A stretch of DNA of 64,000 nucleotides from Acorus gramineus (taxonomy: Eukaryota > Streptophyta > Magnoliopsida > Acorales > Acoraceae), in NCBI GenBank assembly GCA_030737835.1, contig CM060855.1, positions 11,627,927 to 11,691,926 of the forward strand, read 5' to 3'. The position numbers and the translations under genes are program-made. This document shows, in pieces, positions 1 through 64,000 of this stretch. Every line of letters begins with the position of its first letter. Position 1 is the stretch's first letter. The notes below the pieces were generated by a model. That model was not told the DNA's origin and ran no database searches. It worked only from the letters and a program-made list of their open reading frames with translations.

Positions 1-819
1 CCATCTGTTTGAAACTCCTCTTTTGTTTTCTTTTTTGTTTAGAGTGGAGATCCCTCGTCTGTGTTTGTATCGAGGGGCAATTTTCTTTTAATGAATTGTT
101 CCAATCTTCATTCAAAAAATGTTTAACTCTTGGTCTATTTATTTTCATCTGATAAATGAAGCCCCTTGCTCATTTTGGAGTCCATTGCTCTAATTTTACA
201 TTGTTTGTAGAACACTTGCTACAACCTCATTTCTTATATTACTCATGCTTGAAGCCTTTTTAGTTGATATGTTATGTATCAGATTCAAATTACATTGGTC
301 TTATTATGTTTCTTGTTTCTTAGTATTTAGAACTTATTATGAATGACTTCCATGCTGGACGATATGTTCTAAAGTGAATATTTATGAAACCACCTCTGGC
401 TGTCCTGCTATAAGTTTTTGGTCATTCTGTTTAGCAGTCTCAGAACAAATTCTATTTTGGAATATTGTGGCTAAAGATTACATCTGTTGTCCTTGAATGT
501 ATTGTTGACTTCATAAATTATATGAACGCGCACACACGCACACGAGGCATGTTTACTGAAGTCCTAGACCAGTACTTCGGATGGTTTCTAACAAGTTGTT
601 AGGATGATATCAAGCAAGCATGAAGCTTCAATAAACTTATTTTGGTGGATGGGAAGGTTTGAGAAATCTACTGTTTATTTAATGACTGGAGATAGCAATC
701 ACACATGAAGTCATGTTTTAATGATTTTAATCTCATTTTCTAGAAATTTTAAATGATTAATGCTTCTTATATCTACTGTGAGACAAATAGACAATGATTC
801 TGCTGTCATCAATTTTCAG
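1..819 (+). other. Intronic sequence upstream of the first visible RAD23 exon
   Basis: This AT-rich stretch ends in a polypyrimidine-AG acceptor at 818-819, immediately before the first recognisable RAD23 exon. I see no RAD23 ubiquitin-like or UBA1 coding sequence here, so the N-terminal exons should lie to the left of the window. It is therefore read as intron. A short CA-rich run near 530-542 is the only other feature noticed. Confidence 0.6.
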
Positions 820-1980
820 GGTATTCCTCAGACCCAAGTCCCACCAGTGGTCCAACCACCTGCAAGCAGTCAGGCTGTAAACCCTCCAGCACAGGCTACT
901 CAACCAGTGGTTCCTTCCACTGGACCCAATGCAAACCCTTTAAATCTCTTTCCTCAGGTAAGGATAAGGAACCAACTGGCCTTCAATTTTTGGCTATAGT
1001 ATCTTGAATGTATAATATATTACTCTTCCAACAGGGCATTCCTAATACTGGCGCTGGTGCTGGTGCTGGTGCTGGTGCTGGCACCCTGGATGCTTTGCGC
1101 AACACCCCTCAGGTACACTGAATGCTATTTGTAGGGAAAGTTGATTGTGCACCTATATAGCATTAATTTATGTTTTCTATTTTGTAGTTTCGTGCCTTGC
1201 AAGCCATGTGCCAGGCAAACCCCCAAATCTTGCAGGTCTGTCATCGTAATCTTGCTACTACTACCTTCATCTCTGTCATGTTTGTGCTGCATATTGCTTA
1301 ACGTGTCTGGCTTGCAGCCGATGCTTCAAGAGCTGGGAAAGCAAAACCCTGGTCTTTTGAGACTGATTCAGGAGCATCAAGCTGAATTTCTTCGTTTGAT
1401 TAATGAGCCTGTTGAAGGAGCTGAGGGGTGGGAAATTTTCTATTATTATGATTTAATTTTTCTGTAGTAGCAGAGTTTAAATAACTTGCTGAACATTGCA
1501 TATCAGAAATCCACCGGAGCAGCTTGCTGCGGGTATGCCACAGACCATAGCTATAACACCAGAGGAGAGAGATGCAATCGAGCGTGTAAGTTTACATGTC
1601 CTGGTTTTCTACGGTTTTCATTTGCGTGCTTAGTACTTCCTTTCTCTCTATTTTATTAGTACGGAGCAATCTAACAGACATGATGGCATAAATATAGGGC
1701 CATCTTGGTTTATTATCCACTGTAATGATCAGTATAGTGCATAACTGCATACATCTTGCTTGTAAATTTCCGTGTTTGAATATTTTGTAGCCCATGCATA
1801 TGGGATTTCTTCTCACCCTCACTTCTATTCATTATTGTTATTTGTCATCATTCATTGTGGCAGCTGGAAGCAATGGGCTTTGATAGAGCGATAGTCTTAG
1901 AGGTCTTCTTTGCCTGCAACAAGAATGAAGAGCTAGCGGCGAACTACCTCCTGGACCACATCCATGAGTTCGAAGATTGA
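820..1980 (+). CDS. RAD23: RAD23 ubiquitin receptor, C-terminal part (six exons)
   Basis: RAD23 binds XPC/RAD4 in nucleotide excision repair and shuttles polyubiquitinated proteins to the proteasome. Six exons join in one frame with GT-AG borders: 820-957, 1035-1112, 1188-1235, 1318-1427, 1507-1585 and 1864-1980, giving 189 residues and a TGA stop. Exons 2-4 carry the XPC-binding (STI1-like) domain, with [16 protein letters not shown] and the run [16 protein letters not shown]. Exons 5-6 carry the C-terminal UBA2 domain, including [20 protein letters not shown] and the terminal [10 protein letters not shown]. The first exon is the Pro/Gln-rich linker, and exon 2 opens with a Gly-Ala repeat. 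The ubiquitin-like and UBA1 domains are outside the window. Family identity is very secure; which plant paralogue (RAD23A-D) it is cannot be told. Confidence 0.95.
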
Positions 1981-2890
1981 TCGATGTCGTTGAATAGCTT
2001 CTAGCCTAAGTGGCTGTTGAGTTTCACATTTGTCTTTCATTTCAGTTGCAGCCATTTAATGTGGATAATAGTTGGGGAAGAAGATAACTAAGAGCCAGAA
2101 CTGGAGTCAAGATTTTTGGATTTTTCTTTTTTCATCAGTTTGCTGTTTGAACTTTTTCATCTGAGGTTTCATGGGATATATGTGCCGAGATGCGCAACTG
2201 TGTATAGTGTTGTTGGTCATGCTGCTCTGTTCATAAGACAGCTCTTTGTGATGTTTCTAACAATCAGTGATGATGGAGGGCAAGCACAACAATTTGATGG
2301 AGAAATAATCTGATATTTGTTAATAATGGTCTTCTCTATATTCATCTTCAGACAATGTTGGTGATGGCTTTGTTATAACAGGCTTCCACAGGTGTTCATG
2401 CCAGAGAAAACCCCCTGTTGGGAGGGGGTCTTAAGGGGGAGATTGAAGCAAAATAGCTAGCATATGTACTTCACTATCTCGGCATGTGTTATTATGGAAA
2501 AGTCATGTGAAAATATCCAACACAATATATATTCTATTATCTTGGTATATATGTCATTACAAAAAAATGTAAAAATATATGTACTTAATTTGTATGAGCA
2601 TGCATTTCATTTTTTTTTTTTTATAAAAAAACATAATAAAGACATAACTCTCTGTGGGGCTGTAAAAAAGATTTAAATGCAACATTTTTGGTTTTATTGT
2701 ACATGCAATGTAAAAAAAAAAAAGTGTCTGAAAAACTATACCTCAAAACATATTTAAGGCTGCATAGAAGAATCGCTTGTAATGGCACTTTGTTTTTTAT
2801 ATAAGAGGCCGACGTTTGAAAACACTAGTCTGAAAACTATTTTGGCCAACCAATGATATTCGGCTTTATACACTTCGATAAAACTGTCAC
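1981..2890 (+). other. RAD23 3' UTR and intergenic DNA
   Basis: The first 300-400 bases after the stop are probably the 3' UTR, with mixed composition and T-rich tracts. From about 2440 the sequence is very AT-rich with poly-A/T runs. No gene, RNA or mobile element was recognised. Confidence 0.4.
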
Positions 2891-3475
2891 CATAACTCTG
2901 GTTCAATAAAAATACAATGATCTTGTGGATATTATATCAACGGAAGATCCTTACGAGATTAAGGCTCGCAAACTGGGTGCCAAGCTTGCCGACGGACTGC
3001 GGGTTATGTGGTGTAGAGGTGGAGTTGCCGGACCACTTGTTCACCTCGTGTTCGTTGGTGTGAAGAGTTTGGGATAGCTTAAAGATGGCAACTGCAATGG
3101 AGGTGGACTTTTGGCGTATATCTCCCAATTGTTTGTTCCTGCGGTGGTTTGAGCGATTTGACTGATGTGTAACCAAGCGATCTTCTCGGGTCAAAGGCCA
3201 TATGGGGAAAACATTTGGGAGATGGCTAAGTGTTTTGTTCCATATTGGAGGTCCTCCAACGTGGGACAAGGAGTAGTAGTTTTTAGAATGACATTAGTTT
3301 TGACTTAGGGTTCGGGTCCACGAGTTGAAACCTGATAGATATCTCTTCAACTCAAGCGACAATTGGTGTGACTATTTTGATTTTTTTCTTTTGCTTGTTT
3401 GTATTGGGCGTTCATTCTTAATATATTAAAACGTTTGCCTACCGTTCTCGTAAAAATAAAATAAAAATACAATGA
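2890..3475 (+). pseudogene. LINE 3'-end remnant with RT-type zinc-binding domain
   Basis: A + strand reading frame from about 2957 gives RLRLANWVPSLPTDCGLCG, followed by ELPDHLFTSC. This is the Cys-x2-Cys ... His-Leu-Phe-x2-Cys signature of the zf-RVT domain that follows reverse transcriptase in plant LINEs. In-frame stops follow (near 3050 and 3160), and the sequence ends in A-rich DNA near 3455-3475, as expected for a degraded LINE 3' end. The open frame on the opposite strand is a shadow. It is a dead fragment; the 5' limit is approximate. Confidence 0.65.
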
Positions 3476-3821
3476 GAAGATGTTTATTCGACCTCCCTCA
3501 GCAATTCAATCTACAGCAGTTGTCCCTCAGACAACGTTAGGATAATTATACACATACTTTGATTTTTTTTAGAAGTATGTTTCATGTAACAATATATACT
3601 CTCATAAAAATAAATTATATACTCAAATAAATTGTGTGGATCAATTTATAAAACTGAAAATTTAAATACTTCATTTAACAAGATATATCTCTTTGGAGAC
3701 ATACAAGACTGCACATGAGCATGTAAATGGACATGTGTAACAATTGGTCATACAAAAGTTTTTTTTTTTTTTTCCCTTACATCCAGAGGCAAGGCTCTGT
3801 CCTGAAGCCATTTAAAAATTA

Positions 3822-4046
3822 TTAAGAATCCAAATACATGTGTAAAGATTCCATCAAAATTTGGCTTCTCATACCTTCCATAGGCAACACTTGAGAACTC
3901 ACGATCATCACATCAACATGACATCCATCTAATCTCCTTGTGAGTACCTTGGCCAGATGGTCCTTCATAGACTCTGGTGGTATTTGAACAGAAAACACCC
4001 CAGCTGTTGATTTCGTTTCGTTTAAGTGTTTCACAAAAAAAGGCAT
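3822..4046 (-). CDS. Unrecognised exon-like coding segment
   Basis: A 74-residue open frame stands out because its codons are less AT-rich than the surroundings and it contains plausible protein sequence such as KDHLAKVLTRRLDGCHVDVM. Candidate acceptor AGs precede it on the minus strand, so it could be a last exon or a captured exon fragment. I do not recognise the family and see no partner exons nearby. It lies about 1.6 kb downstream of the acylphosphatase gene on the same strand, but nothing ties them together. It may be a chance frame. Confidence 0.25.
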   Translation of the reverse strand: MPFFVKHLNETKSTAGVFSVQIPPESMKDHLAKVLTRRLDGCHVDVMIVSSQVLPMEGMRSQILMESLHMYLDS

Positions 4047-5540
4047 CCATTACTTCGCAAAAACCAAAACTCAACCAAGGTCAGCATGCCATATTCCATT
4101 TATCCTCTCAGCAAAAAAAGAAAATAGGAAAAAAGAGATGGTTAACTCATAGTAAATGAACATGAAGAAGCACATTTTTAAGTATTGGAAAGTCAAGTAT
4201 TATACAGGCACAGCTCATTATGCACATAATTCAGTCCATCAGGTGATGAGACATTCAGATCATGCAGCATAGTTTTGCTCAAAATCTTCTCTGAGCACAT
4301 CAGGCTCAGAAATAACATGCTGAATAAGATATAGCAAAGGGGTTTGCACATTATATGAAGTATGTGATCAGACATAGGTAGCACTGGACAGCAGCTTTAA
4401 TAGATAACATGCAAATCTGAGTTTCTATAGAGAGCTTTAATATGACACTAAATTCCCTGCAAAAAAATCAATATTAGTTGTAGTAATTGAATAAATATAT
4501 TTGTGAAATGTGATAGAACTCAATCAAACTCTTGAAAATAAAGAACTGCTTTACGCCCAAAAATAAAAAAAACACGATAATCCGGTGGTTGTACATGTGA
4601 GTTGAACTTTCTCTGATGATCGATGCTTTTAAAGAGAGCTCAAAATTCAACATGTAGTGTGCCAATTTATGGACTCATGTTCTAATGCAGAATTGAGAAA
4701 GAGAAATACGATTTCGCAGGCACTAATACACTACAACCATATAAGTGAGAAGTCCAGTTACTCCTTCAACCATGAATTTTCAGAATCAAGGCCCTGGTCA
4801 GTCAGTTCTTCTCATGTCATCTCTGAGCTAATTGTTTGATTTTCCTACAATAATCCCAAAATACTATTCTAGTATAATATAAGAAATCAAGAATCCAATG
4901 CTGAAAGCACCAAATAATTCTACATAAAGTGAAAAAATAGTTCTATTCAATCTCGATATAATTATAAAAGATGGCATTCCAGGACACTATATCTAACACC
5001 TCACAATCACACCACAGGCAAAACAGCAAATCTCAGCGCCATCTAAACTACAAGCTTTCATTTCTTTCCCTCCCTTTTCACACGTGGTAGAAGAAAGTAA
5101 CCTATACAAAGGTAGCGCTGTGAAACATAGTTAAACTTTCACTTAATGCTGCTTTTAAAATTATATTCCTAAGAAGCACCTTCTATTAGACCTGAAAAAT
5201 CCATTGTTTTTCCTTGCTAAATTACTTTTTTTTAATAAAGCTAGAAACAGTTTTTTTTTTCCCTCCAAAAGTTGGGATTACATGGGATAATTGGAAACAT
5301 GTTTGGATTAATTATCATTCTTTCAAACGCTAACTGAGAAAGATCTTTCACACTTTCATCACCCAAAATCCTTGAACATGTGAAATTAATGGGATTTCAA
5401 TCCAAAATTCAAACACCTATGGAACCACAAGATCAAAGGATTAGGTAGAGAAATCATCCATACCAAATTTCAAGACTTTATGAGTCATGAATTCCCAATC
5501 AAGCAATCTTGACATCAAAAACATTCCAAAGAACATCATG
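4047..5540. other. Intergenic DNA, nothing recognised
   Basis: AT-rich sequence between the exon-like segment and the acylphosphatase 3' end. Short open frames on both strands lack recognisable motifs or codon bias. The right part probably includes acylphosphatase 3' UTR or downstream sequence. Confidence 0.4.
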
Positions 5541-5574
5541 AATTTTCAATTATTAAAGCGAAGGTGAGTGAGTG

Positions 5575-5575
5575 A

Positions 5576-5606
<31 letters not shown>
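5575..5606. repeat. (GT)n-(GA)n compound microsatellite
   Basis: A run of about ten GT units passes directly into about five GA units, just downstream (minus strand) of the acylphosphatase stop codon. It therefore lies in the probable 3' UTR. It is preceded by GAGT repeats at 5561-5578. Confidence 0.85.
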
Positions 5607-5607
<1 letters not shown>

Positions 5608-5625
5608 TTTCCATACATTGGATGA

Positions 5626-5943
5626 TCAGAGAGTGGGTTTGCGGTAGAAGCCGTGGGGAGGGACGTCTTGTTCGTCGGAGGGGAAGACGTGAACGGAGGT
5701 GACGAGTGCGTCGGAGGGTCCACGGCGGCACCTCTGCTCCATCTCGGAAAGGGAGGAGGGGTCGCCGGAGAAGAGGGCCTCGACGGATCCGTCGCGGAGG
5801 TTACGGACCCATCCATTGATGCCGAGCTGCCTCGCGTTCTCGATCGTCCAGTCCCTGTAGAACACCCCCTGGACCCTCCCCTTTATCACCGCCTTCACCT
5901 GCAACCAACACACAAGCTCTCAAAATTCCAATTTTTGATGAAC

Positions 5944-5976
<33 letters not shown>

Positions 5977-6061
5977 TTACTGTTTTGGGGGCTGAAGTAG
6001 TGGAGGCGGCGGAGGTGGCCATGGCGGCGAAACGGGAGACCGTGGCGGAGATGGCGCTCAT
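5626..6061 (-). CDS. Acylphosphatase (two exons)
   Basis: Acylphosphatase (EC 3.6.1.7) hydrolyses carboxyl-phosphate bonds of acyl phosphates. Exon 1 is 6061-5981 (27 codons) and exon 2 is 5898-5626 (90 codons plus stop), giving a 117-residue protein. The family signature is clear: GRVQGVFYRDWTIENARQLG holds the phosphate-binding loop with its Arg, and GINGWVRNLRDGSVEALFSG holds the catalytic Asn. The intron is only 82 bases and has GT-AG borders; on the sense strand it opens with a long CT run. The first 27 residues are rich in Ser, Ala and Thr with one Arg, so they could be an organelle-targeting extension. A second in-frame Met at residue 14 would give a 104-residue cytosolic form. The domain is typical of the ~98-residue common-type enzyme. 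It is transcribed away from RAD23's strand and shares no promoter with it. Confidence 0.93.
5946..5976. repeat. (GA)n microsatellite inside the acylphosphatase intron
   Basis: GA repeats fill the donor-proximal third of the 82-base intron, reading as a CT tract on the coding strand. Length variation here would change intron size directly. Confidence 0.85.
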
Positions 6062-7606
6062 CGTTGGTTCAGATTTGGGGAACGAAAAATCTAGCTCAGA
6101 AAATTAAGGAGATCGGATATTTGCACCCCATGTTTCAATTTGCACACCCCTCATGAAGGAGGAGGGGTGCAAATGAAAGCACCCCACTTGAAGTTAGTAT
6201 CTCCACCACTGGTGCTGGTACACAGCAATCCGTAGAGATAGTTTGTTTACTTCTATAGTCATTCGTTGAGGACTATGGAGATATATACCTCTTTAGATGA
6301 GATATGTATCTCAGTTATAATTTTTTATGTTTTTGGTCTAATAGATATATTCGATACTTTATGAAGATATATACATTTTTTTTTATAAATGCATATATTT
6401 TATTAGACATCGTTTATTATTTTTAAAAAATCAAAATATGCGCGGACTCTTTAACACTATTCGTGCATCCACGCATGGGTTGGACAATTGATTCCTTAAT
6501 ACATATACTCAATGTTTTCATATATGATATATAGTTTGCGTGTGGCTGGGGTACCGCACAGAATATATATATGTAGTATGCAGGATCATCGACAATGTTA
6601 ATGATGCGGACATTGCAACCACAATGGTGAGGAAGTTTGGGCTACAAATCGATGTACATTCAACTTTCTACATGATAGATTTGATTGAGAAGAAATTTGA
6701 AGTCAAGAATACGTCTATCTGCTTGCCAAAGGTAAAAAACAAGGAAACATTAATTGAGAAGCATAATAACTCAAGGATGAGTTCTTTTGAAGAAAAAGAG
6801 TCTGATGCAAGACAGATTATGCAGAAGGGACCACCAGACAAGGTTTACCAAATAAAATGCAAATGAAGGTTTACGATCTTGGAATCGCACGAAATTTTAC
6901 ATGGAAAAAGATATCGAGGAGATCTTCTGGATTAGTTATAAAATATTTTTTTGAAAATTCACTTTTTTAGGCATTCAAATTAGCGATTTTACTATTTTTA
7001 GTAAGTTTTATATTTATAATATCTCAATCATAACATATCGGAATTGATTTATATCAATTCCTATGATCATTTAAGATCTCGTGGAATAAAAAAAATTAAT
7101 TTTTGAATTTTACTATTTTTAGTCATTTTTAAATTTTATGTTATCAGTATAAATAAAAAACTTATAAACTAGGGGTTTTCAATTTTTATTAATAATATTT
7201 TAAATTTTCTTCTTTTTAGAGTTTTCTTCCGTGTGGATTCAAGAAACTTATGAGATCTCAATACTTGTTGGATATTTTTATTAGTTTTTCGCTGTGTTAA
7301 GGATACCATGAGGTCTCTTGGATGTAGTGTTGATGCAGCAATGCCTCTTAGGGTTCTGTATTAACATCTGTAAAACAATGATGAAAAACAAAAAAATCAC
7401 TGGTAGATAAATTTATAGGGTTTAGTAACTTACTTTATCCATAGAAGAGATGAGAAATTATTCCATGTTATGATGTTAACCAATATTCAAAACACAATTA
7501 TTTTTTTTTACAACCTTTAATTTATTCTCACCGATGTCCCTTACTCAAACAAGCATCATCGTAGCACTAAATTTAAAGAAAAGAGACTAAAAAAAAATAG
7601 GTTTAT
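6062..7606. other. Upstream region of acylphosphatase and AT-rich intergenic DNA
   Basis: The first few hundred bases should hold the acylphosphatase promoter on the minus strand; no clear TATA box was picked out. A 108-residue + open frame at 6540-6866 contains Lys/Glu-rich sequence without a motif I recognise and without an obvious promoter. It is noted here rather than called as a gene. The remainder is AT-rich. Confidence 0.35.
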
Positions 7607-7617
7607 GTGTTGTCAAG

Positions 7618-7800
7618 TCTTGCCGGGCCTGTCAACGGGTCGGGTCCAGACCCAAACCCGACCCGACCCGGACCCGATTACACGTGTAATATACCTGACC
7701 TGATTTGGACCCGACCCGAGTTGGACCCGACCCGGCGGACCCGAACAAACAAACGGGTCGGGTCCGGGTCCACCCCGCCCCGACCCGTTGGACCCGACTG
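7618..7800. repeat. GGGTC/GACCC-rich inverted cluster, probable hAT-type subterminal repeat
   Basis: Dense GGGTCGGGTC and GACCCGACCC motifs in both orientations fill about 180 bases in otherwise AT-rich DNA. A weaker matching cluster (CTGGGTCTGGTCAGACCCAG and neighbours) lies at 8300-8332. Such GGGTC arrays are known near the ends of plant hAT-type non-autonomous elements, so the two clusters may bracket one element of about 0.7 kb. No terminal inverted repeat with an 8-bp target duplication could be fixed, so the call is tentative. Confidence 0.4.
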
Positions 7801-7831
7801 TTTTTTTTTAATATATGTTCATATATTATAA

Positions 7832-9079
7832 GACCATTAGTATTAGTTGATACATAATTTTATTTCTTACTTAACTTATTTTTGTATCTACAAGTTCATA
7901 AATCATAATCATAACAAGCCTATAAATCGGTTTATTTTGGACAATTAATTTATTAGCATTTGAATTTGTATGATTAATTAGTTTGTTGCATGATTTATGT
8001 TTATTATTTAGGTTAATATGTTAGTGTTTATTGTTTTGAATGTTGTTTAGGTTAATATTGTTTTGAATGTTGTTTAGGTTAGTTATGTTTATTATTTAAG
8101 TTAATATGTTTTTTATGTTAGTGATTATTGTTTTGGATGTTGTTTAATAATTCATTTACTTCTTTTGAATTGTATAAAATTATATTCAAACATAGTCTCA
8201 TTAACAATAATGTTTTATTACAAAAATTTCAAATAGAATGATAAGACAAACAAATACATGAGCTCTTCTCTCTCTCTTTTTTTTTTTTTTTTACCCAACC
8301 ATCTGGGTCTGGTCAGACCCAGACCCGAGCCACTTGATGATAGGGGAAGATTTGACCAAATAATAATAAAAAATTTACCCACAAAAAAAAAAATCTCTAC
8401 AATATGTTAAAAATATAAAAAATCATTTGTAAATGAAAGTTTTATCTCCATAGATAGGTTTTTATAATCTATTTAGATGAATAAAATAGTCATTTACAGA
8501 AGAGTTTATGTATTTTTAATACATTGTATATATTTTTGGTATACTGTGTTTTCAGCAAGGGTTAACCAGAGAATATTTCTCATCTGTCAAACTCAGGGGG
8601 TTATTTAGATTTACATAGGTATTTTCAGGGGGTTTATATGGATTTCAGGATAAGTTAGAGAGTTATATGGATTTCCGACAGTTTAGAGGGGGTTATTTTG
8701 ATTTTTTCCTTTGTAAATTTACCTATTTATATATGTAAATCCCCATTCTTGTACAAGAATTGTTTTTAAAAAATACATCTCTTCATTTTAATCCTCCAAA
8801 AAAAAAAAAAAAAAAAAACACAAACCACATTACATATATATTTGCTGAGTGGAAAATGTTACTAACAAGCACTTTTGCAGTCCTGACGTGATTTTGATTT
8901 TCATAAATGTATATATGTTAAGAAAAATAAAAACAGTAATTGAGATAAATAAAAGAATACGTGTATCATTTACACAAAGGTTTTCAAAATGATGGCATCT
9001 TTTTCACGTGGAAATCAAAGTATATTTTTATTTTTTATTTTGGTAAGATTCAACAACGGAAATCAAAGTCCAATTTTTG
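7832..9079. other. AT-rich intergenic DNA with fold-back fragments
   Basis: No gene was seen. The stretch 8570-8710 contains repeated GGGGGTTAT...ATGGATTTC phrases like one arm of the fold-back elements described further right, but no confident partner arm or target duplication was found. A poly-A run lies near 8799-8817. Confidence 0.35.
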
Positions 9080-9847
9080 AATTAGATTGTTGTCATTTGG
9101 AATTGACATTTGGATAACTACGTTATTCACATGGACCCCAAGCAACTCAATATGCACAAATGATGTTTGATTGGATTAGAGTTGTTGTGGGAGCAAACAA
9201 ATGTAGACCAACTTGTTAAAGTGTCAAAATAATGCTAGCTACAATTAACAATTCCCATAATGTTGCATCTCTTCCATGATTCACACCAAAAACGTTTTTT
9301 TTTTCCATCATCGTTTATAGAAAATTCATTCTCCATTTAATGAGATGGTGGATAACTCGCCCACCCAAGAGTTCTAATATAAAAAAATAAAATATATAAT
9401 TTAATTAATTAATTATGTTAAATTTGTTCACAAGAAAAAACAATATGTTTTAAAACACAAATATAGTTAACGAAAATGTGACTGCACTCGTGAATGCACA
9501 TAAGAGCTGTGCATTACAACATATGTAATTCCAAAAATGTGATGTAATGAGGTGTAATTTTTATGGGATATTGTTACGCACAATCCTTGTTTCAGTCCAC
9601 ACATTTTGAATTTTTTAAAAATAGTCATTTAATGAGGTATATTCTTTTATAAAAAAGAAGTATGTAATAAATCCATTTATAAAAAATGTGAAAAATTTCT
9701 AATGAAGTATATATTTTATTAAGCTGAGTATATGAGACTAACAGTATATATAATATTGTAATTGAGACTAGAAAAAATGTTGTGTGTAATGACACTCATT
9801 TCTTTTTTACACGGGGAAACCTTAATCATAAAAATATATAAAAATTA

Positions 9848-10710
9848 GGGGAAAATTGATCTAGCTCTATGAAAACTTATGAAAATCAGAAAAAATCCTT
9901 GTAAAATTGATAAATCCCCTCAGGTCCCTATCTTATTAGATAATATTTATTTTAATCCCTATAACTAACCAGATATGTGGTTAACCCTAACCATACATGG
10001 TAAATTACTGTTATACCCTTTTAATATTTATTTTCTTTGTTAGAAAAAATTGATATAACTCCCTGAAAACTTATGAAAATCGAAAAAAGTCCCTGTGAAA
10101 TTTAAAAATTGTCTTAACTCCCGGAAATCTTCTAAAAATCATAAAATATTCCATGTGATTATCTAAAAATATATACTAATTTATTTAAATATTTTTAAAC
10201 AAATTATAGTTTTATAGTCAAGATGTTATGCTTTTTATTGTTAATAATTTTGAGTTAAAAATGTATTATAGAATTTTGATTTAGTTTTTAAATTGTTTTC
10301 TCTACTGATTTTGTAATGGAGTTAATGAAACTGTAATTTTTTTTTGTTCAGTCTCTGTAATGAGATTGAGGAGGAAAAAATGTTGAAAAATGACTCATTT
10401 TGTAGATTAATTGAGGTTCGATGGATATTTTTTTTTTTACAAATGAGGATGACATTTCAAGACATGAGGATGTTGAAAAATGACAGGGGTATTTTTGTCT
10501 TACAAAAGAACTACATTTGATTTTATAAAGTTTGTAGGGACTGAATCCAATTTTGATAAGTTTCTGAGGATTTATTTCAATATACTCTTGATCGGGGGAC
10601 TAAATTCGTTAACCATATACACTTTATGGGGATCTAGAATGATTTTCTTATTTTAAAGGAACTTTTTGTGATTTCAAAAAAATTTCATGGAGTTAAAAAA
10701 GATTTTTCCC
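9848..10710. mobile_element. Fold-back Mutator-like MITE, family 1, left copy
   Basis: About 863 bp with long, imperfect inverted arms. The left end reads GGGGAAAATTGATCTAGCTC and the right end closes with GATTTTTCCC. A 9-bp target duplication flanks it: TAAAAATTA at 9839-9847 and TAAAAATAA at 10711-10719, with one mismatch. No transposase coding is present. Nine-base target duplications with long inverted repeats are the hallmark of Mutator-like elements; that class is inferred. Confidence 0.75.
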
Positions 10711-11316
10711 TAAAAATAAATATAAGATTCTCACGCACGTTAACTCATTGTTAAGATAGTGATACAAGCTCAATCGTTGAATGATTATCAGTTGCTTTTT
10801 AAATTTTATTAAGATTGGAAATCGTACAAAAACTTAATGATTGTGAAAGCTTTTGTTATTAGACACTTAAGAATGCATGGAATTTGTCATTAGAAAGGGA
10901 CCTTGGTATAATCTAATCAATATATTATAATGCCTTATAAAGATAAGGATTATAAGGGGATCAATGGATATGATTTATTAATCTTTACATTTAAATTATA
11001 ATTTTCCCATCTGTTTAGTCATTTTCGTAAGATTACAAAACATTTGCCAACAAAGCATATATAGCTTATTTGGAGATGCATGGATGAAGCTTTGCATGCA
11101 AATTCAAACTTCTATAAAGCGTTTATTTAGAGAAAACTTTTATCATTCAGACACTAAACAGCATGAAGCAGTCCGATGACGAAAAAATAGACACATTTAC
11201 ACAATTACATGATCTTGCATGTAATCCCGCATGCAATCTTATGAATTTCGAGGGTTTTTTTTTATAAAATGTATATTTTATATAATAAAGCATGATTTTT
11301 TGTAACATAAAATATA

Positions 11317-12273
11317 AGGTTAAAGACATCTAAGTCCCTACAAACATGGAAAAACCCATATAAGTCCCTACTAAAATTAGGACAGACGTACGAGTCCCTG
11401 AAAACTCAGAAAAACCCAATTATCATCCCTGAGTTAAATTTCCATTCAAACTTAACGGAATATTCCCAGAATATTCTGTCACATATAATTGTGTTGACAT
11501 TGAAGTCCTTATAAACAGTCATAAAGACAAATTAGTCTCTGCAAAAGACAAAATTACCCCTGAAAGACTTTTACATTAAATTGTGTACACATTGCAGTCT
11601 CTGTAAACAATCATAAAGACAAATTAGTCCTTGCAAAAGACAAAATTGCCCCTGAAAGATTTTTACATTTAATTAGATAGACATTACAGTCCTTATAAAT
11701 AATCGTAAAGACAAATTGGTACATGTAAAAGACAAAAATGCCCCTGAAGAATTTTTACATTTAATTGTGTAGAAATTGCAGTATTTTAGAGGGTATTTAA
11801 TTTTTAAATTGCAATGTCTGCACAATTAAATGTAAAAATCATTCAAGGGTATTTTTGTCTTTTAGAGGGACCAATTTGTCTTTACGATTGTTTATAAGGA
11901 CTGTAATGTCTATTCAATTATATGTAAAAGTCTTTTAAGGGCAATTTTATCTTTTGCGGGGACTAATTTATCTTTATGATTATTTATAGGGACTACAATA
12001 TATACACAATTTAATGTAAAAGTTTTTTAGGGACAATTTTATCTTTTGCAGGGACTAATTTGTCTTTATGACTGTTTATAAGGACTTCAATGTCTACACA
12101 ATTATATGTGATGGAATATTCTAGGAATATTCCGTTACATTTGGATGGAAATTTAACTCAGGGATGATAATTGGGTTTTTCTGAGTTTTCAGGGACTCGT
12201 ACGTCTGTTCTAATTTTAGTAGGGACTTATATGGGTTTTCCCATGTTTGTAGGGACTTAGATGTTTTTAACCC
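11317..12273. mobile_element. Fold-back Mutator-like MITE, family 2 (957 bp), with empty-site allele in window
   Basis: The ends are AGGTTAAAGACATC and GATGTTTTTAACCC, and nearly the whole element folds back on itself about a centre near 11790. Each arm holds three tandem units of roughly 115 bp, each with phrases like AAAGACAAATTAGTC and CCCCTGAAAGA. It is flanked by TAAAATATA at 11308-11316 and 12274-12282. The right duplication copy has a single TAAAATATA at 16780-16788 and no element, proving insertion after the duplication. No coding capacity was seen. Confidence 0.9.
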
Positions 12274-12973
12274 TAAAATATAACTCCGGTCCATTGAATT
12301 GTAAATATCCATTTACGAGAGATCATATAATTTATCAAACAAAACATATTTCTCTTTAGAAAAATAAAACTTCACATAGAGATGCAAATAATGATTACTA
12401 AATGTCTAAATGTAAAAAGCTTATGTAAGTTTATTTATAAATATGTCATTGGTTTGGTTTATTTGTATTACTTTTTTGCAATAGGAGAAATATAGGAAGA
12501 TTCGACTATTTATTTAATGGTGATAATCGGAGAAATGTACAATATACAAGTCTTAATTATATTGCTACAAACAAAACAAAAAAAAAAAAAAGGAAGAAAA
12601 AACAAGAAAGTCCAGGGCACCAATTGTGGAAAGCCCAAGACATCCATTAATTTAAGCTTCTCACATGCAGGTACAATGGAGACCTCAATCATTTATTGAA
12701 ATATCACATGTTGCATATTTTTAAACGTGAGATATGAACATGTTGTTGTTTGTTTTTTTTTTTAATATCAGAAGGACCTTTCGTGGATGACTTTATGATT
12801 GAGCTAGGAAGACTACCTCCGTCTGTTTGTGTTAGTCCCACAAATTGAGATATGAACATGTTTGTATCTACAATTACATAAATTTTAGTTTTACTGTTTG
12901 ATAAACGCGAATCTAAACTGTTTAAATAACACATAAAACAATTGAGAATTCAATGTGTTTATTCACTTTATTA

Positions 12974-14331
12974 CAATAACAGTCATGATACCTAGGCCCC
13001 AAAATATAAGCCCCACTCACAAGCCCCATGAGGTGTCATCATCTCATTGGTTGTTTTTTTTGGTTTGTTGACTTTTTAAAAAATGGTAAAATGAAAATAC
13101 AAATATGTCCTTCATTAAAAATCTCTCTCATTAACCCAAATCCCTCAATTTTCTCTATTCGGTTATTACCTTTCCATGTCAATCTTGAAATCCATTTAAC
13201 CATTTCAAATTTTGAATTTTAAAATCCTTACCTAAATTACAATTGAATCTAAATTACACTAAAAAAGTTGGATATTTATTGTATTCAAATTTAAATAAAA
13301 AAATACATATGGTTACTATATGAATTAGTTACATCAAATACCTTTATTAAATATTTATATCTCTCACAACGATTTGTTACATTTACATCAGAATTGTTAC
13401 ATTTACATAAATATAACAAACAATTTCATTTTCCTACCTAAATATTTTACATTCCATGCAATGTTTAAACAATTTAGAAACAGATTATATTTTTAATAAT
13501 CAGTTACATTTTATAGAAAATGTCAAACACTTTTTTTATTGTGTGATACATTTAACAAACATATGTATTTGACTGTTATAGTAATAAATGTAACAAATAT
13601 AAATTACTATTTACATTGAAACAAATGCAATACAAATGTTACATTCATAAATGTAACAAATATAAATCAATACATGCATGCGGTTGACTGTTACATTTAC
13701 GAATGTAACAAAAATAATACAGATTTAAAAAATTACATTGTCAACAATGTAACAGTAACATCAAACAAACTACTCATATATAAAATGTAACGATTTCGAG
13801 TGTTACATTTAGATATTGAAACAAAAACAAATCAAAATGTGATAAATGACATTCAATACATGAAAAAAAATTGTGTTTAAATATTTAAAATAAAAAGCAA
13901 AACACAATTTTTTTACAAATCTAATAATGTCAAACCTGATCCGAGAGACATTGATGTGAGATCCAAATCGAAAAAAAAAAACGATTTCGTGCCTTCTCCT
14001 CAAAAATAGAATTTCTGATTTGCTCCCATGTATTCTTCATAAACAAAATCAATTCCGTAATGCAAAACCTCCTCATTTCGCATACAAGACAGATTTTTAA
14101 TTGTTTCAACATCAATGGTTTCTCCGGTCCCTCTTAAATATTATTGCAAGATTTTAAGAATCCATTAATGATAAATAAATACAGAATTTTTAGAATTAAA
14201 TGATACTCCACAATCATAGGGATACATGTTAAGGTAGTTATCAAGTAAAGGGTATCATAGACAATGTACACTTGCCACATCATGGGGCCTGTGATGGGGC
14301 CTGGAAAATTGGGGCCTATGAATCATTATTG
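12974..14331. mobile_element. GGCCCC-ended element full of TGTTACATTT motifs (1.36 kb)
   Basis: The termini are inverted repeats: CAATAACAGTCATGATACCT at the left and the complement of CAATAATGATTCATAGGCCC at the right, followed by GGCCCCAT phrases in both arms. TATTA flanks both sides (12969-12973 and 14332-14336), and the right duplication copy lacks the element. The interior (about 13370-13810) holds a dozen or more TGTTACATTT / AAATGTAACA motifs, often as closely spaced inverted pairs. There is no convincing open frame. I could not assign a superfamily: a 5-bp duplication does not fit the common MITE classes neatly. Confidence 0.75.
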
Positions 14332-14543
14332 TATTAAATCAGTTTATAGCTTTTGAAAAATCCTCCTCCTCCGAAGGAAAGCGAGATCGATTGAAACAAC
14401 GCCTTTCAAAAGTGGGCCTGATTAAACCACGTGTTTGGACAACCTATCCAAGTGGCCCTTAGTTTATTTGTCTCACTCGCATTTATTATCTTGTAAGGGT
14501 TCATGAAGTCTTATCCTTTTGCACTATTTTTAGGTTATTTTTT

Positions 14544-17500
14544 AATTAGATTGTTGTCATTTGGAATTGACATTTGGATAACTACGCTATTCACATGGAC
14601 CCCAAGCAACTCAATATGCACAAATGATGTTTGATTGGATTAGAGTTGTTGTGGGAGCAAACAAATGTAGACCAATTTGTTAGAGTGTCAAAATAATGCT
14701 AGCTACAATTAACAATTCCCATAATGTTGCATCTCTTCCATGATTCACACCAAAAACGTTTTTTTTTTCCATCATCGTTTATAGAAAATTCATTCTCCAT
14801 TTAATGAGATGTGGATAACTCACCCACCCAAGAGTTCTAATATAAAAAAATAAAATATATACTTTAATTAATTAATTATATTAAATCTGTTCACAAGAAA
14901 AAACCATATGTTTTAAAACACAAATATAGTTAACGAAAATGTGACTGCACTCGTGAATGCACATAAGAGCTGTGCATGCAACGTTACAACAAATGTAATT
15001 CCAAAATTGTCATGTAATGAGGTGTAATTTTTATGGGATATTGTTACGCACAATCCTTGTTTCAGTCCACACATTTTGAATTTTTTAAAAATAGTCATCT
15101 AATGAGATATATTTTTTTTATAAAAAAATAGTATATAATAAATCCATTTATAAAAAATGTGAAAAATTTCTAACGAAGTATATATTTTTATTAAGCTGAG
15201 TATATGAGACTACCAGTATATATAATATTGTAATTGAGGCTAGAAAAAATGTTGCGTGTAATGACATTCATTTCTTTTTTACACGGGGAAACCTTAATCA
15301 TAAAAATATATAAAAATAAGGGAAAAATCGATCTAGCTCCCTGAAAACTTATGAAAATCAGAAAAAATCCCTATAAAATTGATAAATCCCCTAGAGTCCT
15401 TATCTTATTAGATAATAATTATTTTAATCCTTATAACTAACCAGATATGTGGTTAACCCTAACCATGCATGGTAAATTACTGTTATACCCTTTTAATATT
15501 TATTTTCTTTGTTAGAAAAAATCGATATAACTCCCTGAAAACTTATGAAAATAAAAAAAAAGTCCATGTGAAATTTAAAAATTGTCTTAACTTCCATAAA
15601 TCTTCTAAAAATCATATATAAAAAATTCCATGTGATTATCTAAAAATATATACTCATTTATTTAAATATTTTTAAACAAATTATAGTTTTATAGTCAAGG
15701 TGTTATGCTTTTTATTGTTAATAATTTTGAGTTAAAAATGTATTATAGAATTTTGATTTAGTTTTTAAATTGTTTTCTCTACTGATTTTGTAATGGAGTT
15801 AATGAAACTGTAATTTTTTTTTTGTTCAGTCTCTGTAATGAGATTGAGGAGAAAAAAATGTTGAAAAATGACTAATTTTGTAGATTAATTGAGGTTCGAT
15901 GGATATTTTTTTTTTTACAAATGAGGATGACATTTCAGGACATGAGGATGTTGAAAAATGACAGGGGTATTTTTGTCTTACAAAAAAACTACATTTGATT
16001 TTATAAAGTTTGTAGGGACTGAATCCAATTTTGATAAGTTTCTGAGAACTTATTTCAATATACTCTTGATCGGGGGACTAAATTCGTTAACCATATACAC
16101 TTTATAGAGATCTATAATGATTTTCTTATTTTAGAGGAATTTTTTGTGATTTCAAGAAGATTGCAGGGAGTTAAAAAAGATTTTTCCCTAAAAATAAATG
16201 TAAGATACTCACGCACGTTAACTCATTGTTAAGATAGTGATACAAGCTCAATCGTTGAATGATTATCAGTTGCTTTTTAAATTTTATTAAGATTGGAAAT
16301 CGTACAAAAACTTAATGATTGTGAAAGCTTTTGTTATTAGACAATTAAGAATGCATGGAATTTGTGATTAGAAAGGGACCTTGGTATAATCTAATCAATA
16401 TATTATAATGCCTTATAAAGATAAGGATTATAAGGGGATCAATGGATATGATTTATTAATCTTTACATTTAAATTATAATTTTCCCATCTGTTTAGTCAT
16501 TTTCGTAAGATTACAAAACATTTGCCAACAAAGCATATATAGCTTATTTGGAGATGCATGGATGAAGCTTTGCATGCAAATTCAAACTTCTATAAAGCGT
16601 TCATTTAGAGAAAACTTTTATCATTCAGACACTAAACAGCATGAAGCGGTCCGAAAAAATAGACACATTTACACAATTACATGATCTTGCATGTAATCCC
16701 GCATGCAATCTTATGAATTTCGAGGGTTTTTTTTTATAAAATGTATATTTTATATAATGAAGCATGATTTTTTGTAACATAAAATATAACTCCGGTCCAT
16801 TGAATTGTAAATATCCATTTACGAGAGATCATATAATTTTTCAAACAAAGCATATTTTTTATTAGAAAAATAAAATTTTACATAGAGATGTAAATAATGA
16901 CTACTAAATGTCTAAATGTAAAAAGCTTATGTAAGTTTATTTATAAATATGTCATTGGTTTGGTTTATTTGTATTACTTTTTTGCAATAGGAGAAATATA
17001 GGAAGATTCGACTATTTATTTAATGGTGATAATCGGAGAAATGTACAATATACAAGTCTTAATTATATTGCTACAAAAAAAAAAAAAGGAAGAAAAAACA
17101 AGAAAGTCCAGGGCACCAATTGTGGAAAGTCCAAGACATCCATTAATTTAAACTTCTGACATGCAAGTACAATGGAGACCTCATTCATTTATTGAAATAT
17201 CACATGTTTCATATTTTTAAACGTGAGAGATGAACATGTTGTTTTTTTTTAATATCGAAAGGACCTTTCGTGAATGACTTTATGATTGAGCTAGAAAGAT
17301 CTCCGTTTGTCTTGATCCCACAAATGAGATATGAACATGTTTGTATCTGCAATTACATAAATTTTAGTTTTACTGTTCGATAAACGCGAATCTAAACTGT
17401 TTAAATAACACATAAAATAATTGAGAATTCAATGTATTTATTCTCTTTGTTAAATTTATAGCTTTTGAAAAATCATCCTCCTCCAAGGGAAAGCGAGATC

Positions 17501-17654
17501 GATTGAAACAACGCCTTTCAAAAGTGGGCCTGATTAAACCACGTGTTTGGACAACCTATCCAAGTGGCCCTTAGTTTATTTGTCTCACCGGCATTTATTA
17601 TCTTGTAATCATGTTTGAGGGTTCATGAAGTCTTATCCTTTTGCATTATTTTTT
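14544..17654. repeat. Tandem duplication, right copy (3.11 kb)
   Basis: This is nearly identical to the left copy over its whole length, with scattered substitutions and small indels. It keeps the empty site of the 957-bp fold-back element at 16780-16788 and the uninterrupted site of the second insertion near 17450. It shares the fold-back element at 15320-16188, which must predate the duplication. Its right border meets the start of another fold-back element at 17655. Confidence 0.93.
15320..16188. mobile_element. Fold-back Mutator-like MITE, family 1, right copy
   Basis: This is the paralogue of the element at 9848-10710, carried along in the tandem duplication. The target duplication is exact here: TAAAAATAA at 15311-15319 and 16189-16197. 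The ends read GGGAAAAATC and GATTTTTCCC. Interior phrases such as CTCCCTGAAAACTTATGAAA recur, so the arms themselves contain sub-repeats. Confidence 0.8.
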
Positions 17655-18543
17655 GGGTTAATTGTTCAAATACTTCAACAGCCAACCTCCAATATTTCTT
17701 GTGCTCCACCTTTTAATTTTTTTTTTTTTTACCCTTGTAGCAAACATCTAATTTTTTTTTATCCTCATCCCTTTAATTTCCCCAGTCCCACAAACCCGTA
17801 GTTTTTCCTAGTGCATATATGTTTTATATAACTTTTGGAGCACAAAATACAATTTCTGCAAATATTATCTGTAAGTGCATTACTATACATGTTATGTAAA
17901 AATGCTAACTTGCAAAACACTAGAAAAACATACATTAATGCATAATACCTGAAAATATTTTATCACAATAAATACATCAAAGCACTTGAATTCATCTAAT
18001 GTTTGCATTCCGATGTTCTTTTCCTACCTTAATGAACTAAGATGTTGTATTTAATCTGATCATTTTCATGTCATTTTGGTTGAAATCAAATCCATTGTTA
18101 CACCTTCGAGTTAGCAAGCGTACATCATTAGGAAGAAAGCGCAGTTCAAACTATATTAGAGATGCAATAATTAGTCAAACACTCAAATAAATCAAACGTC
18201 AACATGTACTTCATGACAATATAAGAAATATATATATATTAATGTTATGCATTAATGTATGTTTCTCTAGTGTTTTGCAAGTTATCATTTTTACATGACA
18301 TAATAATGCATTTACAGATAATATTTACATAAATTACATTTTGGGTTCTCCAAAGTACAGGAAATATATATGCGCTTATACAGGGGGGAAACTGCGATTT
18401 TGTGGGACTGGGGGAATTAAATGGATGAGGGTAGAAAAAAAAAATTAGGCGTTCACTGCAGGGGTAATTTTTTTTTTTTTTCAAAAGGTGGGGGCACAAA
18501 AAATGTTAGGGGTTGACTGCAGGGGTATTTGGACAATTCACTC
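17655..18543. mobile_element. Fold-back Mutator-like MITE, family 3 (889 bp)
   Basis: Arms of roughly 190 bp are inverted copies: the left starts GGGTTAATTGTTCAAATAC and the right ends GTATTTGGACAATTCACTC. Both arms include a T-rich tract and a phrase about GTGCTCCACCTTTT / AAAAGGTGGGGGCAC. The flanks are TTATTTTTT (17646-17654) and TTATTCTTT (18544-18552), a 9-bp duplication with one mismatch. The middle is unrelated AT-rich DNA. Confidence 0.75.
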
Positions 18544-18617
18544 TTATTCTTTTTAGTAAACTACAATGTAATTAATCCTATATTGCAATTTGCAAAAACT
18601 CCATTATATATTGGATG

Positions 18618-19488
18618 CAGTGACGGAGCCAAAAATTTGTTTTAGTGGGGAGAAATTTTAACTACAATTTTTTTCTAATCGACAATAATCGGATGATATT
18701 TTTTTTTTAAAATAAAGATTTATCTATTAAGAAATAAAAAAAGATGTTTAGAATTTTGTAATTTGGATATGCAAACAAACAAAAAACACAACAAAAGGAT
18801 GATATTAACTACATCTTTTAAATCTATTCAAAAAATTAAAACAGATCATTTATGAGTTTATTTTGGAGTTGAGGAAGTCTTCTAAAATATAGTATATATA
18901 ATATAATGTTCTAGCCAACCTTAGTTTCAAGCAATATGGTTGGTTTTGAATTATGATAGCCTCCTAATATAAACACAAAAAACAGAAATTTATTTGTACA
19001 GATAAAAGAATATCAATCTAATTGTATTTCCATATAATTATTAAATGCCTGAATAAGCTATATGTGAACAAAACGGAAACTAAAAACTAAAACATGAAAT
19101 AATAACATGGTTGTATATATGGGCATCATGAATGACTCCACCGCCTAAACACTGGTTTGGACAAATTTTTCCAACTATGTTATTTGCCTGATGAAAATGA
19201 TGGACCTGTGATTTTAAGAATACAAACTTGGATATATTGTAATTTGGGATCATCACTGGTAGTTCTTTTTTAAAATAAAATGGATAACTATGTCATTCAA
19301 ATTGATTGGATTGGATCATGCCGTGCAACTCCTCATATTTGCCAACCCTTCTGTATCTCTTTCAAAGAGAGACAACATGAGAATAATTTTTTCTTTTCTA
19401 AATTAATTGATCATTTTACACATACATTAGTGCCTGTCTTGTTCTCTAGGATTTTTTAAAATTTTATAATAACCTAGCGCCGCCCCTG
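18618..19488. mobile_element. Degraded hAT-type element
   Basis: The left end CAGTGACGGAGCCA and the right end GGCGCTAGG... (seen as CCTAGCGCCGCCCCTG on +) are diverged forms of the CAGGGGCGGAGCTAG inverted terminus known from plant hAT elements. No 8-bp target duplication survives and no transposase frame is present, so this is an old non-autonomous copy. Confidence 0.5.
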
Positions 19489-22400
19489 TGTACAGTATAT
19501 ACTATTCACCCAAGCCAAATATCAAAACATAAAGCTCCGCCAGTGATGCGATGTTAGCCCGTGTTGGAACCACCATATTATATTGCTCGTCATTATAGAT
19601 GATGATAAGATCAAGATAGATAATTATATGACAAGTATAAGAAGACATTTGTTTGTTTGTCCAGTTTTTTTATAATTTCCATTAGAAAATATATAAATCA
19701 ATTTTGTTTGTTTGGTTTAAATTGAATATCACAGCGTGGATAATGTTTTATGACTTTGTAAGTGACATTTTTACACATATCATAGACGTGATATGTTTTG
19801 GCCTTTTGGTTCAAATTAGTATGGAAGATGTATATTTTATATATATTGATTATGTTTGTTACAACTTAAATTTACTGATGAGAAATTATAACTTATAAAT
19901 TATGGATTTTAACTTTTTTCTGATAAGCAGTTGACATATTAATTTGTTGTAGCTATTGAAAAGTAGAGAATAAACATGTTTGTTACCCTAAGTTGTCAAA
20001 CAATTTTTTATTGTGTAATTGTCATAAATAGCCTTTTCAAATGTAGAAATTAAATTAAATTTATATTTCATAAATGAAGTGATTTTAATTTATTTATAAA
20101 ATTAGTTTTACAAATATGTAGAAGAGAATGGATAAAATATTCAAAATACATAAAAATCATCAAATTACAAATGGCTCTTCAAAACTAATGAAAATAATGG
20201 AGGCTCACAACACATTTTTAGTAGGTGATGATGATGATCCACTTGTCCTCTATTAACATTAAATAATATGTAATTTTTTTTTAATGAAATCATGAATTCC
20301 ACATTAATTTAAAAAAGTAGAATTTGAGAGACAAAAAATAGAACTTGTTTTACCCAAAGAAAATGCTACAATCCAAAGTATCAACAATTTTTATTTATTT
20401 ATTTCCCATGGTGTTTTTGGAAGGTGAGAGGAAAAGTTAGAGGAGATGAAGAAACTTGGATATTTTAATAAATTGGATATCAGTAAATAATGAATTGTAA
20501 TTATGCCTAAAAGATTTTTTTAAAATAATCCATAAGTTATAATATGAAAAGCACCCCTAACCCAACTTAGAGATTATGAATTTTTTAAGCTGTTATTAAC
20601 TTACATAAGTTCCAATAAATTTAAACAAACGTGCAACAACTACTTATTTTAAGTTAAAAGCTATTATCTCCAACTTATAAGTTTTAACAAACATATACAT
20701 TATATTGTATATGTATACCTTATATGAAATTATTATATGATCTTATACTCACTAATTGAAGCATGATTAAGAGATTTCATATATACTTATAAAACAAACA
20801 ATATTTTATAAGCTGTATGATTCTATCTGTCCACATATAAATGTGTAACAGTAATAGGGGTTACTAAGAAAATATTACATCAAATCTTAATTTTTAATCC
20901 AACTTTTAATTCTATTAATTTATTTGAGGTCATATGTATTTATATAATAATGCTTTCTTTCAGTATGTCTCCCAAATAATGAAATAAATGCATGTATATA
21001 TGATCCGGCCGGAAGCCAAAGTTTAGGTTATTTTTAGGACTGGTGTATCAAAACATAATTTCTATAACTAAAGTCTTATCTCGGAGAAATGATTCCTTAT
21101 GAGCCACTTGGAGTCCAATGAAAAATATAATAATAAAAAAATCAGCGTAAGAGATCCTAGGTTTCTAATCTAACACTTCATTTTTGGCAGGGCCTACGAA
21201 GGGCATTTGTTTGAAATGTAAAAGATTCTATGCATGAGGGCATCTTTGTATAATTAATACTATTATATTCACAATAACAAAAATATATATAAAACACTTC
21301 TTCCGTATGCCCACCACTCCATAAATCCATAGATCATGCGCCATATAAGCATTTCATAAGTTTATAATACAAATTCATATATTTCACGTGTTGGTCCACC
21401 ATCCAAATACGTTAATAACACACGTTTCATGTGCTAGTCCAACAACCAAAACAAAACAAAAAATAATGCATGAGTGATCTTTATTCATTACAGTTCTTTA
21501 TGACAAGTAGGGGTTTAATTATTAATTGTAACAGCCTAATAGTTGTCATCTTCAATAATTATACACCAAATGAAGATATACCAATTGATTAATTAACCTT
21601 GCATAATAAAATATGTACACAAAAGACAGCCATTTAAGACGTGCCGAATAGTGGTCCAACTGCAAATTTTGGATTACATTAATAAACCTTTTTTTATTAT
21701 TGTCGTTTACTCACATGGGCTGTACGTGAAGTTAGCTACTTGTCTACGTCTGTAAATAAAGAATTATATAATATAAGAGAATTAGGTTCCATTTGACAAG
21801 TTGGAATATATTAAACCATTTTTATATTATCATTTATGACATGATCTATTAAGGTTTGACTAGATCCGGAAAACTAGTGTTAAAAAAGAATACAAGGAAT
21901 CTGCGTACATCAAAAACGTCCTCCCGTGGTATGCTTTCAAGGCATGCACCTCGTAATATAATATCTTAATTCCAGGTTTCTGAGATATAAATATTAACAT
22001 TCAAACTTAATTTTTTTTTTTTTTCAAATTCAAAATTGATGTAAATGTTTTTCAGATAATTGACATGTTTAGGCATTATTATGATCGTGATATACAAAGA
22101 GTACAATAATGTTACTTAAATTTTAAAAAATATAAATATGATCAGATCCAATAAACCTGTATAAACATAAGAATATAAGGAATTTGGGTACATCAAAAAT
22201 GTCCTCCCTTAATCGGTAAACTTTCAATGCAGGCACCTGGTAATCTAATACCTTAATTCCAGTGTTTTTAAAGTATTGAGTGTTAATATTTAAATTTGAA
22301 ACTCTTTTTTCAAATTCATAATTGTCGTGAAATATTTTTTTTGAAATAATTTGACATGTCTAAACACTATTATGATCATGATATACAAAGAGTGGAATGA

Positions 22401-22840
22401 CATTATTTAAATTTTGAAAACTGTAATCAATAGTATTGTATAATTGAAATTAAAATAATTAAGGCACATATATACACACACATATAAATATTAAATCATT
22501 CTACATATTTGAATACATGATAATCATATCTCTAAGATTTTGAGGATATAACTGAGAGGGTTTATCACTGATGTGAACCTCCATTGACGTGTACTTGCTC
22601 TCTTCGTTGCAATGAAGAAGTCATGCCAAAAGATGGACTCAATGAATTAGTGACTTTAAATATAGGAATCACTATTCACTCACAGGGTGCTTAGAAAGGT
22701 CATTATCCCAAACTCTCCTTCGACCCATACCAAGATATCTCCACTAAAATGATTTTGCTTTTCCTACATGTTAGGCAACTCAAGTTTCACATGTTTTCCT
22801 CGTCCATACCCACGTCAGCAAAACCTATCCAATCCTCACT
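19489..22840. other. AT-rich intergenic DNA upstream of patatin gene A
   Basis: No gene was recognised. An imperfect internal duplication is visible: 21830-22130 and 22140-22440 share phrases such as ATCAAAAACGTCCTCCC / ATCAAAAATGTCCTCCC, CTTAATTCCAG and GATATACAAAGAGT. The last few hundred bases before 22850 should contain gene A's promoter. Confidence 0.45.
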
Positions 22841-22849
22841 TGCTTCATC

Positions 22850-22857
22850 TATAAATA
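22850..22857 (+). promoter_or_regulatory. TATA box of patatin gene A
   Basis: TATAAATA lies 97 bases before the predicted start codon, in a typical plant context with CACGTCAG just upstream (22810-22817). A transcription start near 22880 would give a 5' UTR of about 70 bases rich in CA and CATCTTC repeats. Confidence 0.7.
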
Positions 22858-22953
22858 GGACTCCATAACACAAACATAAACACACACAACAACAACCTCT
22901 CATCATCATCTTCTTCTTCAGTAGATAATTAGAGCTTCTTTTGCCTATCTACC

Positions 22954-24847
22954 ATGGCAGACGTCCCAGTGACTCCTCCACCATCCTATGGAAAGATCAT
23001 CACAGTCCTCAGCATCGACGGAGGCGGCATCAGGGGCATCATCCCTGGCTCCAGCCTTGCCTTCCTTGAATCCAAGCTCCAAGTGATTTTCAATCAAAAG
23101 ACATACAATTAGTGATTTTAATTTGTTGTTTTAAAGAACATCACATATAACTTATCATGTGATGTGTGGGGCGTTGTAGGAACTGGATGGAGAGAACGTG
23201 AGGCTGGCAGACTATTTCGATGTGATCTCCGGGACGAGCACCGGCGGTCTGGTGACTGCGATGATCACCGCCCCCGGCAAAGACAACCGCCCTCTCTACG
23301 CGGCGAAGGATATCGTTGACTTCTACCTGGAACACTGCCCCAAGATCTTCCCCCAGAAGAGGTGAAGTGATTTATTTTCATGTTTAACACGTGAAGTTTT
23401 ATGACTATTTAAATTACGTGTCAGTCTTTCATTGAAGATTGACAAACAATTTGTGTTTGTTTTAGTGGTTTAACGGCTGCAGCGCATAACCTGATAGAGG
23501 CGATGAACGGGCCAAAGTATGATGGGAAGTACTTGCACTCGTTGGTGCAGGGAATCCTCGGCGAGACACGCCTAGACAGCACCCTTGCGAACGTCGTCAT
23601 CCCTTCATTTGACATTAAGCTTCTGCAGCCAACCATCTTCACTACTTATAATGTAAGATCCACAATCCATATATTCTTGCTAGCTAGACAGTGTCGTCCG
23701 TTCCAACATTAATTGGTTACTAATTATTATTATTATTATTTTTTGGTTTTCTGGATGCGAAAAATAGGCCAAAGCGGAGAATCTGAAGAACCCTTTACTT
23801 TCAGATGTATGCATAAGCACCTCAGCGGCCCCGACGTACCTTCCGGCACACCATTTCGAGGTTAAAGACACAAAATTAGGGACTACCATGTCCTACAATC
23901 TCATTGATGGTGGTGTTGCTGCGAACAATCCGGTAAGCACACTTAACAAATTAATTAAATCTCGTCAGTGTTTTAGACTCTACAGAGAGATTGATACATA
24001 TGTGTACCTCACATGTTTAATATGTGAGTTCATGACGTTTTTAATCACGTATAGACGAGAATCGGTGGAATTCAGCACTGATTAATCCTGTCTCGTTTTT
24101 CTATTTGTTGATTAAAACTAAGTTGAACTTTTGTTTTGTTATATACAGACATTGCTGGCTATCAGTCAGGTGACGAAGGAGATATTCCAGAAGAACACGG
24201 ATTTCTTCCCCATAAAGCCAATGGACTACGGGAAATTCCTGGTCATCTCCCTCGGCACGGGCTCTGCGAAAGAGGAAAACAAGTATGACGCCGACATGGC
24301 CGCCAAATGGGGACTTTTGGGTTGGCTCTACAACCATGGCTCATCTCCCCTCATCGACGCCTTCAACCAATCTAGCGCCGACATGGTTGACATCCATGCG
24401 TCCATTTTGTTTCAGGCCCTCCATAGCCAGACGCACTATCTGAGGATCCAAGTGAGTGGAATAACATTCCAGTTCTTGTTAGTCTCTAGTGTGGTACTGA
24501 CACATTGTCTTTCATTGGAGATTGACGGGAACTGATCGAACTGATTAGATTTTATTCCTCAAATTAAATTAAACCTACTTGTTTTTCACCTTATGATGAT
24601 GTTATAGGATGATACGTTGACGGGTGATACGTCTTCGGTGGATGTGGCGACAAAGAAGAACTTGCAGGCGCTTCTGAAGGTGGGTCAGGATCTGCTGAAG
24701 AAGCCGGTGTCGCGGGTGAACCTGGATACAGGGGTGTATGAGCCAGTCGAGGGGGAGGGCACCAACGAAGAAGCATTGACTCGTTTTGCCAAGGTCTTAT
24801 CTGATGAGAGGAAACTCAGGTGCAAAGAAGCCAATGTCACTGTCTAA
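22954..24847 (+). CDS. PLP2: Patatin-like protein (PLP2 / pPLA-II type lipid acyl hydrolase), gene A
   Basis: Plant patatin-like proteins hydrolyse acyl esters of phospho- and galactolipids, usually as soluble enzymes induced by stress or stored in tissue. Six exons: 22954-23082, 23180-23361, 23466-23652, 23768-23932, 24149-24451 and 24608-24847, all GT-AG, giving 401 residues, the usual family length. The start codon context is ACCATGG. All catalytic elements are present: oxyanion loop DGGGIRG at residues 22-28, nucleophile elbow GTSTG with Ser63, and catalytic Asp213 in [11 protein letters not shown]-terminal family sequence follows ([20 protein letters not shown]). There is no signal peptide, so it is likely cytosolic. 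Codons are GC-rich compared with the flanks. It is the best preserved member of the cluster and lies 3.1 kb upstream of gene B on the same strand. Confidence 0.95.
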
Positions 24848-25820
24848 TGTGTGCTTTGAAGGAGGAGGCGCAAGTCCTCGTTGTACTCCTTTTTTTTTTT
24901 TTTTAATGGTCTATGCGAAAGACAATAATAGTTTCTCTTCAAATTATGGATGAGTCATGGAGAACATCTAATACAGAGAAATTTGGTTTCGTTGAATTCG
25001 TACAATGTATGGATTTGCCATTTGCATTGGTATTTGTAGCATGAGTTTCAATCGGGTCAAATTATTATTATTATTATTATTATTATTTATAATAGAGGGA
25101 CCCTCGTAGCTGGTCTTACAATTAACCTAGGTAGGCTAATTTTACATATGTATCTCAACTCACAGAAATACACACGAGTTAAGTCAACATCAAGAATTAA
25201 TATCAAAACATATTCTTAACATAGATAAGCTCTTACCGTTGTGTTATGAGCAATGGTGGGTTTGATACGTACACAATCTCATTTTCAACTATCTGTATAG
25301 TCCTATGCCTTTATACATGGATATAGTTCAGGTCCTCTTGGTCACACTTGATGAAAAATATAATTTCAATAAAAAGGTTATTTCCTACCTTATATTGTAT
25401 TTTAAAAGAAATCATCTATGTACAGTTTAAAATAGAAATTTGTGTAGTTTACACGACAATTTGTGTGTCATTTGTGTGTGATCAACATAGGGTTTCTCAT
25501 CTCCAGGTCCCTTCGTTATTGAGATCATCCGCATTTATAATATAGAGCTTTTCTGTGTTGATCAATTGGGATGACAGGGATTTAAAATGTGCATGCACTT
25601 TTCTTTCTTTCTTTCTCTTTTTTTTTTTTTTTCCCGAAGAATGGTGATCAATAGGACATGAACCTTTGATCTCTTTCACTAGAAAATGGGAGGTGCTTAC
25701 CGACTTAATCAAAACTCGATTAATAAAAACAATATGCATTTTTTTTTTTTGAGGGATAGTGCCATTCAGGATTTGATCTTTTGACCTTTTCTACAGAGGC
25801 GGAAGGTGTTTACCGACTTA
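24848..25820. other. Gene A 3' UTR and intergenic DNA
   Basis: The 3' UTR probably covers the first 200 bases. An (ATT)n microsatellite lies at about 25063-25087. Two related phrases ending TTACCGACTTA occur at 25693-25706 and 25810-25820, hinting at an old duplicated fragment. No gene was seen. Confidence 0.45.
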
Positions 25821-26062
25821 GGCCCCGTTGGAATCACGTAAAAGAGGTGATTCCTTACGTGATTCCGCTTTTAATTAAACAGAAAGCTAAAAAGTGTTGT
25901 CAAACATATTATGAAAAACTGATTTAATTAAAAAGTTATTTACAGTTTTTAGTGTAAAAATATTGCTTTTTAAAAAGCACAAAAAATGCGTTTTCCAGTA
26001 ATAAGTCTATTTGAATCATTTTATTCAAAATTTTATTTTTCAAACGTGTTTCAAACGGGCCC
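25821..26062. mobile_element. Tourist-like (PIF/Harbinger-type) MITE, 242 bp
   Basis: The left end GGCCCCGTTGGAATC and right end TTTCAAACGGGCCC are inverted, and TTA flanks both sides (25818-25820 and 26063-26065). Three-base TTA/TAA duplications with GGCCCCGTTTGG-like ends are typical of Tourist MITEs. The interior is AT-rich and non-coding. Confidence 0.65.
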
Positions 26063-27956
26063 TTAAACATGCATGCACTTAAACATTAAAAGTGGTGGCA
26101 TTCCTCTAGAGTGTTGATTTTGGATATGTTGTATTGACTTTTTCTGACTTTCATAAGTTTTCAATGAGTTACATCGATTTTTTTTCCTACATTTTATTAT
26201 TATATATATAGGGGTACTACTGCCAGCACGACTGCATGCTTGAGTTCCAATATATATCAGTTTGTAGACTTCCGCTCAAGTTTTAGACTCGACCAGGCCA
26301 GGTGCATTTCTTTCTGCGTGACCAATGCGGGGTGTGTCGTTGTATGGTGCACCTAGTTGGATACAATCTAAACTTTGGATTATAACATACCTTAATTGTT
26401 ATGAAAGGATCTGCATATACTCACGCATTAAAATTTCAGTATATAAGCCATCAAGTATATCCTAACCAAAGCAACCTCAAATCGTCTAGATGATTCAAAG
26501 GAATTGTTCGACCTGAGATGATGAGTTTGAAAATTAATTTTTCACTAAAATCAGTTTTTGAAAATAGTTAAAAAAAAAGGTTATTTTTGTTCGATTTCTA
26601 AAAAGGTGTTCTTTATAACTAAAAGTAGATTTTTTTTTTTTAAATGAGGGCCATCCGAAGCATTTTGAAAAGAGATTCGATTAAATAAAATTCCCTGCAA
26701 TAAAAATCATTTTCAAACAGTACTAAAAAACTACACGTGGTTCGAATATGTAAAAAGTTTTTTGTTGTTTATTTTTGGTCTCCCCATGGCTTGGGTCGCA
26801 TTCGACTTTCAAAAAATGCCACCATCAACAAGAAGTTCAATTTGGAGTTTGGACTAGATAATTTATTAGAAGGCTCATCTATTCCAAACAAAATACACAC
26901 ATTACACTTACCCATATGCCCTAGTTTTTTATATTTATTTATTTATCCAAGCTCAATTTTTCTGTCCATGATTTTCCATCAATCTGAGAGTCTTCCATGC
27001 ATGTAGTCATGTTTGAATAATCCAATTGACATGTTAAAATTCTATTTACAAATATATTAATTGTAATCAGAGATTTCTATGTTATAGATAAGTCTTCCCT
27101 TGTCTGATGGATGTATATATGGATCGGATGGTATTTTAATCAAATCAAACTCCATATATAATTCTCCATTTGTTTATAGACGTCCCAATGGAGTATATAT
27201 AATATGGGATCTAGCCCAAGCTTGTCTTCTTGACTTTAATTTAAAAGACTGTCTGGCTTGTCGATCCAGATTTCTTGGAAGTCTCATGCACGTGAGCGTG
27301 TAATCTCACTGGGATTGCCACAGCCTTTAAAACTTAGAAACACCACAAAATTAATCAAACTTTTTATCAATCTATATCTTTCCATGGCCGGCGGCCACCA
27401 AAATAAATAAAGTGGTGTCCTCCTTAATTGTTGGGCTTTGAATAATCACAACTTGGGTGTTTCAATGCATGCAACTGCTGTCACAAATTTGTGGCCACAA
27501 TTTCCTTTTATTGCAAGAAATAAATGTGAACATTTGAACTCAGTTTACAAGAAACTTTTCATTCATTTGATGCATCAACAACAAATTCGGTCTGATGCAT
27601 TAATATATCCAGCAATATATATGTCTCACTTGTTTTGCCTATATCACCAAGAAACACCACAAAATAAAACTTGCACACATGTTTCCATGGCCACCGTAAC
27701 AAAGAAATTTCATTTAATTTTGAGTGCATAATTGGTGAACACTCTGTTTTGAGTAATAACAACCTGAGCACACAACCGTGGACAACTTGCAGACTCACAA
27801 TTCCCTTTTGTTGCAAGAAATTAATGTGAATTTCACAAAAAACTTCAATTCATTGAAGTGGATTGGGCTGACCTTATAGATGCAACATCAAAAAAATTTA
27901 GTCTGATTCGTTTTTTTATTCTAGCAATCCCTTGGTTTATATATACATGTACATAC
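26063..27956. other. Intergenic DNA between patatin genes A and B
   Basis: No gene was recognised. A short fold-back-like fragment lies at 26100-26190. Open frames here have no family motif. A pair of related phrases occurs near 27440-27680 and 27740-27840 (AATAATCACAACTTGGG / GAGTAATAACAACCTGAG and TTTTGTTGCAAGAAAT-like), so this is probably another local duplication. TTTATATATAC at 27936-27946 is the only TATA-like element close to gene B. Confidence 0.4.
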
Positions 27957-30900
27957 ATGAACACACAAAATATAGATGAACTGGTGACCAAGCACGCTTG
28001 CGCTCCACCGTCCCTTGGGAACATGGTGACCGTGTTGAGCATCGATGGCGGGGGTGTCCGGGGACTCATCCCAGCGACCATCCTATCTTTCCTCGAGTCC
28101 AAATTTCAGGTGACTCAATTTCTAGTCCTGCATCTATCTATCTATCTATCACACAAGGTAGATTATCTTGGATAATTTTATAGGATTGGGCAGTAAATTG
28201 TATACATGGGAGATCGAATTATCAGCTTATCAAGGGAAGGAATGATTTCCCCTGCATATGGGGGATCAACTTATCAGCACTGGCATCATTAAAAAAATCT
28301 ACGGAGAGAGAAATTACATTAGCCAACTAGATTGAGTGGGAACTTAGCTAAAGACGTTAATACATTCAGTCATTTCTGCGGTCATTTGTATATACAATTC
28401 TAACTCAGCATATGAAATTTATAATATGTAGTCCATTGTCTGAGTATATACTCTATTGGAGAAAATGTAAAACTATATGCATTCAATTAATTCGAGCATA
28501 TATCATTTCACTCTTTTATTGTGAAGTGTGTATATATATATACACTTCTTTATACAAATATTTATTTCAGATAAATTCAGAATGTACTGCAACTATAAAA
28601 GTGATTGCAGAAATGATCGAGATCAACATTTTCTTTAGCTAGATTGGCACCTTAGCACATTTGGAAGGCGCATCTAAAGCCCTTTTTGTTCAACTAAAGT
28701 TGTGGAAAAGATTTACTCAAATACGAAAGAACTTATCCATGATTATTCTTTGAAAGGAATCATTTTTTTGGATTCAATGAACAAAAGAATATAACATAAA
28801 TGACATTTCCACATGCGTGTTATATATTGTGGAGCCCGATGATTTGTACAGAGGATTGTTGGCATTACGCAAGGTATTACGCAGGGTATTACGCAGATCA
28901 AGCTTAAGTTTTTTGCTTTTAATAAAATGTCAGTATAAAAGAGCATCTCAATTTTTCATTAAGCTCTAGGGTTTTATTTTAGCGTGACTATTATAAAAAC
29001 TTTTTATTGATAGTGGATTGATCTTTAGTATGCTCCGTGGACGTAGGTAAGTTTCTTTGATTGATTGCATTCCAAGATCCAGAATTCGTAACAATACATT
29101 GCAGGAACTCGATGGAGAGGATGCGAGGATCGCAAACTACTTTGATGTGATTGCAAGGACGAGCACCGGTGGTCTTGTGACCGCCTTGATTACCGCTCCC
29201 AACGATAACAACCTCCCACTCTACGCCGCAAAGGACATTACGCGCTTTTACCTTGAACATTTCCCCAAGATATTCCCTCAGAATAGGTATATCTCTTTGC
29301 CCTGCAGGTTAGAGGATGATATGATATGCATGTGAATTAGCATTGGTAGGACTAACTGTGTATGTATGTGTGTGTGTGTGTATATATTTGCTTGGTCTAA
29401 CTGTATATATTCAATATAATGGCTTCCTTGTAGACATCATACTTCAGCCGGAAGCCTCATCGAAGCTATCAAAGGACCTAAATATGATGGAAAATACTTG
29501 CAGAGTCTGGTGAGAGATGTTCTAGGGGAGATGCGGTTGGACCAAACATTAACAAAAGTTGTGATCCCTACTTTCGATATCAAGCTCTTGCAACCTACCA
29601 TCTTCACTACATATGAGGTAATTAACTATCCCAATAAATCGTTTTACATGTGTTATTGATGTCTGAAGGTCTGTTCGTGCAAACAGGAAAATGAGATAAA
29701 ATGTAAAATTTATAGGTGTCTATCGAAAAGATAAAAAAAAAAAAAAATTCATTCACCTTGAGTTAATTTCTCACTTTTCATCATAGACAGTACATAAAAA
29801 CTGATCAAAGAAAAAATAATTTTTATCTCGATTATTTTTTCTTTGATTCGGATCCATTCAATTCTCTCTCTTTATTTTCCACCCAAATTATGCACAAACG
29901 CTTTAAATAATGCTTGTAATAATGTAGGCCAAAACTGAGGTTCTCAAGAATCCTCTACTATCGGACGTGTGCATCAGCACATTGGCCGCACCAACATATC
30001 TCCCAGCTCATTGTTTCGAAACCCGAAACCCCAAAGGAGAAGTCAGGAACTTCAACCTGATCGGTGGAGCAATCGCAGAGAACAATCCGGTACACGAACA
30101 CCTACTCTTCTTTGAACTAATTGAAATTTCCCAATATGGTTTTGAACTCTCATCCTTACAATGTGTATATATTGTATTGTTTGTAGACATTGTTGGCAAT
30201 GAACCACATCACCAAGGAGATAACCATGGGAAATGAGGATTTCTTGTCGATAAAACCAATCGACTACGGGAAGTTCCTTGTGATCTCTTTGGGAGCAGGG
30301 TCGTCAAAGAAGGATGGTAAGTACAACGCTGCCATGGCGGCGAAATGGGGGGTGTTGGGGTGGCTATACAGGGATGGAAACAGTCCCATTTTCGATGTCT
30401 TCTCCGAAGCTAGCGCCAACATGGTGGACATCCACGCATCCACTCTATTCCATGTTCTCCAATGCCAAACTAACTACCTCCGCATCCAGGTGACTCCTCT
30501 CTCTCTCACCTAACCAACACAGACATACACATTGTGCAACAGCACTCTCATGAATGGGTGAGGCTGAGGCGCTATTGATTCCATGATAAAAACTTGATCA
30601 GGATTTGAAGAATAGATGGGATTAAAAGATTCATGAATTAAATAAGCATTTCTTTTCTGATGGGGGCATTATTACATGCAATCTTATATAGAGCCTCGCA
30701 TGAAGCATGTAGTTTTTTATGTTTTTTTAATGTAAGATATATACAATTAATTGTCGTGTGTTTCATTAATACAATGTACTTTAAAAAAAAATTAAATTAC
30801 TTTAAAACTGTAAAAATGACTTTCCATTACATTTTTCAATTCATAACTATTATTTTTACAATATTGATTCTCAGGCCCCAACTTCACAGGCCCCATGAGG

Positions 30901-32831
30901 TGACATGTGTCTAATATCTGTTATATCCTTAGTTAATTTTTTTTTTTTTTTGATAACTGATCCCCACAAAATAATAAGGAGACAATTATAATTGATTAAA
31001 AAATAAAAAAAATCTTTAAATAAAAAAAAAGTGAAAGTGAGAACTTTCTTTCGAATAAACTCTTTTTAATCAAACATTTCTATTGAGATGGTCTCTTCTC
31101 TTCCAACCTAAACTTTCCAAAGATCTCCAAAAAAAAAACTCAATTATGAAGAGTATTATAACATGCAAAAGAAGTCAATTATAGGCGGTGATCAGATCAA
31201 CATAGAAAGGAGGAGATGATAAAAATGATGGAGGATGCTACAAAGCGTTTCACTGTTTCTTTGTTCTATTGTTTCTAAGGTTAGTTACATTTAATTTATA
31301 TATGATTTGTATGATGTTAATGTTACATTTCTGACATCGAATAAATGTAACAGTCTGAAATGTAACATTTATTCGTGTATTGCATTTGTTTCAATGCATG
31401 TAGTAATTTATATTTGTTACATTTATTAACGTAACAGTCAAATACATATATTTGTTAAATGTATCACACAACAAAAAAGGTGTTTGAACTGATTATTGAA
31501 AATAGAATCTGTTTATAAATTGTTTAAATGTAAATGTAACAATTTTTATGTAAATGTAACAAATCGTTGTGAGAGATATAAATATTTAAGAAATGTACTT
31601 GATGTAACTGCTTCATATAGTAACTATATATGTTTTTTTTATTTAAATTTGAATACAATAAATACCTGAATTTTTTAATGTTCAGTTAATAACATTCTTA
31701 AAAAAAAATTTAATGTGTATAATAAGAATATAAGTTTGAAGAAGAATTTTGATTAAAACAATTTAGATAATTTTTTATGTAATTTAGTTTTAATTGTAAT
31801 TTAGGTAAGGATTTCAAAATTCAAAATTTGAAATGGATAAATGGATTTGAAGATTCACTCATAACCGAATAGAGAAAATGGGGGGATTTGGGTAAATGTA
31901 GTTTTTTATGTTTTTTTAATGTAAGATATATACAATTAATTGTCGTGTGTTTCATTAATACAATGTACTTTAAAAAAAAAATTAAATTACTTTAAAACTG
32001 TAAAAATGACTTTCCATTACATTTTTCAATTCATAACTATTATTTTTAACATAAACAATCACATGTGAAAATGTTTATAGTTCTCAAGCTAGCCCAAGAT
32101 TGGGCATTTAGTTGTACTTTATAATACAACATTTATTATTAAAAATAAGTCTCACTTCAAAAAGGAAAAAAAAAAGTGTTTCTCTTCCCAAATATTTACA
32201 TACCATGAAAATCATGAATATGCATAATTTTTCTATATATGCACGCGTTTCTTAGACGAGAAAGTGATTTCTTCTTCTCCCCTTGTCATAGTGAAAATAT
32301 ACAATTTCCTTGGCTTTCTTGCAACCCTCATAAGTCATAACATACAAAGACTAATTATATCAAAATTAAATGAAAAAAACAGTGTGATTATATACGTTTA
32401 TTTAACAAATTAGTCCACAGGACAATACACTGACTGGTGAAGCAGCATCAGTGGACATATCGACAGATGAGAACCTGCAAAAACTAGTCCGAATTGGTGA
32501 AGATCTATTGAAGAAGACTGTGTCGCGGGTGAATGTGGAGACGGGCATGTCGGAGCCGGTCGAAGGAGAGGGCACCAATGAAGAAGCCTTGACTCGGTTA
32601 GCGAAGCTCCTCTCCGATGAGCGAAGGTTCAGGCGATCGAAATCGCCCAATGTTTGGTATACTCTCTCAATTGATGTCAAAAGGAGATTCAATACATCTC
32701 ACTTGCAATGTGTTACTCTTTTATCCATGTGCAGAAGTGTGGATTGTACAGAAAAATTAATCAAAACCATGACACAACCAATAAACAAAATTGTTATCCA
32801 GGTGATGGATGCATATAATATGGGGAACTAA
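27957..32831 (+). CDS. Patatin-like protein with lost catalytic residues, gene B (probable pseudo-enzyme)
   Basis: This has the same six-exon plan as gene A: 27957-28109, 29105-29286, 29434-29617, 29928-30089, 30187-30489 and 32421-32831, all GT-AG, in frame, giving 464 residues. The oxyanion loop DGGGVRG is intact (residues 30-36). However, the nucleophile elbow reads RTSTG, with Arg69 in place of the first Gly though Ser71 remains. The active-site DGG has become GGA, with Gly219 where Asp should be. By family knowledge the Ser-Asp dyad is then broken. The frame nevertheless stays open, suggesting recent loss or a non-catalytic role. The last exon runs about 55 residues past the normal end. 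Intron 5 is 1931 bases because of a transposon. The start is uncertain: the TATA-like box sits about 10-20 bases upstream of this ATG, so translation might begin at the in-frame ATG at 28023. Confidence 0.85.
30707..30858. repeat. 152-bp direct repeat, left copy, abutting a transposon end
   Basis: This is essentially identical to 31896-32048 (one extra A in a poly-A run). The left copy stops exactly where the transposon terminus CAATATTGATTCTCAGGCC begins at 30859. It lies inside intron 5 of gene B. Confidence 0.93.
30859..31895. mobile_element. Second copy of the GGCCCC-ended / TGTTACATTT element, truncated
   Basis: This corresponds in reverse orientation to the element at 12974-14331. Its left end matches that element's right terminus, and it stops at a point matching about 13133, so some 160 bp including the other terminus is missing. 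The TGTTACATTT / AAATGTAACA motif array is again present (about 31270-31570). It lies in intron 5 of patatin gene B, between the two 152-bp direct repeats. Confidence 0.8.
31896..32048. repeat. 152-bp direct repeat, right copy
   Basis: This is the partner of 30707-30858 and starts exactly where the truncated transposon ends. The following DNA up to exon 6 at 32421 is AT-rich intron. Confidence 0.93.
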
Positions 32832-34576
32832 CATGCTAAATAAATAGTACTATATCTCTAGTAATCATATTTTTTTATTTTTAATTGTTAATTTAATATA
32901 GATACATCATAGATAATTACCAATAATTAGCAATTATTTAATGAAATACATGTACATCGCATATATATAATATACTCAAACAAATTGAATACAAACCTAT
33001 TTGTATTTTTTATAATTAAGTATATACTTGTCTAGACTAGTATAAGTTCAATTATAGGAATCATATAGTCAGTTAAAACTACATAAATAACTAAGTATAT
33101 CAACTTACTTTTCATATTGAGACATCTTTCTTGGATATTAATGAACAGGAAATTAAATTGACTGACTGTTGACTGGTTGGGAAAATTATATATAAACACT
33201 TATAAAAAGAAATGATTTTTTTATTTTTAAATCCCTGGCCATGAATTGTATGATTTAGTAATCGATCACTCACTTCTTCATATTTCGATTTAAGTTTTCA
33301 GATTTAATGGATATGTTCCTTTTAGCTCTCCCAGGAATTAAAAAGAAAATCAAATAATTTAAGTATAAGCCCCTCCTAAGGACTAATAAAAAACATACCT
33401 TTAAATCAAGAAACTTAAACTGAAATAAAGAAGTGAGGGATCAGTAGTTAAATCATATAGTTTATCAAGACTAAAAAATAAAAAACTCACAAAAAAATTA
33501 TATATAAACACGTGAGACTTTAGGCGCCACAAGGTGGTACATGTATTAATACGGGGTCAATTGACCCCGTCAAACTTTTTAATAAAATTAAACTCTATCC
33601 TACCCCAACGTCACACATAAACCCAAACCCCATTTAACAAAAAAAAAAAAAAAAACCGTGGGATTGCAGGGGTTGGCATTTGTTGTGGTGGCCTGTGGGG
33701 TCTATCAACTTTTGTAAAACAATTAAATCTTAGTCCCACATTCACCTAAAATCATGTCCTGCTTTGTAATAATAAAAAAAATTGTTAGAACCCATGTCTT
33801 TCATAAAGTCTGTAAACTTGACAATCACTTATGGACGGACACGTCTATCACTGACATGGTCGCCGATCGCCGTTGGTCACGTTGCTGATCCCCTCTTTCT
33901 ACTTTGGCTCAAGTATCTAGCTAGTTATGAATTTAGTTTTGATTTTTTTTTTCTTTATATTTTTGTATGTTAATATGAAACTCTCCCATCATTGTATAAT
34001 CGTGTATCAATAATGAACAAAACTCTTTAACATTACACCATTTTTTCCTTTACATGTCTGTGTATCAAAAGCCTCTTCATGACTTTCACCCGTCTGTTTG
34101 GATAATCATAGATTTGGTTTGGGTTTTTAGTTGATTAGTTGTTTAATTTTCTCCTATCGAAGAAAATTGTGGTGCTTTGATGATTTATGCTTATTAATAT
34201 CAATTTTTAAATGACCCTATCTATAAAAATTCTTGGAGCCTCCACTTGTCACAATTATATGTATTATGCGTGGAAAAAGATAATATTATTAAAGTTGGAC
34301 TGATTTTGACCAGCTTGTACGCCAACCACAAAATATTGGAAAGCGAATTAGACAGTGGAGGAAGAATAAGAAAATTGAATTAGAAAGAGAATTATTAGGG
34401 AACGTGCTAGTTGGGGTGGGTGCTGCATTCCAATTAAAACTGAGTGGAATGAATCTCAATCATGTTTTTTTTAGAGCAACGTGGTATCTATTTAATAAGA
34501 AAGATCAAATAAAATAGTACAGCTAGCAAAAGTAACAGGGAGAGTGGCTATCATTTTCAAAAAAAAAAAAAAAAAA
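32832..34576. other. AT-rich intergenic DNA downstream of gene B
   Basis: No gene was seen. It contains the fold-back repeat at 33213-33500, listed separately. A perfect palindrome GGGGTCAATTGACCCC lies at 33553-33568 beside CCCC-rich phrases. A poly-A run lies near 33640-33655. Confidence 0.4.
33213..33500. repeat. Small fold-back MITE, copy 1
   Basis: The left half (CTCACTTCTTCATATTTCGA and neighbours) is the approximate inverted complement of the right half (ACTGAAATAAAGAAGTGAGG). The family recurs in direct orientation at 34577-34860. ATTATATATAAACAC flanks it on both sides (near 33187 and 33497), possibly a long duplication or an older repeat. Confidence 0.6.
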
Positions 34577-34860
34577 GATTTTTATTTTTAAGTTTCTATA
34601 AATTATAAGATTTAGTGATCAATCCCTCAATTCTTCATATTTTGATTTTAGTTTTCAGATTTAAAGAATATGTTCTTTTTGGGTCTTTGGGAGGGATATT
34701 TCCTTAAATTATTTACTTTTATTTTTAGTCTATGTGAGGGACTAAAAAAGAACATATCCTTTATATCTAGAGACTAAAACTAAAATATGAAGACATGAAA
34801 GATCTATCTCTAAATAAATATATTTACAAGTATTGAAAACTAAAAAAAAAAAAATAAACA
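34577..34860. repeat. Small fold-back MITE, copy 2
   Basis: This is homologous to 33213-33500 with the same internal inverted symmetry; the halves share TTTTAGTTTTCAGATTTAAA-like sequence and its complement. The right end is an A-rich run passing into AAAC repeats. Confidence 0.6.
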
Positions 34861-35486
34861 AACAAACAAACGGAATTCATAAAATAACACAAAAATCACA
34901 AAAATCGGTGGAAAATTCTTTTACCCGCATAAAAACCTGTGCCCTCGGCCCCCTGTTACTCTCTTACTATCTAGATCTCCTCTCTGATTTGAATGCTGGA
35001 TAATTCCGTTATGTTTGTTCCGCAATCTTTGATGCTCTATCTCACCATCTCCCATCCAGTTTTTAATCATATATATTCACCGCAAAACATCAGACTTGAT
35101 GATTATGTAGGATGTACATGAACATCGTGTTTGACTTTTATTAATATAATTTGATTTCAAAATAATGATTCACGGTTAGTGTCATTTTTGTGGTTGGTCC
35201 ACATGTACGCAAAATTGATTAAATTTTCATCACTGGATCAATAGAACTACTCTTCCAAAAATCTAAAGAAATCTGGTCAACAAAATTGACTAATCTTTAA
35301 AATAGGAACGATAAAGAATCTGCTTTACACAAATTAGTTAAAACAACAAAGTGTTTGCATCTTTACACAAAGAATTTGCTTTACACAAACTAGTTAAAAA
35401 CAATTAAACTCCTCTCCCCCTCATCCTCTAAAGTATGCAGTATAGCCTCTTTCTTTGGTGCTTCTACTTCCCAAAGACCATCTTTC
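34861..35486. other. Intergenic DNA, nothing recognised
   Basis: AT-rich sequence with a locally repeated phrase AGAATCTGCTTTACACAAA / AGAATTTGCTTTACACAAA at about 35315 and 35369. No gene was seen. Confidence 0.4.
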
Positions 35487-35489
35487 GTG

Positions 35490-35993
35490 ATGGAAGTGCA
35501 TTGGCGCCCACCTCCTCACGATTGGTTGAAGATTAACATGGATGACTCTTTATCAAAAGACTGGAGTGGATATGGGGCAATTCTTCGCAATGAGGATACT
35601 CTTTCTCCAGGGTATCACTGGACCTTCCTTCCATCAATCTTCTCGAAGCTCAAAGCAATTGAGATGGGCATTTGGATGGCTATAAGTGCTGGCGTCACAA
35701 AACTATGGATCAAATCCAACTCCACCACTGCCCTTGCGTGGATCAAAGGCAATGGCTGCCGTCCATGGAGCTCGATTTGTTGTCTCCGTTGCATTCACCA
35801 AGGGTTAGACAATCTCACAGACTGGATTGCCACTCACATACATCACGAAGGGAACATTCCACCTGACCTCCTAGCCTCTCATCGCTCAGATAGAGGAGAA
35901 ACTATTCTCTTTCCTTCTAATGTCTGGACTGACTTGCAAGCTGCCATTGATCAAGATAAATCTGACATTCCTTATGTACGAAAAAAAGATTAA
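35490..35993 (+). pseudogene. LINE-derived RNase H domain fragment
   Basis: A 167-residue open frame starts with HWRPPPHDWLKINMDDSLSK, followed by GAILRN and a LKAIEMGIWMAI helix. This is the layout of the RNase H domain found at the 3' end of plant LINEs. The first acidic site is kept (NMDDS) and the Glu in AIEMG is kept, but the usual TDS position reads SNS, so a catalytic Asp is lost. No reverse transcriptase lies upstream. It is best read as the tail of a 5'-truncated LINE that has kept an open frame by chance or recency. Confidence 0.7.
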
Positions 35994-36984
35994 AGTCCTT
36001 TTCTTTGACATGTCTCTCTCCTGGATGCCCATGATGGTTTCTTAATTCAAAGGGATGCAGCTCGACCTGGATCATTCTTCCCTCCTTTGTATTAAGACTC
36101 CACCCTAAGCATTCCATTTTGTAAAGTCCATGTCACTTTTGTAAAGTTTTTTTTTCTCATACTGCAGTACAATTTGATTACCAATAATAATAATAAAAAG
36201 TGTTTACATGTCGCGCAAAGTCCATATTCTAGGAGTCATACTGTAACAAAAGTATTGCTATATTTTTTAGTGTTTCATATTGTTATGATTGTTATTCTAA
36301 TTGGTCCCAACTAGACCTCACCCTCATAAATGATACAATAAATCATTTTCACTTTTCAAGAACTTTGAAGATTCAGAGAAGTTATTTTGTCTTCATGGAG
36401 TCGCTGAGAAAGCTCCTCCCAAAATTGGGGCGGTACATAGACCGTGGAGCCAATGTGGGGACTGGTGTGCCGCAAGGAGATCCACAACGCTTTTGCCTTC
36501 CTGATATATGTGAGTGGCTTTCCGTTCTCTTAATCCTGAGGAGAACTATTCAAGAAGTTTGAAGCTTTGGAGTTATCTTCCAGCAGTCACCATCAATTTC
36601 AGCTCAGTGCTTGGTTCCATCATTGAGCAACCTTGTTTGGCCAGCTCCATAATGATTTGATGAGCCCAAAAAAGAAAAAGAAAAAAAAAGAGATGTTAAG
36701 GGTAATCTATAACCATGTACCTATATAAACTAGCATGATTCCACATACAAATTTAAGGGAGGTTTGGGATAGATTATCCATGTTTCATATGCCTTAATTT
36801 GACAAAAATAGTGATGTGTGTATAAGAAAATTAAAATGAAAACTATTTTGATAGCTATCTATTTCAAAATATATTTCAAAATATCAATCCACGATAGATA
36901 AAATGATGGTAGTATTCAAACTATAGAGTAAGGTTTATCGTTGCCTAATTAGGTTTGTTACATCACTTTGTTGATCAGACATGT
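35994..36984. other. LINE tail and unassigned DNA
   Basis: The first ~200 bases, ending in an AATAATAATAATAAAAAG run near 36184-36201, look like the LINE 3' tail. The rest is AT-rich. An open frame at 36365-36562 contains GVPQGDP, which recalls a reverse transcriptase motif, but its surroundings do not match, so no gene is called. Confidence 0.35.
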
Positions 36985-37500
36985 TGATGTAGCACGATCA
37001 TGGACCATTCAATCTAAGACCACCAAATGGACGATGATTGATGATTTGTAATTTTAATATTATTTGTTAGGTTTATTATATCATTTATGGATAATTAGGA
37101 TTGGTTAATATTTTTATATTTAGATATATTCAAATATGTTATGTATTTTTTATTTAGGATTCAGTTAATATTATATGATTTGAGAGATTTATTATTGAAA
37201 TTCTAGTTTGTTAGGATTTTCCACTCTATAAATAAACTCTGTAACATAAAATTAAGGGAGATTAGATTCTTGAAAATTTGAGATTATTCTCTTCATTAAA
37301 ATTCTCCTATTGTTATTGTTGTTCTTGGTAGAATAGCAGATTCATAGAAGTCCATTGTTTTGGGTGTTCTTAGGAATCAACAGATACGTTGAAGCCCATC
37401 GTCTTGGCATTCTTCGTGAAGAATCAACAGCGTCGTTGAAGTCTGCAGATCTTGCATCTTTGATCGGATCCGCAGAAGAGAGTAACCCCATATTGCATCA
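36985..37500 (+). repeat. 5' LTR of the short LTR element
   Basis: The LTR runs from TGATGTAGCACG to CATCA. TATAAATAAACTC near 37228 is a likely promoter TATA box. It differs from the 3' LTR by scattered substitutions (several percent by eye), so the insertion is not very recent. Confidence 0.88.
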
Positions 37501-38054
37501 GTTGGTATCAAAGCCAAGGTTATGACCACCGTCGTGAGCCACCGCCACCATCGAAAGCAACTGCCTCCGAGCACCGCCACTGCCATGCTGAGTTGCCATT
37601 GATGCTGTCGAGAGTCGCCGCCGCCACCGTTGCTGTCGTTCTATTCATTGAAAAGTTGCCACTGTCGAACCATCGCTTAATCCACCTCCATTAATTTCAT
37701 TCAATCAACCATCCTACAGCCATCCACGTGTATTTCCCCCATATCAACCAACCCACCCGCACTTCCTTCATATAAAAAAAAAAATTCATTCAAACCCCAC
37801 ACATCCAAGTTTTCATTCCAGAACACCAAATCTCACATATTGCTCCTTTCATTTTAGTCCACCATAGATTAAACAATATAATACCCATGCTACCGGGGAG
37901 ATCGAAAGAACACAAACGTAATCAGCTTTGATCGATTGAGTGTCCTTGAAGTTACACCATCAAAATTTAATGAATCATGTCATCAATTGCTCGTACTTCA
38001 TCACTAAATCGTTCAACTAAACTCGAGGACGAGTTTTTATAAAGAGAGAGAGAA

Positions 38055-38571
38055 TGATGCAGTACTATCATAGACCATTCGATCTAGGACCACCAAATGA
38101 ACGATTATTGATGATTTACAATTTTAATATTATTTGTTAGGTTTATCATATCTTTTATGGATAATTATGATTAGTTAATATTTTTATATTTAGATATATT
38201 CAGATATGTTTTGTATTTTTTATTTATGATTCAGTTAAGATTAGGTGATTTGAGATATTTATTGTTGAGATCCTTGTCAACTAGGATTCTCCACTCCATA
38301 AATAAATTCTATAAACATAAAATTAAGGGAGATTAGATTTTTAAAAATTTGAGATTATTCTCTTCATTAAAATTCTTCTATTGTCTTTGTTGTTCTTGGT
38401 AGAATAGCAAATTCATAGAAGTCCATCGTTTCTGGTATTCTTAGGAATCAACAGATACGTTGAAGCTCATCATTCTGGCATTCTTCGTGAAAAATCAACA
38501 GCGTCATTGGAGCCTGCAAATCTTGCATCTTTGAACGGATCCGCAGAAGAGCGTGACCCCATGCTACATCG
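38055..38571 (+). repeat. 3' LTR of the short LTR element
   Basis: It begins TGATGCAGTACT and ends CATCG, where the final base of the canonical CA end has changed. It is followed directly by the CATGT target duplication. Confidence 0.88.
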
Positions 38572-38576
38572 CATGT

Positions 38577-39357
38577 AGCACAAGAAAAAGTATCATTATC
38601 AGTTGAGATGTTCTTAGTAAATTAATGAAATTGAAGCCATGGCTGTTAAGTATATAATTAATGTGCATTTCTTGGTTGGCTTCAATTCGTGGAGCAATCT
38701 TGGGACTGGAACCGTGTGCATGAACGGGTAAACGCAGCCATGGTGTGGCTCGAGCTCGACTCAACTACGGTGGCTGCGTCGATTCAAGGAATGGAAGGTG
38801 ACCCATATCGATCTTTCGAGAAGCTAATGGCCAAATAGATATTTTGGCACGGCCATCCCACATTAACAATCACAACCTCACCAGAATCTGATGTGGTGCT
38901 TTCCAAGAAAACAAAAGATGGGACAGAGTGGAAGAACAAAATAGTCATGAATCATGGCCTACAATGGCAGATGAAACATTTTGTGAAGCCTCCCAACAGC
39001 CTGCTGTTAACAACTATGCTATATGTTCACTTGACACTAATAGCCAATTTAGCTTTCATTCTCATTTTACTTCCGGTGAAACTTTGAAGAAAATTGCATT
39101 TGGAATTCTGGATATCCATGACAAATTGCAACATATGTGACAAACAAGTACTCTAATAATTAAGAAACACTCTCACTTTATTTGACACACACATGATCAA
39201 ACATGCTTGCTCACTTTAAATAATTTTATGTTATCTATGCATACACCATGATTGAATCACACATATATGGATTCTCCAGATCTTCAACACACAGAATTTT
39301 ATCACCATTTCCACTAGACACACAATACTAGTAAAATCTAAAGCCAAACTCCATATA
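38577..39357. other. Unassigned DNA, possible RNase H-like LINE scrap
   Basis: A + frame at 38689-38838 reads AAMVWLELDSTTVAAS, similar in style to the RNase H core strand (WLETDSTT) of plant LINEs, then stops. The following 250 bases have an open frame but no recognised motif. The segment from about 39150 is downstream of patatin gene C. Confidence 0.3.
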
Positions 39358-40523
39358 TCAAGCGGTAGCATTAGTCTTTGGTTCCCTTTTTTTTTTCTCC
39401 ATGGATAAGAGATTTGCAAAACGAGTCAAGGCTTCTGCGTTGGTCTCCTCCTTCCCTTTGATTTTGACGGGTGTGTATTGCCCCGTCTCCAAATTCACTC
39501 GTGATACCTGTTTCTTTAACAGATCTTGGCCGATGTTCATAAGATAATGCATGTTCTCCTCTGTTGATATATCCACCGAAGCTGCAGCGGGCTTCAAATT
39601 ATCATACTACAACAACCATCAATTATTAGGGGGGAATGTTTAATCATCATTAAGTAGCTAGGTTAAGAAGTAACTATGCTTTTTAACTCACTTGAATTCT
39701 TAAGTAGTTATCCTCACACCCGAGCATCTGAAATAGGATGGATGTGTAGAAGTCGACCATGTCTGCATTAGATTCAGAGAAGCAGTCAATTATTGGATTC
39801 GAGCCATTTTGGTAGAGCCACCCGATCAGTCCCCATTTGGCGGCCATAGGCGCTTCGAAATTGTTCCCCTTGGTGAAACCTGTCCCAAGAGAGATCACCA
39901 GCACCTTCACACTGTCTATAGGCTTCATAGATGGATTCGAGGTGCCATTTTCCTTTAGTATCTTCTTCATCATCTCGCCAATGGCCAACGATGTCTATGA
40001 TAACACTTCAATTCGATTAGTCAGTAGGTACCAAAAATAGTTGATGTTGAATTTTGCTCAAGCTCAAGAATTAGCAATATGTCTCACCGGATTGTTTGCA
40101 GCGACTCCACCATCAATTAGATTGTAGCTCCTTGGATTGCCTGTCTTGTTTTTAACTACGAAATTGTGGGCTGGAAGATATGTTGGGGCTGCAGAGGTGC
40201 TTATGCATACGTCCGATAATTTAGGGTTCTTTTCTGGATTGGAATTGGCCTATATTGCATATAAAACATGCACATCAGAGAGAATGAGTTTTATGGATCA
40301 TTGGTAAAGAAAAGAACTAGTACTTCCACTACTACCACCACTACTGTGAAGAATTGGCCTGTCTTACATCATCAGTAGTGAAGATGGTTGGTTGCAGAAG
40401 CTTGATGTCGAAGGAAGGGATGACGATGTTTGTCAGTGTCTTGTTTAAGGGAGTATCACCCAGTTTTTCTTTAACCAGGCTTTGCAAGTACTTTCCATCA
40501 TATTTAGGCCCTCTGATTCTTAT

Positions 40524-40817
40524 TGGAGTTATTGGATAGGCCTGTTGTTGGGCCTATTCCCGGAGGCCCGGGGGTTGGGGGGCAACGCCCCCCATGGGCC
40601 GCAGGCCCCCCCGGGCCGGAGGGAATAGGCCCAACAACAGGCCCATGTGGGGAATCACCGATTGTGGGCGTACGGGGGTTCGGGGGCAGCGCCCCCGACT
40701 CGAATTTTTGTCATGGGTATTTTGGTCTTTTTCTGTTTTAGGGTTTGTACATCTTGTAACTATATAAGGGACCTTTCGGCCTCCATTACTAAAAATACAT
40801 TATTTCATTTATTTCTT
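40524..40817 (+). repeat. 5' LTR of the copia element, with GC-rich hairpin
   Basis: The 294-bp LTR starts TGGAGTTATTGG. A 23-bp arm at 40539-40561 is perfectly inverted at 40621-40643, enclosing further GC-rich hairpins (GGGGGGCAACGCCCCCC at 40576-40592). The TATA box TATATAAGG begins at 40761. The 3' LTR lacks the second arm of the large hairpin. Confidence 0.88.
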
Positions 40818-40932
40818 CTTGGTATCAGAGCCACAAAGAAACCCTAGGGTTTCACGATTTTTTTTTTTCCATCACGGGTCGTGGTGATCTCTATTATCTT
40901 TTCCTCTCTCGGGTCGAGATTTGAGGTTCGCA

Positions 40933-43083
40933 ATGGACAAAACGCCGAAAGACCCCACGCCACTGTCGGGTGTGGAGATCAAGGACACCACCATTCCGTT
41001 AGGGCACAATTCTCATGCTCAACGGATTACCACCGTGCTTCTTGATGGACGAAATTATCCGTCCTGGTCGCGTTCTGTTCGATTATATTTGGGTAGTCGA
41101 GGTATGTCAGGCCTTCTTCTTGGCACCATTAACAAGCCAGCAGAAACCGATACGACTTTCAATCAGTGGGAGATCAACAACTGTACGGTTCTAGGTTGGC
41201 TTTTCAACTCCATGGAGACCCGGATCTACAATATGTTCATGTATCATGATACGGTCGACTCTCTATGGGCTGCGTTGAAGAAGACCTATGGTCATGCCAG
41301 GAATGACTCACGGATCTATGAGTTGTACAAGGATATTGCCCAGGCCACCCAAGGTACCCAATCAGTTACCGATTATTTTGGATTTCTGCAGGCTCGTTGG
41401 GAGGAACTTGCCCACTATGAGCCTCTCTCGGAGTTGCCTAAGGAGGCTGCCACGATTGTGGTTGGCCGACTACAACGCCAACAGACATATGCGTTTCTTA
41501 TGGGCCTTCGATCAGAGTTCGAATCTCTTCGTGTTCAGATCTTGAATACCACACCACTTCCTTCTCTATTCGAGGCATTTGCTATTATTGAGGGTGATGA
41601 GCATCGCCGTCAGATCTCTTCCTCAGCGACCACTAGAACCCTCGGCGATCAGATGGCATTGGCGGCCACTTCTGGATATGACTCTCGCGGCCACGGGGAT
41701 AGTGGTCGCGGTCGTGGTCGTGGTCGTGGACGTGGACGCGGCAATATTGTGACTTGTGGCCACTGTGGAAAAACAGGTCATGAAAAAGTCAGATGTTTTA
41801 TTCTGTACCCACACTTGATGCGATCTCACAATGTTGGAGCTACTTCGTCTGCCCCTCGTGCTGCTGTTGCTGATGCCTTGGTTCCGGGTGATGCCCCCTC
41901 TGCTCCATCTGGGTCCTTTGATATGCGTAATATTCAGAACCATATTGATGCTATGGTTCGGGAGAGTCTTGCCTCTCATGTCTCTCATGCTGGTCTCTCT
42001 AATGCTGGTCCAACATCCTCTGCTGCTTCTTCCTCTACCTCAGGTATCCCCTCCGCCTACCATGTTAACCAATCAGGGTCTCCTACTTGGGTCATTGATT
42101 CAGGCGCTACAGAACACATGTCTGGTGAGTCTCGATTGTTTGTTCCCTTGACATCACCTTCTATACACAGAGAGGTACGCCTTGCTGATGGCTCACTTAC
42201 ACCTGTCATCAGTAAGGGTACCGTTCCTTTATCTTCCTCTTTATCATTACACTCTGTGTTACATGTTCCCAATCTTGCTCTTAACCTTCTTTCTGTTAGC
42301 CAATTGACTAAGGCTTTAAACTGTTCAGTGATTTTTTACCCTGATCATTGCGTTTTTCAGGACCTGAGTACACGGAGGATTTTTGGCAAGGGGTATGAGA
42401 GAGATGGCCTTTACGTCTTCGGAGAACCACCCACCACGGCCCATGCTTCCATTTTGTCCACTGATCATTCGCATAGTTTTTCTTTACAATCTCTAGATTT
42501 ATGGCATGCTCGTTTAGGACATGCCAATTTTCAGCATCTATGTTCTTTATTTCCTACTTTTCGCTCTTCATGTAAGACTCATAAATTTCAATGTGCTGTG
42601 TGTGAGCTTTCTAAACATACCCGTACTACTTATATTTCTCGTATGAATAAAGCTTCTGGGTTGTTTGATTTGATTCATTCTGATGTGTGGGGTCCCTCTC
42701 CTGTTACTGCTTTTGGTGGTCATAGATATTACTTGACATTCATTGATGATTTTTCTAGATATACTTGGGTTTATCTTCTTAAATCTCGGTCTGAGGTATC
42801 CTCTCAGTGTATTAATTTTTTACGCATGATTAAAACACAGTTTAACATTACTGTCAAGAGTATCAGGTCTGATAATGGGGGGGAGTATGTCTCGGATTCT
42901 TTTCGGTCTCATTTGAATGAGTTGGGAATCCTTCAACAGTTGACTTGTCCATATACACCTGAGCAGAATGGGGTGGCGGAACGCAAGAATCGTCATCTCA
43001 TGAATGTGGTTCGTTGTCTCCTTCGAGGAATGAGTGTTCCAAAGTCCTATTGGAGTATGACAGTCCTCACTGCTGCTTTTTGA
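40933..43083 (+). CDS. Copia gag-protease-integrase ORF (716 aa, ends at a frameshift)
   Basis: Starting at the first ATG after the primer site, the frame encodes the copia Gag region (UBN2/Retrotran_gag type), then a Gly-Arg repeat and a zinc knuckle CGHCGKTGHEKVRC near residue 275. The aspartic protease motif WVIDSGATEHMSG is near residue 389. Integrase follows: the zinc-binding WHARLGH...C..C near residue 525-560, and catalytic Asp, Asp and Glu in HSDVWG, SDNGGE and NGVAERKNR (about residues 583-682). The frame ends at a TGA at 43081-43083, where a run of five T replaces the six expected; the pol frame continues one base over. This looks like a simple inactivating deletion rather than programmed frameshifting, since copia elements normally use one ORF. 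Confidence 0.9.
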   Translation: MDKTPKDPTPLSGVEIKDTTIPLGHNSHAQRITTVLLDGRNYPSWSRSVRLYLGSRGMSGLLLGTINKPAETDTTFNQWEINNCTVLGWLFNSMETRIYNMFMYHDTVDSLWAALKKTYGHARNDSRIYELYKDIAQATQGTQSVTDYFGFLQARWEELAHYEPLSELPKEAATIVVGRLQRQQTYAFLMGLRSEFESLRVQILNTTPLPSLFEAFAIIEGDEHRRQISSSATTRTLGDQMALAATSGYDSRGHGDSGRGRGRGRGRGRGNIVTCGHCGKTGHEKVRCFILYPHLMRSHNVGATSSAPRAAVADALVPGDAPSAPSGSFDMRNIQNHIDAMVRESLASHVSHAGLSNAGPTSSAASSSTSGIPSAYHVNQSGSPTWVIDSGATEHMSGESRLFVPLTSPSIHREVRLADGSLTPVISKGTVPLSSSLSLHSVLHVPNLALNLLSVSQLTKALNCSVIFYPDHCVFQDLSTRRIFGKGYERDGLYVFGEPPTTAHASILSTDHSHSFSLQSLDLWHARLGHANFQHLCSLFPTFRSSCKTHKFQCAVCELSKHTRTTYISRMNKASGLFDLIHSDVWGPSPVTAFGGHRYYLTFIDDFSRYTWVYLLKSRSEVSSQCINFLRMIKTQFNITVKSIRSDNGGEYVSDSFRSHLNELGILQQLTCPYTPEQNGVAERKNRHLMNVVRCLLRGMSVPKSYWSMTVLTAAF

Positions 43084-45293
43084 TTAATCGGACTCCCAAT
43101 CGTACTTTAGGAGGTCAAGTTCCCTTCCATGTTTTGTATCCCAGTCGTACTCTTTTCCCCATCACTCCTCGAGTCTTTGGGTGTACTTGTTTTGTTCAGG
43201 ATAGGGGACCCTCACGCACCAAGCTTGATGATAAGTCTATACGTTGTGTTTTCCTTGGTTATTCCACCATGTCCAAAGGATATAGATGCTATGATCCTAT
43301 TTCTCGGAGATTGTTCCATTCCCTTGATGTTACATTTTTTGAGGATGTGCCATATTTTTCTGACACGGTTCTGCAACATTCTTCTTCACCAGTTCGACCG
43401 GCATCATTTTTTCAGCCATTGCCTTTGCCACAGCCACAGTCATCACCACCACAGTCGTTCCATCCACAGTCATCACCACCACAGTCTCCTCTTATTGTAT
43501 ACACTCGTAGACCTCGACCACCTCTCTCTCCTGCTCACTTGTCGACATCCTCCTCGGACTCAGGTATATCCTCTTCCTTGATCACTCCATATTCTGTTTC
43601 TGATTTGCCTCCATCTGACTCTGATGTACCTATTGCTCTTCGCAAAGGTCGTCGGAGTTGTGTCACTGCTCATCCTCTTGCCCAGTTTGTTTCTTATCAG
43701 GGACTTTCAGATTCCTACAGAGCTTACCTAGCTGCTACATCGTCTATCCGTATTCCTCGTACTGTAATTGAGGCATTACAGGATCCTCTTTGGACCGCCG
43801 CTATGACCGCAGAGATGGATGCCTTGCAGAAAAATCATACGTGGGCGTTAGTTGATCTTCCACCAGGGGAGAGAACTGTTGGTTGTCGATGGGTTTTCAC
43901 AGTAAAATACAAGGCTGATGGGGCTGTTGAGCGCTATAAGGCACGCCTTGTTGCAAAAGGTTTCACTCAGACTCCAGGGAAGGATTTCCATGCTACATTT
44001 GCTCCTGTTGCCAAGCTGACTACCGTTCGGCTTCTTATCTCTCTTGCTGCTTGTCACAACTGGCCTCTTCATCAGATGGATGTGAAGAATGCTTTTCTTC
44101 ATGGCGACTTGACAGAGAAAATTTATATGGATCCTCCGCCTGGTTTTCGTCTTCAGGGGGAGTATTCCGGGAAGGTCTGTCTTCTTCTCAAGTCTCTATA
44201 TGGACTGAAGCAATCACCGAGAGCATGGTTTCAAAGATTCAGTGTAATCATTCTCTCTCTTGGATTCACTCGTTGTCATGCTGATCATACTTGCTTCATT
44301 CGTCGAAGTAATGGACGGTGCACCATTGTTCTAGTTTACGTGGATGATATCATTATCACAGGAGATGATGCTGATTACATTGTTAGAGTGAAGACTGAGC
44401 TTGGACATGCGTTTGATGTGAAGGATTTAGGTCCTCTTCGGTATTTTTTGGGGATTGAGATTGCTCGCTCACGCCATGGTATTTCACTCTCCCAGCGAAA
44501 ATACACTCTTGACCTTCTTGAGGATACCGGTATGCTTGGATGTCGCCCTGCCACTTCTCCTATGGACCAGAACCATCGCCTTCATGTTGAATCAGGCGAC
44601 CTTCTACCAGATCCTTCTTTGTATCAGCGTCTAGTGGGACGTTTGATTTACTTGACGAATACTAGACCTGATTTGACTTTTGCTGTCAGCGTGGTGAGTC
44701 AATTCATGCATGCCCCACGGACTTCTCACCTAGATGCTGTTTACCGGATTCTTCGATACTTGAAGTCATGCCCAGGTCTTGGCTTATTCTATGCTACTAG
44801 TGCTCAGCCTATCATTTCTTGTTACACTGATGCAGATTATGCTGGTTCACTCACTGATCGTCGATCCACCTCCGGTTTTTGTACTTTCCATGGGGACAAC
44901 CTCATTTCCTGGAAAAGTAAAAAACAGAGTGTTGTCTCTCGTTCTTCTGCTGAGGCAGAATATCGTGCCATGGCCCAAGGCACATGTGAGATCATTTGGT
45001 TGCGCTCTCTTTTGACAGAGTTGGGATTCCCTGTAGCTGGTTCATCTACTTTGTTTTGTGATAACCGATCTGCCATTATGCTTGCCTCAGACTCAGTTCT
45101 TCATGAGCGGACCAAACACATTGAGGTTGACATTCACTTTCTTCGAGAGAAAGTACAGTCAGGCGCCATTGACACAGCATTTGTCTCTTCCAACGAGCAA
45201 CTTGCTGATATGTTCACCAAATCCGTTGGTCCCTCTGTTCTTCGTTCTAGCTTGATCAAGTTGGGCTTGCTTGATATCTTCGCTCCAACTTGA
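43084..45293 (+). CDS. Copia integrase C-terminus, reverse transcriptase and RNase H ORF
   Basis: In the shifted frame the integrase C-terminal region continues (LINRTPNRTLGG, then FLGYSTMSKGYRCYDP), followed by a Ser/Pro/His-rich linker. Reverse transcriptase covers roughly 43790-44520, with the motifs WVFTVKYKADG, MDVKNAFLHGDL and the active-site YVDD at 44338-44349. RNase H (about 44820-45230) has YTDADYAGS, the SSAEAEYRA helix, FCDNRSA and the terminal LADMFTKSVG typical of copia. The frame is open to a TGA at 45291-45293, just before the polypurine tract. An upstream overlapping open stretch from 43014 exists, but its first residues are out-of-frame integrase DNA. It has no initiation signal of its own, so it is probably not translated. 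Confidence 0.9.
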
Positions 45294-45303
45294 GGGGGAG
45301 TAT

Positions 45304-45589
45304 TGGAGTTATTGGATAGGCCTGTTGTTGGGCCTATTCCCGGAGGCCCGGGGGTTGGGGGGCAACGCCCCCCATGGGCCGAAGGCCCCCCCCGGGCCGG
45401 AATCACCAAAATACCCATGTGGGGAATCACCGATTGTAGGCGTACGGGGGTTCGGGGGCAGCGCCCCCGACTCGAATTTTTGTCATGGGTATTTTGGTCT
45501 TTTTCTGTTTTAGAGTTTATACATCTTGTAACTATACAAGGGACCTTTTGGCCTCCATTACGTAATATATATTATTCCATTTATTTCTT
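45304..45589 (+). repeat. 3' LTR of the copia element
   Basis: It matches the 5' LTR apart from about ten substitutions and one replaced segment: where the 5' LTR has the returning hairpin arm, this LTR reads AATCACCAAAATACC. The TATA box is altered to TATACAAGG. The divergence suggests an insertion that is young but not brand new. Confidence 0.88.
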
Positions 45590-45594
45590 CTTAT

Positions 45595-45615
45595 ATATCA
45601 AAAGGAGCAAGTCAC
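45595..45615 (-). other. Truncated intron 2 of patatin gene C
   Basis: On the minus strand exon 2 ends at 45616 with a normal GT donor, but after GTGACTTGCTCCTTTTGATA the copia target duplication starts. Gene D has the same opening, followed by 220 further bases before its acceptor, so most of the intron is missing here. Confidence 0.7.
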
Positions 45616-46084
45616 CATTTCTGAGGGAAGATCTTGGGGCAGTGTTCAAGGTAGAATTTCACGATATCCTTGGCGGCATAGAGAGGCCGCTTGTTATTGC
45701 CTGGGGAGGTGATCATTGCGGTTACTAGACCACCAGTGCTCGTCCCTGCGATCACATCAAAGTAGTCTGCGAGCCTCACACGCTCTCCATCCAAGTCCTG
45801 TATTATGCAACCACACGTTGATTAATTGAGTGGTCATACAAGTAACTAAATTATAGAAAACCAACAAAATCACAGTGTCATTAATTTACTTGGAGCTTAG
45901 ATTCGAGAAAATCAAGGATGACCCCTGGGATAATTCCCCTGACACCCCCACCGTCAATGCTAAGAATGGTGATCATCTTTTGAAGGGAAGGAGGAGTCGT
46001 CTCGACGACAGTGCCCATAATGAAGGAGCAAAGTTGAGGAAGATATAGGTTGTTTGTGTTATGGATCAAAATCAATTTGGGGTG

Positions 46085-46094
46085 CTATTTATAG
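46085..46094 (-). promoter_or_regulatory. TATA box of patatin gene C
   Basis: CTATAAATAG on the minus strand lies about 70 bases before the exon 1 ATG. Upstream, CTTGGATCCAAGAGA is shared with the gene D promoter, so the promoter is a duplicate of gene D's. Confidence 0.65.
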
Positions 46095-47690
46095 TGAGAA
46101 AACTTGGATCCAAGAGATCAGGATAATTGAACTACTTTTGACTTGTTGTGGAAACTAATAAGCACGTGAAACTTTAGACCACCACAATTGTTAATTGGAA
46201 AGTTTAAACTAGAAAACAGAAGTAGATAATCTTCTATGGGAACAGGTAGTATTGAAATGTGACTGATTTTGATTGGTGTGCCAACCGGGAAACCACCAGA
46301 GTGGAGGGGAATAAGCATATTGTATTTGAAAGAGACTTATTAGAGGGACCAGCAAGGTAATGGGTGATTAAATATCACAGGCTAATTAAGACTTGGTGGA
46401 GTGATGCATGCCCCAATTGTATTCACCTGAAGTGTCTGCATTGTCTAGTACAATCAGATGATGAGAGAGAGAGGATTTAATTATTGAAGCACAGGAGAAT
46501 CACTCTTTATTAGTTTATATTCAACCAAAATATCAAAATTATGTATGACCACTCAACAAAAGTAGGATACACACACCGTGTAGGTTTTTTATTAATAAAA
46601 TTATATTAATTAATTTCATAATGATCTAATTAAAGTAGCTAAGATACGCATGCATGTTTTCCATTTTGCTTTGTGAACGAAGCCTATGCCATCCAATATT
46701 TGTGAGTTTGCACATAACTAGTTCTCTCCAAGGTTTTCCGGGTATTGTCCAGTCCAGACTTATGGCAGAATATCAGCACCATTTGGAGTCCAAATACTGG
46801 ATTAGGAACCAGTCCACATCATTGTTAAACGGATATGCCCTCATGACGGTCTAATAAAACTCAGATCGGTTGAGCACTGCAGAAGTGACATTCTGATCTC
46901 AAATTTAAATGGAGAACCATCTCCATGTTGGAATTTAAGGGTGGAAATTGAATATTTTGAGAGGGGTGAGTTGGTGGTGCAGAGCTCTCTGTATTTTGTG
47001 GAACAGTAGAAGAAGAAGATTGTTTTTTTTTAAAAAAAAATTTCCTTGATATCCAAACTTTTATTACAGACTCTTTTATAGACTCTTAAGAGAAGTCTCT
47101 AGACTTCCATATGCCTAGATATGTCTGGAGAGGAAGACTTTACAACTTCTCATGAGACTACAATTACAGGACCACAATGATGATGACTTCATATTCCAAG
47201 ATCACTCATTAACCCAAGTGTATTAACTATTTAACACTCCAAACATCTATGCAAAAATGAGAGAGATAAATGAGAGTTTCTCTAGAATGTATTATCTCTC
47301 TCTCTCTCTCTCCTTTACTCGTATGCCAACCGGGAGGGAATCACCATTGCAAAGTGAATTAGCCAGTGGTGGGGGAATAAGCATATTGTTATTGAAAAGA
47401 GAACTATTAGAAGGACCAAATTAGGCAATGGTTGATAATTACGGGCTAATTAAGACTTGGTGGAGTGAGCCACAGTTGCTTTCACCTGAAGTGTCTATAT
47501 TTAATTCTCCTTTTTAAGCTCCTTCAAGCTATCTTTCAGTTTCTTTGAAGATATTTATATAGAACAACAACAAAATGTACATGGTAACAAAGATGTAGAA
47601 TTCTATCTTATTAGTTCATATTTTACATCATGTAGTCGAGGGTTCATCGACATCCTTGTGGAAGGAAAAACAATGAGCTCTCACAAGTCA
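46095..47690. repeat. Upstream flank of gene C, duplicated at gene D (part 1)
   Basis: Blocks here match 55660-57470 in the same order. Examples are the segment around GAAGCACAGGAGAATCACTC, that around CTATGCCATCCAATATTTGT, a (CT)n tract, and GGCTAATTAAGACTTGGTGG. The last phrase also occurs twice within this flank (46382 and 47450), so a smaller duplication is nested inside. No gene was seen. Confidence 0.8.
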
Positions 47691-47705
47691 CAAGTTTTCA
47701 TGTTT

Positions 47706-48797
47706 TTTTTTTCACTTGGTAAATTTTTGTATTGCTATGGAATTATGAATGTACAAATGTATAGAAAGGAAACGAAGAAGACAATGGGTACACAAAAGAA
47801 CATCAGACCCATTGATTACAATTAATAGCATGGTGACCAAGGGTCATTGGAGATGCGAAATAGGAGGAATAATCATTTGGTAGTCCGGGGAGTGACTTTC
47901 CCCTCTTCATTCCAGCAGTGGGTTGGTTCATGTATTGCATATCCCACGGTGGATTGGTAGGCAGCAAGGAGGTCTGCCGCTCTATTAATTGCCCTCTCAA
48001 TAGACATGTGTAGCCCTCCAAGCTTTTAGAGTTGCTGTTAGTGAATCAAATGAACGCAGGTCCCTAAAGGCAGTCCAAGCGATTCAGCCACGCCCATGGA
48101 TCCAAGCTATCATTTGTGGTTGAATCTGTTTCTAACCAGACTCGAGATGCTTTGATAGAGGAACAAAGGCGGAGTCCCTCCACTAGCCCTTTAAGCTCAA
48201 GAATGTTAATAGAGGCTGCACGGACCCTTGCAGATAAGGCTGTGAGACAATATCCAGAGCAATCCCGAACCAGAGCGCCAAAAGCAAAACAATCATCCGA
48301 TTTCGAACCATCAGAATTTACTTTGGTCCAACCAATCATTGGTGGAGTCCAGCAGCTGATGTCCATGATCATATCTTGTTTTTCATCTACTGAGAGACTA
48401 TAGAGGTTGCACATTTTAATTGTGATTGGAGAGATGGAGTCTTCATAATGTTTACCAAAAAAGAAAACCCGAGTAGAGGAGAGGATTCGATGGACTAGTA
48501 GGAATTTGGGATAGCTGACTCGACGAAACAGTCTGTCATTGCGCTCCAACCATAAAGACCACATGAATTGAACAAATAAAAAGAGAATAACCTTTTTTCT
48601 GTCCGAGAGGAGTTAAGGGAGGAGAACCATGAGTAGTGTTCAGACAGAGAGGGGTGTCTAACACGAGCGACGCCGAGAGACTTAGCAAGTGCTCCGCAGA
48701 CATACGCAGAATAGGAGCAATGAATAAAGAGATGTTCAACACTCTCCTGACCCGAAGTGCACAACACACAAGTGTATGAAGTGACCAACTGGCGGCT
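47706..48797 (-). mobile_element. 5'-truncated LINE with zf-RVT and RNase H remnants
   Basis: A minus-strand frame at 48815-48495 holds the zinc-binding domain (CVLCTSGQESVEHLFIHC). A shifted frame at 48564-48064 holds RNase H (KVNSDGSKSDD, ILELKGLVEGLRL, VWLETDSTTN), broken after the last motif. The poly-A tail is the T run at 47703-47712. A 15-bp target duplication with one mismatch flanks it: CAAGTTTTCATGTTT at 47691-47705 and CAAGTTTCCATGTTT at 48798-48812. The gene D flank has a single copy at 57457-57471, the empty site. Frameshifts make it dead. Confidence 0.87.
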
Positions 48798-48812
48798 CAA
48801 GTTTCCATGTTT

Positions 48813-49860
48813 CATGTATGCATATCAAATCTTCCACCATAACTGAGCTCTAGAGGACTTGATGGTACGAAATCCATTAAGTAGCACTAAAATAAATGGA
48901 TAGAGGCTGGATTCTATATGATGTGTGTGGCAAGGTTTGTGTAAAGAGGTGGTTACTGTTTTTACCCACATTTTGAGGTCGAAAAGTACATGTAGTTAGA
49001 CGACAAATTGTTATACAAATATTATAGATGGTTACTGTTTTTACCCTCATATTTTGAGGTCGAAAAGTACATGTAGTTAGACGACCTAATAAATTGTTAT
49101 ACAAAGATTATAGAAAAAAGTGAATCAAACTTTGATTAAGTCGACAAACATCTCCTAATTATAATTCTATAAAAGAGATGAAGGGATCAAATTCTAGGAA
49201 GTATCATTCTTCAAACAAACAAAAAAAAAAAGATTTTAGAGAAAAAATAATCTGAATTTTTAATATTATAACCAAAGTTTTTAATAGTTATCCAATCAAC
49301 CAACTAAAAAAAAATGACCCAGTTGCATATGAACGCAATCAATACAAAAAATAAAAAAATAAAAAACCTCACACGAACCCAACACCTCTGATTTGAGAAC
49401 CTCAATGTCCCACTGAGAATATTTTTTTCTCCATCTCCTCTCATGGTGCATCTTAACAAAAAGAAAAATAAAAGTTATATTTTTATTTTGTCAATCTATA
49501 TTTACACTTCATCCACTGAATAAAAAAACATCCGCTTTCATCGTCTCGAAGAGACGAGTAAGACTATTCAAGTTGGTCATTCTATCTTCGCCTCTATTAG
49601 GATTTATATAATATTGTTATTCTTTTGATTTTATTCTTAATTTTTATTTTATTTTTATTTTTGAAAAGACGAATAACTATTGATAGGTAACCAATAAGGA
49701 TGAACTAGATATTTGAATTTTGGTTTACTTGGTTTTATTTTTTGATTGAGAATTATGAAATATCGAACTAAAAATTTGTCTGTGTTTAAGATGTTATATT
49801 TAAAAAATTTGTATGTGATCAAAATATATTTAATTTGCATGGTTCTAACTTTTATTTATT
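48813..49860. other. Gene C flank continued, with a ~79-bp tandem repeat
   Basis: The first 90 bases continue the match to gene D's flank (AAATCTTCCAC, ATGGATAGAGGCT), then similarity stops. Two tandem copies with a period of 79 bases begin GGTTACTGTTTTTACCC at 48951 and 49030. The remainder is AT-rich and without a gene. Confidence 0.55.
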
Positions 49861-50785
49861 GGGTTAAAGACATCTAAGTCCCTACAAACATGAAAAAACC
49901 CATATAAGTCCCTACTAAAATTGGGATAGACGTACGAGTCCCTGAAAACTCAGAAAAACCCAATTATCATCCCTGAGTTAAATTTTCATCCAAACTTAAC
50001 GGAATATTCTCAGAATATTCTATCATATATAATTGTATAGACATTGAAGTCCTTATAAACAGTCATAAAGACAAATTAGTCCCTACAAAAGACAAAATTG
50101 CCCCTGAAAGATTTTTACATTTAATTGGATAAACATTATAGTTCTTATAAATAATTGTAAAGACAAAATGGTTCATGTAAAAGACCAAAATGCTCATGAA
50201 GAATGCATTCTACCGGTTAAAATATTGGTTTTACATCCAAATTGTGATCTTCAGGTGGAGTGTGATTGATGGGATAGAAGATGAAAAAATATATATAAAA
50301 AATTATATTATTTGTCTTTATGATTGTTTATAAGGACTGCAATGTTTACACAATTAAATGTAAAAATCCTTCAGAGGTATTTTTGTCTTTTACAGGGACC
50401 AATTTGGCTTTACGATTGTTTATAAATACTGTAATGTCTATTCAATTAAATGTAAAAGTCTTTCAGGGACAATTTTATCTTTTGCGGGGATTAATTTTTT
50501 TTATGATTATTTATAGGGACAGCAATGTGTACACAATTTTAGGGACAATTTTATCTTTTGCAGGGATTAATTTATCTTTATGACTGTTTATAAGGACTTC
50601 AATGTCAACACAATTATATGTGATAGAATATTATGGGAATATTCCGTTAAGTTTGGATGAAATTTTAACTCAGGGATGATAATTGGGTTTTTTTGAGTTT
50701 TCAGGGACTTGTACGTCTGTTCCAATTTTAATAGGGACTTATATGGGTTTTCTCATGTTTGTAGGGATTTAGATGTCTTTAACCC
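49861..50785. mobile_element. Fold-back Mutator-like MITE, family 2, second copy (925 bp)
   Basis: The ends GGGTTAAAGACATC and GATGTCTTTAACCC are perfectly inverted. TTATTTATT flanks both sides (49852-49860 and 50786-50794), an exact 9-bp duplication. The arms match the 11317-12273 element closely, but with deletions and an AT-rich insertion near 50200-50310 at the centre. Confidence 0.9.
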
Positions 50786-50794
50786 TTATTTATT

Positions 50795-52009
50795 ATAGAG
50801 ATTTAGCGATTTTGTGAGAATCAAATATTTTATATTATTTGTTTGTTTATATATGAGCTACTAAATTGAACTTCTATTGTTTTTTAAAACTCATTTAAGA
50901 AGTTTCATATTTATTCTTATTGGATTAAAATCCTAGCTACCACTGTCCATCGTTGGTCAAATTGGTTTAAGACACATGACTAAATAAGAAGGCCAAGCAT
51001 CTGACATGACTTCATCCATGCCACGTGTCAGCTCATCAATACATCATGTGATAGCTTAACATTAATCTTAATAGTCTATGAATAACATACATTTCAATGC
51101 AAAAATGTATCGGATAATTCTTTCTTTTTGTTTTAGTTTTAATGTATCGAATAATTCTTTTCCTCGTTTTACTATTAGAGATCAAGAATTTCTAGTATTA
51201 TTTAATATACTATTTGAGCGTTGGAGGTTCTATGATACTCCCATCTTCTCGAAAGCTACGCGAAACAATTGGACGGGAGAAGCATATATCTCACTATTTA
51301 TTGTGGAGATTTTCAGCAATACAATAATCCTAACATGGCTTCGTCCTAGTTACTTCAAAATGTTTTAATAACGAGTGAGTTGAGACTTTTATATGTATGT
51401 GATGTGATGTAGTACAAGTCACAGATCACAAATCACGTGTTTTATAACAAAGTAGAGACATGAAAAAAGTGGCACTCATGGAATCGAACTTTAATTCCAA
51501 ATAAAAAAACAAGGAAAGTTGTTCAACTCTCAGAAAGAGGAGAAGAAAATTCCAAGATGTGTGAAAGAAATCCAATATCCTTTCTATTCATAGTGATTTA
51601 AAGTAGAACGTATTCTAATGGAGTCGTTGTCCGGTCCCTGCATCAATGGAGCTTTTACAACATAACTTTAAAAATAATAATAATAATTTAGTAATCAAAT
51701 ATAAATCTTGCACACTCCACACATTTCCAAGTGATGAAAAACACACAACTCATCTCATGATTCATTGTATTCTATCTATTACATTTGATATTTCACCTTT
51801 TTCAATCAAGATTCAATGTTAATCTATATTGATCGTCTATCAAGTGCAAAGTAAACATTTGAAATTTGTTTATGTTTTCGCATTTTTCTTGATCCATAAA
51901 GAATAAATATAAGGTGATCAAAATCAAAATAAAGAAAATATATATTGAAGGGAAATCTGTAGATTGACTTTTCTTTCCCATTTCTACTTCTTTCCTTTCC
52001 ATTTCAATT
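50795..52009. repeat. Upstream flank of gene C, duplicated at gene D (part 2)
   Basis: From 51359 (ATGTTTTAATAACGAGTGAG) the sequence matches 58848 onward, including CCTTTCTATTCATAGTGATT and TACTTCTTTCCTTTCCATT. The first 550 bases have no counterpart recognised. No gene was seen. Confidence 0.7.
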
Positions 52010-52288
52010 TGGCAGCATTTGGTTGCGCAATTGCACAGCTTTTACGATTGTAAGAAGCTGGTTCTGCAATCGTGCAATTAAACAGTTTTTCAATCGCCGC
52101 TTTTTGCAAACAGATTTCAGGCATGTCTAAAAGCTGCGATTTGAGATAGCTGAGGGGGATGCCTGAAATCTATAAGCTTGGGGGATGTTTGAAATCTCAT
52201 CAATGAACAGGTATGGAGCTTGTAGAATCAGTTTTAAACCCAGCGATTGTAGAAAATCAATTTTGCAATTGCATTATCAAACGCTACT
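52010..52288. mobile_element. MITE with AGCATTTGGT-type ends, absent from the paralogous flank
   Basis: The left end AGCATTTGGTTGCGCAATTG is inverted at the right (CAATTGCATTATCAAACGCT). The gene D flank runs uninterrupted through the equivalent point (about 59960-59968), so this is a post-duplication insertion of about 280 bp. The superfamily is uncertain because the target duplication is unclear. Confidence 0.65.
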
Positions 52289-52857
52289 AAAGTCTCTTTT
52301 GCTAAGCTTTCAAAAGATATGTACAGTTGTTTACAAGCAGTAATAGAAAAAAATTATTTACTTGTTCACACTAAAAAATTCGGTTAACTTTGGTTAACAT
52401 ATGCTGTTGTTAAATTATTTACTTGCACCCCCGCCTATAAGCTAGCTCCATCCCTGTTCATTGATGAGATTTAATATATTGGTAACATGGATACTAAAAT
52501 AATCACACCTAAAAAAAAAAATGCTAATAAGATACTATATTAAATATCTATAAGTAAAAAATATCCAATAACCCTTGAAAGAGTATTCAAAACCTGGTAA
52601 ACATGCAACAGTACCCTTTTAGGAACAATAATTTCAGCACAAATTTGAGGCCCAAATATCTGCATGATTATGACTAAAATACCCCCTCAAAAATAGGCAT
52701 CTGGCTCACTAAATACAAGATATCTCACAACTTTATCCAATGCTAGAATCTACATATATAATTTGATTCCTGGTCCCCAAAGGAAGATGTGTTCCTTTGG
52801 CTTGAAGAACAAAAACACGTGCCCACGTTCTCTAATTGATGTGCATATATATTGAAA

Positions 52858-53406
52858 GGTGAAAGGCATTTACATTCTTATAAATATTGGTAATTTCATA
52901 TATGTCCTTGTCAAAGTTGAGGCACACATACAAATCCCTAAGAACTCATAAAAACTCAATTATCATCTCTAGGGGAATTTTTCATTCAAATTAACGGAAT
53001 ATTTTTCATAATATTTCATCATCATATACTTGTATAAGCATTGTGGTTCCTATAAATAATCATAAATACAAATTAATCCACGCAAAAGATCAAATTAGCT
53101 TTATAAAACTTTTATATTTCTATTTTCTTCATTTTTTACCCGACTTTGTGTGGAGTGGTTGAAAAATTATGGATAATTTAGTCATTTTATGGCACGAGTT
53201 AGAGTTAACTAAGATAATTTGAATTATGATTAAATTTTGTTGAGGATAAGGATGTATATGAGTTTTTGTGAGTTTTCAAGGGCTTGTATGTCTGCCCCAA
53301 CTTTAATAAGGATCTATATGAGATCATTCATGTTTACAAGCTCAACTTTAATAAGGATCTATATAAGATCATTCATGTTTACAAGGACCTAAATATCTTT
53401 AAACCT
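52858..53406. mobile_element. Fold-back Mutator-like MITE, diverged family 2 relative (549 bp)
   Basis: The left end GGTGAAAGGCATTTAC and right end AATATCTTTAAACC are inverted. ATATTGAAA flanks both sides (52849-52857 and 53407-53415), an exact 9-bp duplication. The interior shares ACGGAATATT and similar phrases with the two full family 2 elements. Confidence 0.8.
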
Positions 53407-53571
53407 ATATTGAAATAATAAAATACGTTCACCATTCCCCCCTTAGGCTTAGGTGCAGTCACCGTCCCATCACAGTCTAATTAATCATATGGTTAAAAAA
53501 CAAATCACATGAACTAGTGATCCCACTTTTTTTCTCCACATGAACTCCACCTTTCACTCTTATGATTTTTT

Positions 53572-53711
53572 CATACATCATTTTCTTACCATTCCATTCA
53601 ATGTATCCCATGAATTACACAAATTAACAGCAAAGCGAGGACATACATCATTTTCTTACCATTCCATTCAATGTATCCCATGAATTACACAAATTAACAG
53701 CAAAGCGAGGA
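53572..53711. repeat. 70-bp tandem duplication downstream of gene D
   Basis: Two exact copies with a 70-base period (53572-53641, 53642-53711) begin CATACATCATTTTCTTACC. Pseudogene E has a single copy at the corresponding place (from about 63338), so the doubling happened after the D/E split, or was lost in E. Confidence 0.9.
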
Positions 53712-53756
53712 CAACTTTAAAAAAGAACGGCACAATCCCAAACCAAAAGTACTTCA

Positions 53757-55559
53757 TCAGGCAGTAGCACTTGCATCAACACTGGATTTCCTTAGCTTCC
53801 TCTCTTCGGATAAGAGTCTCGCAAAATGAGTCAAGGCTTCTTCGTTGGTCCCCTCCCCTTCGACGGGTTCATAGAGCCCCGTCTCCAAATTCACCCGCGA
53901 TACCTTCTTCTTCAGCAGATTCTTACCGATCTTAACAAGGTTTTGCAAGTTATTCTCCGTTGCGATATCCACCGAAGCCGCATCACCCGTCAACGTGTCA
54001 TCCTACCATCAATAGTTAATTGGGGTGGGAAATATAATTCAAATTTCGTTGGTGGAGCTAAAAATAGAGCTAAAAGTAAGGTTAGGTGTTCGCTTTTAAA
54101 TTAACTCACTTGGATCCTCAAATAATTCTTCTCGCATCCCAGCATCTGAAATAGTATGGAAGTATGAATGTCGATCATGTCTGAATTAGATTCGGCGAAG
54201 CAATCAATAATCGGATACGTCCACCCCATTGAACCCCATTCGGTGGCCTTTGAAGCATCGTATTTACCTTCTCCCTTTGCGATACCTGTGCCAAGAGAGA
54301 CCACCAACAACTTCCCACATTCCATAAGGTTCATAGGTGAATAATCACTTCTTCTTTTAATTTGTTGCTTCATGATCTCGCCAATCGCTAACGATGTCTA
54401 CAATAAAACTTCAATTCGATTAGTCATGAGAATATGTACCAAATTGTAGATGTTGAATTTTGCGCAAGCTTAATTAGTAGTGTTTCTCACTGGATTGTTT
54501 GCAGCGAGTCCACCATCGATAAGATTGTAGCTCTTGACAGAGCCCTGTTCGTCTTTAACATCGAAATGGTGGGCTGGAAGATATGTTGGGGCTGCAGAGG
54601 TGCTTATGCATACATCCGAAATAAAAGGGTTCTTTTGAGCATTGGATTTCGCCTATTTTGCGTGTTAGACATGAATGCGAAAGAGAATGAGTTTTATGGA
54701 TCACTAGAACAGGGAGATATTGTGAAGAATCAATCTTACGTCAAAAGTAGTGAAGATGGTTGGTTGCAGAAGCTTGATGTCAAAAGAAGGGATGACGACA
54801 TTTGTGAGTGTCTTGTCTAAGCGAGTCTCACCCAATTGTCGTCGCAACAAGCTATGCAAGTACTTGCCATCATATTTAGGCCCTTTTACCACACTTATAA
54901 TAGAGTTCTTCACCCAAGCTATTGGACCACTAAAGCACAGGATAGGAAAGAAGAAGAAAAAAAAGGGATAACACATTTTACTAACACTATAGAATATATA
55001 GTACAAGCAATCAACCACATGCCTATGGTGGCATGGAAACAAATTAGATTCTTTGTATGTGTGTATATAATTGTTATTCCTTGTGTGTGTGTGTGTGTGT
55101 GTGCACTATAATTGTTATGCAAATTGAATGATCAACTAATACAATGTTTTATATAAAAGGAGCAAGTCACCATGTCTGAGGGAAGATCATGGGGCAGTGT
55201 TCAAGGTAGAAATTTCGGATCTCCTTGGCCGCATATAGAGGTCGTTTCTCATTGTTTTTGTCTGGGGAGGTGATCATCGCGGTCACTAGACCACCTGTGC
55301 TCGTCCCAGCGATCACATCGAAGTAGTCCACGAGCCTAACATCCTTATCTTCATCCAATTCCTGCGTCGTGCGATCATACTTGATTAACCAAGTGGTCGC
55401 GCAAAACAAAATCAATCAAAGCATGTTGATTACCTGGAGTTTAGATTCGAGGAAATCAAGGATCACTGCGGGGATAATTCCCCTGATACCCCCACCGTCG
55501 ATGCTAAGAATGGTGATCATGTTTTGATCGGATGTAGGAGTCTTGACAACATCGGCCAT
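53757..55559 (-). CDS. PLP2: Patatin-like protein (PLP2 / pPLA-II type lipid acyl hydrolase), gene D
   Basis: Six minus-strand exons: 55559-55434, 55361-55171, 54929-54740, 54652-54491, 54397-54110 and 54002-53757, all GT-AG, giving 400 residues. The start is the first ATG after a good TATA box, and the product begins MADVVKTP, like gene A's MADVPVTP. The catalytic set is complete: DGGGIRG loop at residues 21-27, GTSTG with Ser63, and Asp215 in [10 protein letters not shown]. The C-terminus carries [20 protein letters not shown]. Oddities: exon 5 lacks five residues after GSMGW, where relatives have a WLYxNGSxP loop; exon 2 has three extra residues; and the exon 3 start ([10 protein letters not shown]) differs from gene A. 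The loss is in frame and not at the active site, so activity is plausible. It is colinear with the broken gene C, 7.7 kb to the left. Confidence 0.93.
55085..55104. repeat. (GT)n microsatellite in intron 2 of gene D
   Basis: About ten GT units lie in the 241-base intron 2. This intron region is missing from gene C. Confidence 0.85.
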
Positions 55560-55656
55560 GAGAAACAAAGAAAATAACGTTTAATTTTACTATGAATGAT
55601 AAGAAATTAAAGGTAGCTAGGTTTGCTTGTGTTATGGTGCATTGGATTGGAGTCCC

Positions 55657-55664
55657 TTTTTATA
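55657..55664 (-). promoter_or_regulatory. TATA box of patatin gene D
   Basis: TATAAAAA on the minus strand lies about 98 bases before the ATG, preceded by GGAGCCTCC. This fits a 5' UTR of about 70 bases, as for gene A. Confidence 0.65.
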
Positions 55665-55669
55665 GGGAG

Positions 55670-57040
55670 GCTCCTTGGATCCAAGAGAACAGGGATTGGA
55701 ATTGATGTTGGCTTGTTAATTAGGAGTCTTAATTATTGAAAACGTGTGAAGCTCAAGCTGCCACGATTAGACAACAAAAACAGATATGTTATCTCTCAAG
55801 TTGCAATGTACAATAATGGAACAATAGAAGTGGTATATGTGTGTCCCATGATAAGAACAGAATAAAGTACCTTGACTGATTTTGATATGGTACGCATATA
55901 AAACCACAGATATTGGAATGTGAAAGAGACAGTCTAGTGGTATATATGTATTTGAAAGAGAGAATAGTGGGACCAGGTAGGTAGTGAGTGTTTTTCAAAT
56001 ACTTAAAATGGATGGAGTTAAATGCATTATCAAATGAATATAAAAAAATAGGGATAACAAAATGTATTATTAAATGTAAATCTGTGGATAAAAAATAATG
56101 ATTTTTTTATTCATGAATTAAGCTAACTTATTCTAAATATTTATCTTTTACCAAACCATGCCAGGCCAAGTGTCTACATTGTCTAGTACAACTCGCATGG
56201 TGAGAGAAATGATTTAATTGAAGCACAGGAGAATCACTCTTTATTTAGTTTATTATTCAACCAAAATAACAAAATTATATGAATAATATATATGTTAAGG
56301 ACAACCCGTGAACAATCCCACATACAATCAACACATGTTTAAATTTTAAAAGTAGTAAACCTCGTCTAATAGAGCATATGTTTTGATAAAAAATATATAT
56401 CATTCCATTTCAAATTGAATAAACTCATATTTAGCAAATATACAATAAAAAATTAGCGAAATATATATATACCTCACTTAATAAGATATATACCTCATTA
56501 GATGGCTGACTATGAAGGTATACAAACTGTCCACACAGACTGCATGTAACCACGCTCAAATTATTAAAAAAAGTAGGGTAAACATGAACACCATGTTGAT
56601 TCTCTATTAATAGAAATCATATTAATTTCAAGATGATCTACATTATACTTAAAGTAGCTAGGATACACATGTTTTAGGGGATGCAGAATGACTCGGTTCA
56701 CTCTTCCATCCACGTCCTGATGCTATCTGCTTAATTTCCATGTTTTGCTTTAATTTGTGAATGGAGCCTATGCCATCCAATATTTGTAAGTTTGCACATT
56801 AGATAGATGAAATACACTACACATATGGCCTATCAACAAAAAAAAAAAAATTGTAGTGCTGGCACGCGCCATACGCATGTGTCCTTATTTGCTTAAGATC
56901 TCACTTTATAAGGATTGTATACCTAGCTAATAAAATTCTGCTGTGCTCTGCAGAAGTGACACATGATCTCAAATTTAAATGAACCGTCTCCAGACATCTA
57001 TGGAAAAATGAGAGAGTTAAATGAGAGTTTCTCTAGAATG

Positions 57041-57077
<37 letters not shown>

Positions 57078-57827
57078 AATCGGGCTGGGAATCACCATTG
57101 GAAAGTGAATTATAGACAGTGGAGGGGAATAAGCATATTGTATTTGAAAGAAAACTATTAGAGGGATCAGATTAGATAATGCATGGGTGATAATTACAGG
57201 CTAATTAAGACTTGGTGGAGTGATGCCCCAATTGTATTCACCTGAAGTGTCTGCATTTAATTCTCTTTTTTAAGCTCTTTCAAGCTATCTTTCAGTTTCT
57301 TTGAAGATATTTATGTAGAAGAACAACAAAATATACATGGTTCAGTGTTGGTACAAAGATGTAAAATTGTATCTTACTAGTTTATATTTCACATCATGCA
57401 GTACTACTCAAGGGTTCATTGACATCCTTGTGGAAGGAAAAAATAACGAGCTCTCACAAATTTTCATGTTTCATGCACGCGTATCAAATCTTCCACTTGT
57501 AGCGAGCTCTAGTGGACTTAGAAGTCCGAAATGATCAGACAGATAAATATCCATTAATTAAGTACTAAATGAATGGATAGAGGCTAAATTTCCTAGTTAC
57601 ACCCAGAGTGTGTTTGTGCCAAAGAGAAAGTAAAAATTTTCTCTTTAGCCACACAAACACAGGGAAAAAAATTTCCCTTTGCTATTTTGTCTTATTAGAA
57701 TTGGGGAAAAAATAATTCTTCTCCCTAGATGAGAGAAAGTGAGGGAAAGTGGGGGAAAATGAGAGAATATGTGATTTTCTTTCCACACCAACAAAAACAA
57801 TCTAATAAAGCATTCATATAAGATCGA

Positions 57828-57858
<31 letters not shown>

Positions 57859-60053
57859 CTTGCTTTTTTTTTATCTAATCTGATTTGATTTATTGAATGG
57901 ATCTAGATTTTTTTATTTGTTAAATAGATCTAGTTTTTTTTTATATATTTTTTGATATTTTTTTTTTTTTTGCTTAACCTAGATTGAGATCTTATATCCA
58001 TTTTTGTGGTTTATTTAAGATCTTAGATCGAGACCTTTTTCAATTCATCACATGACTGGGTCGAAGATCTAAAGCAATCAAAATATGTTTTTTCTGCCTA
58101 CCCCCAATAAGAATTTTTTCTTTTTCTTTTTTTCTTTTGGAGTAAGATGATTTCTAGATTTTGTTAAAAAGAAATAAAGCATCTAAAAAAAAATGAAAGC
58201 CCTCGATCTTTTGAAAATCTTAAGATTTCAATTAAAAAAAGTGGTTTCTAGAGATAACTCTCAAGTTTGTGATAACTTTCAAAAAATTAAAACCCTCATA
58301 ATTTGAAATCTCAAAAGTACATTGTAAAGTGAATTTTTGTTCAAAAATAATAATATCTATTTGATTTTAGATATATGAAGAAATCATGGCGACTGGATTT
58401 GATTGTCATAAAAAACATCCAAAATTTTTTATTTCTCAGTTTTTTTGTCAGTAACAATGTAGCATATATCATTTTATTAAAAAAATATTTGACAAGTAAT
58501 TTAATGTTAATGTTATATGTTATATTTAAATTAATTGTCAAAATACATGTTTTTTTTTTATTTTGTATCAATGTCTTGAAAACACAAACAATACATTTTT
58601 ATTTTCGGTCATTTTCCATCACAAGCACAAACTAACGATTTTTATTTTCCGTCATTTTCCATTACAAGCACAAACAACAATTTTTATTTTTTATCACTTT
58701 CTATTACAGACACAAACAGCATATAAACTGATCACAAAAAAAAAAATTTCTTTTTCATCAATTTTCTCTTGACCAACATTGCTTCACTTTCACCTTTAAA
58801 AACATTCATTCACTTTCTCATCTGGCGCACAAACACACCCCCAAGATGTTTTAATAACGAGTGAGTCTGTGATGTGTATGTGTAGTACAAGTGACAGATC
58901 AGCTATAATCACATCACAAATCACGTGAGACAGAGAAAAAAGTAAGAGGAGAAGAAGATTCCAAGGAGTGTGAACGAAATCCAATAGCCTTTCTATTCAT
59001 AGTGATTTAAAATAAAACGTATTCTCATGGAGTTATGGGGAGTCTTTGTCTGGTCCATGCATCAATGGAATTTAAAAAGAAAAAAAAAATTATGTCTAAT
59101 GGGGGAATAGGACTTGATCTCGACTAATAAAAAATACAATTAAAATATTATAGCTATAATCTAAATTCTATTTAAAAAATTACAGTCTAAAGTTTTAATC
59201 TTATATGAGTTATCTTGAATTTTTGAAAGATGAAAGAAATATTTAGAAAAGACGAAAAGACTTATCCTTAGTTAATAAAGTGAAGGGTAATAATGTCCAA
59301 CAGATTTTTTTTAAATAATTTATAAATTATCATCTGAAAAACACCCCTACCCAGTTTAGTGAACACTATTAACTCAGTTTAGAGATTATGACTTTTTAAA
59401 ATTGTTTTTAACTTAAATAAGTTTCAATAAATTTAAGCAAACGTGCAATGACTATTTATTTTAAGCTAAAAACAATAATCTACAGCTTATAAGTTTTAAC
59501 ATACATGTACTATATAATTTAGAGCATTTCATTAAAGGATTTTAGAAAAAATAAAGTTAAAAAAATAATATAAATATTTCTTATGATAGTTATTAAATAT
59601 TTTATAAAAAAAATTGAGATGAAAAAATGTATAAATATATAATTTTAGTAACCAAATATAACCCTCAACACACCACACATTTTCAATTGTTGAAAAAAAT
59701 GCATGACAACTCATCTCATGATTCATTGTATTCTAACTGTAGCATTTGATATTTTACCATTGTCAATCAAGATTCAATGGCAATCTATATTGATCGCCTA
59801 CCAAGGTGCAAAATAAACATTTGAAATTTGTCAATGTTTTCGTTTTTTTCTTGATTCATAAATAACAAATAAAAGGAAATCAAAATCAAAATAAAGAAAA
59901 TATTGAAGGGAGCAATCTGATTTTTCCTTCCCTTACTCTACTTCTTTCCTTTCCATTCCAAATCCTCTTTTGTTAAGCTTTCACAAGCAATGTACAGTTG
60001 TTTATAAGCACTAATAGAAAAAATTTATTTACTTGTTCATATTAAAAAAAAAA
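55670..60053. repeat. Upstream flank of gene D, colinear with the flank of gene C
   Basis: Blocks match 46095-52375 in order and orientation but lack the LINE, one MITE and the 49861 fold-back element. Microsatellites lie at 57045-57076 and 57831-57854 (CT)n. A T-rich section at 57860-58850 and the part at 59080-59640 have no obvious counterpart. A phrase ATTTTTATTTTC...CATTTTC...CA(C/T)AAGCACAAAC repeats three times at 58594-58695. No gene was seen. Confidence 0.75.
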
Positions 60054-60719
60054 GGGTTAAAAACATTTGAGTTCATGTAAACATCCATAAATCCATACAA
60101 GTCATTGCAAACTTGGAGTCGAACATACATGTTCTTTAAACTGTTTTGGTAAGTCAATTTAATCCATATATTAACTTTTTATTCAATTTGATAATATATT
60201 CTCATAATATTCCATCTTTGTGAAATTAAATAGTCATATAAATAACTGAAAAAATAGAAAAAAAACATATATATCATTTTAAATGATCATCATGCCCTTG
60301 ATCAAACTTATTTTCACTTTTTTTTTTCTTTTGCGGATTTTGACTTTATTGTTGCGTACTACTCCATTATTATTATTTTTTGCTTCTATTTCAAACAATT
60401 ATAATTATGAAGATAATTTTGTTTATGTATTATATTTATTATACTATAGATATTATTTAGATTTTTTATTTTACATTTTGATGAGGTGATTACACAAGTT
60501 AAAATGCTCATATTAATCACCGTGTTGTGTATTGTAGATGGTATAATAGTAAAATCACACTTATGGTGAATCTTAACCATGATAGGTTAAAAAATGATTT
60601 AACAATAGGGATGTATTAAACATTTTCTGTGTTTTTAGGAATGTAAATGTTATGCTCTAAGTTTACAAGGACTTATATGGATTTATAAATATTTAGAGGA
60701 CTCAAACGTTTTTAAACCT
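60054..60719. mobile_element. Fold-back Mutator-like MITE, family 2 relative (666 bp), with empty site
   Basis: The left end GGGTTAAAAACATTTGAGT and right end ACTCAAACGTTTTTAAACC are inverted. Nine A's flank each side (60045-60053 and 60720-60728). The gene C flank shows the uninterrupted site near 52368-52378 (an A run before TTCGGTTAAC), so insertion followed the segmental duplication. Confidence 0.8.
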
Positions 60720-60728
60720 AAAAAAAAA

Positions 60729-60905
60729 TTGACTAAAACTTCGGTGAACATATTCTGTTGGGAATCATTATATTAAAAGGGATCATCTTTTGCACCCCCG
60801 GCTAAGCTAACTCTGCCCCTGGTCATTAATGAGATTTAATATATTGGTAACATGAATACTAAAAAAAAGGATCACATCCATAAAAATAAATAAATAAATA
60901 AATAA
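60729..60905. repeat. End of the gene D / gene C flank homology
   Basis: This matches 52380-52510, including TTGCACCCCCGGCTAAGCTA and GAGATTTAATATATTGGTAA. The CTAACTCTGCCCCTG phrase (CTAGCTCCATCCCTG in the C flank) is a decayed hAT terminus shared by both copies. A (AAAT)n run closes the block at 60884-60908. Confidence 0.65.
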
Positions 60906-60908
60906 ATA

Positions 60909-61050
60909 GGGTTGGCCAAACAGTATGCGAGCCCGGCCTGGCTCGGAAATTTGTGGGTCTAAGCCCGGCCGGGCCTAGGCTTTGGGGGAAAACCCCAAGC
61001 CCAACATGGGGACTGGGCCAGGCCCGAACCTCGAACTCAACCTAGTTGGG
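60909..61050. repeat. GCCCGGCC-rich hAT-type terminal remnant
   Basis: About 120 bases of AGCCCGGCCTGGCTCGG, CCCGGCCGGGCC and GGCCCGAACCTCG phrases in AT-rich DNA resemble the subterminal repeats of plant hAT elements (GGGTTGGCCAAA start). Only one end was found. Confidence 0.4.
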
Positions 61051-63337
61051 ATGTGAGAAATGGTGTTCTATATATTTGAATCGAGACTATATGTATTCTT
61101 CTCCTGGAATTCATAATTGTGATTATTGTTGTTATTCAGATTTTCTTGAGATTATTTATTATATGTGACTGGAGTATTTTCTATGATGCTATTATATTAT
61201 TTTGAAGATCATGATATCAATTGAGCTATCGATGGATAACAAAATGCAGTTATCTATGATGCTATTCTAGAATCTTCAAATTCTGCAGATAAGAGTTAAT
61301 AGTGGTCTCCATATACCAGTTTCACGCTCTATTGAGAAATGCTCATTATGCCAACCAATTTTCAGTTTATGGGTGATCTATATATGTTATTTGGCTTTTC
61401 TTAAGATATTATATGAAGAACTATCCGGATATATTCTTCATGTGGTCTTCATATTTTGCGTATTATATTATGATATTCCGATGAATATTTAGTGACAAAT
61501 GATCCATTTGAGGTATGTGAATATAGACCAAACTTTTTATTACCATAATTATCGGCTGACATATAAAATTATTATATGGTGATCATGCTCACATATATGC
61601 CTTGGTCAATTGCATACTCTTATAATAAAATCATGATTAACATGCGAGTTATTATATTCTATATATGTTTAATATGCTCATGTGATGATGACTAAGTTTT
61701 ATTACTTGCATACATAAATAAATTTAAAAAATTGTGATTTATTTATAGAAAATATTTTTGCATGCATGCATATCCCAAATTATTTTTTAAGTAGTCTCTA
61801 AATGTGGGGGTGTTTGTGAAAATAAATTATGAAAAATTACAATGGTAATTTATATACCTAGGGGGAGACATGTGCCTCATTAATTAAAAGAAAAATATTG
61901 AGAGGGAGATTACAAAATATTGGGACAAGAATACAAAAATGTCTACGATAAATAAAACTTGAGTCGATTCACCTTATATCTAAGGGAATATAACTCACGT
62001 TTTGATGTTGCATATAACTTCACTAAATGAATTGTGAGATGACTCGTTCTTAATATCGAGACCAAGGGGGATATGGGTTAAACCGATTAAATAATTATCT
62101 AGAGTGAGCTCCCAACCATTGTGATTAGAGATCCCATGAAGATGGTTTTCAAGTGGTTAACAAAGCTGTACTGATAAACTTGAGAATATTATAAAGGAAA
62201 AACTTCTCTAATCCATCCATATAGTAACAGTGCTAACTATAGCGGAAGTAGGTTGAGCTAATACTCTTAATGGGTTCGAGTCCTTTTCTGACAGGGTATA
62301 ATCTGTGTAGGCACCTTGAAGAACTCACTTATATGAGAGTTAAAAAAAGATATGAGCACATGGCCGTAATGTTTTCTACCCCACAGAACATGACTCATAT
62401 CATGTATCGTATGTGTGATCAGTGAAACCGGACTAAAGGGATCAAAGTCAAGGACATAGTCTATTTAGTCTTCTCCGGGGAATCTAGTTTACATTAAGTG
62501 ACGATCCAAACCTCAAGGTACTTTCATCTATTACATGGTATAAGATGTTCTGATAAATTTGTTCCATCCCAAATCAATTTGAAATATCCTACATCAATTT
62601 GTTCCTTCCCAGATTAATTTGTTCTATCTCAGATCAATTATTCCATTCATCTAACCATTTTATTCCGTGCTTTATGCAATTTTAATAAGTGAGGGATTGA
62701 TGAAATTTTAAGTGATCAAAGTTGCATTTGACTCTCTTTACAGATTAAACCTCTCTAGCCTTTCCGAGGAGTTTGCCATTTAACCGTTTTACACCTTATT
62801 GCATGCATTTCATGAAACAGTCAGCCATTGGTGAGTGTTTAATGTGCAATTGGTGTGACATTTATTTGCTTGCATGCTTTGGGTTCATCTCCTGTACATA
62901 TGTGACTCACTCCGTGTGAGATAATATGAAGTGCTCCACCATCAAATTATCCTGTACGAGTCTCGTTTGACCATACAAAGAGTTTTTCATCATGAATTAA
63001 AGAGATAAAACCTCCAACCATATTATTCTCTTTGATCTGGCATCTGAAAAATGATCGTAGTCTATTTACTGTAATTCTTTTGTAACTCGCACTTCAGAAG
63101 AATAAAATCCATTATGGTCGTATATTTCCATGATAGAAGTCATTCAACCATGTGCATAAGAGAGCCTTATTTATTGAAGACTCGCTTTCACATTTTCAAG
63201 TACATTTTTCTAATCCCTTACTATTTTATTTCATACTTGTTATATTTCACATTTTCGCTTTCACATTTTTCTAAGGGATATGCTTGTTATATTTCCTTTT
63301 ATAAAAAAAAAAATTTATTTTGAATTTTGAATTTTTT
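61051..63337. other. Unassigned DNA, probably decayed retroelement interior
   Basis: No open frame or family motif was recognised. The composition is less extreme than the flanks, and phrases such as CAAATTTGTTCCATCCC occur three times near 62556-62640, which hints at degraded repetitive DNA. No LTR pair was found within the window. Confidence 0.35.
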
Positions 63338-64000
63338 CATACATCATTTTCTTACCATTCCATTCAATGTATCCCATGAATTACACAAATTAACAGCAAA
63401 GCGAGGACAACTTTAAAAAAGAACGGCACAATCCCAAACCAAAAGTACTTCATCAGGCAGTAGCACTTGCATCAACACTGGATTTCCTTAGCTTCCTCTC
63501 TTCGGATAAGAGTCTCGCAAAATGAGTCAAGGCTTCTCCAAATTCACCTGCGATACCTTCTTCTTCAGCAGATTCTTACCGATCTTAACAAGGTTTTGCA
63601 AGTTATTCTCCGTTGCGATATCCACCGACGCCGCATCACCCGTCAACGTGTCATCCTACCATCAATAGTTAATTGGGGTGGGAAATATAATTCAAATTTC
63701 GTTGGTGGAGCTAAAAATAGAGCTAAAAGTAAGGTTAGGTGTTCGCTTTTAAATTAACTCACTTGGATCCTCAAATAATTCTTCTCGCATCCCAGCATCT
63801 GAATGTCGACCATGTCGACCATGTTGAATGTCGACCATGAATGTCGACCATGTCTGAATTAGATTCGGCGAAGCAATCAATAATCGGATACGTCCACCCC
63901 ATTCGGTGGCCTTTGAAGCATCGTATTTACCTTCTCCCTTTGCGATGCCTGTGCCAAGAAAGATCACCAACAACTTCCCATAGTCCATAGGCTTTATAGG
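63338..64000 (-). pseudogene. Patatin-like copy E, recent damaged duplicate of gene D (partial)
   Basis: Exon 6 (63655-63453) and the end of exon 5 (63763 to beyond the window) match gene D almost base for base, and the 107-base intron between them is identical to D's. The coding parts are damaged. Exon 6 has a 43-bp deletion near 63536, at a TCT microhomology. Exon 5 has a 10-bp deletion near 63900 and a local expansion of GAATGTCGACCAT units at 63801-63850, where D has unrelated sequence. These shift the frame, so no normal C-terminus can be made. The N-terminal half lies outside the window, so a compensating structure there cannot be excluded. The order and orientation fit a third unit of the C-D tandem array. 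Confidence 0.88.

Follow-up and report, generated by a model that had tools for sequence, protein, structure and literature searches.

Gene B, a six-exon patatin gene at positions 27957-32831 (+ strand) of the window, has lost the catalytic aspartate and the first glycine of its nucleophile elbow, and the branch that leads to it has nevertheless evolved, on average, under purifying selection. Our preferred reading, which we rate an even bet, is that B is a retained, non-catalytic patatin. The window is the whole stretch of 64,000 nt that was analyzed (C9:11627927-11691926; GC 34%), and the genome searched for relatives comprised 398.6 Mb in 137 contigs; judging from its genes, the source is a plant.

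Structure and active site of gene B

The exons of B, all on the + strand, were placed at 27957..28109, 29105..29286, 29434..29617, 29928..30089, 30187..30489, and 32421..32831 and join in frame through GT-AG introns to encode 464 aa when translation is taken from 27957. A splice-aware alignment of the protein encoded by its neighbor, gene A, returned the identical five introns. Exon 1, the start codon of which is doubtful, carries the oxyanion loop, exon 2 the esterase box RTSTG, and exon 4 the motifs LAAPTY and LIGGA, while alignable homology to the paralogues stops near position 32656 of exon 6. The six exons, open frame, and good splice sites described in a preceding sequence-only reading are thus borne out, and its statement that all six exons are in frame holds for the joins, both ends of the model appearing doubtful. 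By sequence and exon pattern, B is of the pPLA-II type. It matches Pfam PF01734 with 66.4 bits, above the gathering cut-off of 27.7 (89.7 for A and 90.3 for another neighbor, D), and with five introns, an open core frame, and an ω of about 0.13, it has the features of neither a processed nor a long-dead pseudogene.

In an alignment with potato Patatin-17 (Pat17), R69 of B corresponds to Gly75, S71 to Ser77, and G219 to Asp215. The esterase box of B therefore departs from GxSxG in its first glycine, as the sequence-only reading had proposed from RTSTG in place of GTSTG, and the serine is kept, so that the box is not the GxGxG of pPLA-III either. The same reading was right that Ser71 and the oxyanion loop are unchanged: the anion-binding loop DGGGxRG is present as DGGGVRG (residues 30-36). 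It had also reported GGA in place of DGG. The change from aspartate to glycine is real and falls on the catalytic residue, which in Pat17 is described as acting as general base in the activation of Ser77 (PMC4172759); the third residue is no loss, because Pat17 itself has DGA, and we discarded the idea of a double change in this motif. The arginine at position 69 likely disturbs the site or distorts the nucleophile, judging from its place in the elbow. A further conserved box, SAAPTY, is altered to LAAPTY in B (S192L), a change that the sequence-only reading had not recorded; the residue is serine in all 12 other paralogues and alanine in Pat17.

Both ends of the gene model are less secure than its core. 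A TATA-like box (27938..27943, + strand; pattern TATAWA) lies only 19 nt above the ATG at 27957 but 85 nt above an in-frame ATG at 28023..28025 (M23, in the context AACATGG). In the nine paralogues in which both elements were found (the anchor pattern did not catch G3, and no TATA box lies above the start of G1 or G2), the distance from the TATA box to the assumed start is 66-113 nt. Based on this spacing, translation of B probably begins at M23, just ahead of the first strand of the fold, although C, D, E, H, and I have the same methionine and it is not their assumed start. At the other end, homology between B and its paralogues ends near SPNV in exon 6, and the last 58 codons, stop included, have a GC content of 0.33, compared with 0.49 in the core. 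Removal of a candidate 78-nt GT-AG intron at 32657..32734 (+ strand) would put a stop directly after SPNV and give a protein of 406 aa. UTR-like sequence would remain open over 57 codons with a probability of about 0.7%, a mild point in favor of the longer reading. By eye, no hydrophobic N-terminal segment was seen in the paralogues or in B, from either of its starts.

Intron 5 of B contains a repetitive element (30868..31908, + strand) with matches of about 960 bases and upward, 88-96% identical, at no fewer than 37 other places in the genome, a lower bound obtained by scoring 40 of 1,294 candidates. On either side of the element lies one copy of a local duplication, about 150 nt long (30707-30863 and 31896-32053), and the two copies show zero substitutions in about 150 aligned bases and one single-base gap. 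From this near identity we conclude that the element inserted very recently, and all exons are left intact by it. A second duplication, upstream of B (27323-27616 and 27637-27928), led us to consider a recent promoter swap, which we rejected: its copies are old, about 60% identical, and end before the TATA box.

Paralogues of gene B and selection on its branch

Including B, we modeled 13 patatin genes of this type. Genes A to F form the cluster of the window, G1 to G3 a second cluster on C9, H lies on C7, and I, J1, and J2 on C2. Within the window, the six-exon genes A (22954..24847, + strand) and D (53757..55559, − strand) have intact GTSTG and DGG motifs, C (39358..46018, − strand) is split by a copia-type element at about 40521-45592, and the 3′ part of E (63762..64000, − strand) runs off the edge. 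GTSTG is present in all 12 modeled paralogues other than B, and the catalytic aspartate in 11 of the 12, the exception being E, which has tyrosine at this position together with an in-frame stop and two frameshift calls. G3 carries a single in-frame stop; the one frameshift call in F lies at the extreme C-terminus and may be an artefact of the guide protein. A stop in the A-guided model of J1 proved to be such an artefact, as the frame is open when G1 is used as the guide; the A-guided version, with that codon masked, represents J1 in the tree, the selection analysis, and the simulations.

In the phylogeny, B forms its own deep lineage beside the G/J group, with bootstrap support of 95 for DNA and 69 for protein, and it is an old single-copy lineage among the 13 modeled paralogues. 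Neither a recent duplicate nor a second allele of B was found in genome-wide DNA and protein searches. The non-self DNA matches in patatin exons are 70-79% identical, with a few short matches of up to 85% in intron-3 sequence, and the non-self protein matches, across short exon pieces, reach at most 76%.

Selection was measured with a codon model written for this analysis, the main run of which covered 377 codons from 12 genes (E was left out of this run, and columns with fewer than eight genes were left out of this run, the 13-gene run, and the runs on hand-written trees). The terminal branch of B has an ω of 0.128 (about 0.08-0.20, read from the likelihood profile) at a dS of about 0.88; an ω of 1 was rejected (2ΔlnL 54.7), and there was no difference from the background value of 0.175 (2ΔlnL 1.7). 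The estimate was 0.126 with 13 genes, 0.117-0.127 when three trees written by hand were used, one of which resembles the maximum-likelihood tree, and 0.092 in a comparison of A, B, C, and D only. Neutral dN/dS, which together with a lack of transcripts would according to the sequence-only reading reduce B to an ordinary pseudogene, was thus not what we found, and long-term neutral decay is rejected by the branch ω together with the open frame.

Among the relatives, C, D, E, and F are a relaxed clade, with an ω of 0.44 for the clade as a whole compared with 0.126 elsewhere. On the short branches of the 13-gene analysis, ω was 2.31 for C and 1.46 for F and not estimable for D (dS near 0), and it was 0.355 for E; the four-gene comparison gave 0.63 for C and 0.43 for D. 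Of the neighbors that had been called active, A and D, the latter is therefore doubtful: its motifs are kept, but it belongs to the relaxed clade. For A, H, I, J1, G1, G2, and J2, the values lie between 0.085 and 0.327. G3 has an ω of 0.065 despite its in-frame stop, and a low ω alone is therefore no proof of a living gene. For B, moreover, the constraint is averaged across the whole branch, and all of it could predate the catalytic loss, because no relative splits this long branch.

Retention, recent loss, and other explanations

To gauge ongoing decay, we counted how often B departs from residues that its relatives hold invariant, leaving out E and gapped columns. B departs at 14 of the 134 positions invariant in the 11 other genes compared, against 9.55 ± 3.2 in simulations, 11% of 500 runs reaching 14. 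When Pat17 was added, B departed at 7 of 98 invariant positions, against 5.2-5.5 simulated, and this count was reached in 26-30% of 500 simulations under each of three models. The excess of losses at family-invariant positions was thus not significant in either set of simulations, which are rough in that they predicted 102 invariant columns where 134 were observed and 71-72 where 98 were observed. Nor do the departures cluster at the active site: of the 24 invariant positions in the active site and portals given for Pat17, 3 are affected, compared with 11 of 110 elsewhere (p = 0.48), and these three include the alanine of the DGA type, which is harmless. In the four-gene alignment, B has 35 changes of its own, compared with 16 in A, 25 in C, and 23 in D, a number that its long branch can explain.

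The sequence-only reading had offered two options, a fresh casualty or a retained pseudo-enzyme. This choice is sound, but it missed a third, an altered yet active enzyme, for which pPLA-III is the precedent. Recent loss is a close contender that we put somewhat short of even: B would have been an ordinary enzyme until very recently, disabled through loss of its promoter or start or by the catalytic changes themselves, with stops and frameshifts not yet gained. Several observations favor it, namely, the missing usual start and altered stop region, the very recent insertion in intron 5, the spread of departures across the protein, and the presence in this genome of relatives that are broken (C, E, and G3). 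Retention is further weakened in that a pseudo-enzyme would predict losses concentrated at the active site, that the stop is either lost or reliant on the candidate intron, that the Pfam score is below those of A and D, and that searches of this genome yielded no close relative of B. Against recent loss stands the need for two hits at about 11 key positions while the rest of the frame was spared. A core of 385 codons that is still open is compatible with no more than about 0.015-0.03 neutral substitutions per site (at close to the 5% level, and varying with the assumed ratio of indels to substitutions), and two such hits within so short a time are improbable. In a rough likelihood integration, for which 11 key positions and a set of indel rates were assumed, loss with the frame retained was favored 152- to 753-fold before priors. 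The share of retention was 0.60-0.88 at pseudogene prior odds of 100:1, and only 0.23-0.60 at 500:1; with the doubtful gene ends counted in, we put retention at about even odds.

Two further explanations carry little weight. It is improbable that B hydrolyzes acyl lipids through a non-canonical site, as reported for pPLA-III proteins that lack the serine of the box (PMC4623698). Two pPLA-III-like genes do occur in the same genome, with G-x-G-x-G elbows and DGG kept, but both the sequence and the exon pattern of B are those of a pPLA-II, and its arginine replaces an elbow glycine that is invariant in the 12 paralogues and Pat17, so that the site is likely disturbed. Least probable of all is an error of sequencing or assembly at one or both codons. 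The genome search found only one copy of B, which leaves room for such an error, but each of the two codons has its own clean change of one base that keeps the frame, the two lie in different exons, and B differs from its paralogues throughout.

If B is retained, as we prefer to read it, the gene would be expressed as a folded, non-hydrolyzing patatin of about 384 aa (M23 to V406). Loss of the aspartate would leave it without a general base, and with the oxyanion loop and Ser71 kept it should bind lipid or acyl ligands without turnover, which is the simplest property that could remain. In this way it could pair with, or regulate through lipid binding, paralogues whose motifs are intact, for example, A, H, and I. 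Potato patatins are described as native dimers (PMC12254056), and pairing of B with another paralogue is therefore possible. Our fuller proposal is a tentative one: B may be an old, maintained pPLA-II pseudo-phospholipase that binds acyl lipids without hydrolyzing them or partners its motif-intact paralogues, and that is distinct from the S77G storage forms of potato.

Relation to known patatins

Enzyme-dead or altered patatins are already known from potato and rice, and B looks like another example rather than a new kind. A close parallel is with the class-I S77G patatins of potato, which are likewise clustered plant patatins that have lost a residue of the dyad and lie alongside full-length and truncated copies. 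The account of that family lists S77G in 4 of 19 patatin genes, among them two of the three most expressed, and gives a signal peptide as characteristic (PMC12254056). The potato forms have lost the serine and are strongly expressed in the tuber, whereas B has kept the serine, has lost the aspartate and the elbow glycine, and has no signal peptide evident by eye. The lack of a leader visible by eye may speak against vacuolar storage, and the earlier suggestion that B is a storage protein appears weak.

In pPLA-III, the serine is described as absent, and the aspartate as absent in several members, in proteins reported to hydrolyze acyl lipids; for rice, the aspartate motif is given as GGG, SGG, TGG, or DGG (PMC4623698). 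Replacement of the aspartate of DGG by glycine in some members is a likeness to B (PMC4623698, PMC6162203, PMC4253999). Unlike B, which is of the six-exon pPLA-II type with its serine kept, pPLA-III proteins have also replaced the serine (GxGxG) and have another intron/exon structure. In grapevine, SAAPTY and DGGxxANN are reported for every pPLA surveyed (PMC6162203), and on this account, loss of the aspartate is therefore not general in pPLA-III. A text search of the open-licence literature, which was not a search by sequence, returned no paper on a patatin with RTSTG.

If it is retained, B would be a patatin with no evident signal peptide that was kept without its chemistry; it could be separated from the storage explanation given for potato and would offer a means to test which roles plant patatins have besides hydrolysis. 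As a fresh casualty, B would be one more case of the routine turnover of this gene family, C, E, and G3 being broken as well.

The best solved relative of B is Patatin-17 (PDB: 1oxw, 4pk9, 4pka, and 4pkb), which aligns over residues 14-403 (E 4.9e-92). The oxyanion loop and the serine are conserved between the two, and Gly75 and Asp215 of Pat17 stand where B has Arg69 and Gly219.

Selection in the C/D/E/F clade

A codon model fitted to the patatin paralogues gave a branch dN/dS (omega) of 0.44 for the C/D/E/F clade, against 0.126 in the remaining paralogues. The clade covers D (window 53757-55559, minus strand), E (window 63762-64000, minus strand, where it runs off the window end) and locus L039. 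When the C and F tips were pooled, omega was 0.81, a value indistinguishable from 1. The raised omega of the clade may reflect relaxation or diversifying selection. The model of gene C (window 39358-46018, minus strand) lacks the 5' part of exon 3. This gene is interrupted by a copia-type element, whose terminal repeats match at 93-98% identity (within 40521-40820 and 45301-45592).

Patatin-related genes elsewhere in the genome

In the second patatin cluster on C9, the contig carrying the window, G3 (locus L040, G000:C9:10363869-10366238) has one in-frame stop despite an omega of 0.065. Because this single stop coexists with so low a value, either G3 lost its function very recently or the stop is an error in the sequence. 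The genome also contains two pPLA-III-like genes (loci L004 and L006) with G-x-G-x-G elbows, GSGLG and GTGVG, that retain DGG.

Repeats around genes B and D

Intron 5 of gene B carries a multi-copy element of ~1.04 kb (window 30707-32053, including flanks). On either side it is bordered by one of the two near-identical copies of a local ~150-nt duplication, which far exceeds the usual length of a target-site duplication. Immediately upstream of gene B lies an old tandem duplication (window 27323-27616 and 27637-27928, ~60% identical). Visual inspection of the sequence shows a short tandem duplication soon past the stop codon of gene D (window 53560-53720).
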